Source of the DNA: Candidatus Ventrimonas merdavium
Lineage (GTDB): Bacteria > Bacillota > Clostridia > Lachnospirales > Lachnospiraceae
Reading direction: 5' to 3'
Assembly: GCA_018715565.1 (NCBI GenBank)
Contig: DVLJ01000120.1
Span: forward strand, 1 to 48,904
Length of the DNA stretch: 48,904 bases
Position 1 is the first letter of the stretch. The number at the start of each line of letters is the position of its first letter. The notes under the pieces are model-generated. The model searched no databases and was not told the origin of the DNA. It worked only from the letters and a program-made list of their open reading frames with translations. Position numbers and translations under genes: made by a program. Shown here piece after piece: positions 1 through 48,904 of this stretch.

Positions 1-72
1 GGGGTCGCCGCCGCCGAAGCTGAATGCGCCGATCTGTAAAAATGCGAGAAACAACTGGAGATATGCCGTCAT
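1..72 (-). CDS. Chromate transporter subunit, 5' end only (truncated by window edge)
   Basis: Reverse complement reads MTAYLQLFLAFLQIGAFSFGGGDP, the ChrA N-terminal signature; start codon overlaps the stop of the upstream ChrA gene. Confidence 0.8.
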   Translation of the reverse strand, partial: MTAYLQLFLAFLQIGAFSFGGGDP

Positions 73-638
73 CCTCTGCCTCCTTTCTCCGGCTGTCCGG
101 CGGTCAGGGTCCGGAACGCCCCCAAGGCGGCCGCCGCCAGGATCAGCCAGATCACGTTCACGCGGAGCCAGTAGTTGGCGGCGAAGGCCAGGAACAGAAC
201 GGCGATGTTGACCTTGTCACGGGATCGGACCACGCCCCGGGCCATATCGTAGACTACGGAGATGATCACCGCGCCCACGCCTGCCCGCATCCCTTCCAGC
301 AGGGCCTTGATCACGGTGTTGTTCTGGAAGGCGGTGTAAAAGAAGGACACTGCGGTCAGGATCACAAAGGGCGGGATCACCGCCCCCAGGATGGCGGAGA
401 AGATTCCGGGAAAGCCCGCCAGCTTGTAGCCGACCACGATCGCGCCGTTGACCGCGATGGGGCCGGGAGCAGACTGGGCGATGGCCACAAGGTCCAGCAT
501 CTCCTCCTCGTCGATCCAGTGGAGCTCGTCCACGAATTTATTTTTCAAAAGGGTGATGATCACATAGCCTCCGCCAAAGGTAAAGGCGCTGAGATATAAG
601 GTAGAAAAAAATAGCTTTTTTAAGATGCCTTTGTCCAT
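69..638 (-). CDS. Chromate transporter, short-chain ChrA-family subunit
   Basis: 189 aa; SAFTFGGGYVIITLL, AIAQSAPGPIAVNGAIVVGYKLAGFPG motifs typical of ChrA half-transporters. Confidence 0.9.
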   Translation of the reverse strand: MDKGILKKLFFSTLYLSAFTFGGGYVIITLLKNKFVDELHWIDEEEMLDLVAIAQSAPGPIAVNGAIVVGYKLAGFPGIFSAILGAVIPPFVILTAVSFFYTAFQNNTVIKALLEGMRAGVGAVIISVVYDMARGVVRSRDKVNIAVLFLAFAANYWLRVNVIWLILAAAALGAFRTLTAGQPEKGGRG

Positions 639-770
639 AGAGGGCCTCCTTGACCGCGCCAGGAACGCGGTTCTGCTATCATTCTATCACACCTGCCTGG
701 ATATGGATATATAGTTTCCTTAAAAGATTCTGCAAACCGCTGCAAACATACAAAGATTTTGCAAACGGTC

Positions 771-799
771 TTGCAACCGCAGGCGGTTTGTGCTATGCT
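771..799 (+). promoter_or_regulatory. Sigma-A-like promoter for the FMN riboswitch/ribU transcript
   Basis: TTGCAA (771-776), 17-bp spacer, TATGCT (794-799), immediately upstream of the RFN element. Confidence 0.6.
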
Positions 800-813
800 G
801 GTCATGCAAGTAG

Positions 814-930
814 ATAAGTTCTTCGGGGCGGGGTGCAAGTCCCCACTGGCGGTAAAGTCCGCGACCCGCGCAAAGCGGCTGACCCGGTGCGATTCCGGGA
901 CCAACAGTATAGTCTGGATGAAAGAAGAAA
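814..930 (+). ncRNA. FMN riboswitch (RFN element)
   Basis: Conserved RFN blocks: TTCTTCGGGGCGGGGTGCAAGTCCCCACTGGCGGTAAAGTCCGCGACC...CTGACCCGGTGCGATTCCGGGACCAACAGTATAGTCTGGATGAAAGAAGA; upstream of ribU. Confidence 0.95.
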
Positions 931-997
931 TTGTGCGAAGGCTGACAGCCGGGAGGGAGTTCTTCCCGCTGACAGCGGTTTCCGACGATGACAGGGC

Positions 998-1024
998 CCC
1001 GGATCTTTGGATCCGGGTTTTTTG
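998..1024 (+). terminator. Intrinsic terminator of the FMN riboswitch expression platform
   Basis: CCCCGGATC-TTTG-GATCCGGG followed by a T-run. Confidence 0.8.
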
Positions 1025-1173
1025 TTTCCCGGTTTGTATTTCCTGGGGGTCATTTCCTGATTTTTATTTTCGGGGATCCCTCAAAAGCCGCGCCTTCCAT
1101 GATCCCTCTGAACTGTTGGACTTACAAAACAGGCAATCCTGCCGTCTTGGGCGGCAGAGCGTAAGGAGGAAGA

Positions 1174-1809
1174 ATGATGAAAGAGAGAAAGCTGTTGACT
1201 ACGAAAAATGTTGTCCTGATGGGGATGTTCGGCGCCCTGGCCGGGGTGCTGATGCTGTTTGAGTTCCCACTGCCGTTTCTGGCGCCCAACTTTTACGGGC
1301 TGGACATCAGCGAGGTCCCGGTGCTGGTAGGCACCTTTGCCCTGGGACCGGTGGCAGGAGCCATCATCGAAGTGGTCAAGATCTTGGTAAAGCTGGTATT
1401 AAAGCCCACCAGCACCGGATTCGTGGGTGAGTTCGCCAACCTGGTATTTGGCTGCACCATCGCCATTTCCGCAGGGCTGGTGTATCGGTTCAACCGCACG
1501 AGAAAGGGCGCGATGCTGGCCCTGATCGTGGGGAGCATCCTGTATGTGGCGGTAGGCATCGTGGGCAACGCCCTGGTGATGATTCCGTTCTATTCCAATT
1601 TCATGCCCATCGAGTCCATCCTGGAGGCGGGCGCGGTGATCAATCCGGCGGTGAGCAGCGTGTGGACCTTCGCCTTCTTCTGTGTGGGACCGTTCAACCT
1701 GGTCAAGTGCATCGTGGTGTCCCTTTTGACGGCGCTGGTGTATAAACGGGTGAGCGTGCTGATCCACAGCGTGGGAAGAGAAGGGAAAGCGATGCTTTCC
1801 AGTAATTGA
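1174..1809 (+). CDS. ribU: Riboflavin ECF transporter substrate-binding component RibU
   Basis: 211 aa multi-TM S-component; FMN riboswitch upstream; RibU-like N-terminal half (ALAGVLMLFEFPLPFLAPNFYGLDISEVPVL). Confidence 0.9.
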   Translation: MMKERKLLTTKNVVLMGMFGALAGVLMLFEFPLPFLAPNFYGLDISEVPVLVGTFALGPVAGAIIEVVKILVKLVLKPTSTGFVGEFANLVFGCTIAISAGLVYRFNRTRKGAMLALIVGSILYVAVGIVGNALVMIPFYSNFMPIESILEAGAVINPAVSSVWTFAFFCVGPFNLVKCIVVSLLTALVYKRVSVLIHSVGREGKAMLSSN

Positions 1810-1922
1810 CAATCTGCGGGGTTTCATGCTATCGTCATAGTAAGATGCCGGGGAGAACGCTTTTGTTCCCGGCAGGAGCGTGACAGGACCAGTCCAGACG
1901 ACAGCGAGAAAGAGGAAACCCC

Positions 1923-2954
1923 ATGAGAAAGCAGAGACGGTGGGCGGCGGCCGGGATCTTTACCGCAGCGGCCGCAGGCATCCTGGTGGCAGGGTATTTT
2001 ATGATCCCTGGGAAAAGCTCGCCGGGAGATGAGGAGTACGGAACGTACCAGTATCATATCGCCATCATTTCCGAGGAGACGGACACCTCGTTCTGGAAGG
2101 ACGTCTACGAGGGGGCGGTGGCGGCTGGAAAAGAATATGGAGCCTATGTGGAACAGACCGGGGACGGGCTGGTGAACCCGCCGTCGATCGAGGACGCCAT
2201 CAATATCGCCATCTATGAGAACGTGGACGGGATCCTGCTCCGTCCGGCCAATGACGAGGCGATCGCATCCCTGATCGACAAGGCGTGCAGCCGAGGGATC
2301 CCGGTCATCACCATGCAGAAGGATGTGCCGGATTCCAGGCGCCAGGGATTTGTGGGGATCAATGACTATTTCCTGGGGCAGGAATACGGCAGGCAGATCT
2401 TAAAGCAGGCGGATGAGGACACCCGCCTGGCTGCTGTGCTGTTTCCGGGCGTCAGCTTTAATGAGCCCAGTCGGAACTGGTTCCGGCTGGGCTTAAGCAG
2501 TACCGTCCAGCGGGATGAGATCCGGTTTGATTTCCGGGTCATCCAGGATGATAAGGGCCTGAACAATGCGGAGGACGTGATCCATGACATGGTGGTAGGC
2601 GAGGGGACCCAGCCGGACATGATCGTCTGTCTGGATGAAGTCATCACCCAGTCGGCCTACCAGCTGATCCGGGACCTGGGGCTGTCGGACCAGATCCGCA
2701 TCATCGGCAGCTACGTTTCCGACGAGATCTTAAATGGGATCGAGCAGGGCTATATCGATTCTACGATCACGGTGGATCCGGAGGCGATGGGCCGGATGAG
2801 CGTGGAGGCCTTGATGACCTACAAGACCTATCACATGGTCAGCTATTATACGGAGGTGGATACCCGGCTGATCGACGATACTTCCGTGGCGGCGTACCGG
2901 GCGGAGTACAGAAAGGGGAATGGGGATGGGGAAGAATCCATGGAAGAGCGTTAA
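1923..2954 (+). CDS. Periplasmic/extracellular substrate-binding protein (sugar-binding/LacI-type fold), membrane-anchored
   Basis: N-terminal TM, then HIAIISEETDTSFWKDVYEGAVAAGKEYG...VDGILLRPAND; directly precedes a YesM-type kinase and overlaps its start. Confidence 0.82.
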   Translation: MRKQRRWAAAGIFTAAAAGILVAGYFMIPGKSSPGDEEYGTYQYHIAIISEETDTSFWKDVYEGAVAAGKEYGAYVEQTGDGLVNPPSIEDAINIAIYENVDGILLRPANDEAIASLIDKACSRGIPVITMQKDVPDSRRQGFVGINDYFLGQEYGRQILKQADEDTRLAAVLFPGVSFNEPSRNWFRLGLSSTVQRDEIRFDFRVIQDDKGLNNAEDVIHDMVVGEGTQPDMIVCLDEVITQSAYQLIRDLGLSDQIRIIGSYVSDEILNGIEQGYIDSTITVDPEAMGRMSVEALMTYKTYHMVSYYTEVDTRLIDDTSVAAYRAEYRKGNGDGEESMEER

Positions 2955-4518
2955 GCGCCTGTTCGGCCAGTCCCTGCGGACCCGCCTGATCATCCCGGTG
3001 ATGCTGACCATGGCGGTCTCCCTGGGGATCAACCTGCTTTTGTTTGCCCGGATCAACACCACCGTAGAGAACATGGACCAGGTCTATGTGACCAATATCC
3101 AGCTGGGAGAGCTGGAAGACCTTCTCACAGAGATGGAAAGCAGCGTTTATCAATATCTGAACATCCAGAGCCCCACGGCCCTGGAGACCTTTTCCCAGAG
3201 CCGCATCCGGTTCGAGGCCCTGATCGGGGAGATCAATGAGACGATCACCGACCACCCTGCCAGGCGGCTGGAGCGGAACATCCGCAGCCTGGCGATCTCC
3301 TGGCTGGAGCTGGCGGATCAGGCCATCGCGGCGAAGCAGGCGTATCAGGTGGCTTCCTATAAGGCGTATTTTGAGGAGATCCAGGACATCTACGGCTATC
3401 TGCTGGATCATATCAACGGACTGGACACCCTGCGGTTCAAGACGAATTCGGAGAATTACAGCGTCCTGTACCAGTACCTGCGGTATCTGGAGATCTTCAT
3501 GACCGTGGTGCTGATCGTGGTCACTGGATGCCTGACGCTCCTGCTGTATGCGATCATGGGGAGCTTTACCCGCCCCCTGGAGACCCTGGCCCGGAAGGCC
3601 AAGGAGGTGGAGAAGGGGAACTTTGGGATCGACCTGGAGGCGCCCAGGACCCAGGACGAGGTGGGGACCGTGACCGTGGCGTTCAACCAGATGATCGTCA
3701 GCATCAACGACTATATCCGGCGGACCCGGGAAAGCCTGGAGCTGCAGATGCGGATGAAGGAGCGGGAGCTGACCATGGAGAGTCTGCTGCGGGACGCCCA
3801 GCTGAAATATTATCAGGCCCAGATCAACCCCCATTTCCTGTTCAACACGCTGAATGCCGGGCTGCAGCTGGCTATGATGGAGGATGCGGAGCAGACCTAC
3901 GCCTTTATCGAGAATATGGCGTTCTTTTTCCGCTACCGCCTTCGGAAGAACGGGGCCAGCGCCACCCTTCAGGAGGAGATCGGGCTGATCGACAGCTATA
4001 TGTACATCATGAACGTGCGCTATTCCAACGAGATCCGCCTGGACAAGGAGCTGGATTCCCGTCTGCTGGAGATTTCGTTTCCCAGCATGGTGCTCCAGCC
4101 GGTGGTGGAGAACGCCCTGCGCCACGGCCTGGGCGGGGTGGAATGGGAGAAGCGGATCTGGTTTTTCGCGGGCCAGGAGAACGGCGAGGCGGTGATCCGC
4201 ATCCGGGACAACGGTGTGGGGATCCCGGCGGATATCCTGGAAAAGGTGAATGCCGGGAGCTTTACCCAGGAGGACCGGGGCCAGGATTCCGGCAACGGCG
4301 TGGGACTGGTGAACGTAAGAGAACGGCTGCGGCTGTATTTTGACCGGGCCGATGTGATGCAGGTGGAAAGCGAGGGACCGGGGAAAGGGACCGTGGTCAC
4401 CATCCGGGTACCGATCGTCCGGGCGGGAGCGGAGCCGGACGGGGAGTCAGACACGGCCCAGGAAGCAGAGCCAGGTCCGGATCATGATCCAGGGCCGGCA
4501 GGGAGGGAACATGTATAA
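2920..4518 (+). CDS. YesM/LytS-type sensor histidine kinase
   Basis: TM, HAMP, His_kinase motif YYQAQINPHFLFNTLN, HATPase DNGVGIP. Confidence 0.92.
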   Translation: MGMGKNPWKSVKRLFGQSLRTRLIIPVMLTMAVSLGINLLLFARINTTVENMDQVYVTNIQLGELEDLLTEMESSVYQYLNIQSPTALETFSQSRIRFEALIGEINETITDHPARRLERNIRSLAISWLELADQAIAAKQAYQVASYKAYFEEIQDIYGYLLDHINGLDTLRFKTNSENYSVLYQYLRYLEIFMTVVLIVVTGCLTLLLYAIMGSFTRPLETLARKAKEVEKGNFGIDLEAPRTQDEVGTVTVAFNQMIVSINDYIRRTRESLELQMRMKERELTMESLLRDAQLKYYQAQINPHFLFNTLNAGLQLAMMEDAEQTYAFIENMAFFFRYRLRKNGASATLQEEIGLIDSYMYIMNVRYSNEIRLDKELDSRLLEISFPSMVLQPVVENALRHGLGGVEWEKRIWFFAGQENGEAVIRIRDNGVGIPADILEKVNAGSFTQEDRGQDSGNGVGLVNVRERLRLYFDRADVMQVESEGPGKGTVVTIRVPIVRAGAEPDGESDTAQEAEPGPDHDPGPAGREHV

Positions 4519-6100
4519 GATCTTACTGGCAGACGACGAAGGGATCGTGACGGATTCTCTTCAGTTCATCATCGAGAAAAGCTTTGGGGATGAGTGCGAG
4601 ACCGCTGTGGCAAAAAGCGGGAGAAAGGCTATCGAGCTGGCGGAGACGTTCCAGCCGGACATCGCGTTCCTGGATATCCAGATGCCGGGCATCAACGGGC
4701 TGAAGGCCATGGAGGAGATCCGCGGCCTGAATCCCAAGGTCAAGGTGTTCATCCTGACGGCCTACGACAATTTTGAGTACGCCAAGGAAGCCCTGCGCCT
4801 GGGAGCCGTGGACTATCTGATGAAGCCGGTCAACAAAAAGATGATCGTGGAGCGGCTCACCGGGGTGATGCGGGACATTGACCGGGAGCGGCAGAAGCGG
4901 CAGGACGATCTGCAGACCAAGGAGAAGCTGGAAGCAGTGATCCCCATGATCGTCAATGGCTTCATCATCAGCCTCATCATGCAGGACGGCTACGAGGACG
5001 GCGGGGAGGAGTACCGGACCCTGCTGGACTTAGAGGAGGATTACGGGATCATCCTGACCTTGGAATGGGGCGAAAAAAGCGAGGGGAATGGGATGGCCAA
5101 CCCGGTGGGCTCCGGCGTCCGGGGGCACCGGTATTACGATAAGATGGCTGAGCTGGTCAAGGTGTATTTCCACGCCTATGTCAGCAGCATCATGGGCAAC
5201 AAGCTGGTCTGCGTCCTGCCATTCCCCAGGGAGCACTTAGCGTATGAGGACCGGCTGCGGATGATCGAGAAGGCCCGCAGCATGGTGACCGCCCTGAAAA
5301 ATATGGTAGGCGCGGATTTTAAGGCGGGGATCGGTTCCGTACGCCCCTGGGAGTCCATGTTCGAGTCCTACCAGGAGTCGCTGAACGCCCTGCGCCACGG
5401 AAAGCGGACGGTCACCCACATCGACGATCTGATCGTGAAGGACAGCCGGGAGCAGGAGCAGCAGGCGATGGAGCAGATGGTGCTGCGGGCAGTCTCCGGC
5501 GGGATCGAGCACGAGGCCCGGCGGGAGGCGACGGTCTTTGCCGGCCTGGCCCTGAAGAACCGGGACAGCACCTTTGAGGACGCCCGGCTGCGGATGGTGG
5601 AGATGCTTTTGCTGGCCCGGCGCACGGTGCAGGCTCAGGGAGGCGCCTGTCCCGGAGGACAGGAGGCTATGAACGCGCTGCTGTCTGCCCCGGATGGGGA
5701 GACGCTGCGGCAGCGGTTTGAGAATGCCATGGTGGAGCTGGCCCGGTGCGTGGTGATCCGCAAGCCGGAATCGGACGGCATCATCGCCGGGGCCCAGGAG
5801 TATATCCGGCAGCATTTCCAGAGGGACCTGTCCCTGGAGGATGTGGCCGCGGCGGCGGGGATCAGCCCATACTATTTCAGCAAGCTGTTCAAGGAGGAGA
5901 CCGGCGTCAACTATACCGAGTACCTGACCGGGATACGGATCGAGAACGCCAAGCGGCTTTTGTCCAACCCCAAGCTGAGCATCAAGCAGGTCTGCGTGGA
6001 TTCCGGCTATATCAATCCCAATTATTTCAGCCGGATCTTTAAAAAATGGACCGGGATCACCCCCACGGAGTTCCGGGACCAGGTCTGCGAGAGCCGGTAG
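4511..6100 (+). CDS. YesN-type response regulator, AraC family output domain
   Basis: Start at 4511 after GGGAGGGAAC; MYKILLADDEGIVTDSL receiver, C-terminal AraC HTH (YYFSKLFKEETGVNYTEYLTGIRIENAKRLL...FKKWTGITPTEFR). Confidence 0.93.
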   Translation: MYKILLADDEGIVTDSLQFIIEKSFGDECETAVAKSGRKAIELAETFQPDIAFLDIQMPGINGLKAMEEIRGLNPKVKVFILTAYDNFEYAKEALRLGAVDYLMKPVNKKMIVERLTGVMRDIDRERQKRQDDLQTKEKLEAVIPMIVNGFIISLIMQDGYEDGGEEYRTLLDLEEDYGIILTLEWGEKSEGNGMANPVGSGVRGHRYYDKMAELVKVYFHAYVSSIMGNKLVCVLPFPREHLAYEDRLRMIEKARSMVTALKNMVGADFKAGIGSVRPWESMFESYQESLNALRHGKRTVTHIDDLIVKDSREQEQQAMEQMVLRAVSGGIEHEARREATVFAGLALKNRDSTFEDARLRMVEMLLLARRTVQAQGGACPGGQEAMNALLSAPDGETLRQRFENAMVELARCVVIRKPESDGIIAGAQEYIRQHFQRDLSLEDVAAAAGISPYYFSKLFKEETGVNYTEYLTGIRIENAKRLLSNPKLSIKQVCVDSGYINPNYFSRIFKKWTGITPTEFRDQVCESR

Positions 6101-6147
6101 GGGCAGCGGGCGCGGCCCTGCCGTAAAAAGAATGAGATGATGTTAGA

Positions 6148-6288
6148 GTCAAAAGGTGTTTTTGACCCTGGCAGCAATAACCTAAGAGTAGCACAAAAAT
6201 ATCGCAAAAAAATGCTAGTATTTTCCAGCCGGCGGGAGACCGCCTTGGAAATATGCAGGAGTTTGCAAGTTTGTGCTACTCTTTTTTT
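6148..6288 (+). other. Structured intergenic element: perfect 13-bp inverted repeat enclosing an inner hairpin, followed by T7
   Basis: AGAGTAGCACAAA (6185-6197) pairs with TTTGTGCTACTCT (6270-6282); inner hairpin TCCA...GGCGG-GAGA-CCGCC...TGGA; extra hairpin GTCAAAA-GGTGT-TTTTGAC at 6148-6166. Confidence 0.6.
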
Positions 6289-6392
6289 CATGGGCTTATG
6301 TTATGATATTTTTTAGACAAAGCCCTCCGGGCGGGACTGGAAAAGGGTCCGGAGGATCGGAAAAATACAAGGAAAAAAGGGGGATTGGCTTC

Positions 6393-7256
6393 ATGGACAT
6401 GTTTTTACAGGCTTGTGTCAATGGGCTGCTGATGGGAGGGTTCTATTCCCTGATGGGAATGGGGCAGAACATCATTTTCGGCGTGATGAAGATCGTAAAC
6501 TTCTGCCATGGCGAGATGCTGATGGTGGGGATGTATCTGACCTTCATCCTCTATACGGTATTTGGGATCGATCCCTATCTGGCCGTGCCGATCGTGGCCG
6601 TGGTCATGTTCTGTCTGGGCGCGGTGATCCAGCACACGCTGATCACGCCGTCCTTAGGGACCAAGAGCTTTACCAACCTGCTGTTTCTGACGGTGGGCCT
6701 GGGGCTGCTGCTCTCCAACGGCGCCCTGGTCATCTTCGGATCGGACTACCGTTCCATCCGCACCGCTTATTCCCAGACCTACATCCATCTGGGACCGGTG
6801 ACGATGGCGCTGCCCAGGCTGATCAGCTTCGGCGTGCTGGTGGTCATCACCATCGCTCTGTTCGTGTTCTTGAAATACACGACGGTGGGAAAACAGATCC
6901 GTGCCGTGTCTCAGAACTCGGTAGGCGCAGAGGTGGTGGGCATTGAAGTAAAGAAGATCTACATCCTGACCTATGGTCTGGGAGTTGCCCTGGCGGGGAT
7001 CGCAGGCGGGCTGCTGACCCAGTTTTACACCATCTTCCCCACGGCGGGCGCCAGCTTCGGCTTCCGGGCCCTGATCGTGGTGGTCGTAGGCGGCTTAGGC
7101 TCCATCCCGGGGGCGTTCCTGGCCGGGATCTTCCTGGGACTTCTGGAGACCATGAGCGCCCTGTTCATCAGTCCTTCTTACAGCGACCTGATCGTATTTA
7201 CCACGTTCATCATCATCCTGGTGTTCCGCCAGACGATCATTGCAAGGAGGAAATAA
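6393..7256 (+). CDS. livH: Branched-chain amino acid ABC transporter permease (LivH family)
   Basis: MDMFLQACVNGLLMGGFYSLMGMGQNIIFGVMKIVNFCHGEMLMVGMY; LivH GGLGSIPGAFLAG motif. Confidence 0.9.
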   Translation: MDMFLQACVNGLLMGGFYSLMGMGQNIIFGVMKIVNFCHGEMLMVGMYLTFILYTVFGIDPYLAVPIVAVVMFCLGAVIQHTLITPSLGTKSFTNLLFLTVGLGLLLSNGALVIFGSDYRSIRTAYSQTYIHLGPVTMALPRLISFGVLVVITIALFVFLKYTTVGKQIRAVSQNSVGAEVVGIEVKKIYILTYGLGVALAGIAGGLLTQFYTIFPTAGASFGFRALIVVVVGGLGSIPGAFLAGIFLGLLETMSALFISPSYSDLIVFTTFIIILVFRQTIIARRK

Positions 7257-7257
7257 T

Positions 7258-8316
7258 ATGGACAGCAGAAGAGCGGTTAAAGTATATCATCGCAATGTTG
7301 CCATCCTGGTGGGGCTGATCCTGCTGGTATTTGCCCTGATCCCCATGGTGGTCACATCGCCTTACATTTTGAATATCTTTGTGCTGGTATTTTATATGTC
7401 CACCCTGTCCATGGCGTGGAACCTGCTGGGCGGCATGACCGGCCAGAACTCCCTGGGCCATGCGGCTTACATGGGACTGGGCGCATACGCCTGCTGCCTG
7501 CTGGTGGTCAAGACCGGGGCAAACCCCTGGATCGCGGCGGTGTTCTGCATGATCGTGGTCGGTCTGGTGGCCGGGATCGTATTTTACCCCTGCTTCATCC
7601 TGCGGGGACCGTATTTTACCCTGGTATCCATCGCCTTTGGCGAATCCATCCGGCAGATCATCATCAACTCCGAGTTTTTCGGGAGAGCCAGCGGCGTGGG
7701 CCTTCCCTTCGGCGGAGATTCCTGGCTGAACTTCCGGTTCGCCAGCAAGGTGCCTTACTACTATGTGGGCATGATCATGCTGATCGCCATTTACGTGCTG
7801 ATGAAGAAGATCGACCGGTCTAAGATCGGCTTTGCCTTAAAGACCATCCGGGAGGATGAGGATGCGGCGGCGGCCATCGGCATCAACCCCACGAGATACA
7901 AGATCCTGGCGGTAGTGATCTCCGCCATGGTAGCAGCGCTGGTAGGCTTCTTCTATGCCAGCTATATCCGTTACATCGATCCGGACCTAATGATCCAGGC
8001 AAAATCCACTGAGTCGGTGCTCCCTGCTGTGGTAGGCGGAGCCGCTTATGTGGAGGGCCCCATCGTAGGCGGCCTGCTGATGATCCCGCTGTCTGAGTAC
8101 CTGCGGGCCAACTTCAGCTCCATCCTGCCGGGCATCAACATGCTGATGTACGCCGTGGTGCTGCTGGTAGTGATCCGGTTCCGGCCCACCGGCATCCTGG
8201 GCTGGTACATGCACAGCCGGGTAAAGCAGTGGATCGATGAAAAGATCCTGAAAAAGCCTCCGGTGGAGGTGCTGGAAGAAGCGGAACTGTTGGAATACGG
8301 AAAGAAGGAGGCATAG
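7258..8316 (+). CDS. livM: Branched-chain amino acid ABC transporter permease (LivM family)
   Basis: NLLGGMTGQNSLGHAAYMGLGAYA, LKTIREDEDAAAAIGIN motifs; AGGAGG RBS. Confidence 0.92.
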   Translation: MDSRRAVKVYHRNVAILVGLILLVFALIPMVVTSPYILNIFVLVFYMSTLSMAWNLLGGMTGQNSLGHAAYMGLGAYACCLLVVKTGANPWIAAVFCMIVVGLVAGIVFYPCFILRGPYFTLVSIAFGESIRQIIINSEFFGRASGVGLPFGGDSWLNFRFASKVPYYYVGMIMLIAIYVLMKKIDRSKIGFALKTIREDEDAAAAIGINPTRYKILAVVISAMVAALVGFFYASYIRYIDPDLMIQAKSTESVLPAVVGGAAYVEGPIVGGLLMIPLSEYLRANFSSILPGINMLMYAVVLLVVIRFRPTGILGWYMHSRVKQWIDEKILKKPPVEVLEEAELLEYGKKEA

Positions 8317-8318
8317 AG

Positions 8319-9068
8319 ATGGCAGAGACTCCGATGATCGAGGTTCAGAATATCACGAAGCGGTTCAAGGGACTGACGGCAGTGAAAGACGTGTCCTTTT
8401 CCATCCGGCCCGGCGGGATCACCGGCATGATCGGCCCCAACGGCGCGGGAAAATCCACCACCTTCAACATGATCTGCGGCTACTATCCTCCCACGGAAGG
8501 CAAGATCTTCTACAAGGGCCAGGACATCACCGACAAAAAGGCGTATGAGTACACCAATATGAAGATCGCCCGGACGTTCCAGATCATGAAGCCGCTGAAA
8601 AATTTAAGTGTGCTGGATAATGTGGTGGCCTCCTCCTATTTTGGCCATGCGGGAGCGAAAAGCCCCCGGGAAGCCAGAGAGCGGGCCATGGAGATCTTAC
8701 AGTTTACCGGACTTTACGAGAAGCGGCACGTCCTGTCCAAGGACATGGGCACCCCGGACCAAAAGCGTCTGGAGATGGCCCGGGCCCTGGCGACCAAGCC
8801 GGAGATGCTGTTCTTAGACGAGAACATGGCGGGCCTGAACCCGGCGGAGACCGAGGATGCGATCCGGCTGATCCGCAAGATCAATGAGTCCGGCGTGACC
8901 ATCCTGCTGATCGAGCACATCATGAAGGCCGTGGTCAGCCTGTGCGAGGAAGTGATCGTGCTCCACCACGGGGAAAAGATCGCGGAAGGAACGCCGGAGC
9001 AGGTGATGAACGACCCCTACGTGATGGAGGTCTATCTGGGAACGAAGAAGGAGGATACACATGCTTAA
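8319..9068 (+). CDS. livG: ABC transporter ATP-binding protein (LivG family)
   Basis: GPNGAGKST Walker A, LFLDENMAGLNP Walker B, LivG-type architecture. Confidence 0.93.
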   Translation: MAETPMIEVQNITKRFKGLTAVKDVSFSIRPGGITGMIGPNGAGKSTTFNMICGYYPPTEGKIFYKGQDITDKKAYEYTNMKIARTFQIMKPLKNLSVLDNVVASSYFGHAGAKSPREARERAMEILQFTGLYEKRHVLSKDMGTPDQKRLEMARALATKPEMLFLDENMAGLNPAETEDAIRLIRKINESGVTILLIEHIMKAVVSLCEEVIVLHHGEKIAEGTPEQVMNDPYVMEVYLGTKKEDTHA

Positions 9069-9768
9069 AGTCGAAGGATTGCATGCAGGGTATGGCTCCG
9101 TCAATATCTTGTGGGACATTGGATTTACATTAAACGATGGAGAGATCGTGGCCATCTTAGGCTCCAACGGCGCAGGAAAGACCACCATGGTCCGGGCGAT
9201 CACCGGGATGTTAAAGCCCAGCTCCGGTTCCGTGGTATTCAACGGGGAGGAGCTGGCGAAGAAAAGCTCCCGCACCATCTTAAACAGCGGCATCGTCCAG
9301 GTGCCGGAGGGACGGCAGCTCTTTACGGAGATGACCGTTCTGGAGAACCTGCAGATGGGCGCGTTCAATAAGGAGACAAAGGCCCATTTCCAGGAGAATC
9401 TAAAGAAAGCCTACGGCTGGTTCCCCAAGCTGGAGGAGCGGGCCAAGCAGGCGGCCGGAACCCTGTCCGGCGGCGAGCAGCAGATGGTAGCGGTGGCCCG
9501 GGCCCTGATCGGGGAGCCGAAGCTGCTGATCTTAGACGAGCCGTCCCTGGGCCTGGCCCCCAACATCGTGGACGATATCTTAAATGTAGCGTCCACTCTG
9601 GCCAAGAACGACGGGATCTCCGTCCTGCTGGTAGAGCAGGACATCACCAAGGCGCTGGCGGCCGCGGACCGGGGATATGTGGTGGAGAACGGCCATATCG
9701 CCCTGGAAGGAACGGCGGCGGAATTACAGGCCAACGAGCATGTAAAGAAGGCGTATCTGGGTATCTAA
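9061..9768 (+). CDS. livF: ABC transporter ATP-binding protein (LivF family)
   Basis: GSNGAGKTT, LSGGEQQMVAVARALIGEPKLLILDEPSLGLAP. Confidence 0.94.
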   Translation: MLKVEGLHAGYGSVNILWDIGFTLNDGEIVAILGSNGAGKTTMVRAITGMLKPSSGSVVFNGEELAKKSSRTILNSGIVQVPEGRQLFTEMTVLENLQMGAFNKETKAHFQENLKKAYGWFPKLEERAKQAAGTLSGGEQQMVAVARALIGEPKLLILDEPSLGLAPNIVDDILNVASTLAKNDGISVLLVEQDITKALAAADRGYVVENGHIALEGTAAELQANEHVKKAYLGI

Positions 9769-9776
9769 ACAGGAAA

Positions 9777-9803
9777 TTTACGCCGTTGGCAGTTCGGCGT
9801 AAA
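9777..9803 (+). other. Intercistronic hairpin between livF and livK
   Basis: Perfect inverted repeat TTTACGCCG-TTGGCAGTT-CGGCGTAAA with no T-run after it. Confidence 0.7.
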
Positions 9804-9833
9804 GATAGAGAGTCAATCAAAAGGAGGATGATT

Positions 9834-11192
9834 ATGAAACTGAAAAAATTTGCTTCTATTTTATGCGCAGCTGCAGTCACCATGTCTGCACTGGCAGGAT
9901 GCTCCACCAGCACCGGCGGCGACGCTGCTACCACGGCGGCTCCGGCGGCAGCTGAGACCCAGGCACCGGCAGCGGATGCGGGCGGTGAAACGGAAGCCGC
10001 AGCCGGCGAGGAACTGACCGGCGAGCCTATTAAGATCGGTACGATCTACGCCATGTCCGGCGGATCCGCAGCCATCGGCACCAACATCCTGCGCGGCATC
10101 GATTTCGCCGTGGAGGAGATCAACGCAGCCGGCGGCATTGACGGCCGTCCCCTGGAAGTAGTGCGCGGCGACCATGCCGGCGACGCTGCGACCGGAAGAT
10201 CGGAGGCAGAGCGTCTGATCACCCAGGAGAACGTAGACGTGATGCTGGGCTGCCATATGTCCGTAGTGACCGAGGTTGTGGCTCAGGTGTGCCAGCAGTA
10301 CGGCGTTCCCATGATCACCGCCATCTCCACCCTGGACCGGCTGTCCAATGAGGAGCACAAGGATATGGATTACTTCTTCCGTCTGTGCCCGCTGAACTCC
10401 GTATATGTAGAAGATATGCTGCAGTATCTGAAGGATTCCGAGGAGCAGACCGGCGAGCCGATCAAGACCGTAGCGATCTTCACCGACCGTGCGGCCATCG
10501 GACAGGAGCTGATCCGCTGCGTAGAGCTGTTCAAGGATGAGTACGGCATTGAGCTGGTAGCGACCGTAGACTACACCAGCAACGCTACGGATCTGAGCGC
10601 ACAGGTGCTGGCCCTGAAACAGGCGAACCCGGATGCGATCCTCTGCGATTCCTACATCGGCGACGCCACCCTGTTCATCCAGACCTTAAAGGAGCAGAAC
10701 TACAGCCCGAAGATGATCGTTGCTAAGGCAAACGGCTTCACCGATCCGTCCTTCATCACCAACTTAGGCGCCATCGCCAACGGCGTTGCATCCGTAGTTG
10801 AATTCAACCCGGACCTGGTAAACGGCGTAGAGATCAATGAAGAATTCAAGGCAAAATTCGGCGTGGATATGAACGGTCACTCCGCAGAGTCCTACACCGC
10901 AGTATGGCTGTTCAAGACTGCTATCGAGAACGCTGGGAGCACCGACGGCGAAGCTGTGAAGAACGCGCTGGCCGAGCTGGATATCCAGGGCGAGTTCCCG
11001 GGCGGCCGCAAGATCATCCTGCCTTACGATCAGATCAAATTTGAGAACTACGATCTGGCCGGCGAAGCTCATTACAGAGACAACACCGCCGCTTCCGTTG
11101 CGATCGCTCAGATCCAGGACGGCGAGTGGAAGACCGTATGGCCGTTCGAGTTCACCGAGACCAAGATCGTGTACCCGGCTCCGCTGCAGTAA
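9834..11192 (+). CDS. livK: Branched-chain amino acid ABC transporter substrate-binding lipoprotein (LivK family, copy 1)
   Basis: AGGAGG RBS; lipobox SALAGCS; GEPIKIGTIYAMSGGSAAIGTNILRGIDFAVEEINAAGGI. Confidence 0.92.
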   Translation: MKLKKFASILCAAAVTMSALAGCSTSTGGDAATTAAPAAAETQAPAADAGGETEAAAGEELTGEPIKIGTIYAMSGGSAAIGTNILRGIDFAVEEINAAGGIDGRPLEVVRGDHAGDAATGRSEAERLITQENVDVMLGCHMSVVTEVVAQVCQQYGVPMITAISTLDRLSNEEHKDMDYFFRLCPLNSVYVEDMLQYLKDSEEQTGEPIKTVAIFTDRAAIGQELIRCVELFKDEYGIELVATVDYTSNATDLSAQVLALKQANPDAILCDSYIGDATLFIQTLKEQNYSPKMIVAKANGFTDPSFITNLGAIANGVASVVEFNPDLVNGVEINEEFKAKFGVDMNGHSAESYTAVWLFKTAIENAGSTDGEAVKNALAELDIQGEFPGGRKIILPYDQIKFENYDLAGEAHYRDNTAASVAIAQIQDGEWKTVWPFEFTETKIVYPAPLQ

Positions 11193-11234
11193 GCTGCCTG
11201 CCGTGTGCAAATGAAACGAACCTAACTGCTAGAG

Positions 11235-11268
11235 ATCAGCCTGCCGTATGCCGCGGCAGGCTGATTTT
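11235..11268 (+). terminator. Intrinsic terminator after livK copy 1
   Basis: ATCAGCCTGCCG-TATGCCG-CGGCAGGCTGAT-TTT. Confidence 0.85.
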
Positions 11269-11395
11269 GAACTATAACAGGCATGTCCGGCGTTCTGCAC
11301 GGGACGGGACAGGATACGGCCGGAAAAGGAATTTCCCCATAGAGGAAAAGTATGGTAAAATAACACGGACCCGGAAATGGGAAAGGAGCACTTGT

Positions 11396-12847
11396 ATGAA
11401 ACGGATGAGATGGACGGCGGCCGCCTGGCTCCTGGCAGTCTGCCTGAGCACAGGATGCCAGGCGCACAGGGGCCAGGGACAGCCCGCCGGGGCGGGAGCG
11501 GAGACGGTTGGAACGGAAACGGGGGCCAGCGCGGGAGCAGGGGCTGGGACGAGCCCCAGCGGGGGAGCAGCGGCCGGGACAGAGAACGCCCCAGGCGCGG
11601 GCGCGGGAGTAGGCGCATCCGCTCAGCCGGAAGGAAGCCAGCCGGAAGGAAGTCAGCCGGGCGAAACCCGGCCCGAGCTGACCGGCGAGCCGATCCGGAT
11701 CGGGGCGATCTATGCGCTAAGCGGCAACAATGCGGCCATCGGCACCAATATCCTGCGGGGCATCGATCTTGCGGTGGAGGATATCAATCAGTCCGGCGGG
11801 GTGAACGGGCGTCCTATTGAGATCATCCGGGGAGATACCCAGGGGGATCCCGCGGTGGGAAAGGCGTTGGCAGAGGAGCTGATCACCAAGGAACAGGTCC
11901 ACGCCATCGTGGGCTGCCATCAGAGCACTCTGACGGAGACGGTTGCCCAGGTATGTGAAGAATACCACATCCCCATGATCACTGCTATTTCCACAGTGGA
12001 CAGCATCACTGCCCATCATTATGAATATGCGTTCCGCTTATGCCCCATGAATTCTCTTTACCTGGAAAACATGTTCATGTATATGCGGGATCAGGCGGAG
12101 AAGACCGGACACAAGGTCAAGACCATCGCGGTGTTTGCGGACAACAGCATGATCGGCCAGGAGGCGATCCGCTGTGCCAGGATCTACGCGCCTCAGTATG
12201 GGATGGAGATCGTAACGGAGATCCAGTACGGACAGGGGGCGGCGGACCTGACCAAGGAGATCCGGGAGCTGAAGGAAGCGGATGCGGACGCAGTCCTGGC
12301 AGAAAGCTACGTGTCCGATGCGATCCTGCTGATGAAGACCATGAAAGCGCTGGATTACCAGCCGCCGATCCTGATCGCCAAGGCCAACGGATTCGCCGAC
12401 CCCAGCTTTATCCCCGGAGTGGAAGGCATTTCCAATGGGGTGACCTCGGTGGTGGAGTGGAATCCGGACCTGACAAAGGGACAGGATACGAACCGCAGGT
12501 TTAAGGAGATTTTCGGCATCGATATGAATGGGCATTCGGCGGAGGCTTATACGGCCATCTGGACATTGAAAACGGCATTTGAGGAGGCCGGCTCCGACGA
12601 CGGGGAGGCGGTGAAGGATGCTCTGGCGGCGCTGGACATCCAGGGCAGCTTTCCCGGCGGGCCGGAGATCATCCTGCCCTATGACCGGATCAAATTTGAA
12701 AACCATGTATTTAACGGGAGCATGTACACCAACGACAATATCTACGCTTCCGTGGCCATCGCCCAGATCCAGGACGGGGAGTATAAGACGGTCTGGCCGT
12801 TTGAATACTCCAGCCAGGAGATCGTCTATCCTCCGGCATACGACTAG
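11396..12847 (+). CDS. LivK-family substrate-binding lipoprotein, copy 2, with low-complexity Ala/Gly/Gln/Pro linker
   Basis: Lipobox LSTGCQ; long colinear similarity to the 9834-11192 product (GEPIRIGAIYALSGNNAAIGTNILRGIDLAVEDINQSGGVNGRP...). Confidence 0.9.
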   Translation: MKRMRWTAAAWLLAVCLSTGCQAHRGQGQPAGAGAETVGTETGASAGAGAGTSPSGGAAAGTENAPGAGAGVGASAQPEGSQPEGSQPGETRPELTGEPIRIGAIYALSGNNAAIGTNILRGIDLAVEDINQSGGVNGRPIEIIRGDTQGDPAVGKALAEELITKEQVHAIVGCHQSTLTETVAQVCEEYHIPMITAISTVDSITAHHYEYAFRLCPMNSLYLENMFMYMRDQAEKTGHKVKTIAVFADNSMIGQEAIRCARIYAPQYGMEIVTEIQYGQGAADLTKEIRELKEADADAVLAESYVSDAILLMKTMKALDYQPPILIAKANGFADPSFIPGVEGISNGVTSVVEWNPDLTKGQDTNRRFKEIFGIDMNGHSAEAYTAIWTLKTAFEEAGSDDGEAVKDALAALDIQGSFPGGPEIILPYDRIKFENHVFNGSMYTNDNIYASVAIAQIQDGEYKTVWPFEYSSQEIVYPPAYD

Positions 12848-13027
12848 GCGCCGTTAGGCTCCGCCCGGTCAGGAATCGGTCAGGGCTGGTATAGCCGGCA
12901 GATGCAGGACCGCAGCAGGATATGGACGAGAATATGGACGGGAAATGCGGTTTCTGCTTGAATCCTCTGCTTCCATGGCGTACAATAGAAAAAGGACTGC
13001 GGCGGACAGCCGGCTCAAACGGCGGCT

Positions 13028-13102
13028 GGAAACGCAGCGGTCGGAAACGCAGCGGTCGGGAACGCCGCAGCCGGAGAAACGGCGGCCGGAGAAACGGCAG
13101 CC
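13028..13102 (+). repeat. 15-bp tandem repeat, five contiguous units
   Basis: GGAAACGCAGCGGTC x2, GGGAACGCCGCAGCC, GGAGAAACGGCGGCC, GGAGAAACGGCAGCC. Confidence 0.9.
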
Positions 13103-13129
13103 AGGCAGCGGCAGATCAGAAAAAGGCAG

Positions 13130-14200
13130 ATGGATAAAAGGATGCAGACAAAACTGGTAAAAATCAAAGATTCGGAAAATATAAAAGACGAGGAGCTATC
13201 CGAGGCGGCCCGGATCCTGCGGGAGGGCGGCTTAGTGGCATTCCCCACGGAGACGGTGTACGGCCTGGGAGCCAACGCCTTAAACGAGGACGCGGCGAAA
13301 AAGATCTACGCGGCGAAGGGACGTCCCTCGGACAATCCCCTGATCGCCCACATTTCCTGTATGGAAGAATTGGAGCCTCTGGTGGCAGAGATCCCGGAGG
13401 CGGGGCGGAAGCTGGCGGAGGCGTACTGGCCGGGGCCGCTGACCATGGTATTTCCCAAAAGCTCCATTGTTCCTTACGGGACGACCGGGGGGCTGGATAC
13501 GGTGGCAGTGCGGATGCCGAAGGACCCGGTGGCGAACCGGCTGATCGCCCTGGCGGGAGTGCCGGTGGCGGCGCCCAGCGCCAATACCTCGGGGCGGCCC
13601 AGCCCTACCACGGCTCAGCATGTGTGGCAGGACATGGAAGGCAAGATCGAGATGATCTTAGACGGCGGCCCGGTGGGGATCGGCGTGGAGTCCACCATCG
13701 TGGATGTGTCCGGTCCGGTGCCTACCCTGCTGCGGCCCGGAGCGGTGACGATGGAGATGCTGCGGGCGACGGTGGGAGAGGTGGAGACTGATCCGGCCCT
13801 GTTGGGACCGCCAGGAGCGGATTTCCGGCCCAAGGCGCCGGGGATGAAGTACCGGCATTACGCCCCCCACGCGGAACTGACCCTGCTGGAGGGACCTTTG
13901 GAGGCCGTGGTTGGCCGCATCAATTTCCTGGCGAAGGAAAAGCTGGGACAGAAATACCGGGTGGGCGTCATCTGTACCGACGAAACCCGGGACCGCTACC
14001 GCTATGGAGAGATCCGCAGCGTGGGACAGCGGGCCCATGAGGAGACCATTGCCCACAATCTGTTCGCGGTGCTGCGGGAATTTGACGATCTGGATGTGGA
14101 TTACATTTATTCGGAGAGCTTTTCCAAGGACCATCTGGGCCAGGCGATCATGAACCGGCTGACCAAGGCGGCAGGCTACCACATCATGAAAGTGCAGTAA
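13130..14200 (+). CDS. ywlC: L-threonylcarbamoyladenylate synthase (Sua5/YwlC, two-domain form)
   Basis: GGLVAFPTETVYGLGANALNEDAAKKIYAAKGRPSDNPLIAHI plus C-terminal Sua5 domain (KAPGMKYRHYAPHAELTL). Confidence 0.94.
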   Translation: MDKRMQTKLVKIKDSENIKDEELSEAARILREGGLVAFPTETVYGLGANALNEDAAKKIYAAKGRPSDNPLIAHISCMEELEPLVAEIPEAGRKLAEAYWPGPLTMVFPKSSIVPYGTTGGLDTVAVRMPKDPVANRLIALAGVPVAAPSANTSGRPSPTTAQHVWQDMEGKIEMILDGGPVGIGVESTIVDVSGPVPTLLRPGAVTMEMLRATVGEVETDPALLGPPGADFRPKAPGMKYRHYAPHAELTLLEGPLEAVVGRINFLAKEKLGQKYRVGVICTDETRDRYRYGEIRSVGQRAHEETIAHNLFAVLREFDDLDVDYIYSESFSKDHLGQAIMNRLTKAAGYHIMKVQ

Positions 14201-14230
14201 GGGATGTTCCCGAGAAAAGGAGGATTTGCC

Positions 14231-14719
14231 ATGGAACGGAGAGACAAGATCAACTATTACCTGGATTTAGCGGACGTGGTGTCTAAGCGGGGAACGTGCC
14301 TGCGCCGGAATTACGGGGCGGTCATCGTGAAAAATGACGAGGTGATCTCCACCGGCTACGTGGGAGCGCCCAGGGGGCGGAAGAACTGCTCCGACTTAGG
14401 CGTGTGCATCCGCCAGAAGATGCAGGTGCCCCGGGGGGAGCGCTACGAGCTGTGCCGCAGCGTCCATGCGGAGGCCAACGCCATCATCAGCGCGGAGCGG
14501 GGGAAGATGATCGGCGCGTCCATGTACCTGTCCGGACGGGAAGTGGATACGGGCGCGTATATCAGTCATTCCAACAGCTGCTCCATGTGCAAGCGGATGA
14601 TCATCAACGCGGGGATCGAGACCGTCTATGTGCGGGACGACGAGGACCATTACCGGGTGATCCATGTCCAGGACTGGATCGACAACGACGAATCATTAGA
14701 CGGGGTATTTGGATATTGA
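14231..14719 (+). CDS. dCMP/deoxycytidylate deaminase family protein
   Basis: Zn motifs HAEAN and SCSMCKRMIINAGI; dCMP deaminase architecture. Confidence 0.9.
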   Translation: MERRDKINYYLDLADVVSKRGTCLRRNYGAVIVKNDEVISTGYVGAPRGRKNCSDLGVCIRQKMQVPRGERYELCRSVHAEANAIISAERGKMIGASMYLSGREVDTGAYISHSNSCSMCKRMIINAGIETVYVRDDEDHYRVIHVQDWIDNDESLDGVFGY

Positions 14720-14724
14720 GCGGG

Positions 14725-16644
14725 ATGAAATGGCTGCTGGCGGCAGTAAACGCCAAATATATTCATTCTAATCCGGGCGTGTACAGCTTAAAGCTGTACG
14801 CGGAGCATACGGAGGCGCGCCAAGGCGCGGCAGATGTTCAGGGGGACCTGGCTCCGGAAGGAGCGGGCCTCCCTTCTGTGCGTGTGGAGATCGGGGAATA
14901 TACGATCAACCATCAGATGGACCAGATCTTGGAGGATATCTACCGGCGGAAGCCGGATATCGTGGGATTTTCCTGTTACATCTGGAACATCGCCCCGGTG
15001 CTGGAGCTGGTGCGGGATCTGCACAAGATCCTGCCGGATACGGACATCTGGCTGGGCGGGCCGGAGGTCTCCTTCGACGCGCCGGAGCTTTTGGCCCGGG
15101 AGCCGGAGGTGCTGGGAGTGATGAAAGGGGAAGGAGAGGAGACCTTCGCCCAGCTGGTGGGATGCTACCGGGAGCTGGGGATGACGGTGCGGGCCGGAAG
15201 CAGGCAGCAGGGACGGGATGAGGGGGGCGGGACGACTGGGATGGCCAGGATGACCGGGACGGCTGAGACGACCGAGACGGTCGAGATCCCCCAGAACTTA
15301 GCCAGCTTTTTCGCCCGTCTGTCCCACCTCTCCGGCCTTGCCTGGCGGCAGCCGGACAGAACTATCTGCGACCGGCCGGTGCGCCCGGTGATGGATATGA
15401 GCCGGATCCCGTTCCTTTACCCGGAGACGGAGGGCTTTGAGAACCGGATCCTGTATTACGAAAGCAGTCGGGGCTGCCCCTTTTCCTGCAGCTATTGCCT
15501 TTCCTCCATTGACAAAACGGTGCGGTTCCGGGATCTGGAGCTGGTGGAGCGGGAGCTGGACGTGTTCCTGAAGCGGAGGGTGCCCCAGGTGAAATTTGTG
15601 GACCGGACCTTTAACTGTAAGAAAAGCCATGCCATGGCCATCTGGAAGCATATCCTGGAGCATGACAACGGCATGACCAATTTCCATTTTGAGATCGCGG
15701 CGGATCTGCTGGACGAGGAGGAGCTGGAGCTTTTGGGACGGATGCGCCCAGGGCTGGTCCAGCTGGAGATCGGCGTGCAGAGCACGAACCCGCAGACCAT
15801 CCGGGAGATCCGCCGGGTGATGGATCTGGACAAGGTGCGGGCGGCGGTGGCCCGGGTGAACCGGGGGCACAACGTCCACCAGCATCTGGATCTGATAGCC
15901 GGGCTCCCCTACGAGGACCTGGCGTCCTTTGCCCGTTCCTTTAACGACGTATACGCCATGGAGCCGGAGCAGCTGCAGCTGGGATTTCTGAAGGTCCTGA
16001 AAGGCTCCCTGATGTATGAGAAAGCGGAGGAATACGGCCTGGCGTACCGGCAGACGCCTCCCTATGAGGTGCTGTCCACCCGCTGGCTGTCCTACGGGGA
16101 TGTGCTGCTGCTAAAGGGCGTGGAGCAGATGGTGGAGGTGTATTACAACAGCCGTCAGTTCTCCACAGTGCTCAAGCTGCTGGAAGCGGAGTTTTCCGAT
16201 CCGTTCACCATGTTCTGCCGGATGGCGGAGTATTACCGGGAGCGGGGGCTGGATGGGCTGAGCCACAGCCGCCTGGCCCGTTATGAGATCCTTTACGGAT
16301 GGATCGAGGAGCTTCTTGCGGAGCGGGGCGGCGGGACGGAGCCATCGGCTGCCCGGTCCATGAGCCCCTGGGAGGACGCCCTGATGCAGGATCTGTACCT
16401 GCGGGAAAATGCCAAAAGCCGCCCTGCCTTCGCTCCGGATCAGAGCCGGTACAAGGACCGGATCCGGGAGTTGGCGCCGGAGCTGCGGACCCTGGGTTCC
16501 CAGGTCCACGCAGAGGTCCTGCAGTCGGGCCAGATCCTGCTGTTCGACTACCGAAGGCGGGATCCCCTGAGCCGGAATGCGGCGGTGCGGGTCCTGGGGA
16601 CAGTGGGAGCAGGACCGGAGCCTGTGCAGGAGGACCAGGCCTAG
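14725..16644 (+). CDS. Cobalamin-binding-domain radical SAM protein (DUF4080 type)
   Basis: N-terminal B12-binding-like domain (MKWLLAAVNAKYIHSNPGVYSLK), radical SAM CPFSCSYC, C-terminal DUF4080-like region; ORF track N-terminus (14404) overextended. Confidence 0.88.
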   Translation: MKWLLAAVNAKYIHSNPGVYSLKLYAEHTEARQGAADVQGDLAPEGAGLPSVRVEIGEYTINHQMDQILEDIYRRKPDIVGFSCYIWNIAPVLELVRDLHKILPDTDIWLGGPEVSFDAPELLAREPEVLGVMKGEGEETFAQLVGCYRELGMTVRAGSRQQGRDEGGGTTGMARMTGTAETTETVEIPQNLASFFARLSHLSGLAWRQPDRTICDRPVRPVMDMSRIPFLYPETEGFENRILYYESSRGCPFSCSYCLSSIDKTVRFRDLELVERELDVFLKRRVPQVKFVDRTFNCKKSHAMAIWKHILEHDNGMTNFHFEIAADLLDEEELELLGRMRPGLVQLEIGVQSTNPQTIREIRRVMDLDKVRAAVARVNRGHNVHQHLDLIAGLPYEDLASFARSFNDVYAMEPEQLQLGFLKVLKGSLMYEKAEEYGLAYRQTPPYEVLSTRWLSYGDVLLLKGVEQMVEVYYNSRQFSTVLKLLEAEFSDPFTMFCRMAEYYRERGLDGLSHSRLARYEILYGWIEELLAERGGGTEPSAARSMSPWEDALMQDLYLRENAKSRPAFAPDQSRYKDRIRELAPELRTLGSQVHAEVLQSGQILLFDYRRRDPLSRNAAVRVLGTVGAGPEPVQEDQA

Positions 16645-16650
16645 CGGATT

Positions 16651-16692
16651 GTAGGGCGCGGATCGTAGGGTGCGGATCGAACGGCGCGGATC
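16651..16692 (+). repeat. 14-bp tandem repeat, three units, in sua5-deaminase-radicalSAM / nth junction
   Basis: GTAGGGCGCGGATC, GTAGGGTGCGGATC, GAACGGCGCGGATC followed by GAACGGATG. Confidence 0.9.
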
Positions 16693-16756
16693 GAACGGAT
16701 GCCGCCTGATTAAGCGTGAATCCGGGAGACATCGAAAGGACAAGAGGAGGACCATC

Positions 16757-17407
16757 ATGGCAAAACGAGAGACCAAAGCAGAGCGGGAGGCGCGGGTAGC
16801 CCGGATCCTGGCCGCTATGAATCAGGAATACGGCACGGAATACCGCTGCTATCTGAACCACGAAACCCCATGGCAGCTGCTGATCGCGGTGATCTTAAGC
16901 GCCCAGTGCACGGATGCCCGGGTGAATATCGTCACCGCGGATCTGTTCCAAAAATACGACAGCGTAGAGAAATTTGCCGCTGCCGACATCCGGGAGCTGG
17001 AGCAGGACATCCATTCCATCGGATTCTATCATATGAAAGCGAAAAATATCATTTCCTGCTGCCGGACGCTGATGGAACAGTACGGCGGGGAGGTGCCCCG
17101 GACCATCGAGGAGCTGACTGCTCTGGCCGGGGTGGGCCGGAAAACGGCCAATGTGATCCGGGGAAATATCTACAACGAGCCCAGCATCGTGGTGGACACC
17201 CATGTAAAGCGGATCTCCCGGAAGCTGGGACTGACAAAAGAGGAGGACCCGGAGAAGATCGAGTATGCCTTGATGAAGGTCCTTCCCAGGGATCACTGGA
17301 TCCTGTGGAACATCCACGTGATCACCCTGGGCCGGACGATCTGTACGGCCCGCAGTCCCAAGTGCGGGGAGTGCTTCCTGCGGAAGGACTGTCCGTCGGC
17401 GCTGTGA
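16757..17407 (+). CDS. nth: Endonuclease III
   Basis: HhH-GPD ELTALAGVGRKTANVI, VVDTHVKRISRKLG, C-terminal FeS cysteines CTARSPKCGECFLRKDC. Confidence 0.95.
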   Translation: MAKRETKAEREARVARILAAMNQEYGTEYRCYLNHETPWQLLIAVILSAQCTDARVNIVTADLFQKYDSVEKFAAADIRELEQDIHSIGFYHMKAKNIISCCRTLMEQYGGEVPRTIEELTALAGVGRKTANVIRGNIYNEPSIVVDTHVKRISRKLGLTKEEDPEKIEYALMKVLPRDHWILWNIHVITLGRTICTARSPKCGECFLRKDCPSAL

Positions 17408-17455
17408 CAGCGGTCTCGAAAGCGGCCTCAGAACGATAGGAAGGAAATCAGCAGC

Positions 17456-18328
17456 ATGGAGCATAGGGCAGAATATAGGGAACATAGAGCAGAGCATATG
17501 GAACAGATGGAGCACAGAGCAGGGCATGCGGAGCAGATGGAGCACAGGGCAGAGCCTGCGGAGCAGAGCCGGACGGTCCCCCCGCAGGCCCAAAGCTATA
17601 TCGCAGTAGACTTAGAGACGACCGGTCTGAACCCGAAGCTGGATAAGATCATCGAGATCGGGGCCATCCGGGTGGAGCAGGGACAGGAAATGGCCCGGTT
17701 CCACACCATGGTGAATCCCCGCCGTCCGCTGGAGGAGCGGGTGACCGCCCTTACGGGGATCACGGACCAGATGGTGGAGAATGCCCCGGACATTGGGGAT
17801 ATCATCCCCGGACTGGTGGATTTTTGTGGAAATCTCCCTCTTCTGGGGCACCATATCATCTTTGACTACAGCTTTTTAAAACGGGCGGCGGTAAATGAGC
17901 GGCTGGGATTTGAGCGGAGCGGGATCGATACCCTGAAGCTGTGCCGCCGGTGGATGCCCCCGGAGGAAAAGAAGAATCTGGAAGCGGCCTGCGCCTGGTT
18001 CGGGATCCTGCGGGAGTCTGCCCACCGGGCGCTGTCCGACGCCCGGGACGCTCACCGGCTGTATCAGGCCCTGGCCGAGCGCTGGGGGGAGGCGGAGCCG
18101 GAGACATTTGCCCCGAAACCCTTGATCTACAAGGTGAAAAGGGAGCAGCCCGCGTCGAAAAAGCAAAAAGAGGACTTGCGGTATTTACTAAAATATCATA
18201 AAATAGATTTACCTGTGCAGATTGACTTCCTAAGCCGGAATGAGGTATCCCGGCTGACGGACAAGATCATCTCACAGTATGGAAGGATCAGGACAGCCGG
18301 TTTCCGGCAGCAGATTGAAAAGAGGTGA
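17456..18328 (+). CDS. DnaQ-like 3'-5' exonuclease (PolC/epsilon-type) with repetitive N-terminal extension
   Basis: YIAVDLETTGLNPKLDKIIEIGAI, HHIIFDYSFLKRA, HRALSDARDAHRLYQ exonuclease motifs; first ~45 aa are MEHRAEYREHRAEHMEQMEHRAGHAEQ repeats. Confidence 0.88.
   Translation: MEHRAEYREHRAEHMEQMEHRAGHAEQMEHRAEPAEQSRTVPPQAQSYIAVDLETTGLNPKLDKIIEIGAIRVEQGQEMARFHTMVNPRRPLEERVTALTGITDQMVENAPDIGDIIPGLVDFCGNLPLLGHHIIFDYSFLKRAAVNERLGFERSGIDTLKLCRRWMPPEEKKNLEAACAWFGILRESAHRALSDARDAHRLYQALAERWGEAEPETFAPKPLIYKVKREQPASKKQKEDLRYLLKYHKIDLPVQIDFLSRNEVSRLTDKIISQYGRIRTAGFRQQIEKR
17471..17560 (+). repeat. 30-bp in-frame tandem repeat, about three units
   Basis: 17501-17530 GAACAGATGGAGCACAGAGCAGGGCATGCG and 17531-17560 GAGCAGATGGAGCACAGGGCAGAGCCTGCG nearly identical; a more diverged copy precedes them. 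Confidence 0.85.
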
Positions 18329-18335
18329 ATTCACG

Positions 18336-18443
18336 ATGATGAATATGAATAATAATAAGACCAGAAGGATCGTTGTTACGGTCGTAGCAGTGATCCTGGT
18401 GCTGGCGATGGTCGTGCCGACGGCATTATCGCTGCTGATGTAA
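18336..18443 (+). CDS. Single-TM microprotein, 35 aa
   Basis: AGAGGTG RBS; translation MMNMNNNKTRRIVVTVVAVILVLAMVVPTALSLLM; below ORF-track cutoff. Confidence 0.7.
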   Translation: MMNMNNNKTRRIVVTVVAVILVLAMVVPTALSLLM

Positions 18444-18467
18444 GTGAGGAGTTTAAGGGAGTTTGTT

Positions 18468-20087
18468 ATGAAAAAAAGAGGCGTATTCGGCGGCATGGCC
18501 GCGGCGGCGGCCATGAGCCTGATGATCGCGGCTCCGGCATATGCGAAAGAGAACACGATCCCCCAGGGGATCTTCGTAGGAGGATCCAGCCTGGGCGGTA
18601 TGACGGAAGCAGAAGCAAAAGAGGAGATCCAGGCATATGTAGACAGCCTGGCGGCCCGGCCGGTCATCCTGAAGGTGGATGGAGAGGCCGTGGAGACCAC
18701 GGCCGGAGAGCTGGGGCTTTCCTGGGAGAACCCGGAAGCAGTCCAGGAAGCGGCGGGATATGCGGTCACGGGCAATCTGGTCCAGCAGTACATGGGGCTG
18801 AAGGATCTGGAGAAGGAGCCGGTGGAGATCCCCCTGGAGACCGCGGTGAACGAGGAGAGTCTGGCAGCTCTGGTAGCAGAGCGGTGCCAGGGACTGACGG
18901 CAGAGCCGCAGAACGCGGCGATCACCCGGGTCGACGGACGGTTTGAGATCACCCCCGAAGTCGTGGGGATGGCGGTGGATACCCAGGCGACCAAGGCCGC
19001 CCTGGACGAGGCGCTGGCGGGAGAGGGCACGGACAGCATTACCGTAGAGGCAGTGCTCACCCAGCAGGAGCCGGAGATCACAGAGGAGGACCTGGCGACC
19101 ATCGGGGACGTGCTGGGCACCTTTTCTACTGATTTCAGCAGCAGCGGGAGCGCCCGCTCCAAGAACCTGTCAACCGGCGCAGGCAAGATCAACGGTCATG
19201 TGCTGATGCCGGGAGAGACGCTGTCAGGATATGAGTGCATGCACCCCTTTACCGAGGCCAATGGCTACTACGCGGCCGCGTCCTATGAGAACGGCCAGGT
19301 GGTAGACAGCATCGGCGGCGGCGTGTGCCAGATCGCCACCACCCTGTACAACGCGGCGCTGCAGGCAGAGCTGGAGATCACCCAGCGGCAGAACCATTCC
19401 ATGATCGTCACGTATGTGAAGCCGTCCATGGATGCGGCGATCGCCGGCACGGTAAAGGATATCAAAGTAACCAACAATTACAGCACCCCCATCTATGTGG
19501 AGGGCTATACGGAGGGGCGGACCCTGACCTTTACGTTCTACGGCAAGGAGACCCGCCCGGCGAACCGGAAGGTCGAGTATGTGTCCGAGACGCTGAAGCG
19601 GATCGATCCCGGCGCTCCGGAGACCCGGGTTGACAATTCCCTGGCCCCGGGGACCAGGAGGCAGGTACAGTCTTCCCATACCGGGCTGCAGTCCCGGCTG
19701 TGGAAGGTGGTCACCGTAGACGGCGTGGAGACGGAGCGGACGCTGCTCCACACCGACTCCTATAACGCGTCCAAGGCGATCGTGCTGGTGGGACCCACTC
19801 CGGCACCGGCAGCGCCTGCAGAGACGCCGCCCGTACAGGCAGAAGGGACGCCTGCACAGAGCGAGCCGGCTCCGGCACAGACCCAGGAGGCGGTAGTAGA
19901 GGGCGTTGACGGCGGCCCCGGCGTAGCGACGGAGCAGCCTGCACAGAATGAGGCGGTCCCTGCACAGAACGAGGGAGCTTCGGCGGCAGGATCCGCGTCT
20001 GCCGAGACCCCGGCCCCGGCGCCTACACCAGCGCCAGAGCCCGATCCTGCGCCAGAGCCCGCACCGGACGCGGCTCCGGCTGCGTAG
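18468..20087 (+). CDS. VanW family protein with signal peptide and Pro/Ala-rich C-terminal tail
   Basis: Signal peptide; VanW/YoaR-like (FSTDFSSSGSARSKNLSTGAGKINGHVLMPGETLS...GGGVCQIATTLYNAAL). Confidence 0.92.
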   Translation: MKKRGVFGGMAAAAAMSLMIAAPAYAKENTIPQGIFVGGSSLGGMTEAEAKEEIQAYVDSLAARPVILKVDGEAVETTAGELGLSWENPEAVQEAAGYAVTGNLVQQYMGLKDLEKEPVEIPLETAVNEESLAALVAERCQGLTAEPQNAAITRVDGRFEITPEVVGMAVDTQATKAALDEALAGEGTDSITVEAVLTQQEPEITEEDLATIGDVLGTFSTDFSSSGSARSKNLSTGAGKINGHVLMPGETLSGYECMHPFTEANGYYAAASYENGQVVDSIGGGVCQIATTLYNAALQAELEITQRQNHSMIVTYVKPSMDAAIAGTVKDIKVTNNYSTPIYVEGYTEGRTLTFTFYGKETRPANRKVEYVSETLKRIDPGAPETRVDNSLAPGTRRQVQSSHTGLQSRLWKVVTVDGVETERTLLHTDSYNASKAIVLVGPTPAPAAPAETPPVQAEGTPAQSEPAPAQTQEAVVEGVDGGPGVATEQPAQNEAVPAQNEGASAAGSASAETPAPAPTPAPEPDPAPEPAPDAAPAA

Positions 20088-20136
20088 TGCGCAGCGGCGG
20101 GACAAAATCAGCTGACGGAAGAAGGATGGACCGATC

Positions 20137-20814
20137 ATGATGCGGAGGATCGAACGGGAGAACACCGGCCGGATGCGACCGGGACAAGACCTGGTAGCGG
20201 CAGGATACGCCGGGCTTTCCGGCGCGGCGATCCTGGCGGAGGCAGAGCATGAAAAGCTGGCCCGGTGGTTCTCCGAAGAATATCTGGCGGATCTTCAGGC
20301 TGCCTGGCAGGAGTGCCGGGACTGGGAGGTCTGCCTGGACGCCGGATTTCCGGCATTAAAGGATCAGCCGGTCCCTGTCTGGCTTTCCCGGCTGGGAGAG
20401 CAGGCGGCGGAGGCGGAGGCCGTCGGGAGCGGCGGCATCCTGAAGGCGATCTGGGACCTGACAGGCGCATATGAGACCGGCGTGGAATTTGCTCTGCGCC
20501 GGATTCCCATTCTCCAGGCCGTGATCGAGGTCTGCGAGCGTCTGGAGGTCAATCCGTACCGTTTATACAGCGCGGGCTGTTATGTCCTGACCGCGGAGAA
20601 CGGCGGACGGCTGGCGGAGCAGCTGCGGAGCCAGGGCGTCCCGGCGGCGGTCATCGGGCAGATCAAGAGCGGCATTGCCCGGGAGATGATCGTCCAGGAG
20701 GGGCGCGGGTTCTTAGAGCGGCCCCAGCCGGACGAGCTGACCCGGATCCTGCCGGATGCGGCACGGGCCCTGGCGGGAGAGATCTGGACAGGCGGTCCGG
20801 CAGAGCAGGAGTGA
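20137..20814 (+). CDS. AIR synthase-related protein, C-terminal-domain-like only
   Basis: GQDLVAAGYAGLSGAAILAEAEHEKL...GGILKAIWDLTGAYETGVEFALRRIPILQAVIEVCERLEVNPYRLYSAGCYVLTAENGGRLAEQLRSQGVPAAVIGQI resembles AIR_synthase_C of HypE/AIR synthase-related proteins; no N-terminal ATP-binding domain. Confidence 0.7.
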   Translation: MMRRIERENTGRMRPGQDLVAAGYAGLSGAAILAEAEHEKLARWFSEEYLADLQAAWQECRDWEVCLDAGFPALKDQPVPVWLSRLGEQAAEAEAVGSGGILKAIWDLTGAYETGVEFALRRIPILQAVIEVCERLEVNPYRLYSAGCYVLTAENGGRLAEQLRSQGVPAAVIGQIKSGIAREMIVQEGRGFLERPQPDELTRILPDAARALAGEIWTGGPAEQE

Positions 20815-20840
20815 TCTGCGGGACCCATACGGATACATAT

Positions 20841-20888
20841 GGATACAAAGGAAGCCGGATACAAAGGAAGCGCGATAAAAGAAGGAAG
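20841..20888 (+). repeat. 16-bp tandem repeat, three units
   Basis: GGATACAAAGGAAGCC, GGATACAAAGGAAGCG, CGATAAAAGAAGGAAG immediately 5' of the Lrp/AsnC gene. Confidence 0.85.
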
Positions 20889-20907
20889 AATGAGGAGGCA
20901 GTCACGT

Positions 20908-21390
20908 ATGAGAGAGAAAATTTTGGCAGTCATTGAAAAAAACAGCAGGATCGATATCCACGACCTGGCGATCCTCCTGGGGGAGAGCGAGGCCGCTGTT
21001 GCCAACGAGATTGCCGAGATGGAGAAGGAGCGGATCATCTGCGGCTATCACACGCTGATCAACTGGGACAATACCAGCGAGGAAAAGGTCAGCGCCCTGA
21101 TCGAGGTCAAGGTGACGCCCCAGCGGGGGATGGGCTTTGACAAGCTGGCAGAGCGGATCTACCAGTACAGCGAGGTCAACGCCCTGTATCTGATGGCGGG
21201 CGGCTTTGATTTTATGGTCATCATCGAAGGCAAGACCATGCGCCAGGTAGCCCAGTTCGTATCCGACAAGCTGGCGCCCCTGGATTCGGTCCTGAGCACG
21301 GCGACCCATTTCGTTTTGAAAAAATACAAGGACCACGGCACGGTGCTCAGTGACGAGGTCGAGGATGAAAGGATGCTGATTACACCGTGA
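20908..21390 (+). CDS. Lrp/AsnC family transcriptional regulator
   Basis: MREKILAVIEKNSRIDIHDLAILLGESEAAVANEIAEMEKERIICGY HTH plus RAM domain; AGGAGG RBS. Confidence 0.9.
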   Translation: MREKILAVIEKNSRIDIHDLAILLGESEAAVANEIAEMEKERIICGYHTLINWDNTSEEKVSALIEVKVTPQRGMGFDKLAERIYQYSEVNALYLMAGGFDFMVIIEGKTMRQVAQFVSDKLAPLDSVLSTATHFVLKKYKDHGTVLSDEVEDERMLITP

Positions 21391-22574
21391 GAGATCCGTT
21401 AAATAAGCTTATTTCTGCGATCCCGCCGTCCGGGATCCGCAAGTTTTTCGATATCGCCAGCGAGATGGAGGGCGTGATCTCCTTAGGCGTGGGAGAGCCG
21501 GATTTTGACACGCCCTGGCATGTGCGGGAGGAGGGCATCTATTCCCTGGAAAAGGGCCGCACCTTCTATACCGCCAACGCCGGGCTGAGGGATCTGCGGG
21601 TGGAGATTCGCAATTACTTAGAGCGGCATTATCAGGTGAGCTACGATCCGGATAAGGAGATCCTGGTGACCGTGGGGGGCAGCGAGGCCATCGACATTGC
21701 GTTCCGGGCTATGCTGGATCCGGGAGACGAGGTGCTGGTGCCTCAGCCCAGCTTTGTATCCTACGTGCCCTGCGCGGTGCTGGCAGGCGGCGTGGCGGTG
21801 CCGATCGCTCTGGAAGAAAAGGATCAGTTCCGTCTGACCCCGGAGAAGCTTCTGGAGAAGATCACCCCCAAGACGAAGATCCTGGTGCTGCCCTTCCCCA
21901 ATAACCCCACCGGTGCGATCATGAACCGGGAGGAGCTGGAAGCCATTGCTAAGATCGTGATCGATCATGACCTGTTTGTCCTTTCCGATGAGATCTACTC
22001 CGAGCTGACCTTCGGCGAGGAGCCGCATGTCACCATCGCGTCCTTGCCTGGGATGAAGGAGCGGACCGTGCTGATCAACGGATTCTCCAAGGCCTTTGCC
22101 ATGACCGGCTGGCGGCTGGGCTACGCCTGTGCTCCGGCGCCTCTGTTAAAGCAGATGCTGAAGATCCATCAGTTTGCCATCATGTGTGCGCCGACCACCA
22201 GCCAGTATGCGGCGATCGACGCCATGAAGAACTGCGACGAGGATGTGAAGCAGATGCGGGAGTCCTATGACCAGCGGCGGCGGTATCTGCTCCATGAGCT
22301 GCGGGATATGGGGATGGAATGCTTTGAACCGCTGGGCGCCTTCTATATGTTCCCCAGCGTGAAAAGGTTCGGGATGACCTCGGATGCGTTCGCCATGCGG
22401 CTTTTGGAGGAAGAAAAGGTGGCTGTGGTCCCGGGGAGCGCCTTCGGTGATGCGGGAGAGGGTTACCTGCGGATCTCCTATGCGTATTCGTTAAAGAGCC
22501 TGAAGGAAGCCTTGGCGAAGATCCGGCGCTTTGTAGAGCGTCTGGACGCGGAGCAGGGCGGACGGGCAGAATAG
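21387..22574 (+). CDS. PLP-dependent class I/II aminotransferase
   Basis: LGVGEPDFDTPWHV, FPNNPTGAIMNREELEAIA, NGFSKAFAMTGWRLGYACAP; GTG start overlapping the preceding TGA. Confidence 0.93.
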   Translation: MRDPLNKLISAIPPSGIRKFFDIASEMEGVISLGVGEPDFDTPWHVREEGIYSLEKGRTFYTANAGLRDLRVEIRNYLERHYQVSYDPDKEILVTVGGSEAIDIAFRAMLDPGDEVLVPQPSFVSYVPCAVLAGGVAVPIALEEKDQFRLTPEKLLEKITPKTKILVLPFPNNPTGAIMNREELEAIAKIVIDHDLFVLSDEIYSELTFGEEPHVTIASLPGMKERTVLINGFSKAFAMTGWRLGYACAPAPLLKQMLKIHQFAIMCAPTTSQYAAIDAMKNCDEDVKQMRESYDQRRRYLLHELRDMGMECFEPLGAFYMFPSVKRFGMTSDAFAMRLLEEEKVAVVPGSAFGDAGEGYLRISYAYSLKSLKEALAKIRRFVERLDAEQGGRAE

Positions 22575-22589
22575 GACGAGGCGGACCCT

Positions 22590-23090
22590 ATGAGCATGAA
22601 TGTAGTATTATTGGAACCGGAGATGCCGCTGAATACCGGGAATATCGGTCGGACCTGCGTGGCGACGGACACCAGGCTCCATCTGATCGAGCCGCTGGGC
22701 TTCAAGCTGAATGAAAAGGCGGTCAAGCGGGCCGGGCTGGATTACTGGGATAAGCTGGATGTGACGGTATACAGCGATTTCCAGGATTTTCTGGAGAAGA
22801 ATCCGGGGGCGAAGATCTATATGGCGACCACCAAGGCGCCGAAGACGTACACGGACGTTTCCTACGAGCCGGACTGTTATCTGATGTTCGGTAAGGAGAG
22901 CGCCGGGATCCCGGAGGAGATCCTGGTAGAGCACAAGGAGCAGTGCGTGCGCATCCCCATGTGGGGCGATATCCGCTCCCTGAACCTGGCGAATTCTGTG
23001 GCGGTCATCCTGTATGAGGCGCTGCGGCAGAACGGATTTGAGAAGATGAACACGGAAGGCCATCTGCACCGGCTGGAGTGGAAGGACTGA
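22590..23090 (+). CDS. trmL: tRNA (cytidine(34)-2'-O)-methyltransferase
   Basis: SPOUT MTase: LLEPEMPLNTGNIGRTCVATDTRLHLIEPLGF, LMFGKESAGIPEEIL, IPMWGDIRSLNLANSVAVILYEALRQ. Confidence 0.95.
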   Translation: MSMNVVLLEPEMPLNTGNIGRTCVATDTRLHLIEPLGFKLNEKAVKRAGLDYWDKLDVTVYSDFQDFLEKNPGAKIYMATTKAPKTYTDVSYEPDCYLMFGKESAGIPEEILVEHKEQCVRIPMWGDIRSLNLANSVAVILYEALRQNGFEKMNTEGHLHRLEWKD

Positions 23091-23112
23091 CGCGGAGAAA
23101 TATGACGCAGAA

Positions 23113-23157
23113 CGGGCGGGAACAACAGATCCCTTTGATCTGGTTCCCGCCCGTTTT
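23113..23157. terminator. Bidirectional terminator between convergent trmL and aldo/keto reductase
   Basis: AACGGGCGGGAAC...GTTCCCGCCCGTTTT inverted repeat (approximate ends). Confidence 0.85.
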
Positions 23158-23173
23158 CTACAGGTTATCCCCG

Positions 23174-24211
23174 TTAGAAATTATCCGGAGTCATCTCCTT
23201 GCCGGCAAGGATCTCCTCGTAGTCCTTTAAGTTCCGCTCCAGGAGGGCCGGGGTGTCCAGCCCATAGGGGCACTTGGATGCGCACTGGCCGCAGTGGAGG
23301 CAGTCCTTGATCTTCATCATCTTCTCCTGCCCGGCGGGGGAGAGATGGGAGGCGGTGGGAGACCGGCGCAGCAGCAGAGACATGCGGGCGCAGTTGTTGA
23401 TCTCAATGCCCGCCGGACACGGCATGCAGTAGCCGCAGCCCCGGCAGAAGGTGCCGGACAGGAGCTTGCGGTCCCGGTCGATCAGCGCCTTGATCTCTCC
23501 GGTCATGGACGGCGGATCCTGGATGAAGGAGAGGAATTCCTCCAGCTCGGATAGTCTCTGGATCCCCCAGATGGGGAGCACGTTGTCAAACTGGTCCGCG
23601 TAGGCGTAGGCCGCTGCCGCGTTGGTGATCAGGCCGCCGGACAGGGACTTCATGGCGATAAAGCCCATGTCCTGCTCCCGGCAGGCCTCTACCAGAGCAA
23701 TGTCCTTCTCGTCGGCCAGGTAGCAGAAGGGGAACTGCAGGGTATCGTACAGCCCCGACTGGATGGCTTCCTGGGCCACGGACAGCCGGTGGTTCGTGAT
23801 GCCGATGAAGCGGATCTTCCCCTGCTCCCTGGCCTTTAAGGCCGCGTCGTACAGGCCGGACTCGTCCCCGGGACGGGGGCAGAACGGGGGATTGTGGAAC
23901 TGATAGATATCGATGCAGTCGGTCTTTAACAGGGATAAGCTGGTCTCCAAGTCCTTCCAGAAGCCTTCCGGGGTGGACGCCATGGTCTTGGTAGCCAGAT
24001 AGATGTGGTTCCGGACGCCGCTTAAAGCAAGGCCGATCTTCTCCTCACTGTCGGAGTAGGCCCGGGCCGTGTCGAAAAAGGTGATGCCCCCTTCATAGGC
24101 CCGCCGCAGGATGACCGCGGCCTCCTCCTTGGTCACCCGCTGGACCGGCAGGGTGCCGAAGCCGTTCTTATCCACGGTGATATGGGTTCTTCCCAGGGTT
24201 ACGTTAGACAT
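23174..24211 (-). CDS. Aldo/keto reductase with C-terminal 4Fe-4S ferredoxin-like domain
   Basis: AKR motifs (FFDTARAYSDSEEKIGLAL); CRGCGYCMPCPAGIEINNC and CLHCGQCASKCPYGLD. Confidence 0.93.
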   Translation of the reverse strand: MSNVTLGRTHITVDKNGFGTLPVQRVTKEEAAVILRRAYEGGITFFDTARAYSDSEEKIGLALSGVRNHIYLATKTMASTPEGFWKDLETSLSLLKTDCIDIYQFHNPPFCPRPGDESGLYDAALKAREQGKIRFIGITNHRLSVAQEAIQSGLYDTLQFPFCYLADEKDIALVEACREQDMGFIAMKSLSGGLITNAAAAYAYADQFDNVLPIWGIQRLSELEEFLSFIQDPPSMTGEIKALIDRDRKLLSGTFCRGCGYCMPCPAGIEINNCARMSLLLRRSPTASHLSPAGQEKMMKIKDCLHCGQCASKCPYGLDTPALLERNLKDYEEILAGKEMTPDNF

Positions 24212-24237
24212 GTGAATCGCCTCCTTTGTTCGATCTC

Positions 24238-24266
24238 ATTTTAGCATGATTTGGAACCCGGCGCAA
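24238..24266 (-). promoter_or_regulatory. Minus-strand promoter of the aldo/keto reductase
   Basis: Reverse strand TTGCGC-17 bp-TAAAAT upstream of the AKR start; separate from the plus-strand promoter at 24296. Confidence 0.55.
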
Positions 24267-24295
24267 TGCTGAGGAAAAATTCTCGAAAAAAGTGC

Positions 24296-24324
24296 TTGCA
24301 TTTTGAGTTAGTCTATGCTAATAT
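24296..24324 (+). promoter_or_regulatory. Sigma-A-like promoter with extended -10, no downstream protein gene
   Basis: TTGCAT (24296-24301), 17-bp spacer, TAATAT (24319-24324) with TG at 24316-24317. Confidence 0.65.
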
Positions 24325-24347
24325 AATTACAGGTTAGATGCCACTAA
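24308..24347. promoter_or_regulatory. Two TTAG-N6-CTAA palindromic operator-like sites
   Basis: TTAG TCTATG CTAA at 24308-24321 (overlaps spacer and -10) and TTAG ATGCCA CTAA at 24334-24347 (at predicted +1), centre spacing 26 bp. Confidence 0.6.
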
Positions 24348-24458
24348 CTTACATGTGAATATTCTATACATTTCAAACTGCGTTCGCCTGACCAGCGGAT
24401 GCAGAACTCGACTCCTATGAAAAAACAGCCGGTACTCCGCAGGTACCGGCTGTTTTTT
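24331..24458 (+). ncRNA. Candidate regulatory small RNA (~128 nt)
   Basis: Promoter upstream, hairpin TGCGTTCGC-CTGACCA-GCGGATGCA (24379-24403), single-stranded GAACTCGACTCCTATG, strong terminator; no credible ORF. Confidence 0.5.
24420..24458. terminator. Bidirectional intrinsic terminator
   Basis: Perfect 16-bp stem AAAAAACAGCCGGTAC-TCCGCAG-GTACCGGCTGTTTTTT. Confidence 0.92.
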
Positions 24459-24514
24459 CAATCCATAGGGGCCTTTTGGGTCCCATAGCTTATGCAGTTG
24501 ACAGGACGAAAGGA

Positions 24515-25447
24515 TCACTCCTTGTTCGCCATGAAGTTGGCAAAGATCGCGCCGGAGATATTGTGCCATACGCTGAATACGGCGCCGGGGATGGTTGCCA
24601 GGGGGTACTGGGCAAAGTGGGTGCCAGCCAGGGAAGTGGCCAGACCGGAGTTCTGCATGCCTACCTCGATGGCGATGGCCTTGCACTTGGACATATCCAG
24701 CTTGAGGACCTTGCCGATGACGTAGCCCAGGCCATAACCGCAGCAGTTGTGCAGGATGACTACCAGCACGATCAGCAGTCCACTGGTCATGATCTTCGCA
24801 GCGTTGGCAGATACTACTGCCGCAACGATCGCAACGATCGCGGTAACGGAGATCAGAGGCAGGATCTTCACGATCTTCTGGGTGATGTGAGAGAAGAACT
24901 TGTTGATCAAGCCGCCCAGGACGATCGGGATGATGACTACCTTTACGATGGACATGAACATCTCGACCATATTGACGTCAACGGTCTGACCGGCAAATAC
25001 GTAGGTCAGAAGGGGGGTCAGGAACGGGGCCAGGATGGTGGACACGCTGGTCATGCCCACGGATAAGGCTACGTCGCCCTTCGCTAAGTAGGTCATAACG
25101 TTGGAGGAGGTACCGCCGGGGCAGGTACCAACTAAGATCACGCCCACTGCCAGTTCTACCGGCAGATTAAAGAGCTTGGTCAGCAGGAATGCCAGCAGAG
25201 GCATAATGGTAAACTGGGAAACGCAGCCGATGATGACGTCCTTGGGACGGCTGAACACGACCTTAAAGTCGCTGGCCTTTAACGTTAAGCCCATACCGAA
25301 CATCACGATGCCCAGCAGAGTGTTGACGTAGCTGGTCTTGATGAAGCTGACCGTGTTCGGGGCGAACAGGGCCAGGGCCGCGATCACCAGTACGATGAAC
25401 GCCATGTACTTTCCTACCAGGTCACTGAGTTTTTCAAGAAATTTCAT
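24515..25447 (-). CDS. Bile acid:sodium symporter (BASS) family transporter
   Basis: MVFGMGL-type motif (GIVMFGMGLTLKASDF), GTCPGGTSSNVMTYLAKGDVALSVGMT, EVGMQNSGLA; AGGAGG RBS at the 25447 start. Confidence 0.92.
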   Translation of the reverse strand: MKFLEKLSDLVGKYMAFIVLVIAALALFAPNTVSFIKTSYVNTLLGIVMFGMGLTLKASDFKVVFSRPKDVIIGCVSQFTIMPLLAFLLTKLFNLPVELAVGVILVGTCPGGTSSNVMTYLAKGDVALSVGMTSVSTILAPFLTPLLTYVFAGQTVDVNMVEMFMSIVKVVIIPIVLGGLINKFFSHITQKIVKILPLISVTAIVAIVAAVVSANAAKIMTSGLLIVLVVILHNCCGYGLGYVIGKVLKLDMSKCKAIAIEVGMQNSGLATSLAGTHFAQYPLATIPGAVFSVWHNISGAIFANFMANKE

Positions 25448-25573
25448 AATTTGTATCCTCCTGTGATTTTCTTGAGTAAAAACGAGACAGCAAAGGCCGT
25501 GAGACAGGCAGGAGCGCGTATCCTCGCGGAGCGTGCTGGATTTCATAAGATGTGATCTCCTTAAAATCAAAAA

Positions 25574-25856
25574 GGTCCTTTGTCCCTACATTCGTAGAGA
25601 CAAAGGACCTGTATCCTCTGCGGTACCACTCTGCTTGTCACCCAAAGATGACCACTCACTCCCATCCGGCAATGGGCGACACAGTAACGGTTGTCCTCCG
25701 GTCCGGCTTACGCAGATGGCTGCGCCATCCTTCACCCAGACTGCTGATTCGGGTGATGTTCACGCCGCTTCCACTGCCATGTCCCACCAGCCCATGGCTC
25801 TCTGTAAGCTTTCGCTGCGCTACTTTTCCCAGTCATAGCATTTGGCTGTCTGATTT
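25574..25856 (-). ncRNA. T-box riboswitch leader upstream of the BASS transporter
   Basis: Reverse strand contains T-box core GACAAGCAGAGTGGTACCGCAGAGG, stem I features (AAAAGTA / GTGAACATCACCC), and terminator GGTCCTTTGTCTCTACGAATGTAGGGACAAAGGACCTTTTT. Confidence 0.92.
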
Positions 25857-25862
25857 CCTGCT

Positions 25863-25891
25863 ATCATAACTCTGTTTTTGGGAAATGTCAA
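25863..25891 (-). promoter_or_regulatory. Promoter of the T-box/BASS transcript
   Basis: Reverse strand TTGACA-TTTCCCAAAAACAGAGT(17)-TATGAT; near-consensus. Confidence 0.8.
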
Positions 25892-25992
25892 GCAATTCAT
25901 GCCGAAAACGTAAGGAATCTGTAGATTGCCCAGGGTGGGAGAATCGTGTATAATGGAACCAGAAACTGGAAAACGAGGACGGAACGACCGCT

Positions 25993-27405
25993 ATGAAGAT
26001 GAGGCTTTCTCTTTATTTAAAGTTTATATTGGGGTATCTGGCGTTTGGATTGCTGGGCTTTGTGACCATCTCCACCCTTTCCTCCCGGATGATGTACGCC
26101 CACCAGGTGGACGAGACGGCGGCGGCCCTTTACGACGAGGCGAACCTGATCGCCGGGGCCTACAGCAGCGTGTACCGGGGGAGCGGACAGGATCTGAATT
26201 CCGCCTATTCCCAGCTCCAGGCAGTGGCAGAATTTGTGCGGTCGGAGATCTGGGTGGTGAACCGCCAGGGGATTGTGGTGGTGGACAGCTCCCGCTCTGC
26301 CAGGAGCGGTACGGAGATCCAGGGCTTTGACCCGGCGGCGATGGGAAGCCGCTCCTATATGATCAGCGACTATTACGGCCAGTTCCCCTACGAGGTGCTG
26401 AGCGTGTCCGCGCCGATCACCGGCAATTACAACACGTATGGCTATGTGCTGCTGCACATGCCGGTGTCCCAGATCTACGAGATCAGCAGCCGGAGCCTGA
26501 ACGTGGTCTATATCGCGGCGGCGATCCTGTTCGTGCTGTCGCTGATCATCCTGCTGGTATTTACCAAGACGGTCTATTTCCCATTAAAGAAGATCACTGC
26601 GGGGGCCAATGAATACGCTTCCGGGAACCTAAAGCACCAGATCGACGTCCATTCCCGGGATGAGATGGGCTATCTGGCGGCGACGTTAAACTATATGTCC
26701 GGCGAGCTGGACAAGATGGAGGAGTATCAGCGCAACTTCATCGCCAATGTGTCCCACGATTTCCGGTCGCCCTTAACATCCATCAAGGGTTATCTGGAAG
26801 CCATCATCGACGGGACCATCCCCCCGGAATTGTATGAGAAATACCTGACCCGGGTGATCGCGGAGACGGAGCGGCTGACCAAGCTGACCCAGGGGATGCT
26901 GACGCTGAACACCTTAGACAGCAAGGGGTATCTGTCCCGCACCAATTTTGACATCAACCGGGTGATCAAGGATACGGCGGCTTCCTTCGAGGGGACCTGC
27001 ACCGCAAAGGGCATCACCTTCGAGCTGACGTTTTCCGAGGCGGTCCTGATGGTCTACGCGGACCTGGGAAAGGTCCAGCAGGTGCTCTACAACCTGATCG
27101 ACAACGCGATCAAGTTCAGCTATCCGGATTCCGCGATCGAGATCCAGGCATATACCCGGAACGAAAAGATCTTCGTGTCAGTCAAGGACCGGGGGATCGG
27201 GATCCCCAGGGACAGCGTGAAAAAGATCTGGGAGCGGTTCTATAAGTCCGACCAGTCCCGGGGCAAGGATAAGCGGGGCACCGGCCTTGGGCTGGCGATC
27301 GTGAAGGAGATCATCCAGGCCCATGGGGAGAATATCGATGTGGTAAGCACCGAGGGCGTTGGATCGGAGTTTATTTTTTCTCTGCCGAAGGCGGGGAATC
27401 TGTGA
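25993..27405 (+). CDS. Sensor histidine kinase (two TM, HAMP, HisKA, HATPase), no adjacent response regulator
   Basis: FIANVSHDFRSPLTSIKGYLEAI H-box, NLIDNAIKFS N-box, KDRGIGIP, GTGLGLAIVKEI. Confidence 0.93.
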   Translation: MKMRLSLYLKFILGYLAFGLLGFVTISTLSSRMMYAHQVDETAAALYDEANLIAGAYSSVYRGSGQDLNSAYSQLQAVAEFVRSEIWVVNRQGIVVVDSSRSARSGTEIQGFDPAAMGSRSYMISDYYGQFPYEVLSVSAPITGNYNTYGYVLLHMPVSQIYEISSRSLNVVYIAAAILFVLSLIILLVFTKTVYFPLKKITAGANEYASGNLKHQIDVHSRDEMGYLAATLNYMSGELDKMEEYQRNFIANVSHDFRSPLTSIKGYLEAIIDGTIPPELYEKYLTRVIAETERLTKLTQGMLTLNTLDSKGYLSRTNFDINRVIKDTAASFEGTCTAKGITFELTFSEAVLMVYADLGKVQQVLYNLIDNAIKFSYPDSAIEIQAYTRNEKIFVSVKDRGIGIPRDSVKKIWERFYKSDQSRGKDKRGTGLGLAIVKEIIQAHGENIDVVSTEGVGSEFIFSLPKAGNL

Positions 27406-27426
27406 CAGGCAGGAGGGAGTTATAGG

Positions 27427-28719
27427 ATGAAGGAGAAGGAACGAGATCAAGAGAAGCGGGAGGTGCAGGGAAGGTCCGCGTCCGCTGTGGGAAAGGCTGT
27501 TGGAATTGCTGTGGGAAAGATGATGGGAAAGACAGCGGGATATTCCTCGGAAAATACAGCGAGAAATACAGCAGCAGATGCGGCGAGAAGGAAGCTGGGC
27601 GCATATGTCCTGACAGCGGCGGTATGGGCGGCAGGAGCGGCGGCAACGGCAGCAGGGACGGCAGCAGGAGCGGCGGCCGGTCTGGGGTTCGGTGCGGAGA
27701 CTGTGTGGGCGGCGGAGGACCGGACGCCGATCCAGTCGATCGAGCTGAACATCGATTCGGACATCGAGGCGGGGACCAGCAGCAGCCATGTGGAGATCAC
27801 TCCCAGGGGAGAGGCCCACTATCAGGTGGGGGATATCGAGGTCCTGAACGAAGAGGACGACTGGTACGGGGGCATGACGCCGCGGGTGTCCTTTTCCCTG
27901 TTCGCGGATCATGGATATTACTTTGACGGGAGCAGCCGCAGCATGTTTGATTTTTACGGCAACGACGCTTCCTATGTGACGTCCCGCCGGGAGGACGACA
28001 AGACGACCCTGGTGGTGACGATCAAGTTGGATAAGCTGGAGAACGGGGACCTGTCCGTGTCCGGCGTGGAGTGGGACGAAGGAAATGGCAGCGCCCTGTG
28101 GGAGGAAACCCCGGGGGCGAAGTATTATCAGGTGCGGCTGTACCGGGACGATAAGTCGGTGACCGGGATCCGGACCACCTATGACACCTACTATGAGTTT
28201 GCCGGAGAGATCACCCGCCGGGGCGATTACTATTTTGAAGTCCGGGCGGTGGGCGGAGGTTCGGAAAAGGGCGATTGGTACAGCTCAGACAGCTGGTATG
28301 TGTCGTCCCGGGAAGCGGATGAGATCAGCTATGGCTACGACGACGGCCCGGGCAGCTCCTGGTCGGGAAGCAGTTCCGGCGGTCCGGGCGTGGTTGGCAA
28401 CAGCTCCTACGGCCCAGGCGGCCCGGGAGCAGCTGGCGGCCCGGGAACGGCCGGCGGCGTGGCGAGCACCGGCGGCAACCACTGGTGCGTGGATCAGCGG
28501 GGCTGGTGGTATCAGTACGCCTCCGGCGGCTATCCTGTCAACTGCTGGGAGCTGGTCGACGGGATCTGGTATTGCTTCGGCCAGGACGGCTATCTCCGGT
28601 GCGGCTGGATCGACTGGAACGGCAAATGGTACTATACCGACGCCAGCGGCGCCATGCTGGTGAATACCCGGACGCCGGACGGGTATTATGTGGGAGGCGA
28701 TGGGGCTTGGATCCAGTAA
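27427..28719 (+). CDS. Secreted/anchored protein with C-terminal cell-wall (choline-binding-like) repeats
   Basis: Low-complexity basic N-terminus and TM/signal region; C-terminal GWWYQYASGGYPVNCWELVDGIWYCFGQDGYLRCGWIDWNGKWYYTDASGAM repeats; Gly/Ser/Pro linker. Confidence 0.75.
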   Translation: MKEKERDQEKREVQGRSASAVGKAVGIAVGKMMGKTAGYSSENTARNTAADAARRKLGAYVLTAAVWAAGAAATAAGTAAGAAAGLGFGAETVWAAEDRTPIQSIELNIDSDIEAGTSSSHVEITPRGEAHYQVGDIEVLNEEDDWYGGMTPRVSFSLFADHGYYFDGSSRSMFDFYGNDASYVTSRREDDKTTLVVTIKLDKLENGDLSVSGVEWDEGNGSALWEETPGAKYYQVRLYRDDKSVTGIRTTYDTYYEFAGEITRRGDYYFEVRAVGGGSEKGDWYSSDSWYVSSREADEISYGYDDGPGSSWSGSSSGGPGVVGNSSYGPGGPGAAGGPGTAGGVASTGGNHWCVDQRGWWYQYASGGYPVNCWELVDGIWYCFGQDGYLRCGWIDWNGKWYYTDASGAMLVNTRTPDGYYVGGDGAWIQ

Positions 28720-28725
28720 AGGCGC

Positions 28726-29691
28726 TTACTCATAATAATCTTTAAAAATACGGATAAATTCCTGTTGTGCTTTTGGCATATAAGTTTTGCCGCGGGTGAC
28801 CAGATCGAAGGAGCGGGTTGCCTGCGGCGAATCTATTTTATAGAGAAACAGATCGGGGCATTCGTCCTTGATCAGCCAGTCGCTGATAAAGGTGGCCGCC
28901 ATCCCGCCTCTGGCCAGGTGGTATGCCGTGACCAGCTGGGATACCTGGAGGCAGACCGCAGGCTCCGTCTTAGCGCATTCAAAAAAATGGCGGCACCGGC
29001 TGTAGAGATTATTGCCCGGGGTCAAGAGGATGAATGGGATCCCGGGAAAGAGATCCATGGTGACGGACGGGCAGTCCGGGCGTAAATGGCGTTTTGACAG
29101 GATATCCTGCCCTGTGAGCCGGTATGTCTGCAGCGTGTCATTGATCTCAAAATAAGACGGGACCGCCAGCAGGATCATATCCTGAAAGCCGGGGATCCGG
29201 TTCCAGCTGTCTTTGGGCGACAGGGTGCAGTTAAAGGTGATGTCAATAACATGCTCTTTCAGCATATCCAGCAGTTCATAGGAACCGGCTTCTACCAGCT
29301 CCAGCTGGATCCCGGGATGCTGCCTGGAAAAGGCGGTCAGGATCGGGGGAAGGATATAAGAGTTCAGATAGTGGCTTCCCCCGATCTTCAGGATACCGGT
29401 CTTTAAGCCGGACAGATCATTGAGCTGGGCCTGCAGCTCATCTTCCAGGGCCTGGATCTGCAGCACCTTATTGATATAGAGCTCTCCGGCCTCTGTCAGC
29501 TCCAGAGGCTTCTGATCCCGGTTGAACAGCCGGGTCCCCAGAGAATCTTCCACCCGCGAAACCGCGATGCTGAGCGCCGGCTGTGTCATGTACAGGGCCT
29601 CGGCTGCCTTGGAAATGCTCTGCTTCTTGTAGATCGTATAGATATACTTCATATCCTGTTCCATAAATTCCCTCTTTCCATATAAATCCAT
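28726..29691 (-). CDS. LysR family transcriptional regulator
   Basis: N-terminal HTH SISKAAEALYMTQPALSIAVSRVEDSLGTRLFNRDQKPLELTEAG. Confidence 0.93.
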   Translation of the reverse strand: MDLYGKREFMEQDMKYIYTIYKKQSISKAAEALYMTQPALSIAVSRVEDSLGTRLFNRDQKPLELTEAGELYINKVLQIQALEDELQAQLNDLSGLKTGILKIGGSHYLNSYILPPILTAFSRQHPGIQLELVEAGSYELLDMLKEHVIDITFNCTLSPKDSWNRIPGFQDMILLAVPSYFEINDTLQTYRLTGQDILSKRHLRPDCPSVTMDLFPGIPFILLTPGNNLYSRCRHFFECAKTEPAVCLQVSQLVTAYHLARGGMAATFISDWLIKDECPDLFLYKIDSPQATRSFDLVTRGKTYMPKAQQEFIRIFKDYYE

Positions 29692-29855
29692 TTTATGAGA
29701 AAATAAATACTATAAATTTGATTTTATACTATCTCTGAAATAAAATATACCTATCAGAAGTAACGAAATATGCGCATAGATTTTGTTGCTTTTGCTGATA
29801 CCGGTACAGCGCGGAACACACTCAAGAATGTCTGACATAAGAAAGGGGAAGGGAA

Positions 29856-31085
29856 ATGACTGTATGGAAGAAATGGAGCAAACTCAGTTTGTTCACACGG
29901 ATCATGGTCGGTTTTGTGCTGGGTATCGTGTGCGGCCTTATCATGGGGCCGAAGGCAAGTGTATTTAATTTTTTGGGGACTATCCTGGTCCGGCTGCTGA
30001 CGATGGTCGTGGCTCCGCTGGTATTGTGTTTGCTGGTGTGCGCGGCTGCGGACGTGGGGGATTATAAGAAGCTGGGGAAGATCGGACTGAAAACGGTCGT
30101 GATCTTTTTGGTCAGCACCGGTTTTGCCATTGTGATCGGTCTGCTGTTCGCGCATCTGATCGGAGTGGGGACCGGAGTTGTCATCCAAGCGCAGAATGCT
30201 TCGGAATCTGCGGTCGAGATCCCCAGCGCCCTGGATACGCTGATCAATATCATTCCCAACAATCCGTTTGAGGCGCTGAGCACCCAGAATCTGCTCCAGA
30301 TCATTTTCTTTGCTTTGTTTTTTGGATTTGCGCTCATCAAGCTGGGGGAAAAGGGGCAGGTAGTCCTCGGCTTTTTCCAGGGGTGCACGGAGGCGATGAA
30401 GGAGATCACCAGCATCGTGCTGGAATTTACTCCTTACGGCGTATTTGGCCTGATGGCCAACGTGGTCGGGATCAATGGACTGGCGATCCTGCTTCCGTAT
30501 ATGAAGACGATCCTGGCTGTGTATCTGGCTTCTGCGATCTATACGGTGCTGGTCCAGGCCGGTCTGATGGTCGGAGTCTGCGCCCATATGAGCCCGTTAA
30601 AATTCTTAAAAGGTGTGAAAGAGGCGGCAATGTTCGTATTTGCCACCTGCAGCAGCGTGGCGACGATCCCGATCAATCTAAAGTGTACCAAGAAGCTGGG
30701 CGTCAGTGATGAGATCGCTAACTTTGTGATCCCCTTCGGTGCGGTCATGAACATGAACGGGACCGCGATCTATGAAGCGGTGGCGGTGATCTTTACGGCC
30801 CAGGTATACGGTATCGAGCTGACGATGATGCAGCAGATCATGGTCATGCTGACGGCGACGCTGGCCAGTATCGGGACTGCCGGAGTGCCGGGGAGCGGTC
30901 TTGTCATGCTGACGATCGTGCTCAGCTCGGTCAATCTCCCGATGGAGGCGATCGGCCTGCTTGCCGGGATCGACCGGATCCTGAATATGGGCCGGGTGAT
31001 CCCCAATATCGTAGGAGATGCGGCAACGGCGGTCCTGGTCGCAAAGTCGGAGGGCGTGCTGCAGGAAGCAGCGGACATAGAGTGA
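29856..31085 (+). CDS. Dicarboxylate/amino acid:cation symporter (DAACS family)
   Basis: FVFATCSSVATIPINLKC, NFVIPFGAVMNMNGTAIYEAVAVIF, GVPGSGLVML. Confidence 0.93.
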   Translation: MTVWKKWSKLSLFTRIMVGFVLGIVCGLIMGPKASVFNFLGTILVRLLTMVVAPLVLCLLVCAAADVGDYKKLGKIGLKTVVIFLVSTGFAIVIGLLFAHLIGVGTGVVIQAQNASESAVEIPSALDTLINIIPNNPFEALSTQNLLQIIFFALFFGFALIKLGEKGQVVLGFFQGCTEAMKEITSIVLEFTPYGVFGLMANVVGINGLAILLPYMKTILAVYLASAIYTVLVQAGLMVGVCAHMSPLKFLKGVKEAAMFVFATCSSVATIPINLKCTKKLGVSDEIANFVIPFGAVMNMNGTAIYEAVAVIFTAQVYGIELTMMQQIMVMLTATLASIGTAGVPGSGLVMLTIVLSSVNLPMEAIGLLAGIDRILNMGRVIPNIVGDAATAVLVAKSEGVLQEAADIE

Positions 31086-31107
31086 AACAGGTCAGGAGGA
31101 TGAGAGG

Positions 31108-31404
31108 ATGGCAATCGATGCATTGATCATGAGCCCGGAGGATAATGTAGCAACTTGTGTGAGGGATGTGAAAAAGGGTGAGGCGGTGGTCTACCGGAAG
31201 GGCGGAGAACTCTGCCAGGTGGAGGCAAAGGAGGATATCCCATACTGTCATAAGATCGCGTTAGAGCCCATGGAAAAGAACGCAGTGGTCCGGAAATATG
31301 GGGAGATGATCGGGAAGACCACAATGCCCATCGAGAAAGGGTGCTGGGTATCCCATGAAAATATCTACAGTGTTCCCAGAGACTATGATAGTGAGATGAT
31401 CTAA
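31108..31404 (+). CDS. UxaA-family dehydratase/lyase small (SAF-domain) subunit
   Basis: 98 aa; MSPEDNVATCVRDVKKGEAVVYRKGGELCQVEAKEDIPYCHKIALEPMEKNAVVRKYGEMIG, N-terminal UxaA/SuyA-like. Confidence 0.88.
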   Translation: MAIDALIMSPEDNVATCVRDVKKGEAVVYRKGGELCQVEAKEDIPYCHKIALEPMEKNAVVRKYGEMIGKTTMPIEKGCWVSHENIYSVPRDYDSEMI

Positions 31405-31415
31405 GGAGGACGGAG

Positions 31416-32576
31416 ATGGAATTTTTAGGATATAAACGTTCAGACGGGCGTGTAGGGATCCGGAATCATGTGCTGATCCTGCCGACCTGCGCCTGCGGCA
31501 GTGAAAGCTGCCGGATCGTAGCCAGCCAGGTAAGAGGAGCGGTCAATATCATTTTTAATACAGGATGCTCTGACGTAGCGGCCAATACGGCTATGTCGCA
31601 GAAGGTCCTGACTGGATTTGCCCTAAATCCCAACGTATATGGCGTGGTGATCATCGGTCTGGGGTGCGAGACCGTGCCCCATAAAGAGCTGCGGGAGAAG
31701 ATCCAGGCGCTGACGGACAAACCGGTGGTCTCCTTTGGGATCCAGGAGGAAGGCGGTACGTTAAAGACGATCGAGAAAGCGGTCCGGGCGGCGCGGGATA
31801 TGGCGGCGGCAGCAGCCCGTCAGCCGAAGGTCCCCTGTGACATCTCAGAGATCTTGATGGGGATCGAATGCGGCGGATCTGACGCCACGTCCGGGATCGC
31901 ATCCAATCCGGCGGTGGGAGTGCTGAGCGATCTTTTGGTAGATGCGGGAGCTTCCACGATGATGAGCGAGACCATCGAATTCATCGGCGGAGAACACGTG
32001 CTGGCCAGACGGGGGAGCACGCCGGAGATCCATAATCAGATCATCCAGATCTGCCGAGATTATGAGGAACATCTGGCGGGAGCCGGACAGGACTGCCGTG
32101 CCGGTCAGCCTACCCCGGGAAATAAGGCGGGAGGACTTTCCACGATCGACGAAAAGAGTCTGGGCTGCATCCGGAAAGGAGGGACCCGCCCGGTGGTGGA
32201 GGTGGTGGAGCAGGCGGCCAGACCTACGAAAAAAGGCGCGATCATCATGGACACAGCCGGATACGACATTTCTTCGGTCACCTCCATGGTGGCGGGGGGC
32301 TGTACAGTCGTCGTATTTACCACAGGGCGGGGAACGCCTACCGGCAACGCCATCGTGCCGGTCCTGAAGGTGACGGCCAATCGAACCACTTATCAGAAAA
32401 TGGAAGATAATATGGACGTGGATCTAAGCGGGATCATCGACGGGGAACTGTCTCTGGAGGAAGGCGGCCAGCTTCTGTTTGACGAGATCGTGGAGGTCTG
32501 CAATGGGAAAATGACGAAGGCAGAGGCATATGGATTTTCGGATATCGCCGTGGACCATGTGTGCAGATTTGTTTAA
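31416..32576 (+). CDS. UxaA-family dehydratase/lyase large subunit (altronate dehydratase / SuyB-like)
   Basis: FLGYKRSDGRVGIRNHVLILPTCACG, MGIECGGSDATSGIASNPAVG, GGCTVVVFTTGRGTPTGNAIVPVLKV. Confidence 0.92.
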   Translation: MEFLGYKRSDGRVGIRNHVLILPTCACGSESCRIVASQVRGAVNIIFNTGCSDVAANTAMSQKVLTGFALNPNVYGVVIIGLGCETVPHKELREKIQALTDKPVVSFGIQEEGGTLKTIEKAVRAARDMAAAAARQPKVPCDISEILMGIECGGSDATSGIASNPAVGVLSDLLVDAGASTMMSETIEFIGGEHVLARRGSTPEIHNQIIQICRDYEEHLAGAGQDCRAGQPTPGNKAGGLSTIDEKSLGCIRKGGTRPVVEVVEQAARPTKKGAIIMDTAGYDISSVTSMVAGGCTVVVFTTGRGTPTGNAIVPVLKVTANRTTYQKMEDNMDVDLSGIIDGELSLEEGGQLLFDEIVEVCNGKMTKAEAYGFSDIAVDHVCRFV

Positions 32577-32597
32577 AAAGGAGCGATCGGATCTTGG

Positions 32598-32634
32598 CGG
32601 GGCAGACGGTTTTCGCACCATCTGCCCCGCCGCT
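32598..32634 (+). terminator. Terminator-like hairpin after the UxaA-like operon
   Basis: GGCGGGGCAGA...TCTGCCCCGCC inverted repeat. Confidence 0.7.
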
Positions 32635-32681
32635 ATTATCCGGAAATTTTATCAAGTTTCCATCCACTTTCCATTTTGTAA

Positions 32682-32710
32682 TTGACATGAAATTAACAAT
32701 ATGATACATT
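32682..32710 (+). promoter_or_regulatory. Promoter of the flavinylated reductase gene
   Basis: TTGACA (32682-32687), 17-bp spacer, TACATT (32705-32710); hairpin GCCTGGG-ATC-CCCAGGC at 32717-32733 at predicted +1. Confidence 0.65.
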
Positions 32711-32776
32711 GAATAAGCCTGGGATCCCCAGGCGTACATAATCATTCATTTTCATGATTCTATATGGAGGGAAAAC

Positions 32777-34645
32777 ATGAGAAAATCTAGTAAAAAGATG
32801 CTTTCCGTACTGATGGCAGCCGCTATGGTGATGTCCCTGGCGGGATGCGGGAGCAAAGAGGCTGACACCACCACCGCGGCGACGGAGGCGGCAACAGAAG
32901 CAGCTACGGAAGCAAGCACTGAGGCTCCGGCAGAGACCGAGAGCGAGGCGGCGGAAGCGGCAGAGATGCAGGCAGACATCGTAGTCATCGGCGCAGGCGG
33001 CGCAGGTATGACCGCAGCGATCCAGGCAGTACAGGACGGCGCGACCGATGTAGTGATCCTGGAGAAGATGCCGGTGACCGGCGGCAACACGATCCGGGCG
33101 ACCGGCGGCCTGAACGCGGCAGAGACCAAGTATCAGGAAGCGGACGGGATCGAGGATTCTGTGGACCTGTATATCCAGGATACCATGGAAGGCGGCTATA
33201 ATGTCAACGATGAGGACCTGGTACGGGTGATGGCGGAGAATTCCGCGGCAGCCGTAGACTGGGTGAATGAGATCGGCGGCGACTTAAGCAACGTAGGTAT
33301 GGCAGGCGGCGCAAGCGTAAAGCGGATCCATCGTCCCGCGGACGCTTCTGCAGTAGGCCCCATGTTAGTGAATACCCTGAACGCAAAGGTAGCAGAGCTG
33401 GGCATCCCGGTCCTGTTAGAGACCACCGCAAAAGAGATCCGCGCAGATGAGAACGGCGCAGTGACCGCAGTAGTTGCCGAGGACAAGGACGGTAACGAGA
33501 TGGTGATCTCCTGTACCGCAGTGGTACTGGCTACCGGCGGCTTCGGTGCGAATGCGGACATGGTAGTAGAGTATAAGCCGGAGCTGGCGGGCTTTGGCAC
33601 CACCAACCATGCAGGCGCCACCGGCGACGGCATCACCATGGCTCTTGACCTGGGCGCGGCTCTGGTGGATATGGAGCAGATCCAGACCCATCCGACGGTA
33701 AACCCGGATACCCAGACCATGTACACCGAGGGTGTGCGCGGCGACGGCGCGATCCTGGTGAACAAAGAGGGCAAGCGTTTTGTGAATGAGCTGGAGACCC
33801 GCGACGTGGTATCCGCAGCGATCCTGGAGCAGACCGACGGCGTTTGCTATCTGGTATTTGATCAGGAAGTAAGAGACAACGTGGCAGCGATCGAAAGCTA
33901 CATCAACGCCGGCATCGTGACCGAGGCGGCGACTCCCGAGGAGCTGGGCGAGGCCATCGGCATCGACGGCGAGGCCCTGGCTGAGACCATGGCAAACTAT
34001 GCGGCATATCAGGCAGCCGGCAATGACGAGGAGTTCGGACGGGCAAGCATGGAGGTTCCGTTAAACCAGCCCAGCTACTACGCGGCGCTGTGCTCCCCGG
34101 CGATCCACCACACCATGGGCGGCGTGAAGATCAACACCGACTGTGAAGTGCTGAAGGAAGACGGAAGCGCGATCGCAGGCCTGTTCGCAGCTGGCGAGAT
34201 CACCGGCGGCGTACACGGAGCCAACCGTCTGGGCGGCAACGCGGTAACCGATATCGTTGTATTTGGTAAGATCGCAGGCAGCGGCGCAGAGGCTTATGTA
34301 ATGGCAAACGGCGGCAACACCGAGGCGGAGATCACCGCACCGGAGGCTGAGGAAGCAGCGGCTCCGGAGGTACAGGGTAACTACAAGGACGGCGTATACG
34401 AGGGAACCGGCAAGGGCAACAACGGTGACATCACCGTAGAAGTGACCGTAGAAGGCGGCAATATCGTATCCATCGTGCTGAAGGATCATGCAGAGACCCC
34501 TGGCCTTTACGAGGCAGCAGAGAAGAACGTGGTTGCAGACATCATCCGCACCCAGAGCAGTCAGGTAGACGCAGTGTCCGGCGCCACCAATACCAGCAAC
34601 GGTATCATGGAGGCCGTAGAGGCAGCACTGGCTGACGCGAAGTAA
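32777..34645 (+). CDS. Fumarate-reductase-like flavoprotein lipoprotein with C-terminal FMN-binding domain (flavocytochrome c family)
   Basis: Lipobox LAGCG; FAD motif DIVVIGAGGAGMTAAIQA; AGEITGGVHGANRLGGNAVTDIVVFG; FMN_bind motif SGATNTS. Confidence 0.93.
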   Translation: MRKSSKKMLSVLMAAAMVMSLAGCGSKEADTTTAATEAATEAATEASTEAPAETESEAAEAAEMQADIVVIGAGGAGMTAAIQAVQDGATDVVILEKMPVTGGNTIRATGGLNAAETKYQEADGIEDSVDLYIQDTMEGGYNVNDEDLVRVMAENSAAAVDWVNEIGGDLSNVGMAGGASVKRIHRPADASAVGPMLVNTLNAKVAELGIPVLLETTAKEIRADENGAVTAVVAEDKDGNEMVISCTAVVLATGGFGANADMVVEYKPELAGFGTTNHAGATGDGITMALDLGAALVDMEQIQTHPTVNPDTQTMYTEGVRGDGAILVNKEGKRFVNELETRDVVSAAILEQTDGVCYLVFDQEVRDNVAAIESYINAGIVTEAATPEELGEAIGIDGEALAETMANYAAYQAAGNDEEFGRASMEVPLNQPSYYAALCSPAIHHTMGGVKINTDCEVLKEDGSAIAGLFAAGEITGGVHGANRLGGNAVTDIVVFGKIAGSGAEAYVMANGGNTEAEITAPEAEEAAAPEVQGNYKDGVYEGTGKGNNGDITVEVTVEGGNIVSIVLKDHAETPGLYEAAEKNVVADIIRTQSSQVDAVSGATNTSNGIMEAVEAALADAK

Positions 34646-34682
34646 GACCGGAAAAGAGAAGAAACAGCGAGACGCAAAGAAC

Positions 34683-34719
34683 AGGCGGCCGCAGGAGGGA
34701 AAAACTCCTGCGGCCGCCT
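34683..34719 (+). terminator. Intrinsic terminator
   Basis: Perfect 15-bp stem AGGCGGCCGCAGGAG-GGAAAAA-CTCCTGCGGCCGCCT then TTCT. Confidence 0.85.
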
Positions 34720-34842
34720 TTCTGATATTATTCTGTCAATCTTTAAGAAAGTTACGGAAGTTTTAGTATAGATACACAAACTGTACGATCCATACGGCCT
34801 CTTTTATAATCAAAATATCAAAAATATCAGGAGGGGCAGCAG

Positions 34843-36018
34843 ATGAACTATAACGAGATGAGTTTACGGTTACACGAGGAGCACGGGGGCAAGCTGGAGG
34901 TGGTTTCCAAAGTGCCGGTAAAATGCCGGGATGATCTGAGTACAGCGTATACGCCTGGGGTGGCGGAGCCGTGCAGAAAGATCAGCGCGAAAAAGAGCGA
35001 CGTTTACAAGTACACTGCCAAGAAAAACCTGGTGGCGGTGGTCACAGACGGAACGGCTGTGCTGGGGCTGGGGGACATCGGCCCGGAGGCGGCCATGCCG
35101 GTGATGGAGGGCAAGGCCATCCTGTTCAAGGAGTTTGCAGGCGTGGACGCCTTTCCCATCTGCCTGGACACCAAGGACACAGAGGAGATCATTGAGACCG
35201 TAAAGCGGGTCGCCCCAGGCTTCGGCGGCATCAATCTGGAGGATATCTCGGCGCCCAGATGCTTTGAGATCGAGAGACGGCTGAAGGAGGAGCTGGATAT
35301 CCCGGTATTCCACGATGACCAGCACGGAACGGCGATCGTGGTGGCGGCAGGTCTGATCAACGCGCTGAAGCTGGTGGGAAAGACCATGGAGGAGGTCCGT
35401 ATCGTGATCAACGGAGCCGGCTCGGCAGGCATCTCGATCGCCAAGCTGCTCCTGGAGTTCGGCGCCGGCAATGTGGTGCTGGTGGACCGCCAGGGCGCGG
35501 TATCCAAGGATGAGGAATGGCTGAACAGCGCCCAGAGAGCCATGGCGGAGGTGACTAACCCTCAGAACGAGCGGGGCCCGCTGGCGGAGATCATCAAAGG
35601 AAAAGACGTGTTCATCGGAGTGTCTGCGCCGAACGTGGTGACGGCGGAGATGGTCTCCACGATGGAGCGTGACGCCATCGTATTTGCCATGGCCAATCCG
35701 GTGCCGGAGATCATGCCGGAGGAAGCGAAAAAGGGCGGCGCGCGCGTGGTGGCCACGGGAAGGAGCGATTATCCCAACCAGATCAATAACGTATTGGTGT
35801 TCCCGGGGATCTTCCGCGGGGCGCTGGACGCGCTGGCGACCGATATCACCGAGGAGATGAAGCTGGCGGCGGCGAAGGCGATCGCAGGCATTGTGAAGGA
35901 TGAGGAGCTGAAGGAGGACTATATCATCCCGGGAGCATTTCATCCCGAGGTCGCCAAAGTGGTGGCGGAGCAGGTTGCCCGGGTGGCAAAGGAGCTGCAC
36001 ATCACAAAGGAAGTGTAG
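34843..36018 (+). CDS. NAD(P)-dependent malic enzyme
   Basis: YTPGVAEPCRKI, PVFHDDQHGTAIVVAAGLINALKL, VINGAGSAGISIAKLL. Confidence 0.95.
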   Translation: MNYNEMSLRLHEEHGGKLEVVSKVPVKCRDDLSTAYTPGVAEPCRKISAKKSDVYKYTAKKNLVAVVTDGTAVLGLGDIGPEAAMPVMEGKAILFKEFAGVDAFPICLDTKDTEEIIETVKRVAPGFGGINLEDISAPRCFEIERRLKEELDIPVFHDDQHGTAIVVAAGLINALKLVGKTMEEVRIVINGAGSAGISIAKLLLEFGAGNVVLVDRQGAVSKDEEWLNSAQRAMAEVTNPQNERGPLAEIIKGKDVFIGVSAPNVVTAEMVSTMERDAIVFAMANPVPEIMPEEAKKGGARVVATGRSDYPNQINNVLVFPGIFRGALDALATDITEEMKLAAAKAIAGIVKDEELKEDYIIPGAFHPEVAKVVAEQVARVAKELHITKEV

Positions 36019-36072
36019 GGCTTACAGAGGACGCATCGATAGGAACACACAGGAAAGAGAAGGAGAATGACA

Positions 36073-37350
36073 ATGGGGGAATTAAAAAAGTTTGAGATCA
36101 TGGGGATCTCCCTGCCCGTATATCTGGGGATCACTGCGCTGGTGACGCTGGTCATGATGATGGGCTGGATGCCCAGCGGGATGCTCGGGGCATTTGTGGT
36201 GATGATGGTGTTTGGCGGGCTGTTTAATACGATCGGCAATCATACGCCGATCGTAAAGACCTACTTGGGAGGCGGCGCCATCGTGTGCATCTTCGCTTCC
36301 GCAGCGCTGGTGACCTTCGGCGTGATCCCGGAGGCTGTGATCCAGAATGTGGATGAATTTATGAACACCACAGGATTTTTGAACTTCTATATCGCGGCGC
36401 TGATCACCGGCAGCATCCTGGGGATGAACCGGACGCTGCTTCTGCGGGCGGCCGTCCGCTTCCTGCCAGTGGCTCTGTGCGCCATGACGTTCGCCATTTT
36501 GGCCGTGGGCATCGTGGGGATGGTGATGGGATATGGGTTCTCTGACGCGATCATGTATGTGGCGATCCCGATGATGGGCGGCGGCATGGGAGCCGGTGTG
36601 GTACCCCTTTCCGGCATGTATGCCGAGGCGCTGGGACAGGATTCCTCCGTGATCATTTCCAGGATGATCCCGGCCTCCACCCTGGGCAATGTATGCGCCA
36701 TCGTAGGCGCCGGCCTTCTGGCGAAGCTTGGCGAGGTAAAACCGAACCTGTCCGGGGAAGGGAAGCTGATGAGGAAAGACACGGGGGATATGAAGGACAG
36801 CGTCATGCTGCCGACCAGCGTGCAGATGATGGGGATCGGCATGATCCTGGCCCTCAGCTTTTACCTGATCGGAACGATCATCAACAAATTTGTGCCCTCG
36901 ATCCATACCTATGCCTGGATGATCATCTCGGTGGCGGTCTCCAAAGCCCTGGGCATCATCCCCGGCAAGTTTGAGCAGGCGGCGAAGCAGTGGAGCAGCT
37001 TTGTGATGGGGAACTGGACCCAGGCCCTTTTGGTTGGCATCGGCATCTCCATGATCGATTTAAACGCGGTGGCGTCGGCATTTTCCCTGACCTACATGAT
37101 CCTGGTGCTGGTAGTCGTGGGCGGCGTGGCCCTGGGCGCGGGGATCGGCGGCTACCTGGTCGGGTTCTATCCGATCGAGTCCTCCATCACAGCCGGTCTG
37201 TGTACGACGAATATGGGCGGGACCGGCGATATCGCGGTGCTGTCCGCATCTAAGAGAATGGAGCTTCTGCCCTTTGCGCAGATCTCGACCCGGATCTGCG
37301 GGGCGCTGATCCTGATCGTGGCCAGCGTGCTGGTGAAGGTACTGCTGTAG
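36073..37350 (+). CDS. 2-hydroxycarboxylate transporter family (malate/citrate:Na+ symporter)
   Basis: CCS/2-HCT signatures PMMGGGMGAGVVPLSGMYAEALG and GLCTTNMGGTGDIAVLSASKRMELLPFAQISTRI; alternative ATG at 36067. Confidence 0.93.
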   Translation: MGELKKFEIMGISLPVYLGITALVTLVMMMGWMPSGMLGAFVVMMVFGGLFNTIGNHTPIVKTYLGGGAIVCIFASAALVTFGVIPEAVIQNVDEFMNTTGFLNFYIAALITGSILGMNRTLLLRAAVRFLPVALCAMTFAILAVGIVGMVMGYGFSDAIMYVAIPMMGGGMGAGVVPLSGMYAEALGQDSSVIISRMIPASTLGNVCAIVGAGLLAKLGEVKPNLSGEGKLMRKDTGDMKDSVMLPTSVQMMGIGMILALSFYLIGTIINKFVPSIHTYAWMIISVAVSKALGIIPGKFEQAAKQWSSFVMGNWTQALLVGIGISMIDLNAVASAFSLTYMILVLVVVGGVALGAGIGGYLVGFYPIESSITAGLCTTNMGGTGDIAVLSASKRMELLPFAQISTRICGALILIVASVLVKVLL

Positions 37351-37478
37351 GACGGCGGCTGTGAAACGGCAGAATGTCCCGCCGCAGGATATCATTGCCA
37401 ATCAGACCGGAAATGGTTAGAATAGAGCTGTGGCATGGATGATCCGCAGAGGAACAAGAAGAAGGGAGCGAGGGAAGC

Positions 37479-39107
37479 ATGAAGGAGAAGACGATCGAGC
37501 AGAGATTGTATCATTCCTATACGCTGGGCTGTATCATCGTCATCCTCATCTCCCTGAGCGTGACTCTTTATTACAGCCTGAACTGGCAGAGGCAGAGCCT
37601 GGACGATACCATCACCAGTATGGCCGCCGTGGTAGCGGACATGCCGATGGTGGTATCCGCCCTGGAGGAGGGCGGGGGATCGGAGGAGCTGACCGCCTAT
37701 CTGGATATGATCCTGGACGTGACGGACAGGCTGGATATCGTCACCGTGTGCGACAGAGAGAGCAGGCGGATCTATCACCCGGAGAAGGAGCGGATCGGGG
37801 AGAGGTTCATCGGCGATGATGAAGGACCGATCCTGGAGGGGGAGGCACCTTATATCACGGAAGGGATGGGAACGCTGGGCTATCAGCGCCGCGCGTTCCA
37901 GGCGGTCCGGAATCAGGACGGGACCATCATCGGGTTCGTGATGGCTTCTGTCCTGACGGAGAGCATCCGGCAGATGCGGAACCAGATCCTTCTGATCTAT
38001 GGGATCGTGGGGCTGATGCTCCTGGGGGTGGGAGCCGGGCTGGCCCGCCATAATATGAATTATTTAAAGCGGCTCCTGATGGGATACCAGCCGGAGGAAT
38101 TCATCACCAAATACGTGGAGCGGAGCGAGGTGCTGGACGCCCTGGATGAGGGGATCTTCGCGGTGAACCCGAAGGGGGAAGTGATCCTGATGAACCAGTC
38201 GGCGCGGACGATGCTGGGACTGGAGCGGGGGCGGACCGTGGAAGGCGAGCCGTTAAAGGACCTTTACCCCAAGACGCGGCTTTTGGAGACCATGAGGACC
38301 GGGCAGCCGGAGTACAATGTCAATATGGTCTTAAATGGCAATCACATTGTCAGCAACCGGATCCCGATCTGGGAAAATAACCGGATCGCGGGAGCCATCT
38401 CCATCTTCCGCGACCGGACGGAGGTGCTTAAGATGGCGGAGGAACTGACGGGGGCCAGAGATATGCTGGACACGCTGCGCGCCTTTAACCATGAGTTTAT
38501 GAATAAGCTCCATGTGATCTTAGGATACCTCCAGCTGGGGGAGACGGATACCGCCATGGAGTATATCTCCAATACGACGCTGCTGTCCAGCCAGGCAGTC
38601 AAGGAGGTGTCGGCCCAGATCACCGTGTCCCATCTGTCTGCGCTGATCATCGGGAAGATGATGCGGGCGAACGAGATGGGCATCCATCTGGCGCTGAAAA
38701 ATGGCAGCCATTGTGCCAGGGAGAATCTGATGTTCCCAGTGGACGTCTATGTGACGATCATCGGGAATCTGCTGGAAAATGCCATGGAGGAGCTGAATGC
38801 CCACGATTATCCGGTGAAGGACGTGGAGCTGGGGCTTTACTGTGAATACGACTGCACCGTGATCACCTGCGAGGATACGGGAGGCGGCATCCCGGAGGAG
38901 CTGCGAAAGCAGGTGTTCCTGCGGGGCGTATCCACCAAAGGAAAGGGCCGCGGCACAGGACTCCCCTTGATCAAGGACCTGGCGGACCGGTATCACGGCG
39001 AGATCACCGTGGATACGGAGGCGGGAGAAGGAACCTGCATTACCGTGAGCTTTACGCGTACAGAAGAGGAGGAGACGGATGTATCATGTGATGATTGTGG
39101 AGGATGA
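37479..39107 (+). CDS. CitA/DcuS-type sensor histidine kinase
   Basis: Extracytoplasmic PAS-like sensor, PAS, FNHEFMNKLHVILGYLQLG H-box, HATPase domain. Confidence 0.92.
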   Translation: MKEKTIEQRLYHSYTLGCIIVILISLSVTLYYSLNWQRQSLDDTITSMAAVVADMPMVVSALEEGGGSEELTAYLDMILDVTDRLDIVTVCDRESRRIYHPEKERIGERFIGDDEGPILEGEAPYITEGMGTLGYQRRAFQAVRNQDGTIIGFVMASVLTESIRQMRNQILLIYGIVGLMLLGVGAGLARHNMNYLKRLLMGYQPEEFITKYVERSEVLDALDEGIFAVNPKGEVILMNQSARTMLGLERGRTVEGEPLKDLYPKTRLLETMRTGQPEYNVNMVLNGNHIVSNRIPIWENNRIAGAISIFRDRTEVLKMAEELTGARDMLDTLRAFNHEFMNKLHVILGYLQLGETDTAMEYISNTTLLSSQAVKEVSAQITVSHLSALIIGKMMRANEMGIHLALKNGSHCARENLMFPVDVYVTIIGNLLENAMEELNAHDYPVKDVELGLYCEYDCTVITCEDTGGGIPEELRKQVFLRGVSTKGKGRGTGLPLIKDLADRYHGEITVDTEAGEGTCITVSFTRTEEEETDVSCDDCGG

Positions 39108-39765
39108 TCCGATGGTGGCGGCGATCAACCGGCAGTATGTGGAGATGAATCCCTCCTTCCATGTGAGCGGGAGCTTCCGGAATGGGAGAGACGGGCTGGA
39201 CCACATCCGAAAGAAGCCGGTGGATCTGGTGATCCTGGATTATTACATGCCGCTGATGGACGGGATGGAATTTCTCGAACAGCTGGATCAGCTGGAGAAA
39301 AAGCCGGACGTCATCATGGTGACCGCAGCCAATGAGACAGAGACGGTCAAGGGGCTTTTGGGGGCCGGGGTGATGGATTATCTGGTAAAGCCGTTTGAAT
39401 ATGCGCGGTTTGAGCGGGCGCTGGAGCAGTTTTTAAAAAAGCAGGAGCTGCTCGGCGGCGGGTCCCGCAGCTTAAGCCAGAGTGAGATCGACCGGCTGCT
39501 GCCTGGCAAAGCGGCGGCGGAGGCCGGTCCGGCCAGGATGCAGAAGGGGCTGCAGGAGCATACCTTAGAGACGATCCGTCAGTACATGAAAGAGCATAAG
39601 GACCGGTCCTTTACCAGCGAGGAGATCGCGGAGCAGGTGCATCTGTCCCGGGTGACGATCCGGCGCTATGTCAATTATATGCTGGAGACCCATGAGATCG
39701 TCAGCGGGATCGATTATAAGACCGGCGGGAGACCGTCGATCCAGTACCGGTATGTGGGATTCTGA
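39079..39765 (+). CDS. CitB/DcuR-type response regulator
   Basis: YHVMIVEDDPMVAAINRQYVE receiver; C-terminal HTH (FTSEEIAEQVHLSRVTIRRYVNYM). Confidence 0.93.
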   Translation: MYHVMIVEDDPMVAAINRQYVEMNPSFHVSGSFRNGRDGLDHIRKKPVDLVILDYYMPLMDGMEFLEQLDQLEKKPDVIMVTAANETETVKGLLGAGVMDYLVKPFEYARFERALEQFLKKQELLGGGSRSLSQSEIDRLLPGKAAAEAGPARMQKGLQEHTLETIRQYMKEHKDRSFTSEEIAEQVHLSRVTIRRYVNYMLETHEIVSGIDYKTGGRPSIQYRYVGF

Positions 39766-39784
39766 GACGGTGCCCGATCGGGGC

Positions 39785-39830
39785 GGCCGCAGGAGCAATG
39801 GAAAAACCTCCTGCGGCCACCGCATTTTTT
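39785..39830 (+). terminator. Intrinsic terminator at the end of the malate cluster
   Basis: GGCCGCAGGAG...CTCCTGCGGCC stem then T6; same core as the 34683 terminator. Confidence 0.75.
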
Positions 39831-40539
39831 ACCGCTTTACTTCAAACTTATATCCGATGCCCCACACCGTAGTCAGGGACCAGTTGGCGTGGTCCTTGAT
39901 CTTCTCCCGCAGGCGCTTGATATGCACGTCCACGGTCCGGGTGTCTCCGATGTACTCGTAGCCCCAGATGTGGTCTAAAAGCTGCTCTCTGGTAAATACC
40001 TGGTTGGGAGAGGAGGCCAGGAAATACAAAAGCTCCAGCTCCTTAGGCGGCATCTCCACCGGGCGTCCGCAGTAGGTCACGGAGTAGTTGGTCAGGTTTA
40101 CGACCAGGTCCGGATATTCCACGTATTCTCCCTGCTGGGCGTCCACGGAAATGGTCACCGCCGGGGTGGGCTGATAGCGGCGCAGGACCGCCTTGACCCG
40201 GGCCACCAGCTCCTTGGAGTCGAAGGGCTTGATCATGTAATCGTCGGCGCCCAGCTCTAAGCCCAGGACTTTGTCGAAGATCTCCCCCTTCGCCGAGAGC
40301 ATGATGATGGGCACCTGGGAGGTGGCACGCAGCTCCCGGCAGACCTGATAGCCGTCGATGCCGGGGAGCATCAGATCCAGCAGGATCAGGTTCGGCTTAA
40401 AGACCGGAAACTGCTTTAACGCCTCCTCCCCGTCATAAACGATCTTCGTCTCGTAGCATTCTTTCGTCAGATAGAGCGAGATCAGCTCTGCAATATTCTC
40501 GTCGTCGTCTACAATCAAAATCCGCTGCTTTTCAGCCAT
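39829..40539 (-). CDS. OmpR/PhoB-family response regulator without adjacent kinase
   Basis: ILIVDDDENIAELISLYL receiver; winged helix (LLDHIWGYEYIGDTRTVDVHIKRLREKI). Confidence 0.94.
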   Translation of the reverse strand: MAEKQRILIVDDDENIAELISLYLTKECYETKIVYDGEEALKQFPVFKPNLILLDLMLPGIDGYQVCRELRATSQVPIIMLSAKGEIFDKVLGLELGADDYMIKPFDSKELVARVKAVLRRYQPTPAVTISVDAQQGEYVEYPDLVVNLTNYSVTYCGRPVEMPPKELELLYFLASSPNQVFTREQLLDHIWGYEYIGDTRTVDVHIKRLREKIKDHANWSLTTVWGIGYKFEVKR

Positions 40540-40579
40540 GTATGAAATCCTCCCTCTTGGATGTGTGCAAATGATCAGT

Positions 40580-42970
40580 CTATTTCAATACTACAATGGT
40601 CACGCCGGCGTCGCCCTCGCCGTACTCGGCCAGATGGAACTCCTTGACGGACCGCACCCGCTTCAGATGCTTGTGGATGCCGGCCCGCAGGGCGCCGGTG
40701 CCTTTCCCGTGGACCACCCGCACCTGGCCTAGATGAGCCAGGACGGCGTCGTCCAAATACTTGTCCAGCACGGGGATGGCCTCGTCTACGGTCATGCCCA
40801 GCAGATTGATCTCCGGGGAAACGGAGGCAGACTTGGACATCTTGATGCCGCTGCTGCCGGAGCCCTTCCTGCGGTTCTCCAGGCCGGGGCCGCTGATGGA
40901 TTCCTCATGTAAGAGCTCCAGATCCGATAAGGGGACCCGGGAGCGGAGGATGCCCATCTGGACGAAGACATTGCCCTGGGAATCGGGCAGGGTGCTGACC
41001 GTGCCCTTTAGGTTCATGGAAAGGACGCGGACGCCGTCGCCGATCTTTAACGTCTTGGGGTTGATGGCCTTGTGGGGCTTCGCCTCTTTTTTCAGGGACA
41101 GATTGCTGTCCACCTTTTTCAGATTCTCCCGCAGCCGGCTGCGCTCCGCCTCCAGGGCCTTGGTGTCCACGCCGGAGGAGGAGGCCAGCTTGTTGATGTT
41201 CTTGATGGTCTGATCCGCGGTCTCCTTGGCCTCCCGCAGGATGCGCTGGGCTTCCTCGTTGGCCGAGCGGATGATCTTCTCCCGCCGCTCGTCGAACCGT
41301 TCGTTCTTCTGCTGGAGGCTGGATTTCAGCCGGGCGATCTCCGCCTTGTAGGACTGGATCTCCTCCCGCTCCTTCTCGATGGTGACCCGGTTCTCCTCCA
41401 AACGGCTGATCACATCCTCGAAGGTCTCATCCTCTGCCTCGATGCGGCTCTTGGCGTCGTCGATGATGTAATCCGGCAGGCCCAGCTTTTTGGAAATGGC
41501 AAAGGCGTTGCTCTTTCCCGGGATGCCGATCAGCAGCCGGTAGGTGGGCCGCAGGGTCTGGACGTCAAATTCACAGCAGGCATTCTCCACGCCGGGGGTG
41601 CCCAGGGCGTAGACCTTCAGCTCGCTGTAATGGGTGGTGGCCATGGTCCGGCACTTCATGTTGTGGAGGAAGTTTAAGACCGCGATGGCCAGGGCCGCGC
41701 CCTCGGTGGGATCGGTACCGGCGCCCAGCTCGTCAAACAGACACAGGGAACGGCTGTCTGCCTTTCCCAAAATGTCTACGATATTGGTCATGTGGGCAGA
41801 GAAGGTACTGAGGCTCTGCTCAATGCTCTGCTCGTCGCCGATATCCGCGAACACCTCGTCAAATACGGCCAGCTCCGAGCCGTCAAAGGCCGGGATGTGC
41901 AGGCCCGCCTGGCCCATCAGGGTGAACAGGCCCACGGTCTTTAAGGAGACCGTCTTGCCGCCGGTGTTGGGGCCGGTGACGATGAGCAGGTCAAAGTCCC
42001 CGCCCAGCCAGATGGTGATGGGCACCACCTTCTGAGGATCCAGCAGGGGATGCCGTCCGTCCTTGATGTGGATGCGCCCCTGGGTGTTGAACTTGGGCTC
42101 CGTGCCCTTGTAGTGGCGGGACAGGGCCGCCCGGGCAAAGATAAAGTCCAGCTGGGACAGGATCTCCAGATCCAGGGCCAGAGCCTCCGTGTAGGGGGCC
42201 AGCTCATTGCTCAAGGTGGCTAACACTGCCTCGATCTCCTTCTGCTCCTGGATCTCCAGGGAGCGGAGCTCATTGTTCAGCTGGATGACCGCCATCGGCT
42301 CGATGAACAGGGTGGAGCCGGTGGAGGACTGGTCATGGATCATGCCGTTCACCTGGGAGCGGTGCTCCGACTTGACCGGCAGGCAGTACCGCCCGTCCCG
42401 CATGGTGATCACCGCATCCTGTAAGTAGGACCGGCTGGAATTCAAAATGCTGTTCAAAGCGGTGTGGATCCGGTCGCCGATGGTCCGCATGGAGCGGCGG
42501 ACGTGGCGCAGTCCTGGACTGGCGTCGTCGCTGATCTCGTCCTCGGACACGATGCACCGCTTGATCTCCGTATTCACCGGGGTCAGGGGCTCTAAGGCCC
42601 GGAACATCTCGTCTAAGGAATCGTCAGGGAATTCCTCTGATTCCTCGTGGCGTCCATAGGCTTTGGCCCGGGCGGCTGCGGTCAGCAGGGAGCTGATGGA
42701 AAGCAGCTCCTGGATGCTTAGGGCGCTGCCGATCTCCAGCCGCTTGATGGAATCCCGCACGTCCCGCACGCCGGAGAAGGAAATGCTCCCTTTCATGCGG
42801 ACCCGGGACGCCGCGTCCGAGGTCTCCGTCTGGGCGCGCAGGATATCGGAAAGCTCCGAGGACGGCAGAAGCTCCCGGCACAGGGCCTTGCCCGGGGCCG
42901 ATGCGGCGTACTCGGTAAGCTGGGTGATGATCTTGTCATATTCTAAGGTTTTTAATACTTTCTGGTTCAT
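40580..42970 (-). CDS. mutS2: Endonuclease MutS2 (with C-terminal Smr domain)
   Basis: GPNTGGKTVSLKTVGL Walker A, LFDELGAGTDPTEGAAL, Smr VRVVHGKGTGALRAGI. Confidence 0.96.
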   Translation of the reverse strand: MNQKVLKTLEYDKIITQLTEYAASAPGKALCRELLPSSELSDILRAQTETSDAASRVRMKGSISFSGVRDVRDSIKRLEIGSALSIQELLSISSLLTAAARAKAYGRHEESEEFPDDSLDEMFRALEPLTPVNTEIKRCIVSEDEISDDASPGLRHVRRSMRTIGDRIHTALNSILNSSRSYLQDAVITMRDGRYCLPVKSEHRSQVNGMIHDQSSTGSTLFIEPMAVIQLNNELRSLEIQEQKEIEAVLATLSNELAPYTEALALDLEILSQLDFIFARAALSRHYKGTEPKFNTQGRIHIKDGRHPLLDPQKVVPITIWLGGDFDLLIVTGPNTGGKTVSLKTVGLFTLMGQAGLHIPAFDGSELAVFDEVFADIGDEQSIEQSLSTFSAHMTNIVDILGKADSRSLCLFDELGAGTDPTEGAALAIAVLNFLHNMKCRTMATTHYSELKVYALGTPGVENACCEFDVQTLRPTYRLLIGIPGKSNAFAISKKLGLPDYIIDDAKSRIEAEDETFEDVISRLEENRVTIEKEREEIQSYKAEIARLKSSLQQKNERFDERREKIIRSANEEAQRILREAKETADQTIKNINKLASSSGVDTKALEAERSRLRENLKKVDSNLSLKKEAKPHKAINPKTLKIGDGVRVLSMNLKGTVSTLPDSQGNVFVQMGILRSRVPLSDLELLHEESISGPGLENRRKGSGSSGIKMSKSASVSPEINLLGMTVDEAIPVLDKYLDDAVLAHLGQVRVVHGKGTGALRAGIHKHLKRVRSVKEFHLAEYGEGDAGVTIVVLK

Positions 42971-43012
42971 AAAGGATACTCCTGATCGAAATACATACTA
43001 GACAGCCGTTCA

Positions 43013-43038
43013 CGATGAGAGCACGAGTGCTCTCATCG
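43013..43038. other. Perfect palindrome in the mutS2 5' region
   Basis: CGATGAGAGCAC-GA-GTGCTCTCATCG: 12-bp arms, 2-nt spacer. Confidence 0.9.
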
Positions 43039-43103
43039 CTCACTAACGCTCATTATATCATGAATTTGGCTGGGGGGAAAGGGTTGGGGAGATGAACTTT
43101 TTC

Positions 43104-43145
43104 TTGCACATTTTACGCTCTCATTTTATAATGATAATGATCATT
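43104..43145 (+). promoter_or_regulatory. Promoter of the HtrA-like gene with overlapping PerR/Fur-box-like motif
   Basis: TTGCAC (43104-43109), 17 bp, TATAAT (43127-43132); TTATAATGATAATGA (43126-43140) resembles the PerR consensus TTATAATNATTATAA. Confidence 0.6.
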
Positions 43146-43245
43146 TGCAAGGGCTGGCGGAAAAGGGGCCGCCGGCTTTTGGCGGTACGCGGCGGAGACG
43201 GGAAGTCCGGCGCGGAGGGAGGACAGAATGTAAGGAGGGTTTTCT

Positions 43246-44580
43246 ATGCCTGAGGTACGTGGTCCGGGAAATGAACAAGAGAAAAAGGAAAGAAGGCATT
43301 TTATCCAGGAAAAGATCGTAAAGCGGCCGCCGGGCAGGCGGCAGATCGCATATAAGCTCTTTAAGCTGGCAGGCGGCGCGGCGATCTTCGGGGCGGTGGC
43401 GGCGGTGTCATTTTCTGCGGTGATGCCTTTGACAGACCGTTTTTTCAAGGAGGAGACGGTACGGGAGCCGGTCTCGATCCCCAAGGACGAGATCACGGAA
43501 CCGACGACTGTGCCGGTGGAGACGACGGCCCCGGCTGCGGCTGAGACGACGGAATGTGAAGAGCCGATCGAAGATAAGGTCCAGTCGGTGATGGAGAATT
43601 ACAACTATACAGCCGAGGACTTCGGTTCCATGCTCAACAGCCTGCGGACCCGCGTCCAGACGGCGGATAAGGGGATCGTGGCGGTCCATGCGGTCCAGGA
43701 GAACGTGGACTGGTTTGACAACCCCCTGCTCACCACTGGCTCCTATGCCGGGGCGGTCGTGGCCCGCACGGAGCAGGAACTTCTGATCCTGACCCCGGAA
43801 GCGGCGGTGGAGCAGGCGGATGCGATCCGGGTGACCTTCAGCGACGGGAGCGACGTGGCCGGGCAGGTGAAGCAGAAGGACAGCGTGGCGGATATGGCCG
43901 TGGTCAGCGTCAGTGTCAGCGCATTGCCGGAGACCACGCGGAATACGGTGCAGACCGTTGCCCTGGGGAATTCCTATATCGTCCGGGAGGGGGATGTGCT
44001 GATCGCGGTGGGCGGCCCTGCGGGGGCAGTCCATTCCATGGATTACGGCGTTGTCTCCTATGTGCTGAGGACGGCGAGGATGGCGGATCAGAACTGTCGG
44101 ATCCTGTATTCCGATATCCTGTCCGATACGGAGACGGGGACATTTTTCCTGAACATCTCCGGCGAGCTGGTGGGCTGGGCCATGGAGCCCCAGGAGGACC
44201 AGAGCGGAGACGAGAGGGAGTTTGCAGAGATCATGGGGATCTCCGATTATAAAGGGATCCTGGAGAAATTGAGCAACGGCCAGGGCGCGCCCTATCTGGG
44301 CATCGTGGGACAGACCGTGACCGAGACCATGGCCCTCAGCGGCCAGCCGTCCGGTGTGTACGTGGTGAACGCAGTGGCCGAGAGCCCGGCGTATGCGGCG
44401 GGGATCCAGAATGGCGACATCATCACCGCTGTCAATGGGAAGACCGTGACTTCCATGCGGGATTTCCAGAACGCGGTGGAACAGCTGGCGTGCGGCCAGG
44501 AGGTCGTGGTGCTGGCGGCCCGCAGCGGGCGGGAGCATTTCACGGAGCTGGAATTCTCTGTGACCGTGGGGACGCGGTAG
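43246..44580 (+). CDS. HtrA/DegP-like membrane-anchored PDZ protein, probable pseudoprotease
   Basis: TM, trypsin-like fold region and PDZ domain (YLGIVGQTV...VVNAVAESPAYAAGIQNGDIITAVNGKTV); catalytic His and Ser positions not conserved. Confidence 0.8.
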   Translation: MPEVRGPGNEQEKKERRHFIQEKIVKRPPGRRQIAYKLFKLAGGAAIFGAVAAVSFSAVMPLTDRFFKEETVREPVSIPKDEITEPTTVPVETTAPAAAETTECEEPIEDKVQSVMENYNYTAEDFGSMLNSLRTRVQTADKGIVAVHAVQENVDWFDNPLLTTGSYAGAVVARTEQELLILTPEAAVEQADAIRVTFSDGSDVAGQVKQKDSVADMAVVSVSVSALPETTRNTVQTVALGNSYIVREGDVLIAVGGPAGAVHSMDYGVVSYVLRTARMADQNCRILYSDILSDTETGTFFLNISGELVGWAMEPQEDQSGDEREFAEIMGISDYKGILEKLSNGQGAPYLGIVGQTVTETMALSGQPSGVYVVNAVAESPAYAAGIQNGDIITAVNGKTVTSMRDFQNAVEQLACGQEVVVLAARSGREHFTELEFSVTVGTR

Positions 44581-44650
44581 CAGGCCGCGGGAGTAAGCCG
44601 CAGGTGCTGCGCTGGCGCTGAGCCGGCGCTGAGCTGGCGGTCGAGCAGTG

Positions 44651-44735
44651 AGCTGCCAGTGGATCATCAGAGAACCATCAGCGGATCACCAACGGATCAT
44701 CCGTGGATCACTAACGGATCACCAGTGGATAGTTA
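44651..44735 (+). repeat. 11-bp tandem repeat with phased GATC sites
   Basis: CGGATCACCAA / CGGATCATCCG / TGGATCACTAA / CGGATCACCAG; GATC at 44662, 44684, 44695, 44706, 44717 (22, 11, 11, 11 bp). Confidence 0.85.
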
Positions 44736-44786
44736 CCGAATGGAGCGTCCCATGGAAGGCCATGGAAGGCAGGGTGAATCGGTTCC

Positions 44787-44893
44787 AAGGGAACAGAAAA
44801 GCAAAACAAAAGAGAAAACTGAGTTGTAAGATAGAAAAGTGAAACAGAAAAGTAAGAAAGAAAAGTAAGACAGAACAGCAGGACAGAGAGGAT
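44787..44893 (+). repeat. Degenerate A-rich/purine-rich short repeat tract
   Basis: GAACAGAAAAGC...GAAACAGAAAAGTAAGAAAGAAAAGTAAGACAGAACAGCAGGACAGAG. Confidence 0.65.
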
Positions 44894-44904
44894 AGAAAAC
44901 AATC

Positions 44905-45852
44905 ATGAAATATATTGACAGTCTGCGGGAGGGCATGCGTATCTCGGAGGTGTATCTGTGCAAATCGAAGCAGATCGCCCTGACGAAAGCGGGAAAAGAG
45001 TATGGGAGCCTGGTGCTGCAGGATAAGACCGGCACGGTGGACGCCAAGATCTGGGATTTGGGATCCCCGGGCATCGGCAATTTTGAGGCCCTGGACTATG
45101 TGTGCGTGGACGCGGACGTGACCATGTTCATGAACGCGAACCAGCTGAATGTGAAGCGGATCCGCAAGGCGGATGAGACGGAGTATGTGGCGGCGGATTA
45201 TCTGCCGGTATCCTCCAAGGACATCGGGACGATGTACCGGGAGCTGACGGAGATCATCGGCACGGTGAAGAACCCTTATCTGCGGAAGCTGCTGGACGGG
45301 TTCTTCGTGGAGGATCCGGCATTTGCCAAGGCGTTCCAGTTCCACAGCGCGGCGAAAAGCGTGCACCACGGATTTGTGGGAGGACTGCTGGAGCATACCC
45401 TGAGCGTGACCAAGATGTGCTGCTATTTTGCAGGGGCTTATCCGCTGCTGAACCGGGACCTGCTTTTGACGGCGGCCATGTTCCACGACGTGGGTAAGCT
45501 GCGGGAGCTGTCGGTGTTCCCGGAGAATGATTACACCGACGACGGCCAGCTGCTGGGCCACATCATCATCGGCACGGAGATGATCGGCGAGCGTATTCGG
45601 ACGATCCCCGGATTCCCGGTGAAGCTGGCGGCGGAGTTAAAGCACTGTATCCTGGCTCATCACGGCGAGCTGGAGTACGGCTCTCCCAAAAAGCCGGCGA
45701 TCCTGGAAGCGCTGGCGCTGAATTTCGCGGACAATGCGGACGCGAAGATGGAGACGATGATCGAGGTGCTCCAGGGAGCCGGGGAGAACCATGGCTGGCT
45801 GGGATATAACCGGCTGCTGGAGACGAATATCCGGAAAACGTCGGAAGGGTAA
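44905..45852 (+). CDS. yhaM: YhaM-like 3'-5' exoribonuclease (OB-fold plus HD domain)
   Basis: OB-fold N-terminus; HD domain HHGFVGGLLEHTLSV...AAMFHDVGKLREL...HCILAHHGELEYGSPKKP. Confidence 0.92.
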   Translation: MKYIDSLREGMRISEVYLCKSKQIALTKAGKEYGSLVLQDKTGTVDAKIWDLGSPGIGNFEALDYVCVDADVTMFMNANQLNVKRIRKADETEYVAADYLPVSSKDIGTMYRELTEIIGTVKNPYLRKLLDGFFVEDPAFAKAFQFHSAAKSVHHGFVGGLLEHTLSVTKMCCYFAGAYPLLNRDLLLTAAMFHDVGKLRELSVFPENDYTDDGQLLGHIIIGTEMIGERIRTIPGFPVKLAAELKHCILAHHGELEYGSPKKPAILEALALNFADNADAKMETMIEVLQGAGENHGWLGYNRLLETNIRKTSEG

Positions 45853-46011
45853 TAAGGGATAGCAAGCCCTGGATGCTGCTGTGCAGGGGAGGGAATGCGC
45901 TTGGGATGCCTGTATCTAGGAACCGCGGCAAGGCGGTTGGATGGCGAAGCGAGCGGACGACACCGCTACGATGCGGAATAGCGAAGGTACGTAAGGAATC
46001 ATAGAAAGATG

Positions 46012-46077
46012 GAAAGGGGCTTCGGGAAGCTTCCGCCGATGGAAGATCGGTTACGGAAGATTGCCGAAGCCCCTTTC
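46012..46077. other. Long imperfect hairpin element
   Basis: GAAAGGGGCTTCGG (46012-46025) / CCGAAGCCCCTTTC (46064-46077) with nested CTTCCG/CGGAAG and CCGAT/ATCGG stems. Confidence 0.85.
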
Positions 46078-46470
46078 AGGAGGTATACGTATGTTGTATG
46101 GTGTATTTATGTAAACCGCTTCGCTGTGGGCGGGATGCCCACGTGGGGGAAGCGAGGGTTTGTTGGTCGACCTGACAACGGGTGCGCGCTTGGTGCCATC
46201 AGGCCATTTATGTAAGATGATAACGAACTCTCTGTTCATTACGTGATGTCCGTCCCAGAGACGTTTGCTCTGTCGTTCATCATGGTTTTATCATACCGGA
46301 TAGATGTGTCTAAAGTTTGAGGAGTTTCTAAAGACTTTGGAAAAAAATGAAAGAAATTATAACATTTTTGGAAGGACGTGTTAAGAAAAGCGTCTTTTCA
46401 GGGGTGGGGGAATCCGGTATAATGAGAGGGAGGAAGACGAAGACGATCAAAAATCATGGGAGCGTGTGAC

Positions 46471-48167
46471 ATGGATTGGAAAAAGAATGAGAGATTTCAG
46501 GTGACGATAGAGGATTTAAGCGAGAACGGGGAGGGGATCGGCAAGACCGATGGATTTACCTGGTTCGTGAAGGATGCGGTGCCAGGAGATGTGGTGGAGG
46601 TCAGCGTGATGAAGGTGAAAAAGACCTATGGCTATGCCCGCCTTCTGCGGGTGCTGGAGCCTTCCCCGGACCGGGTGATCCCGCCCTGCCCGGTGGCCCG
46701 CCAGTGCGGCGGCTGCCAGATCCAGGCCATGTCTTATGAAGCACAGCTGCGGTTTAAGGAAGGGAAGATCTGTAATAATCTGCGGCGGATCGGTGGGCTG
46801 ACCGGGATGGTGCCGGTGGATGAGAATGGGGGGTTGAGAGAGGGCGGTGCGGAGTGGGCTGCCGGGGAAATTGGTGCAGAGCATGTGGTTCAGGGAATTG
46901 CCGTGGAGCAGGATGGCCGGGAAATTGCCGCAGAGCGAGATGCACGGGGCACAGGAGCGGAGGGGGATACCAGGGATACCAGGGGCGCCGGGACGGCCGG
47001 AGCGGACTGGTGTATGGAGCAGCGGCAGCTGGTGTATCCGATCATGGGAATGGAGCGGCCCTGGCGTTACCGCAATAAAGCTCAATTCCCGTTTGGGAAA
47101 GGGAAGGATGGGCGGATCATTACGGGATTTTATGCGGGACGTACCCATTCGATCATTGAGGCGGAGGATTGCCTGCTTGGGGTGGAGGAAAATAAGAAGA
47201 TCCTGGACTGCATCCGCAGCCATATGGAACAATATGGGATCGAGCCCTATGACGAGACGACACACCAGGGCCTGGTGCGCCATGCGCTGATCCGGAAGGG
47301 ATTCCGGACCGGGGAGCTGATGGTCTGCCTGGTGCTCAATGGGAGCGTGAAGCAGCTGACGGCGGCGGAGGAATTGGTGGAGAGGCTGAAGGGGCTGTTT
47401 GAGTGGGCGGTAGCTGAGACGGAGCCGGGTGAGATGGGGCTGAGTGAGATGGGGATAGCGGGTGGAGCAAGGGCCGCCGGGAAAGCCGCGCCGGCGCCGG
47501 CTCCCCGCATGGCCAGCATTTCTTGCAGCATCAACCGGGAGCGGACGAACGTGATCATGGGGACCAAGATCGTGAATCTGTATGGGCCGGGGTATATCAC
47601 GGACTATATCGGCAATGTGCAGTACCGCATTTCGCCCCTTTCGTTTTATCAGGTGAACCCGGTGCAGACGGAGAAGCTGTATGGTACGGCGTTGGAATAT
47701 GCCGGGCTGACGGGGGAGGAGACAGTGTGGGATCTGTACTGCGGGATCGGCACGATCTCTCTGTTCCTGGCGCAGAAGGCGAAAAAGGTGTACGGGGTGG
47801 AGATTGTTCCCCAGGCAATCGAGGATGCCCGGGCTAATGCGAAGCTGAACGGCATGGAGAATGTGGAGTTCTTTGTGGGGAAGGCGGAGGAGGTGCTGCC
47901 GGAACAGTACGAGAAGCATCATGTCTATGCGGATGTGATCGTGTGGATCCGCCACGAAAGGGCTGCGACCCGGTCTGCCTGGATACGATCGTGAAGATGG
48001 CCCCGAAACGGGTGGTTTATGTGAGCTGTGATTCGGCGACATTGGCCAGGGATCTGAAGTATCTGGGGGAGCGGGGGTATGCGGTGAAGAAGGTGAGAGG
48101 GTGCGATATGTTTGGGCAGACGGGGCATGTGGAGACGGTATGCCTTCTGTCGAGAAAAGCCCAATAA
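46471..48167 (+). pseudogene. 23S rRNA (uracil-C5)-methyltransferase, RlmD/TrmA family, interrupted by a frameshift near 47951
   Basis: TRAM-like N-terminus, FeS cysteines CPVARQCGGCQIQ, SAM motif VWDLYCGIGTISLFLAQKAKKVYGVE in frame 46471-47994; remaining [16 protein letters not shown]...[18 protein letters not shown] in another frame (47943-48167). Confidence 0.9.
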
Positions 48168-48370
48168 ATCAAAGAATTTTGGCAGTTTGGGAAGAAAATA
48201 GATGTGTGTTTCTGTTTCCGTAGAGAGATGCTATAATCGGAGGTTTACCCCAGGGGATAGACTTTGAGAAATGGGAGATATACATTTTGGCGAAAGGATA
48301 TTTTTTCGCAAAAGTAAGGAAAGAGATTGGATATACAATAGTATTTGAATTAGCTTAGGAGGTGAGGTCA

Positions 48371-48904
48371 ATGGACGAAAAATATTTATTTATGCTAGAT
48401 AAGGAAGAAATGAAAACAAGAGTCAAAGCGTTAACAGGATTTGAAAAAGAAAGAGATGAAATCAAGGCTCTTTCAAAGATTATATTTGATATGGACATAG
48501 AGAATATTGAGTATATGAAGTTCCTTAATATTAATGGAAATGTTCTGCTTTTTGGCAAGCCAGGTACGGGGAAAACATCTATATGCTACGATTGTATGTT
48601 GGAAAACACAAGTGCATCATACTATCAACTGAATATGACAGCTTTAGTTTCTGAAAAATTGGGGAAAACAGCACAAAAAATAAATGAAGTGTTTGAAGAA
48701 GTATTGAATGAATCAAAAAAATATCCTGTATATTTATTGATTGAGGAGATAGAGGTTTTTTTGCCAAATAGAAGAGAATCAAAAGATTTAGAAGATATGA
48801 AGCGTGCATTGACAATCTTCATGCATTATCTGGATAAAATCAATCCAAATCTGATGGTGATGTGTACGACAAATCATCTGGAAAGTTTGGATCCTGCCAT
48901 TGTA
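48371..48904 (+). CDS. AAA+ ATPase (proteasome-regulatory-subunit/FtsH-like), truncated by window end
   Basis: Start after TTAGGAGGTGAGGTCA; MDEKYLFMLDKEEMKTRVKALTG...NVLLFGKPGTGKTSICYD Walker A, YLLIEEIEVF Walker B, MCTTNHLESLDPAIV sensor region; open to the window end. Confidence 0.88.
   Translation, partial: MDEKYLFMLDKEEMKTRVKALTGFEKERDEIKALSKIIFDMDIENIEYMKFLNINGNVLLFGKPGTGKTSICYDCMLENTSASYYQLNMTALVSEKLGKTAQKINEVFEEVLNESKKYPVYLLIEEIEVFLPNRRESKDLEDMKRALTIFMHYLDKINPNLMVMCTTNHLESLDPAIV

Follow-up and report, generated by a model that had tools for sequence, protein, structure and literature searches.

Positions 24331-24460 of the window (the whole 48,904-nucleotide stretch of DNA analyzed) carry a conserved, structured RNA that, judged by its recurrence in related genomes, is a real and new sRNA family. 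We consider it likely, although well short of certain, that this unit is a free-standing, trans-acting iron-sparing sRNA of about 130 nt that is repressed by a DtxR/Fur-type regulator and blocks ribosome-binding sites. The sRNA comprises, in order, a 5' hairpin, an unpaired segment, a second hairpin, an ACUCCU linker and a strong terminator, and the locus contains the following features, listed by position:

24296..24301, + strand: -35 element TTGCAT, read from the sequence; its TTG is kept among homologues
24308..24321, + strand: operator 1, TTAGTCTATGCTAA, which overlaps the spacer and -10; kept in homologues within the genus, degenerate in genus g321
24319..24324, + strand: extended -10 element TGC-TAATAT, read from the sequence and kept in homologues
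24331..24460, + strand: predicted sRNA, ~130 nt; the start at about 24331 is inferred and the 3' end is that of the terminator
24333..24348, + strand: operator 2, GTTAGATGCCACTAAC, located at or after +1; doubles as the 5' hairpin in the RNA
24351..24374, + strand: near-invariant unpaired 5' element ACATGTGAATATTCTATACATTTC, from alignment and structure prediction; its core TGTGAATATTCTA is kept in other genera
24378..24404, + strand: hairpin 2, 10 bp, with loop CUGACCA (consensus CUGACCC), from folding; the stem covaries
24405..24417, + strand: unpaired linker AACTCGACTCCTA with the anti-Shine-Dalgarno segment ACTCCT (24411-24416), conserved in the alignment
24418..24460, + strand: intrinsic terminator with an 18-bp stem and a 7-nt loop; the sequence varies and the structure is kept

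The promoter agrees with the sequence-only reading of this DNA, which had described TTGCAT and TAATAT with an extended -10, a 17-nt spacer between them, and two TTAG-N6-CTAA palindromes; the second palindrome, TTAGATGCCACTAA (24334-24347), is positioned 26 bp from operator 1. No TTAGN6CTAA site besides this pair occurs in the 48.9-kb window, where shuffled sequences contain a mean of 0.12 sites and never two (0/100 shuffles). A simple promoter scan does not list the sRNA promoter, as TTGCAT/TAATAT falls under the scan threshold, but this is outweighed by the retention of the promoter, both operators and the RNA in other species, which is much stronger evidence. The promoter and both operators are kept in the genus and in most other genera, and GTTAG...CTAAC within operator 2 is invariant among 16 aligned sequences.

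Folding refines the boundaries of the transcript's structural elements. The proposed 9-bp hairpin (24379-24403) and perfect 16-bp terminator (24420-24458) are both present, but their stems are longer, extending to 10 bp (24378-24404) and 18 bp (24418-24460), respectively; all 18 base pairs of the terminator, whose arms span 24418-24435 and 24443-24460, are perfect. The terminator is also convergent with an SBF-family gene on the - strand. Relative to shuffled sequences the sRNA unit folds with z = -7.65, and the terminator accounts for much of this score. No Rfam 15 family reaches its gathering threshold with the sRNA, the weak matches being chance hairpin hits to the terminator. With a terminator and a conserved structure, the unit fulfils what is expected of a free-standing non-coding RNA.

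The sRNA was traced with a covariance model built from 16 aligned copies, which matches the window copy at 24330-24461 with 115 bits. A blastn search with positions 24270-24470 yields matches in 16 of the 24 genomes of the genus (G015 has only a weak flank match), and the covariance search recovers the sRNA in 15; the nine genomes without it indicate that it is not essential. Among 397 genomes of the family, the covariance search, a check proposed in the sequence-only reading, retrieves the sRNA from at least seven genomes of other genera (loci L114-L121); the carriers are G056, G069 and G383, which belong to one genus, G155, G172, G275 and G343, a range given as six or more genera. An order-wide pattern scan gave no sRNA match outside the Lachnospiraceae, and searches of plasmids with the sRNA and of viruses with its 18-nt core gave no match; in the genomes sampled, the sRNA is confined to Lachnospiraceae. 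The genus alignment shows little or no variation in the -35 TTG, the extended -10, the two operators, ACATGTGAATATTCTATACATTT, the GACC of the loop and ACTC.ACTCC..TG, and 10 of the 16 predicted pairs show at least one double change, with the hairpin 2 stem and the terminator varying in a compensated manner. The predicted anti-Shine-Dalgarno segment is present in the linker, which is invariant within the genus (ACTCC(T)); the only exceptions are one base of the window copy and two nucleotides deleted in one relative, and the GACTCC(T) core persists in other genera. Copies from those genera have an extra small hairpin ahead of hairpin 2 and retain TGTGAATATTCTA, TGACCC and the GACTCCT core. At the level of genome comparison, then, the conservation of the RNA unit, its structure and its operators is demonstrated, as is its membership of an iron-type regulon (see below). 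Two tandem sRNA copies about 1 kb apart are found in G001, and two copies 3.8 kb apart occur in all four matching genomes of genus g321; in the latter's copies at L135 6015-6157 and 9801-9941, operator 1 is degenerate and operator 2 is intact. The G383 sRNA (L120 1501-1727) contains a ~90-nt insertion, with its own repeats and hairpins, that separates hairpin 2 from the 5' element.

Genome-wide scans suggest that GTTAG-N6-CTAAC marks the operator of an iron regulon in these Lachnospiraceae, although binding has not been shown, and that the sRNA very probably belongs to this regulon. In the window's genome TTAGN6CTAA occurs in 12 places, four of which are at the DUF3793-flavodoxin operon (two sites), feoA and feoB; a half-size Fur gene, an ABC exporter and a LysR-ABC operon have one each, and one site falls inside a gene. 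Across nine genomes GTTAGN6CTAAC is found in 75 places as compared to 25 for the reversed control, and in the relatives' neighborhoods the genes behind it encode FeoA, FeoB, DUF3793, FecCD, AhpC, the ABC exporter and the half-size Fur. What would be expected of a promoter under an iron-uptake repressor is therefore met by an operator shared with feoA, feoB, flavodoxin, DUF3793 and FecCD genes, without binding data. Operators before DtxR-family genes (L181 5799 and L182 5943), as expected of a DtxR-family-controlled regulon, are also present in the lineage; genomes G069 and G343, of two genera, have a DtxR-family gene behind the operator, and that of G343 is divergent from feoB. The suggestion that such sites would accompany feoAB or a DtxR-like gene accordingly holds for feoA and feoB here and for dtxR in two relatives, but not for the genome's own dtxR, its single DtxR-family gene, which has no operator in front. 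Several Fur-family genes are also present in this genome; by inference, its DtxR-family protein is the most likely repressor. The canonical DtxR/IdeR operator is a 19-bp TTAGGTTAGSCTAACCTAA-type site. The locus sites, (G)TTAG-N6-CTAA(C), do not qualify as canonical boxes: they share the TTAG/CTAA half-sites, and in relatives such operators adjoin DtxR-family and feoB genes, but the half-site spacing of 6 is unlike that of TTAGGTTAGSCTAACCTAA, and the candidate regulator lacks an SH3 domain. The claim of dedicated DtxR-like operators is supported, with the correction that they are not the canonical box.

Two sets of regulon-associated genes are worth describing. Fur-family proteins encoded at L004 2715-2984, L166 2676-3053 and L001 515-1060 match only the first, DNA-binding half of the Fur profile, and GTTAG-N6-CTAAC lies directly upstream of two of these three genes, which suggests that the half-size Fur is autoregulated. 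DUF3793 genes (L001 3953-4573; also at L137, L138, L168, L173 and L180) are repeatedly located behind the iron operator, often together with flavodoxin, and DUF3793, whose function is unknown, is probably an iron-starvation protein.

Iron-sparing sRNAs, the functional class of RyhB, FsrA, IsrR and MrsI, are known from few Gram-positive lineages, and our searches of the open-access literature and Rfam found none described earlier from Lachnospiraceae. FsrA of Bacillus subtilis uses the FbpABC chaperones. It is a Fur-repressed iron-sparing sRNA whose C-rich motif binds the Shine-Dalgarno sequence, as stated in PMC9410917; the plan of the Lachnospiraceae sRNA is alike, but its pairing is inferred, its operator is different and no sequence relation was found (no Rfam match). 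IsrR of Staphylococcus is an iron-repressed sRNA with two repressor boxes (Fur boxes) in its promoter. Like the Lachnospiraceae sRNA, it has two promoter boxes, folds into several stem-loops, leaves C-rich stretches single-stranded, has a terminator of low conservation and is conserved within its genus (PMC9410917). However, IsrR has Fur boxes rather than TTAG-N6-CTAA, its C-rich regions consist of runs of C in place of ACUCCU, its targets are proven whereas those of the Lachnospiraceae sRNA are not, and no sequence match was found. MrsI of Mycobacterium tuberculosis, for which PMC9410917 gives predicted DtxR/IdeR-family repression and a predicted role in the iron-sparing response, is actinobacterial and under canonical IdeR control, and no sequence relation to it was found.

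A working mechanism can be proposed from these features. In iron-sufficient cells, both GTTAG-N6-CTAAC operators would be occupied by a repressor carrying its metal, for which the short DtxR-family protein is the most likely candidate and a Fur-family protein a possible one; bound across the spacer/-10 and the start site, it would block transcription. As iron falls, the sRNA would be made alongside FeoAB, flavodoxin and DUF3793, and the transcript would end at the strong terminator. Pairing with the ribosome-binding sites of selected mRNAs, for which the ACUCCU linker would be the main unpaired C/U-rich segment and the UGACC loop perhaps another, would then lower translation of the targets and thereby spare iron. 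Because ACUCCU in the linker is complementary to AGGAGU, the sRNA is most naturally read as a blocker of ribosome-binding sites, as for FsrA, and it is probably an iron-sparing antisense RNA; inference also supplies its transcription, its response to iron, the identity and metal of its repressor, the direction of regulation, the pairing mechanism and the targets. The original proposal of a metal-responsive sRNA with dedicated operators and an anti-Shine-Dalgarno segment thus gains support from conservation and the shared operator, while transcription and the iron response are unmeasured. The operator, regulon and phylogenetic range of the sRNA now permit a direct test of whether a dominant gut family exerts post-transcriptional control in response to iron.

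The targets are unproven, and predicted pairing lends only weak support to ilvD as one of them. The pattern AGGAGTTGA-N1-6-ATG occurs at few sites per genome, which in G007 include ilvD, a gene for an Fe-S enzyme. Linker pairing with ilvD leaders is stronger in those genomes of the genus that contain the sRNA than in those that do not (-11.9 vs -8.5 kcal/mol, p = 0.014), and p = 0.047 is obtained with one copy per genome and the discovery genome G007 excluded. This gain is not explained by the 16S rRNA, as 16S-tail pairing is no stronger in the sRNA-containing genomes; however, the gene was picked after the pattern match, and the genomes are not phylogenetically independent. The one linker base at which the window copy departs from the consensus (CUCGACUCC) strengthens pairing with the ilvD leader of the same genome, to -10.7 as compared to -7.9, a single case. 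A pairing test of leuC, planned beforehand, was negative, and leuC was rejected as a target.

Both the signal and the partner of the sRNA admit other explanations. The window genome's DtxR-family protein belongs to the short, MntR-like members that lack an SH3 domain. Such members have been reported to be unresponsive to Fe2+ in vivo (PMC7762939), which leaves room for manganese as the signal or for the action of another repressor. This protein type, together with AhpC among the regulon genes, would fit operators that belong to some other metal or stress regulon (e.g. manganese) and an sRNA that answers another signal, but we judge this improbable, as the main operator-linked genes, those for FeoA, FeoB, FecCD and flavodoxin, are a classic iron set. 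As to the partner, the part that is most strongly conserved is not the anti-Shine-Dalgarno linker: the 5' unpaired element ACAUGUGAAUAUUCUAUACAUUUC, absent from the sequence-only reading, is the best conserved stretch both within the genus and across genera. The conservation of this AU-rich element, whose single-stranded ACAUGUGAAUAUUCUA is near-invariant in sRNA copies, is not accounted for by anti-Shine-Dalgarno pairing, and no cause has been shown. Every 18-nt complement elsewhere in the genome has at least two mismatches, complements of the full element are limited to three weak matches, none of which spans a start codon, and a literature search for the core sequence returned no match. A protein could therefore be the main route of action, with ACAUGUGAAUAUUCUA binding an RNA chaperone or regulator that the sRNA depends on or titrates; the element's conservation, predicted unpaired state and lack of a close complement would be consistent with this, but the linker is likewise conserved, no protein partner is known, and conservation would also be expected of an AU-rich seed that pairs with many short targets, so that we regard this route as unlikely. 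Somewhat less unlikely, but still doubtful, is a Lachnospiraceae-specific iron sRNA in which ACAUGUGAAUAUUCUAUACAUUUC is essential and recognized by an unknown RNA-binding protein of anaerobic Firmicutes, the anti-Shine-Dalgarno linker being a secondary seed. The sequence ACATGTGAAT occurs at window 24208-24217 (antisense to the start of the aldo/keto reductase gene) and at 24351-24360 in the 5' element, which would allow the sRNA to pair across that start codon. This perfect 10-nt match is confined to the window and its closest relative and is absent in four other relatives, by which the 4Fe-4S aldo/keto reductase was rejected as a general target.

The favored trans-acting sRNA must also be distinguished from remnants or parts of a neighboring gene. 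The earlier alternative, that the promoter is a relic of a lost iron-uptake gene, is ruled out because the RNA body itself is what is conserved, and it covaries. It is rather improbable that the RNA is a cis-acting leader or attenuator of an iron-uptake operon that was lost in the window, leaving the leader behind. Within the genus the gene upstream is in most cases trmL (SpoU_methylase), frequently separated from the sRNA by an aldo/keto reductase gene, whereas no single gene recurs downstream, where an SBF symporter, GerA, a sensor kinase or others may lie, frequently in convergent orientation or without a related function. In the window the next downstream gene is convergent with the sRNA; moreover, the covarying stems are unlike a relic. 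In named genomes, no sRNA was found near relatives of the aldo/keto reductase. The sRNA adjoins iron-regulon genes in G172 and G275 (DUF3793) and in G343 (LysR-ABC). In G275 the downstream DUF3793-flavodoxin pair has its own operator, but in G172 (DUF3793 with a ZnuA-type ABC system) and for one G343 copy (LysR-ABC) the terminator is followed in the same direction by a metal-type operon that lacks an operator, so the RNA may play a leader role in some species. A small peptide in place of a functional RNA can practically be discounted: the window has a 21-codon open frame (GTG at 24355, MNILYISNCVRLTSGCRTRLL), but no Shine-Dalgarno sequence precedes it, indels that are not multiples of three break it among relatives, and in several genera it stops within a few codons; the peptide was rejected for the broken frames and the absent Shine-Dalgarno sequence. 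Two other regulatory RNAs are present in the window, an FMN riboswitch at 815-933 (+) and a T-box leader at 25600-25845 (-), the latter upstream of the SBF-family (bile acid symporter-like) transporter gene at 24515-25570 (-), which suggests that the substrate of this transporter is amino-acid-related.

Follow-up and report, generated by a model that had tools for sequence, protein, structure and literature searches.

HtrA pseudoproteases as such are already known from magnetosome gene clusters, where they include MamO and inactive copies of MamE (PMC4794232). MamO, a magnetosome protein of Alphaproteobacteria, is the nearest precedent for the family described here: both descend from HtrA/trypsin-2 proteins, both have a degenerate triad with a non-Gly residue at the oxyanion position, and both coexist with an active HtrA relative. 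The new family differs from it in phylum, presumably reflecting an independent origin, and in architecture, as MamO ends in a TauE-like membrane domain whereas the protein studied here ends in a PDZ domain (Pfam, AF2); it is also far more widespread. In its layout the protein is closer to DegS, with an N-terminal anchor of one membrane helix, one S1 domain and one PDZ domain, but DegS signals by cleaving RseA and the Lachnospiraceae protein is without a triad. As regards the locus, Bacillus subtilis CssRS-HtrB and WalRKHIJ-YycK likewise place an HtrA gene beside an OmpR-family regulator and a kinase; those HtrAs are, however, treated as proteases, whereas in the present case catalysis is lost from the copy at the locus and retained by one at another site. 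Clostridial pseudoproteases that signal without cutting are represented by CspA and CspC of Clostridioides difficile, although these are soluble, subtilisin-fold proteins of spore germination unrelated to HtrA. In the open-licence literature searched, we found no description of HtrA pseudoproteases in Lachnospiraceae, and the string 'pseudo' is absent from the text of a 2025 review of Gram-positive HtrA.

The gene lies in a 48,904-nucleotide stretch of DNA (the window) from a 3.1-Mb draft genome, and the named relatives of its product are Lachnospiraceae proteins, e.g. from Hungatella, Enterocloster and Lacrimispora. Coordinates and strand of the 444-aa open reading frame were confirmed (Table 1). 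From N- to C-terminus, the protein consists of a short cytosolic segment, one membrane helix, a Thr/Glu-rich linker, a trypsin-like domain and a PDZ domain. Pfam matches were obtained for Trypsin_2 (residues 171–310, 41.5 bits against a cut-off of 27.6) and PDZ (residues 351–430). An earlier note on this DNA, made from its letters, expected automatic annotation to call the protein an S1C serine protease; this is plausible given the Trypsin_2 match, but none of the NCBIfam HtrA equivalogs passes its cut-off on the 444-aa protein. A structure prediction, which the same note had named as a check, returned an HtrA fold. The AF2 model, built from an alignment of 59 sequences, has a mean pLDDT of 85.6 (mostly >90 in the two folded domains) and a pTM of 0.74, and among PDB entries it matches the HtrA structures Deg1, DegQ, DegS and MucD at Z about 23–24, DegS being one of the best matches, with a low rmsd. 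The trypsin-like fold and the C-terminal PDZ domain of HtrA (S1C) proteins are thus both present, and the latter is intact, as the note had held: the Phi-Gly-Phi carboxylate loop is retained as YLGI (350–353), its Gly being 100% conserved in the aligned orthologs.

Table 1. Coordinates of the pseudoprotease gene, its parts and its conserved neighbours in the window
Feature	Position	Strand	Basis
HtrA-like pseudoprotease, N-in single-pass membrane protein, 444 aa	43246..44580	+	ORF (start ATG 43246, stop ends 44580), Pfam Trypsin_2 and PDZ, AF2, structure matches
Cytosolic motif F-I/M-x-E-K-I-V-K-x-P, codons 19–30, most conserved part of the protein	43300..43335	+	Identity among 59 orthologs
Transmembrane helix, codons 38–61	43357..43428	+	Hydrophobic stretch; AF2 helix 31–67
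Dead trypsin-like (S1) domain, codons 141–345	43666..44280	+	Pfam Trypsin_2 171–310; structure match
Ala replacing catalytic His, codon 186	43801..43803	+	Alignment to L002 and orthologs
Asp at catalytic Asp position, codon 216, not conserved across the family	43891..43893	+	Asp in 12/167 orthologs
Thr replacing nucleophilic Ser, codon 297; GTF next	44134..44136	+	Ortholog alignments
PDZ domain, codons 346–444; intact YLGI carboxylate-binding loop at codons 350–353	44281..44577	+	Pfam; loop conservation
mutS2, conserved divergent neighbour	40580..42970	-	NCBIfam TIGR01069, 984 bits; synteny
OmpR-family response regulator (MtrA/YycF-like), conserved neighbour	39829..40539	-	Synteny, profile matches
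WalK-like sensor histidine kinase, apparent displaced partner of regulator 39829–40539	25993..27405	+	Matches kinase adjoining regulator in other loci
YhaM-like HD-domain exoribonuclease, conserved downstream gene	44905..45852	+	Synteny, NCBIfam

What alignment does not find is the His-Asp-Ser triad with its oxyanion Gly. The triad columns were defined on the genome's own canonical HtrA (L002, reading IVTNNHVV, SATDLAV and NPGNSGGALLN), against which the catalytic His corresponds to Ala186, the Asp to Asp216 and the Ser to Thr297. The Ser loop, SDTETGTFFLN, is 1 residue shorter than in L002, and the GTF that follows the dead Ser position is invariant in the 59 closest orthologs. Two readings of the earlier note, Ala in place of the His and no Ser at the nucleophile, were therefore borne out, while a third, an intact Asp region, is true of this protein but not of its family: among 167 aligned orthologs the Asp column holds Gly in 129, Asn in 14 and Asp in 12, indicating that Asp216 is there by chance and that the whole triad is unconstrained. 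In the same orthologs the His column varies among Ala, Gly, Glu, Asp, Ser, Lys and others, the Ser column among Gly, Ala, Lys, Thr, Met and Ser, and the oxyanion-hole Gly, absent here, survives in five. In neither the 86 loci from Lachnospiraceae genomes nor the 80 named loci do His and Ser occur together (a single chance His was seen in one), whereas 19 HtrA matches from other families or from non-orthologous loci keep H-D-S. Since the loss recurs, with varying substitutes, in all aligned orthologs and these other HtrAs retain the triad, neither chance nor an alignment slip accounts for it. Another His/Ser pair, which the note had named as a possible refutation, was also sought; no His column of the S1 domain exceeds 54% across the 167 orthologs, and an alternative catalytic dyad was rejected on this basis. 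For the di-histidine metal-binding surface motif of MamO, the observation at hand is that same figure, taken over all His columns of the S1 domain.

A search of genomes recovered full-length relatives throughout Lachnospiraceae. Profile matches that clearly outscore the canonical paralogs, almost all of them over the full length, were present in about 82–86 of 120 sampled near-complete genera (~70%), a manual count based on the listed scores with a boundary at about 275–300 bits and with the triad read in part of the matches. Outside Lachnospiraceae, no profile match from the order or phylum exceeded 340 bits, and the proteins read from these families were canonical HDS enzymes. In close pairs dN/dS is mostly 0.03–0.2, and about 0.01–0.15 in the S1 domain, as low as elsewhere in the protein, showing that the gene is maintained by selection; partial decay of a single gene is ruled out by these values together with the orthologs. 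With a triad in no aligned Lachnospiraceae ortholog and no conserved S1 His, the dN/dS values argue for a functional pseudoprotease family, and a gene under strong selection without the cutting machinery must serve something besides protein cutting. In six genomes without the gene, mutS2 and yhaM adjoin directly (about 125 bp apart in several), which amounts to clean loss. Individual copies also vary: one ortholog (L254:3756–4985, in genome G257) has a strongly diverged S1 domain and retains the cytosolic motif and PDZ domain, and one Lachnospiraceae genome (G211) apparently carries two pseudoprotease copies (C2:3790–5088 and C50:28670–29965).

A tree computed without the triad loops and rooted on HtrAs from other Bacillota families groups the pseudoprotease sequences in one clade (support 100/99), which is sister to the active Lachnospiraceae HtrAs (100/88) and lies within a wider set of active HtrAs from other families; branches in this tree are long and support for the root position is weak. 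L002, the active paralog of the same genome, belongs to the sister clade and lies away from the dead copy's locus. That locus reads mutS2-(RR-HK)-htrA-yhaM-rlmD, and in sister families an active HtrA occupies the same place. yhaM is downstream in 157/160 loci, mutS2 divergent upstream in 138/160, and matches to the regulator and kinase were found upstream in 121/160, within the stretch read. The one-strand order mutS2>RR>HK>htrA>yhaM>rlmD, seen in other families (HtrA active) and in five Lachnospiraceae loci (HtrA dead), is the ancestral one; most Lachnospiraceae have mutS2-RR-HK in inverted orientation. Taken together, tree and synteny are most simply read as a duplication in the Lachnospiraceae ancestor, after which the copy that kept the locus would have lost catalysis; that loss appears to have happened once. 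A pseudoprotease, as the earlier note had proposed, is thus strongly supported at the family level by the absence of the triad from all aligned orthologs, a single origin, purifying selection and a confidently predicted HtrA fold, and the sequence record points to a Lachnospiraceae-wide family of HtrA-fold pseudoproteases.

Several features of the neighbourhood can be added. Profile scores place the regulator near MtrA/YycF and the kinase near WalK, in both cases under the equivalog cut-offs. In the window 12 kb separates the two genes, which lie on opposite strands, with genes of malate and citrate metabolism in the gap, an arrangement that fits an inversion between them; in most relatives they are adjacent. 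One locus (L245, in genome G044) has mutS2, regulator, kinase and yhaM in ancestral collinear order and no pseudoprotease. Downstream, rlmD (46456–48170, +) shows an apparent frameshift near 47950, after which the methyltransferase motif VDPPRKGC continues in another frame to about 48170, and an unusual Gly/Ala/Glu-rich insert at residues ~105–190; frameshift and insert could be assembly errors.

The most conserved part of the protein lies on the cytosolic side of the membrane. Mean pairwise identity among 59 orthologs is 69% in the N-terminal motif, compared with 54% in the S1 domain and 53% in the PDZ domain, and F19 and E22 are invariant. A related pattern, loosely defined, precedes the membrane helix in all 13 active HtrAs that other families carry at this locus; it occurs in 5/22 active copies that have moved and in 0/29 outgroup HtrAs, the looseness of the pattern implying some chance rate (as in the 5/22). 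These counts indicate that the motif travels with the locus and not with catalysis. The sequences show the fold, the membrane helix, the PDZ carboxylate loop and the cytosolic motif to be under purifying selection.

Because a ligand site outside, a membrane helix and a motif inside are kept while the scissors are gone, signalling or scaffolding by binding is the most likely function, and we infer that binding rather than cutting is the mode of action. That the family, derived once from the locus HtrA, acts as a membrane PDZ receptor or scaffold is our leading reading, put at just under an even chance. On the outer side, the PDZ domain would capture C-termini, either those left exposed on unfolded or mis-secreted proteins or that of a single fixed partner, with the dead S1 domain serving as a module for interaction or oligomerisation; the state of PDZ and S1 would be relayed by the one membrane helix to FIxEKIVKxP, where a partner in the cytosol or the membrane would dock. 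The first candidate for that partner is the WalRK-like two-component system encoded next to the gene. The outcome would be a DegS-like sensor whose output is contact instead of cleavage. The membrane-anchored sensor or scaffold with PDZ binding that the earlier note suggested would fit the anatomy, the motif and the two-component locus, while its alternative of a decoy has no specific support. A sharper version, in which the whole family works as a non-proteolytic DegS, sensing envelope stress as a PDZ co-receptor and using FIxEKIVKxP to control the WalRK-like kinase encoded alongside, is improbable as it stands. Signalling by PDZ co-receptor contact to a kinase was not found described for HtrA proteins in the open-licence literature. 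The regulator stays beside mutS2 in several genomes that have lost the pseudoprotease gene, and no part in WalKR regulation is established for YycK, the HtrA of the B. subtilis wal operon (PMC4801191); the two-component link is therefore not obligatory and the kinase amounts to no more than a lead. History by itself can produce such synteny.

Other functions must be weighed against binding as a receptor or scaffold. The protein might be a membrane-bound chaperone or holdase that performs the chaperone function of HtrA without proteolysis, the cytosolic motif being a targeting signal only. Gram-positive HtrAs do show chaperone activity, B. subtilis can profit from an HtrA that lacks protease activity (PMC12826053), and both PDZ and S1 fold are conserved, yet a holdase alone gives no reason why the cytosolic motif should be best conserved and does not explain the loss of catalysis, given that an active HtrA can serve as a chaperone too; we consider this reading doubtful, if a genuine contender. 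Unlikely, too, is a regulatory subunit of the active paralog, acting through mixed oligomers or substrate hand-over in the way that MamO promotes MamE-dependent proteolysis without needing its triad (PMC4794232). HtrAs are oligomeric and L002, of the sister clade, is available in the genome, but dead and active genes are unlinked, active HtrA is nearly everywhere, so that co-occurrence says little, and again the cytosolic motif is left unexplained.

The two remaining explanations deny that the protein is a functional pseudoprotease. Residual proteolysis by an unusual nucleophile or another His/Ser pair could be imagined from the Thr at the Ser position and the Asp present here; set against the variable Ser column, the lack of a conserved S1 His and the lost oxyanion Gly, it is highly improbable. 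Even fainter is the chance of a decaying, functionless gene, for the clean losses mark it as dispensable in some genomes but it is found in most genera and under a purifying selection that contradicts decay.

The proteins described here would constitute a second family of bacterial HtrA pseudoproteases beside MamO, carried by most sampled genera of Lachnospiraceae, which are major gut commensals, where automatic annotation would likely call the protein a serine protease. They also offer an unusually clear case of duplication, in which the copy at the ancestral locus appears to have lost catalysis and a copy elsewhere kept it, while PDZ domain, anchor and motif persisted. The family thereby makes non-cutting roles of HtrA proteins at two-component loci testable.
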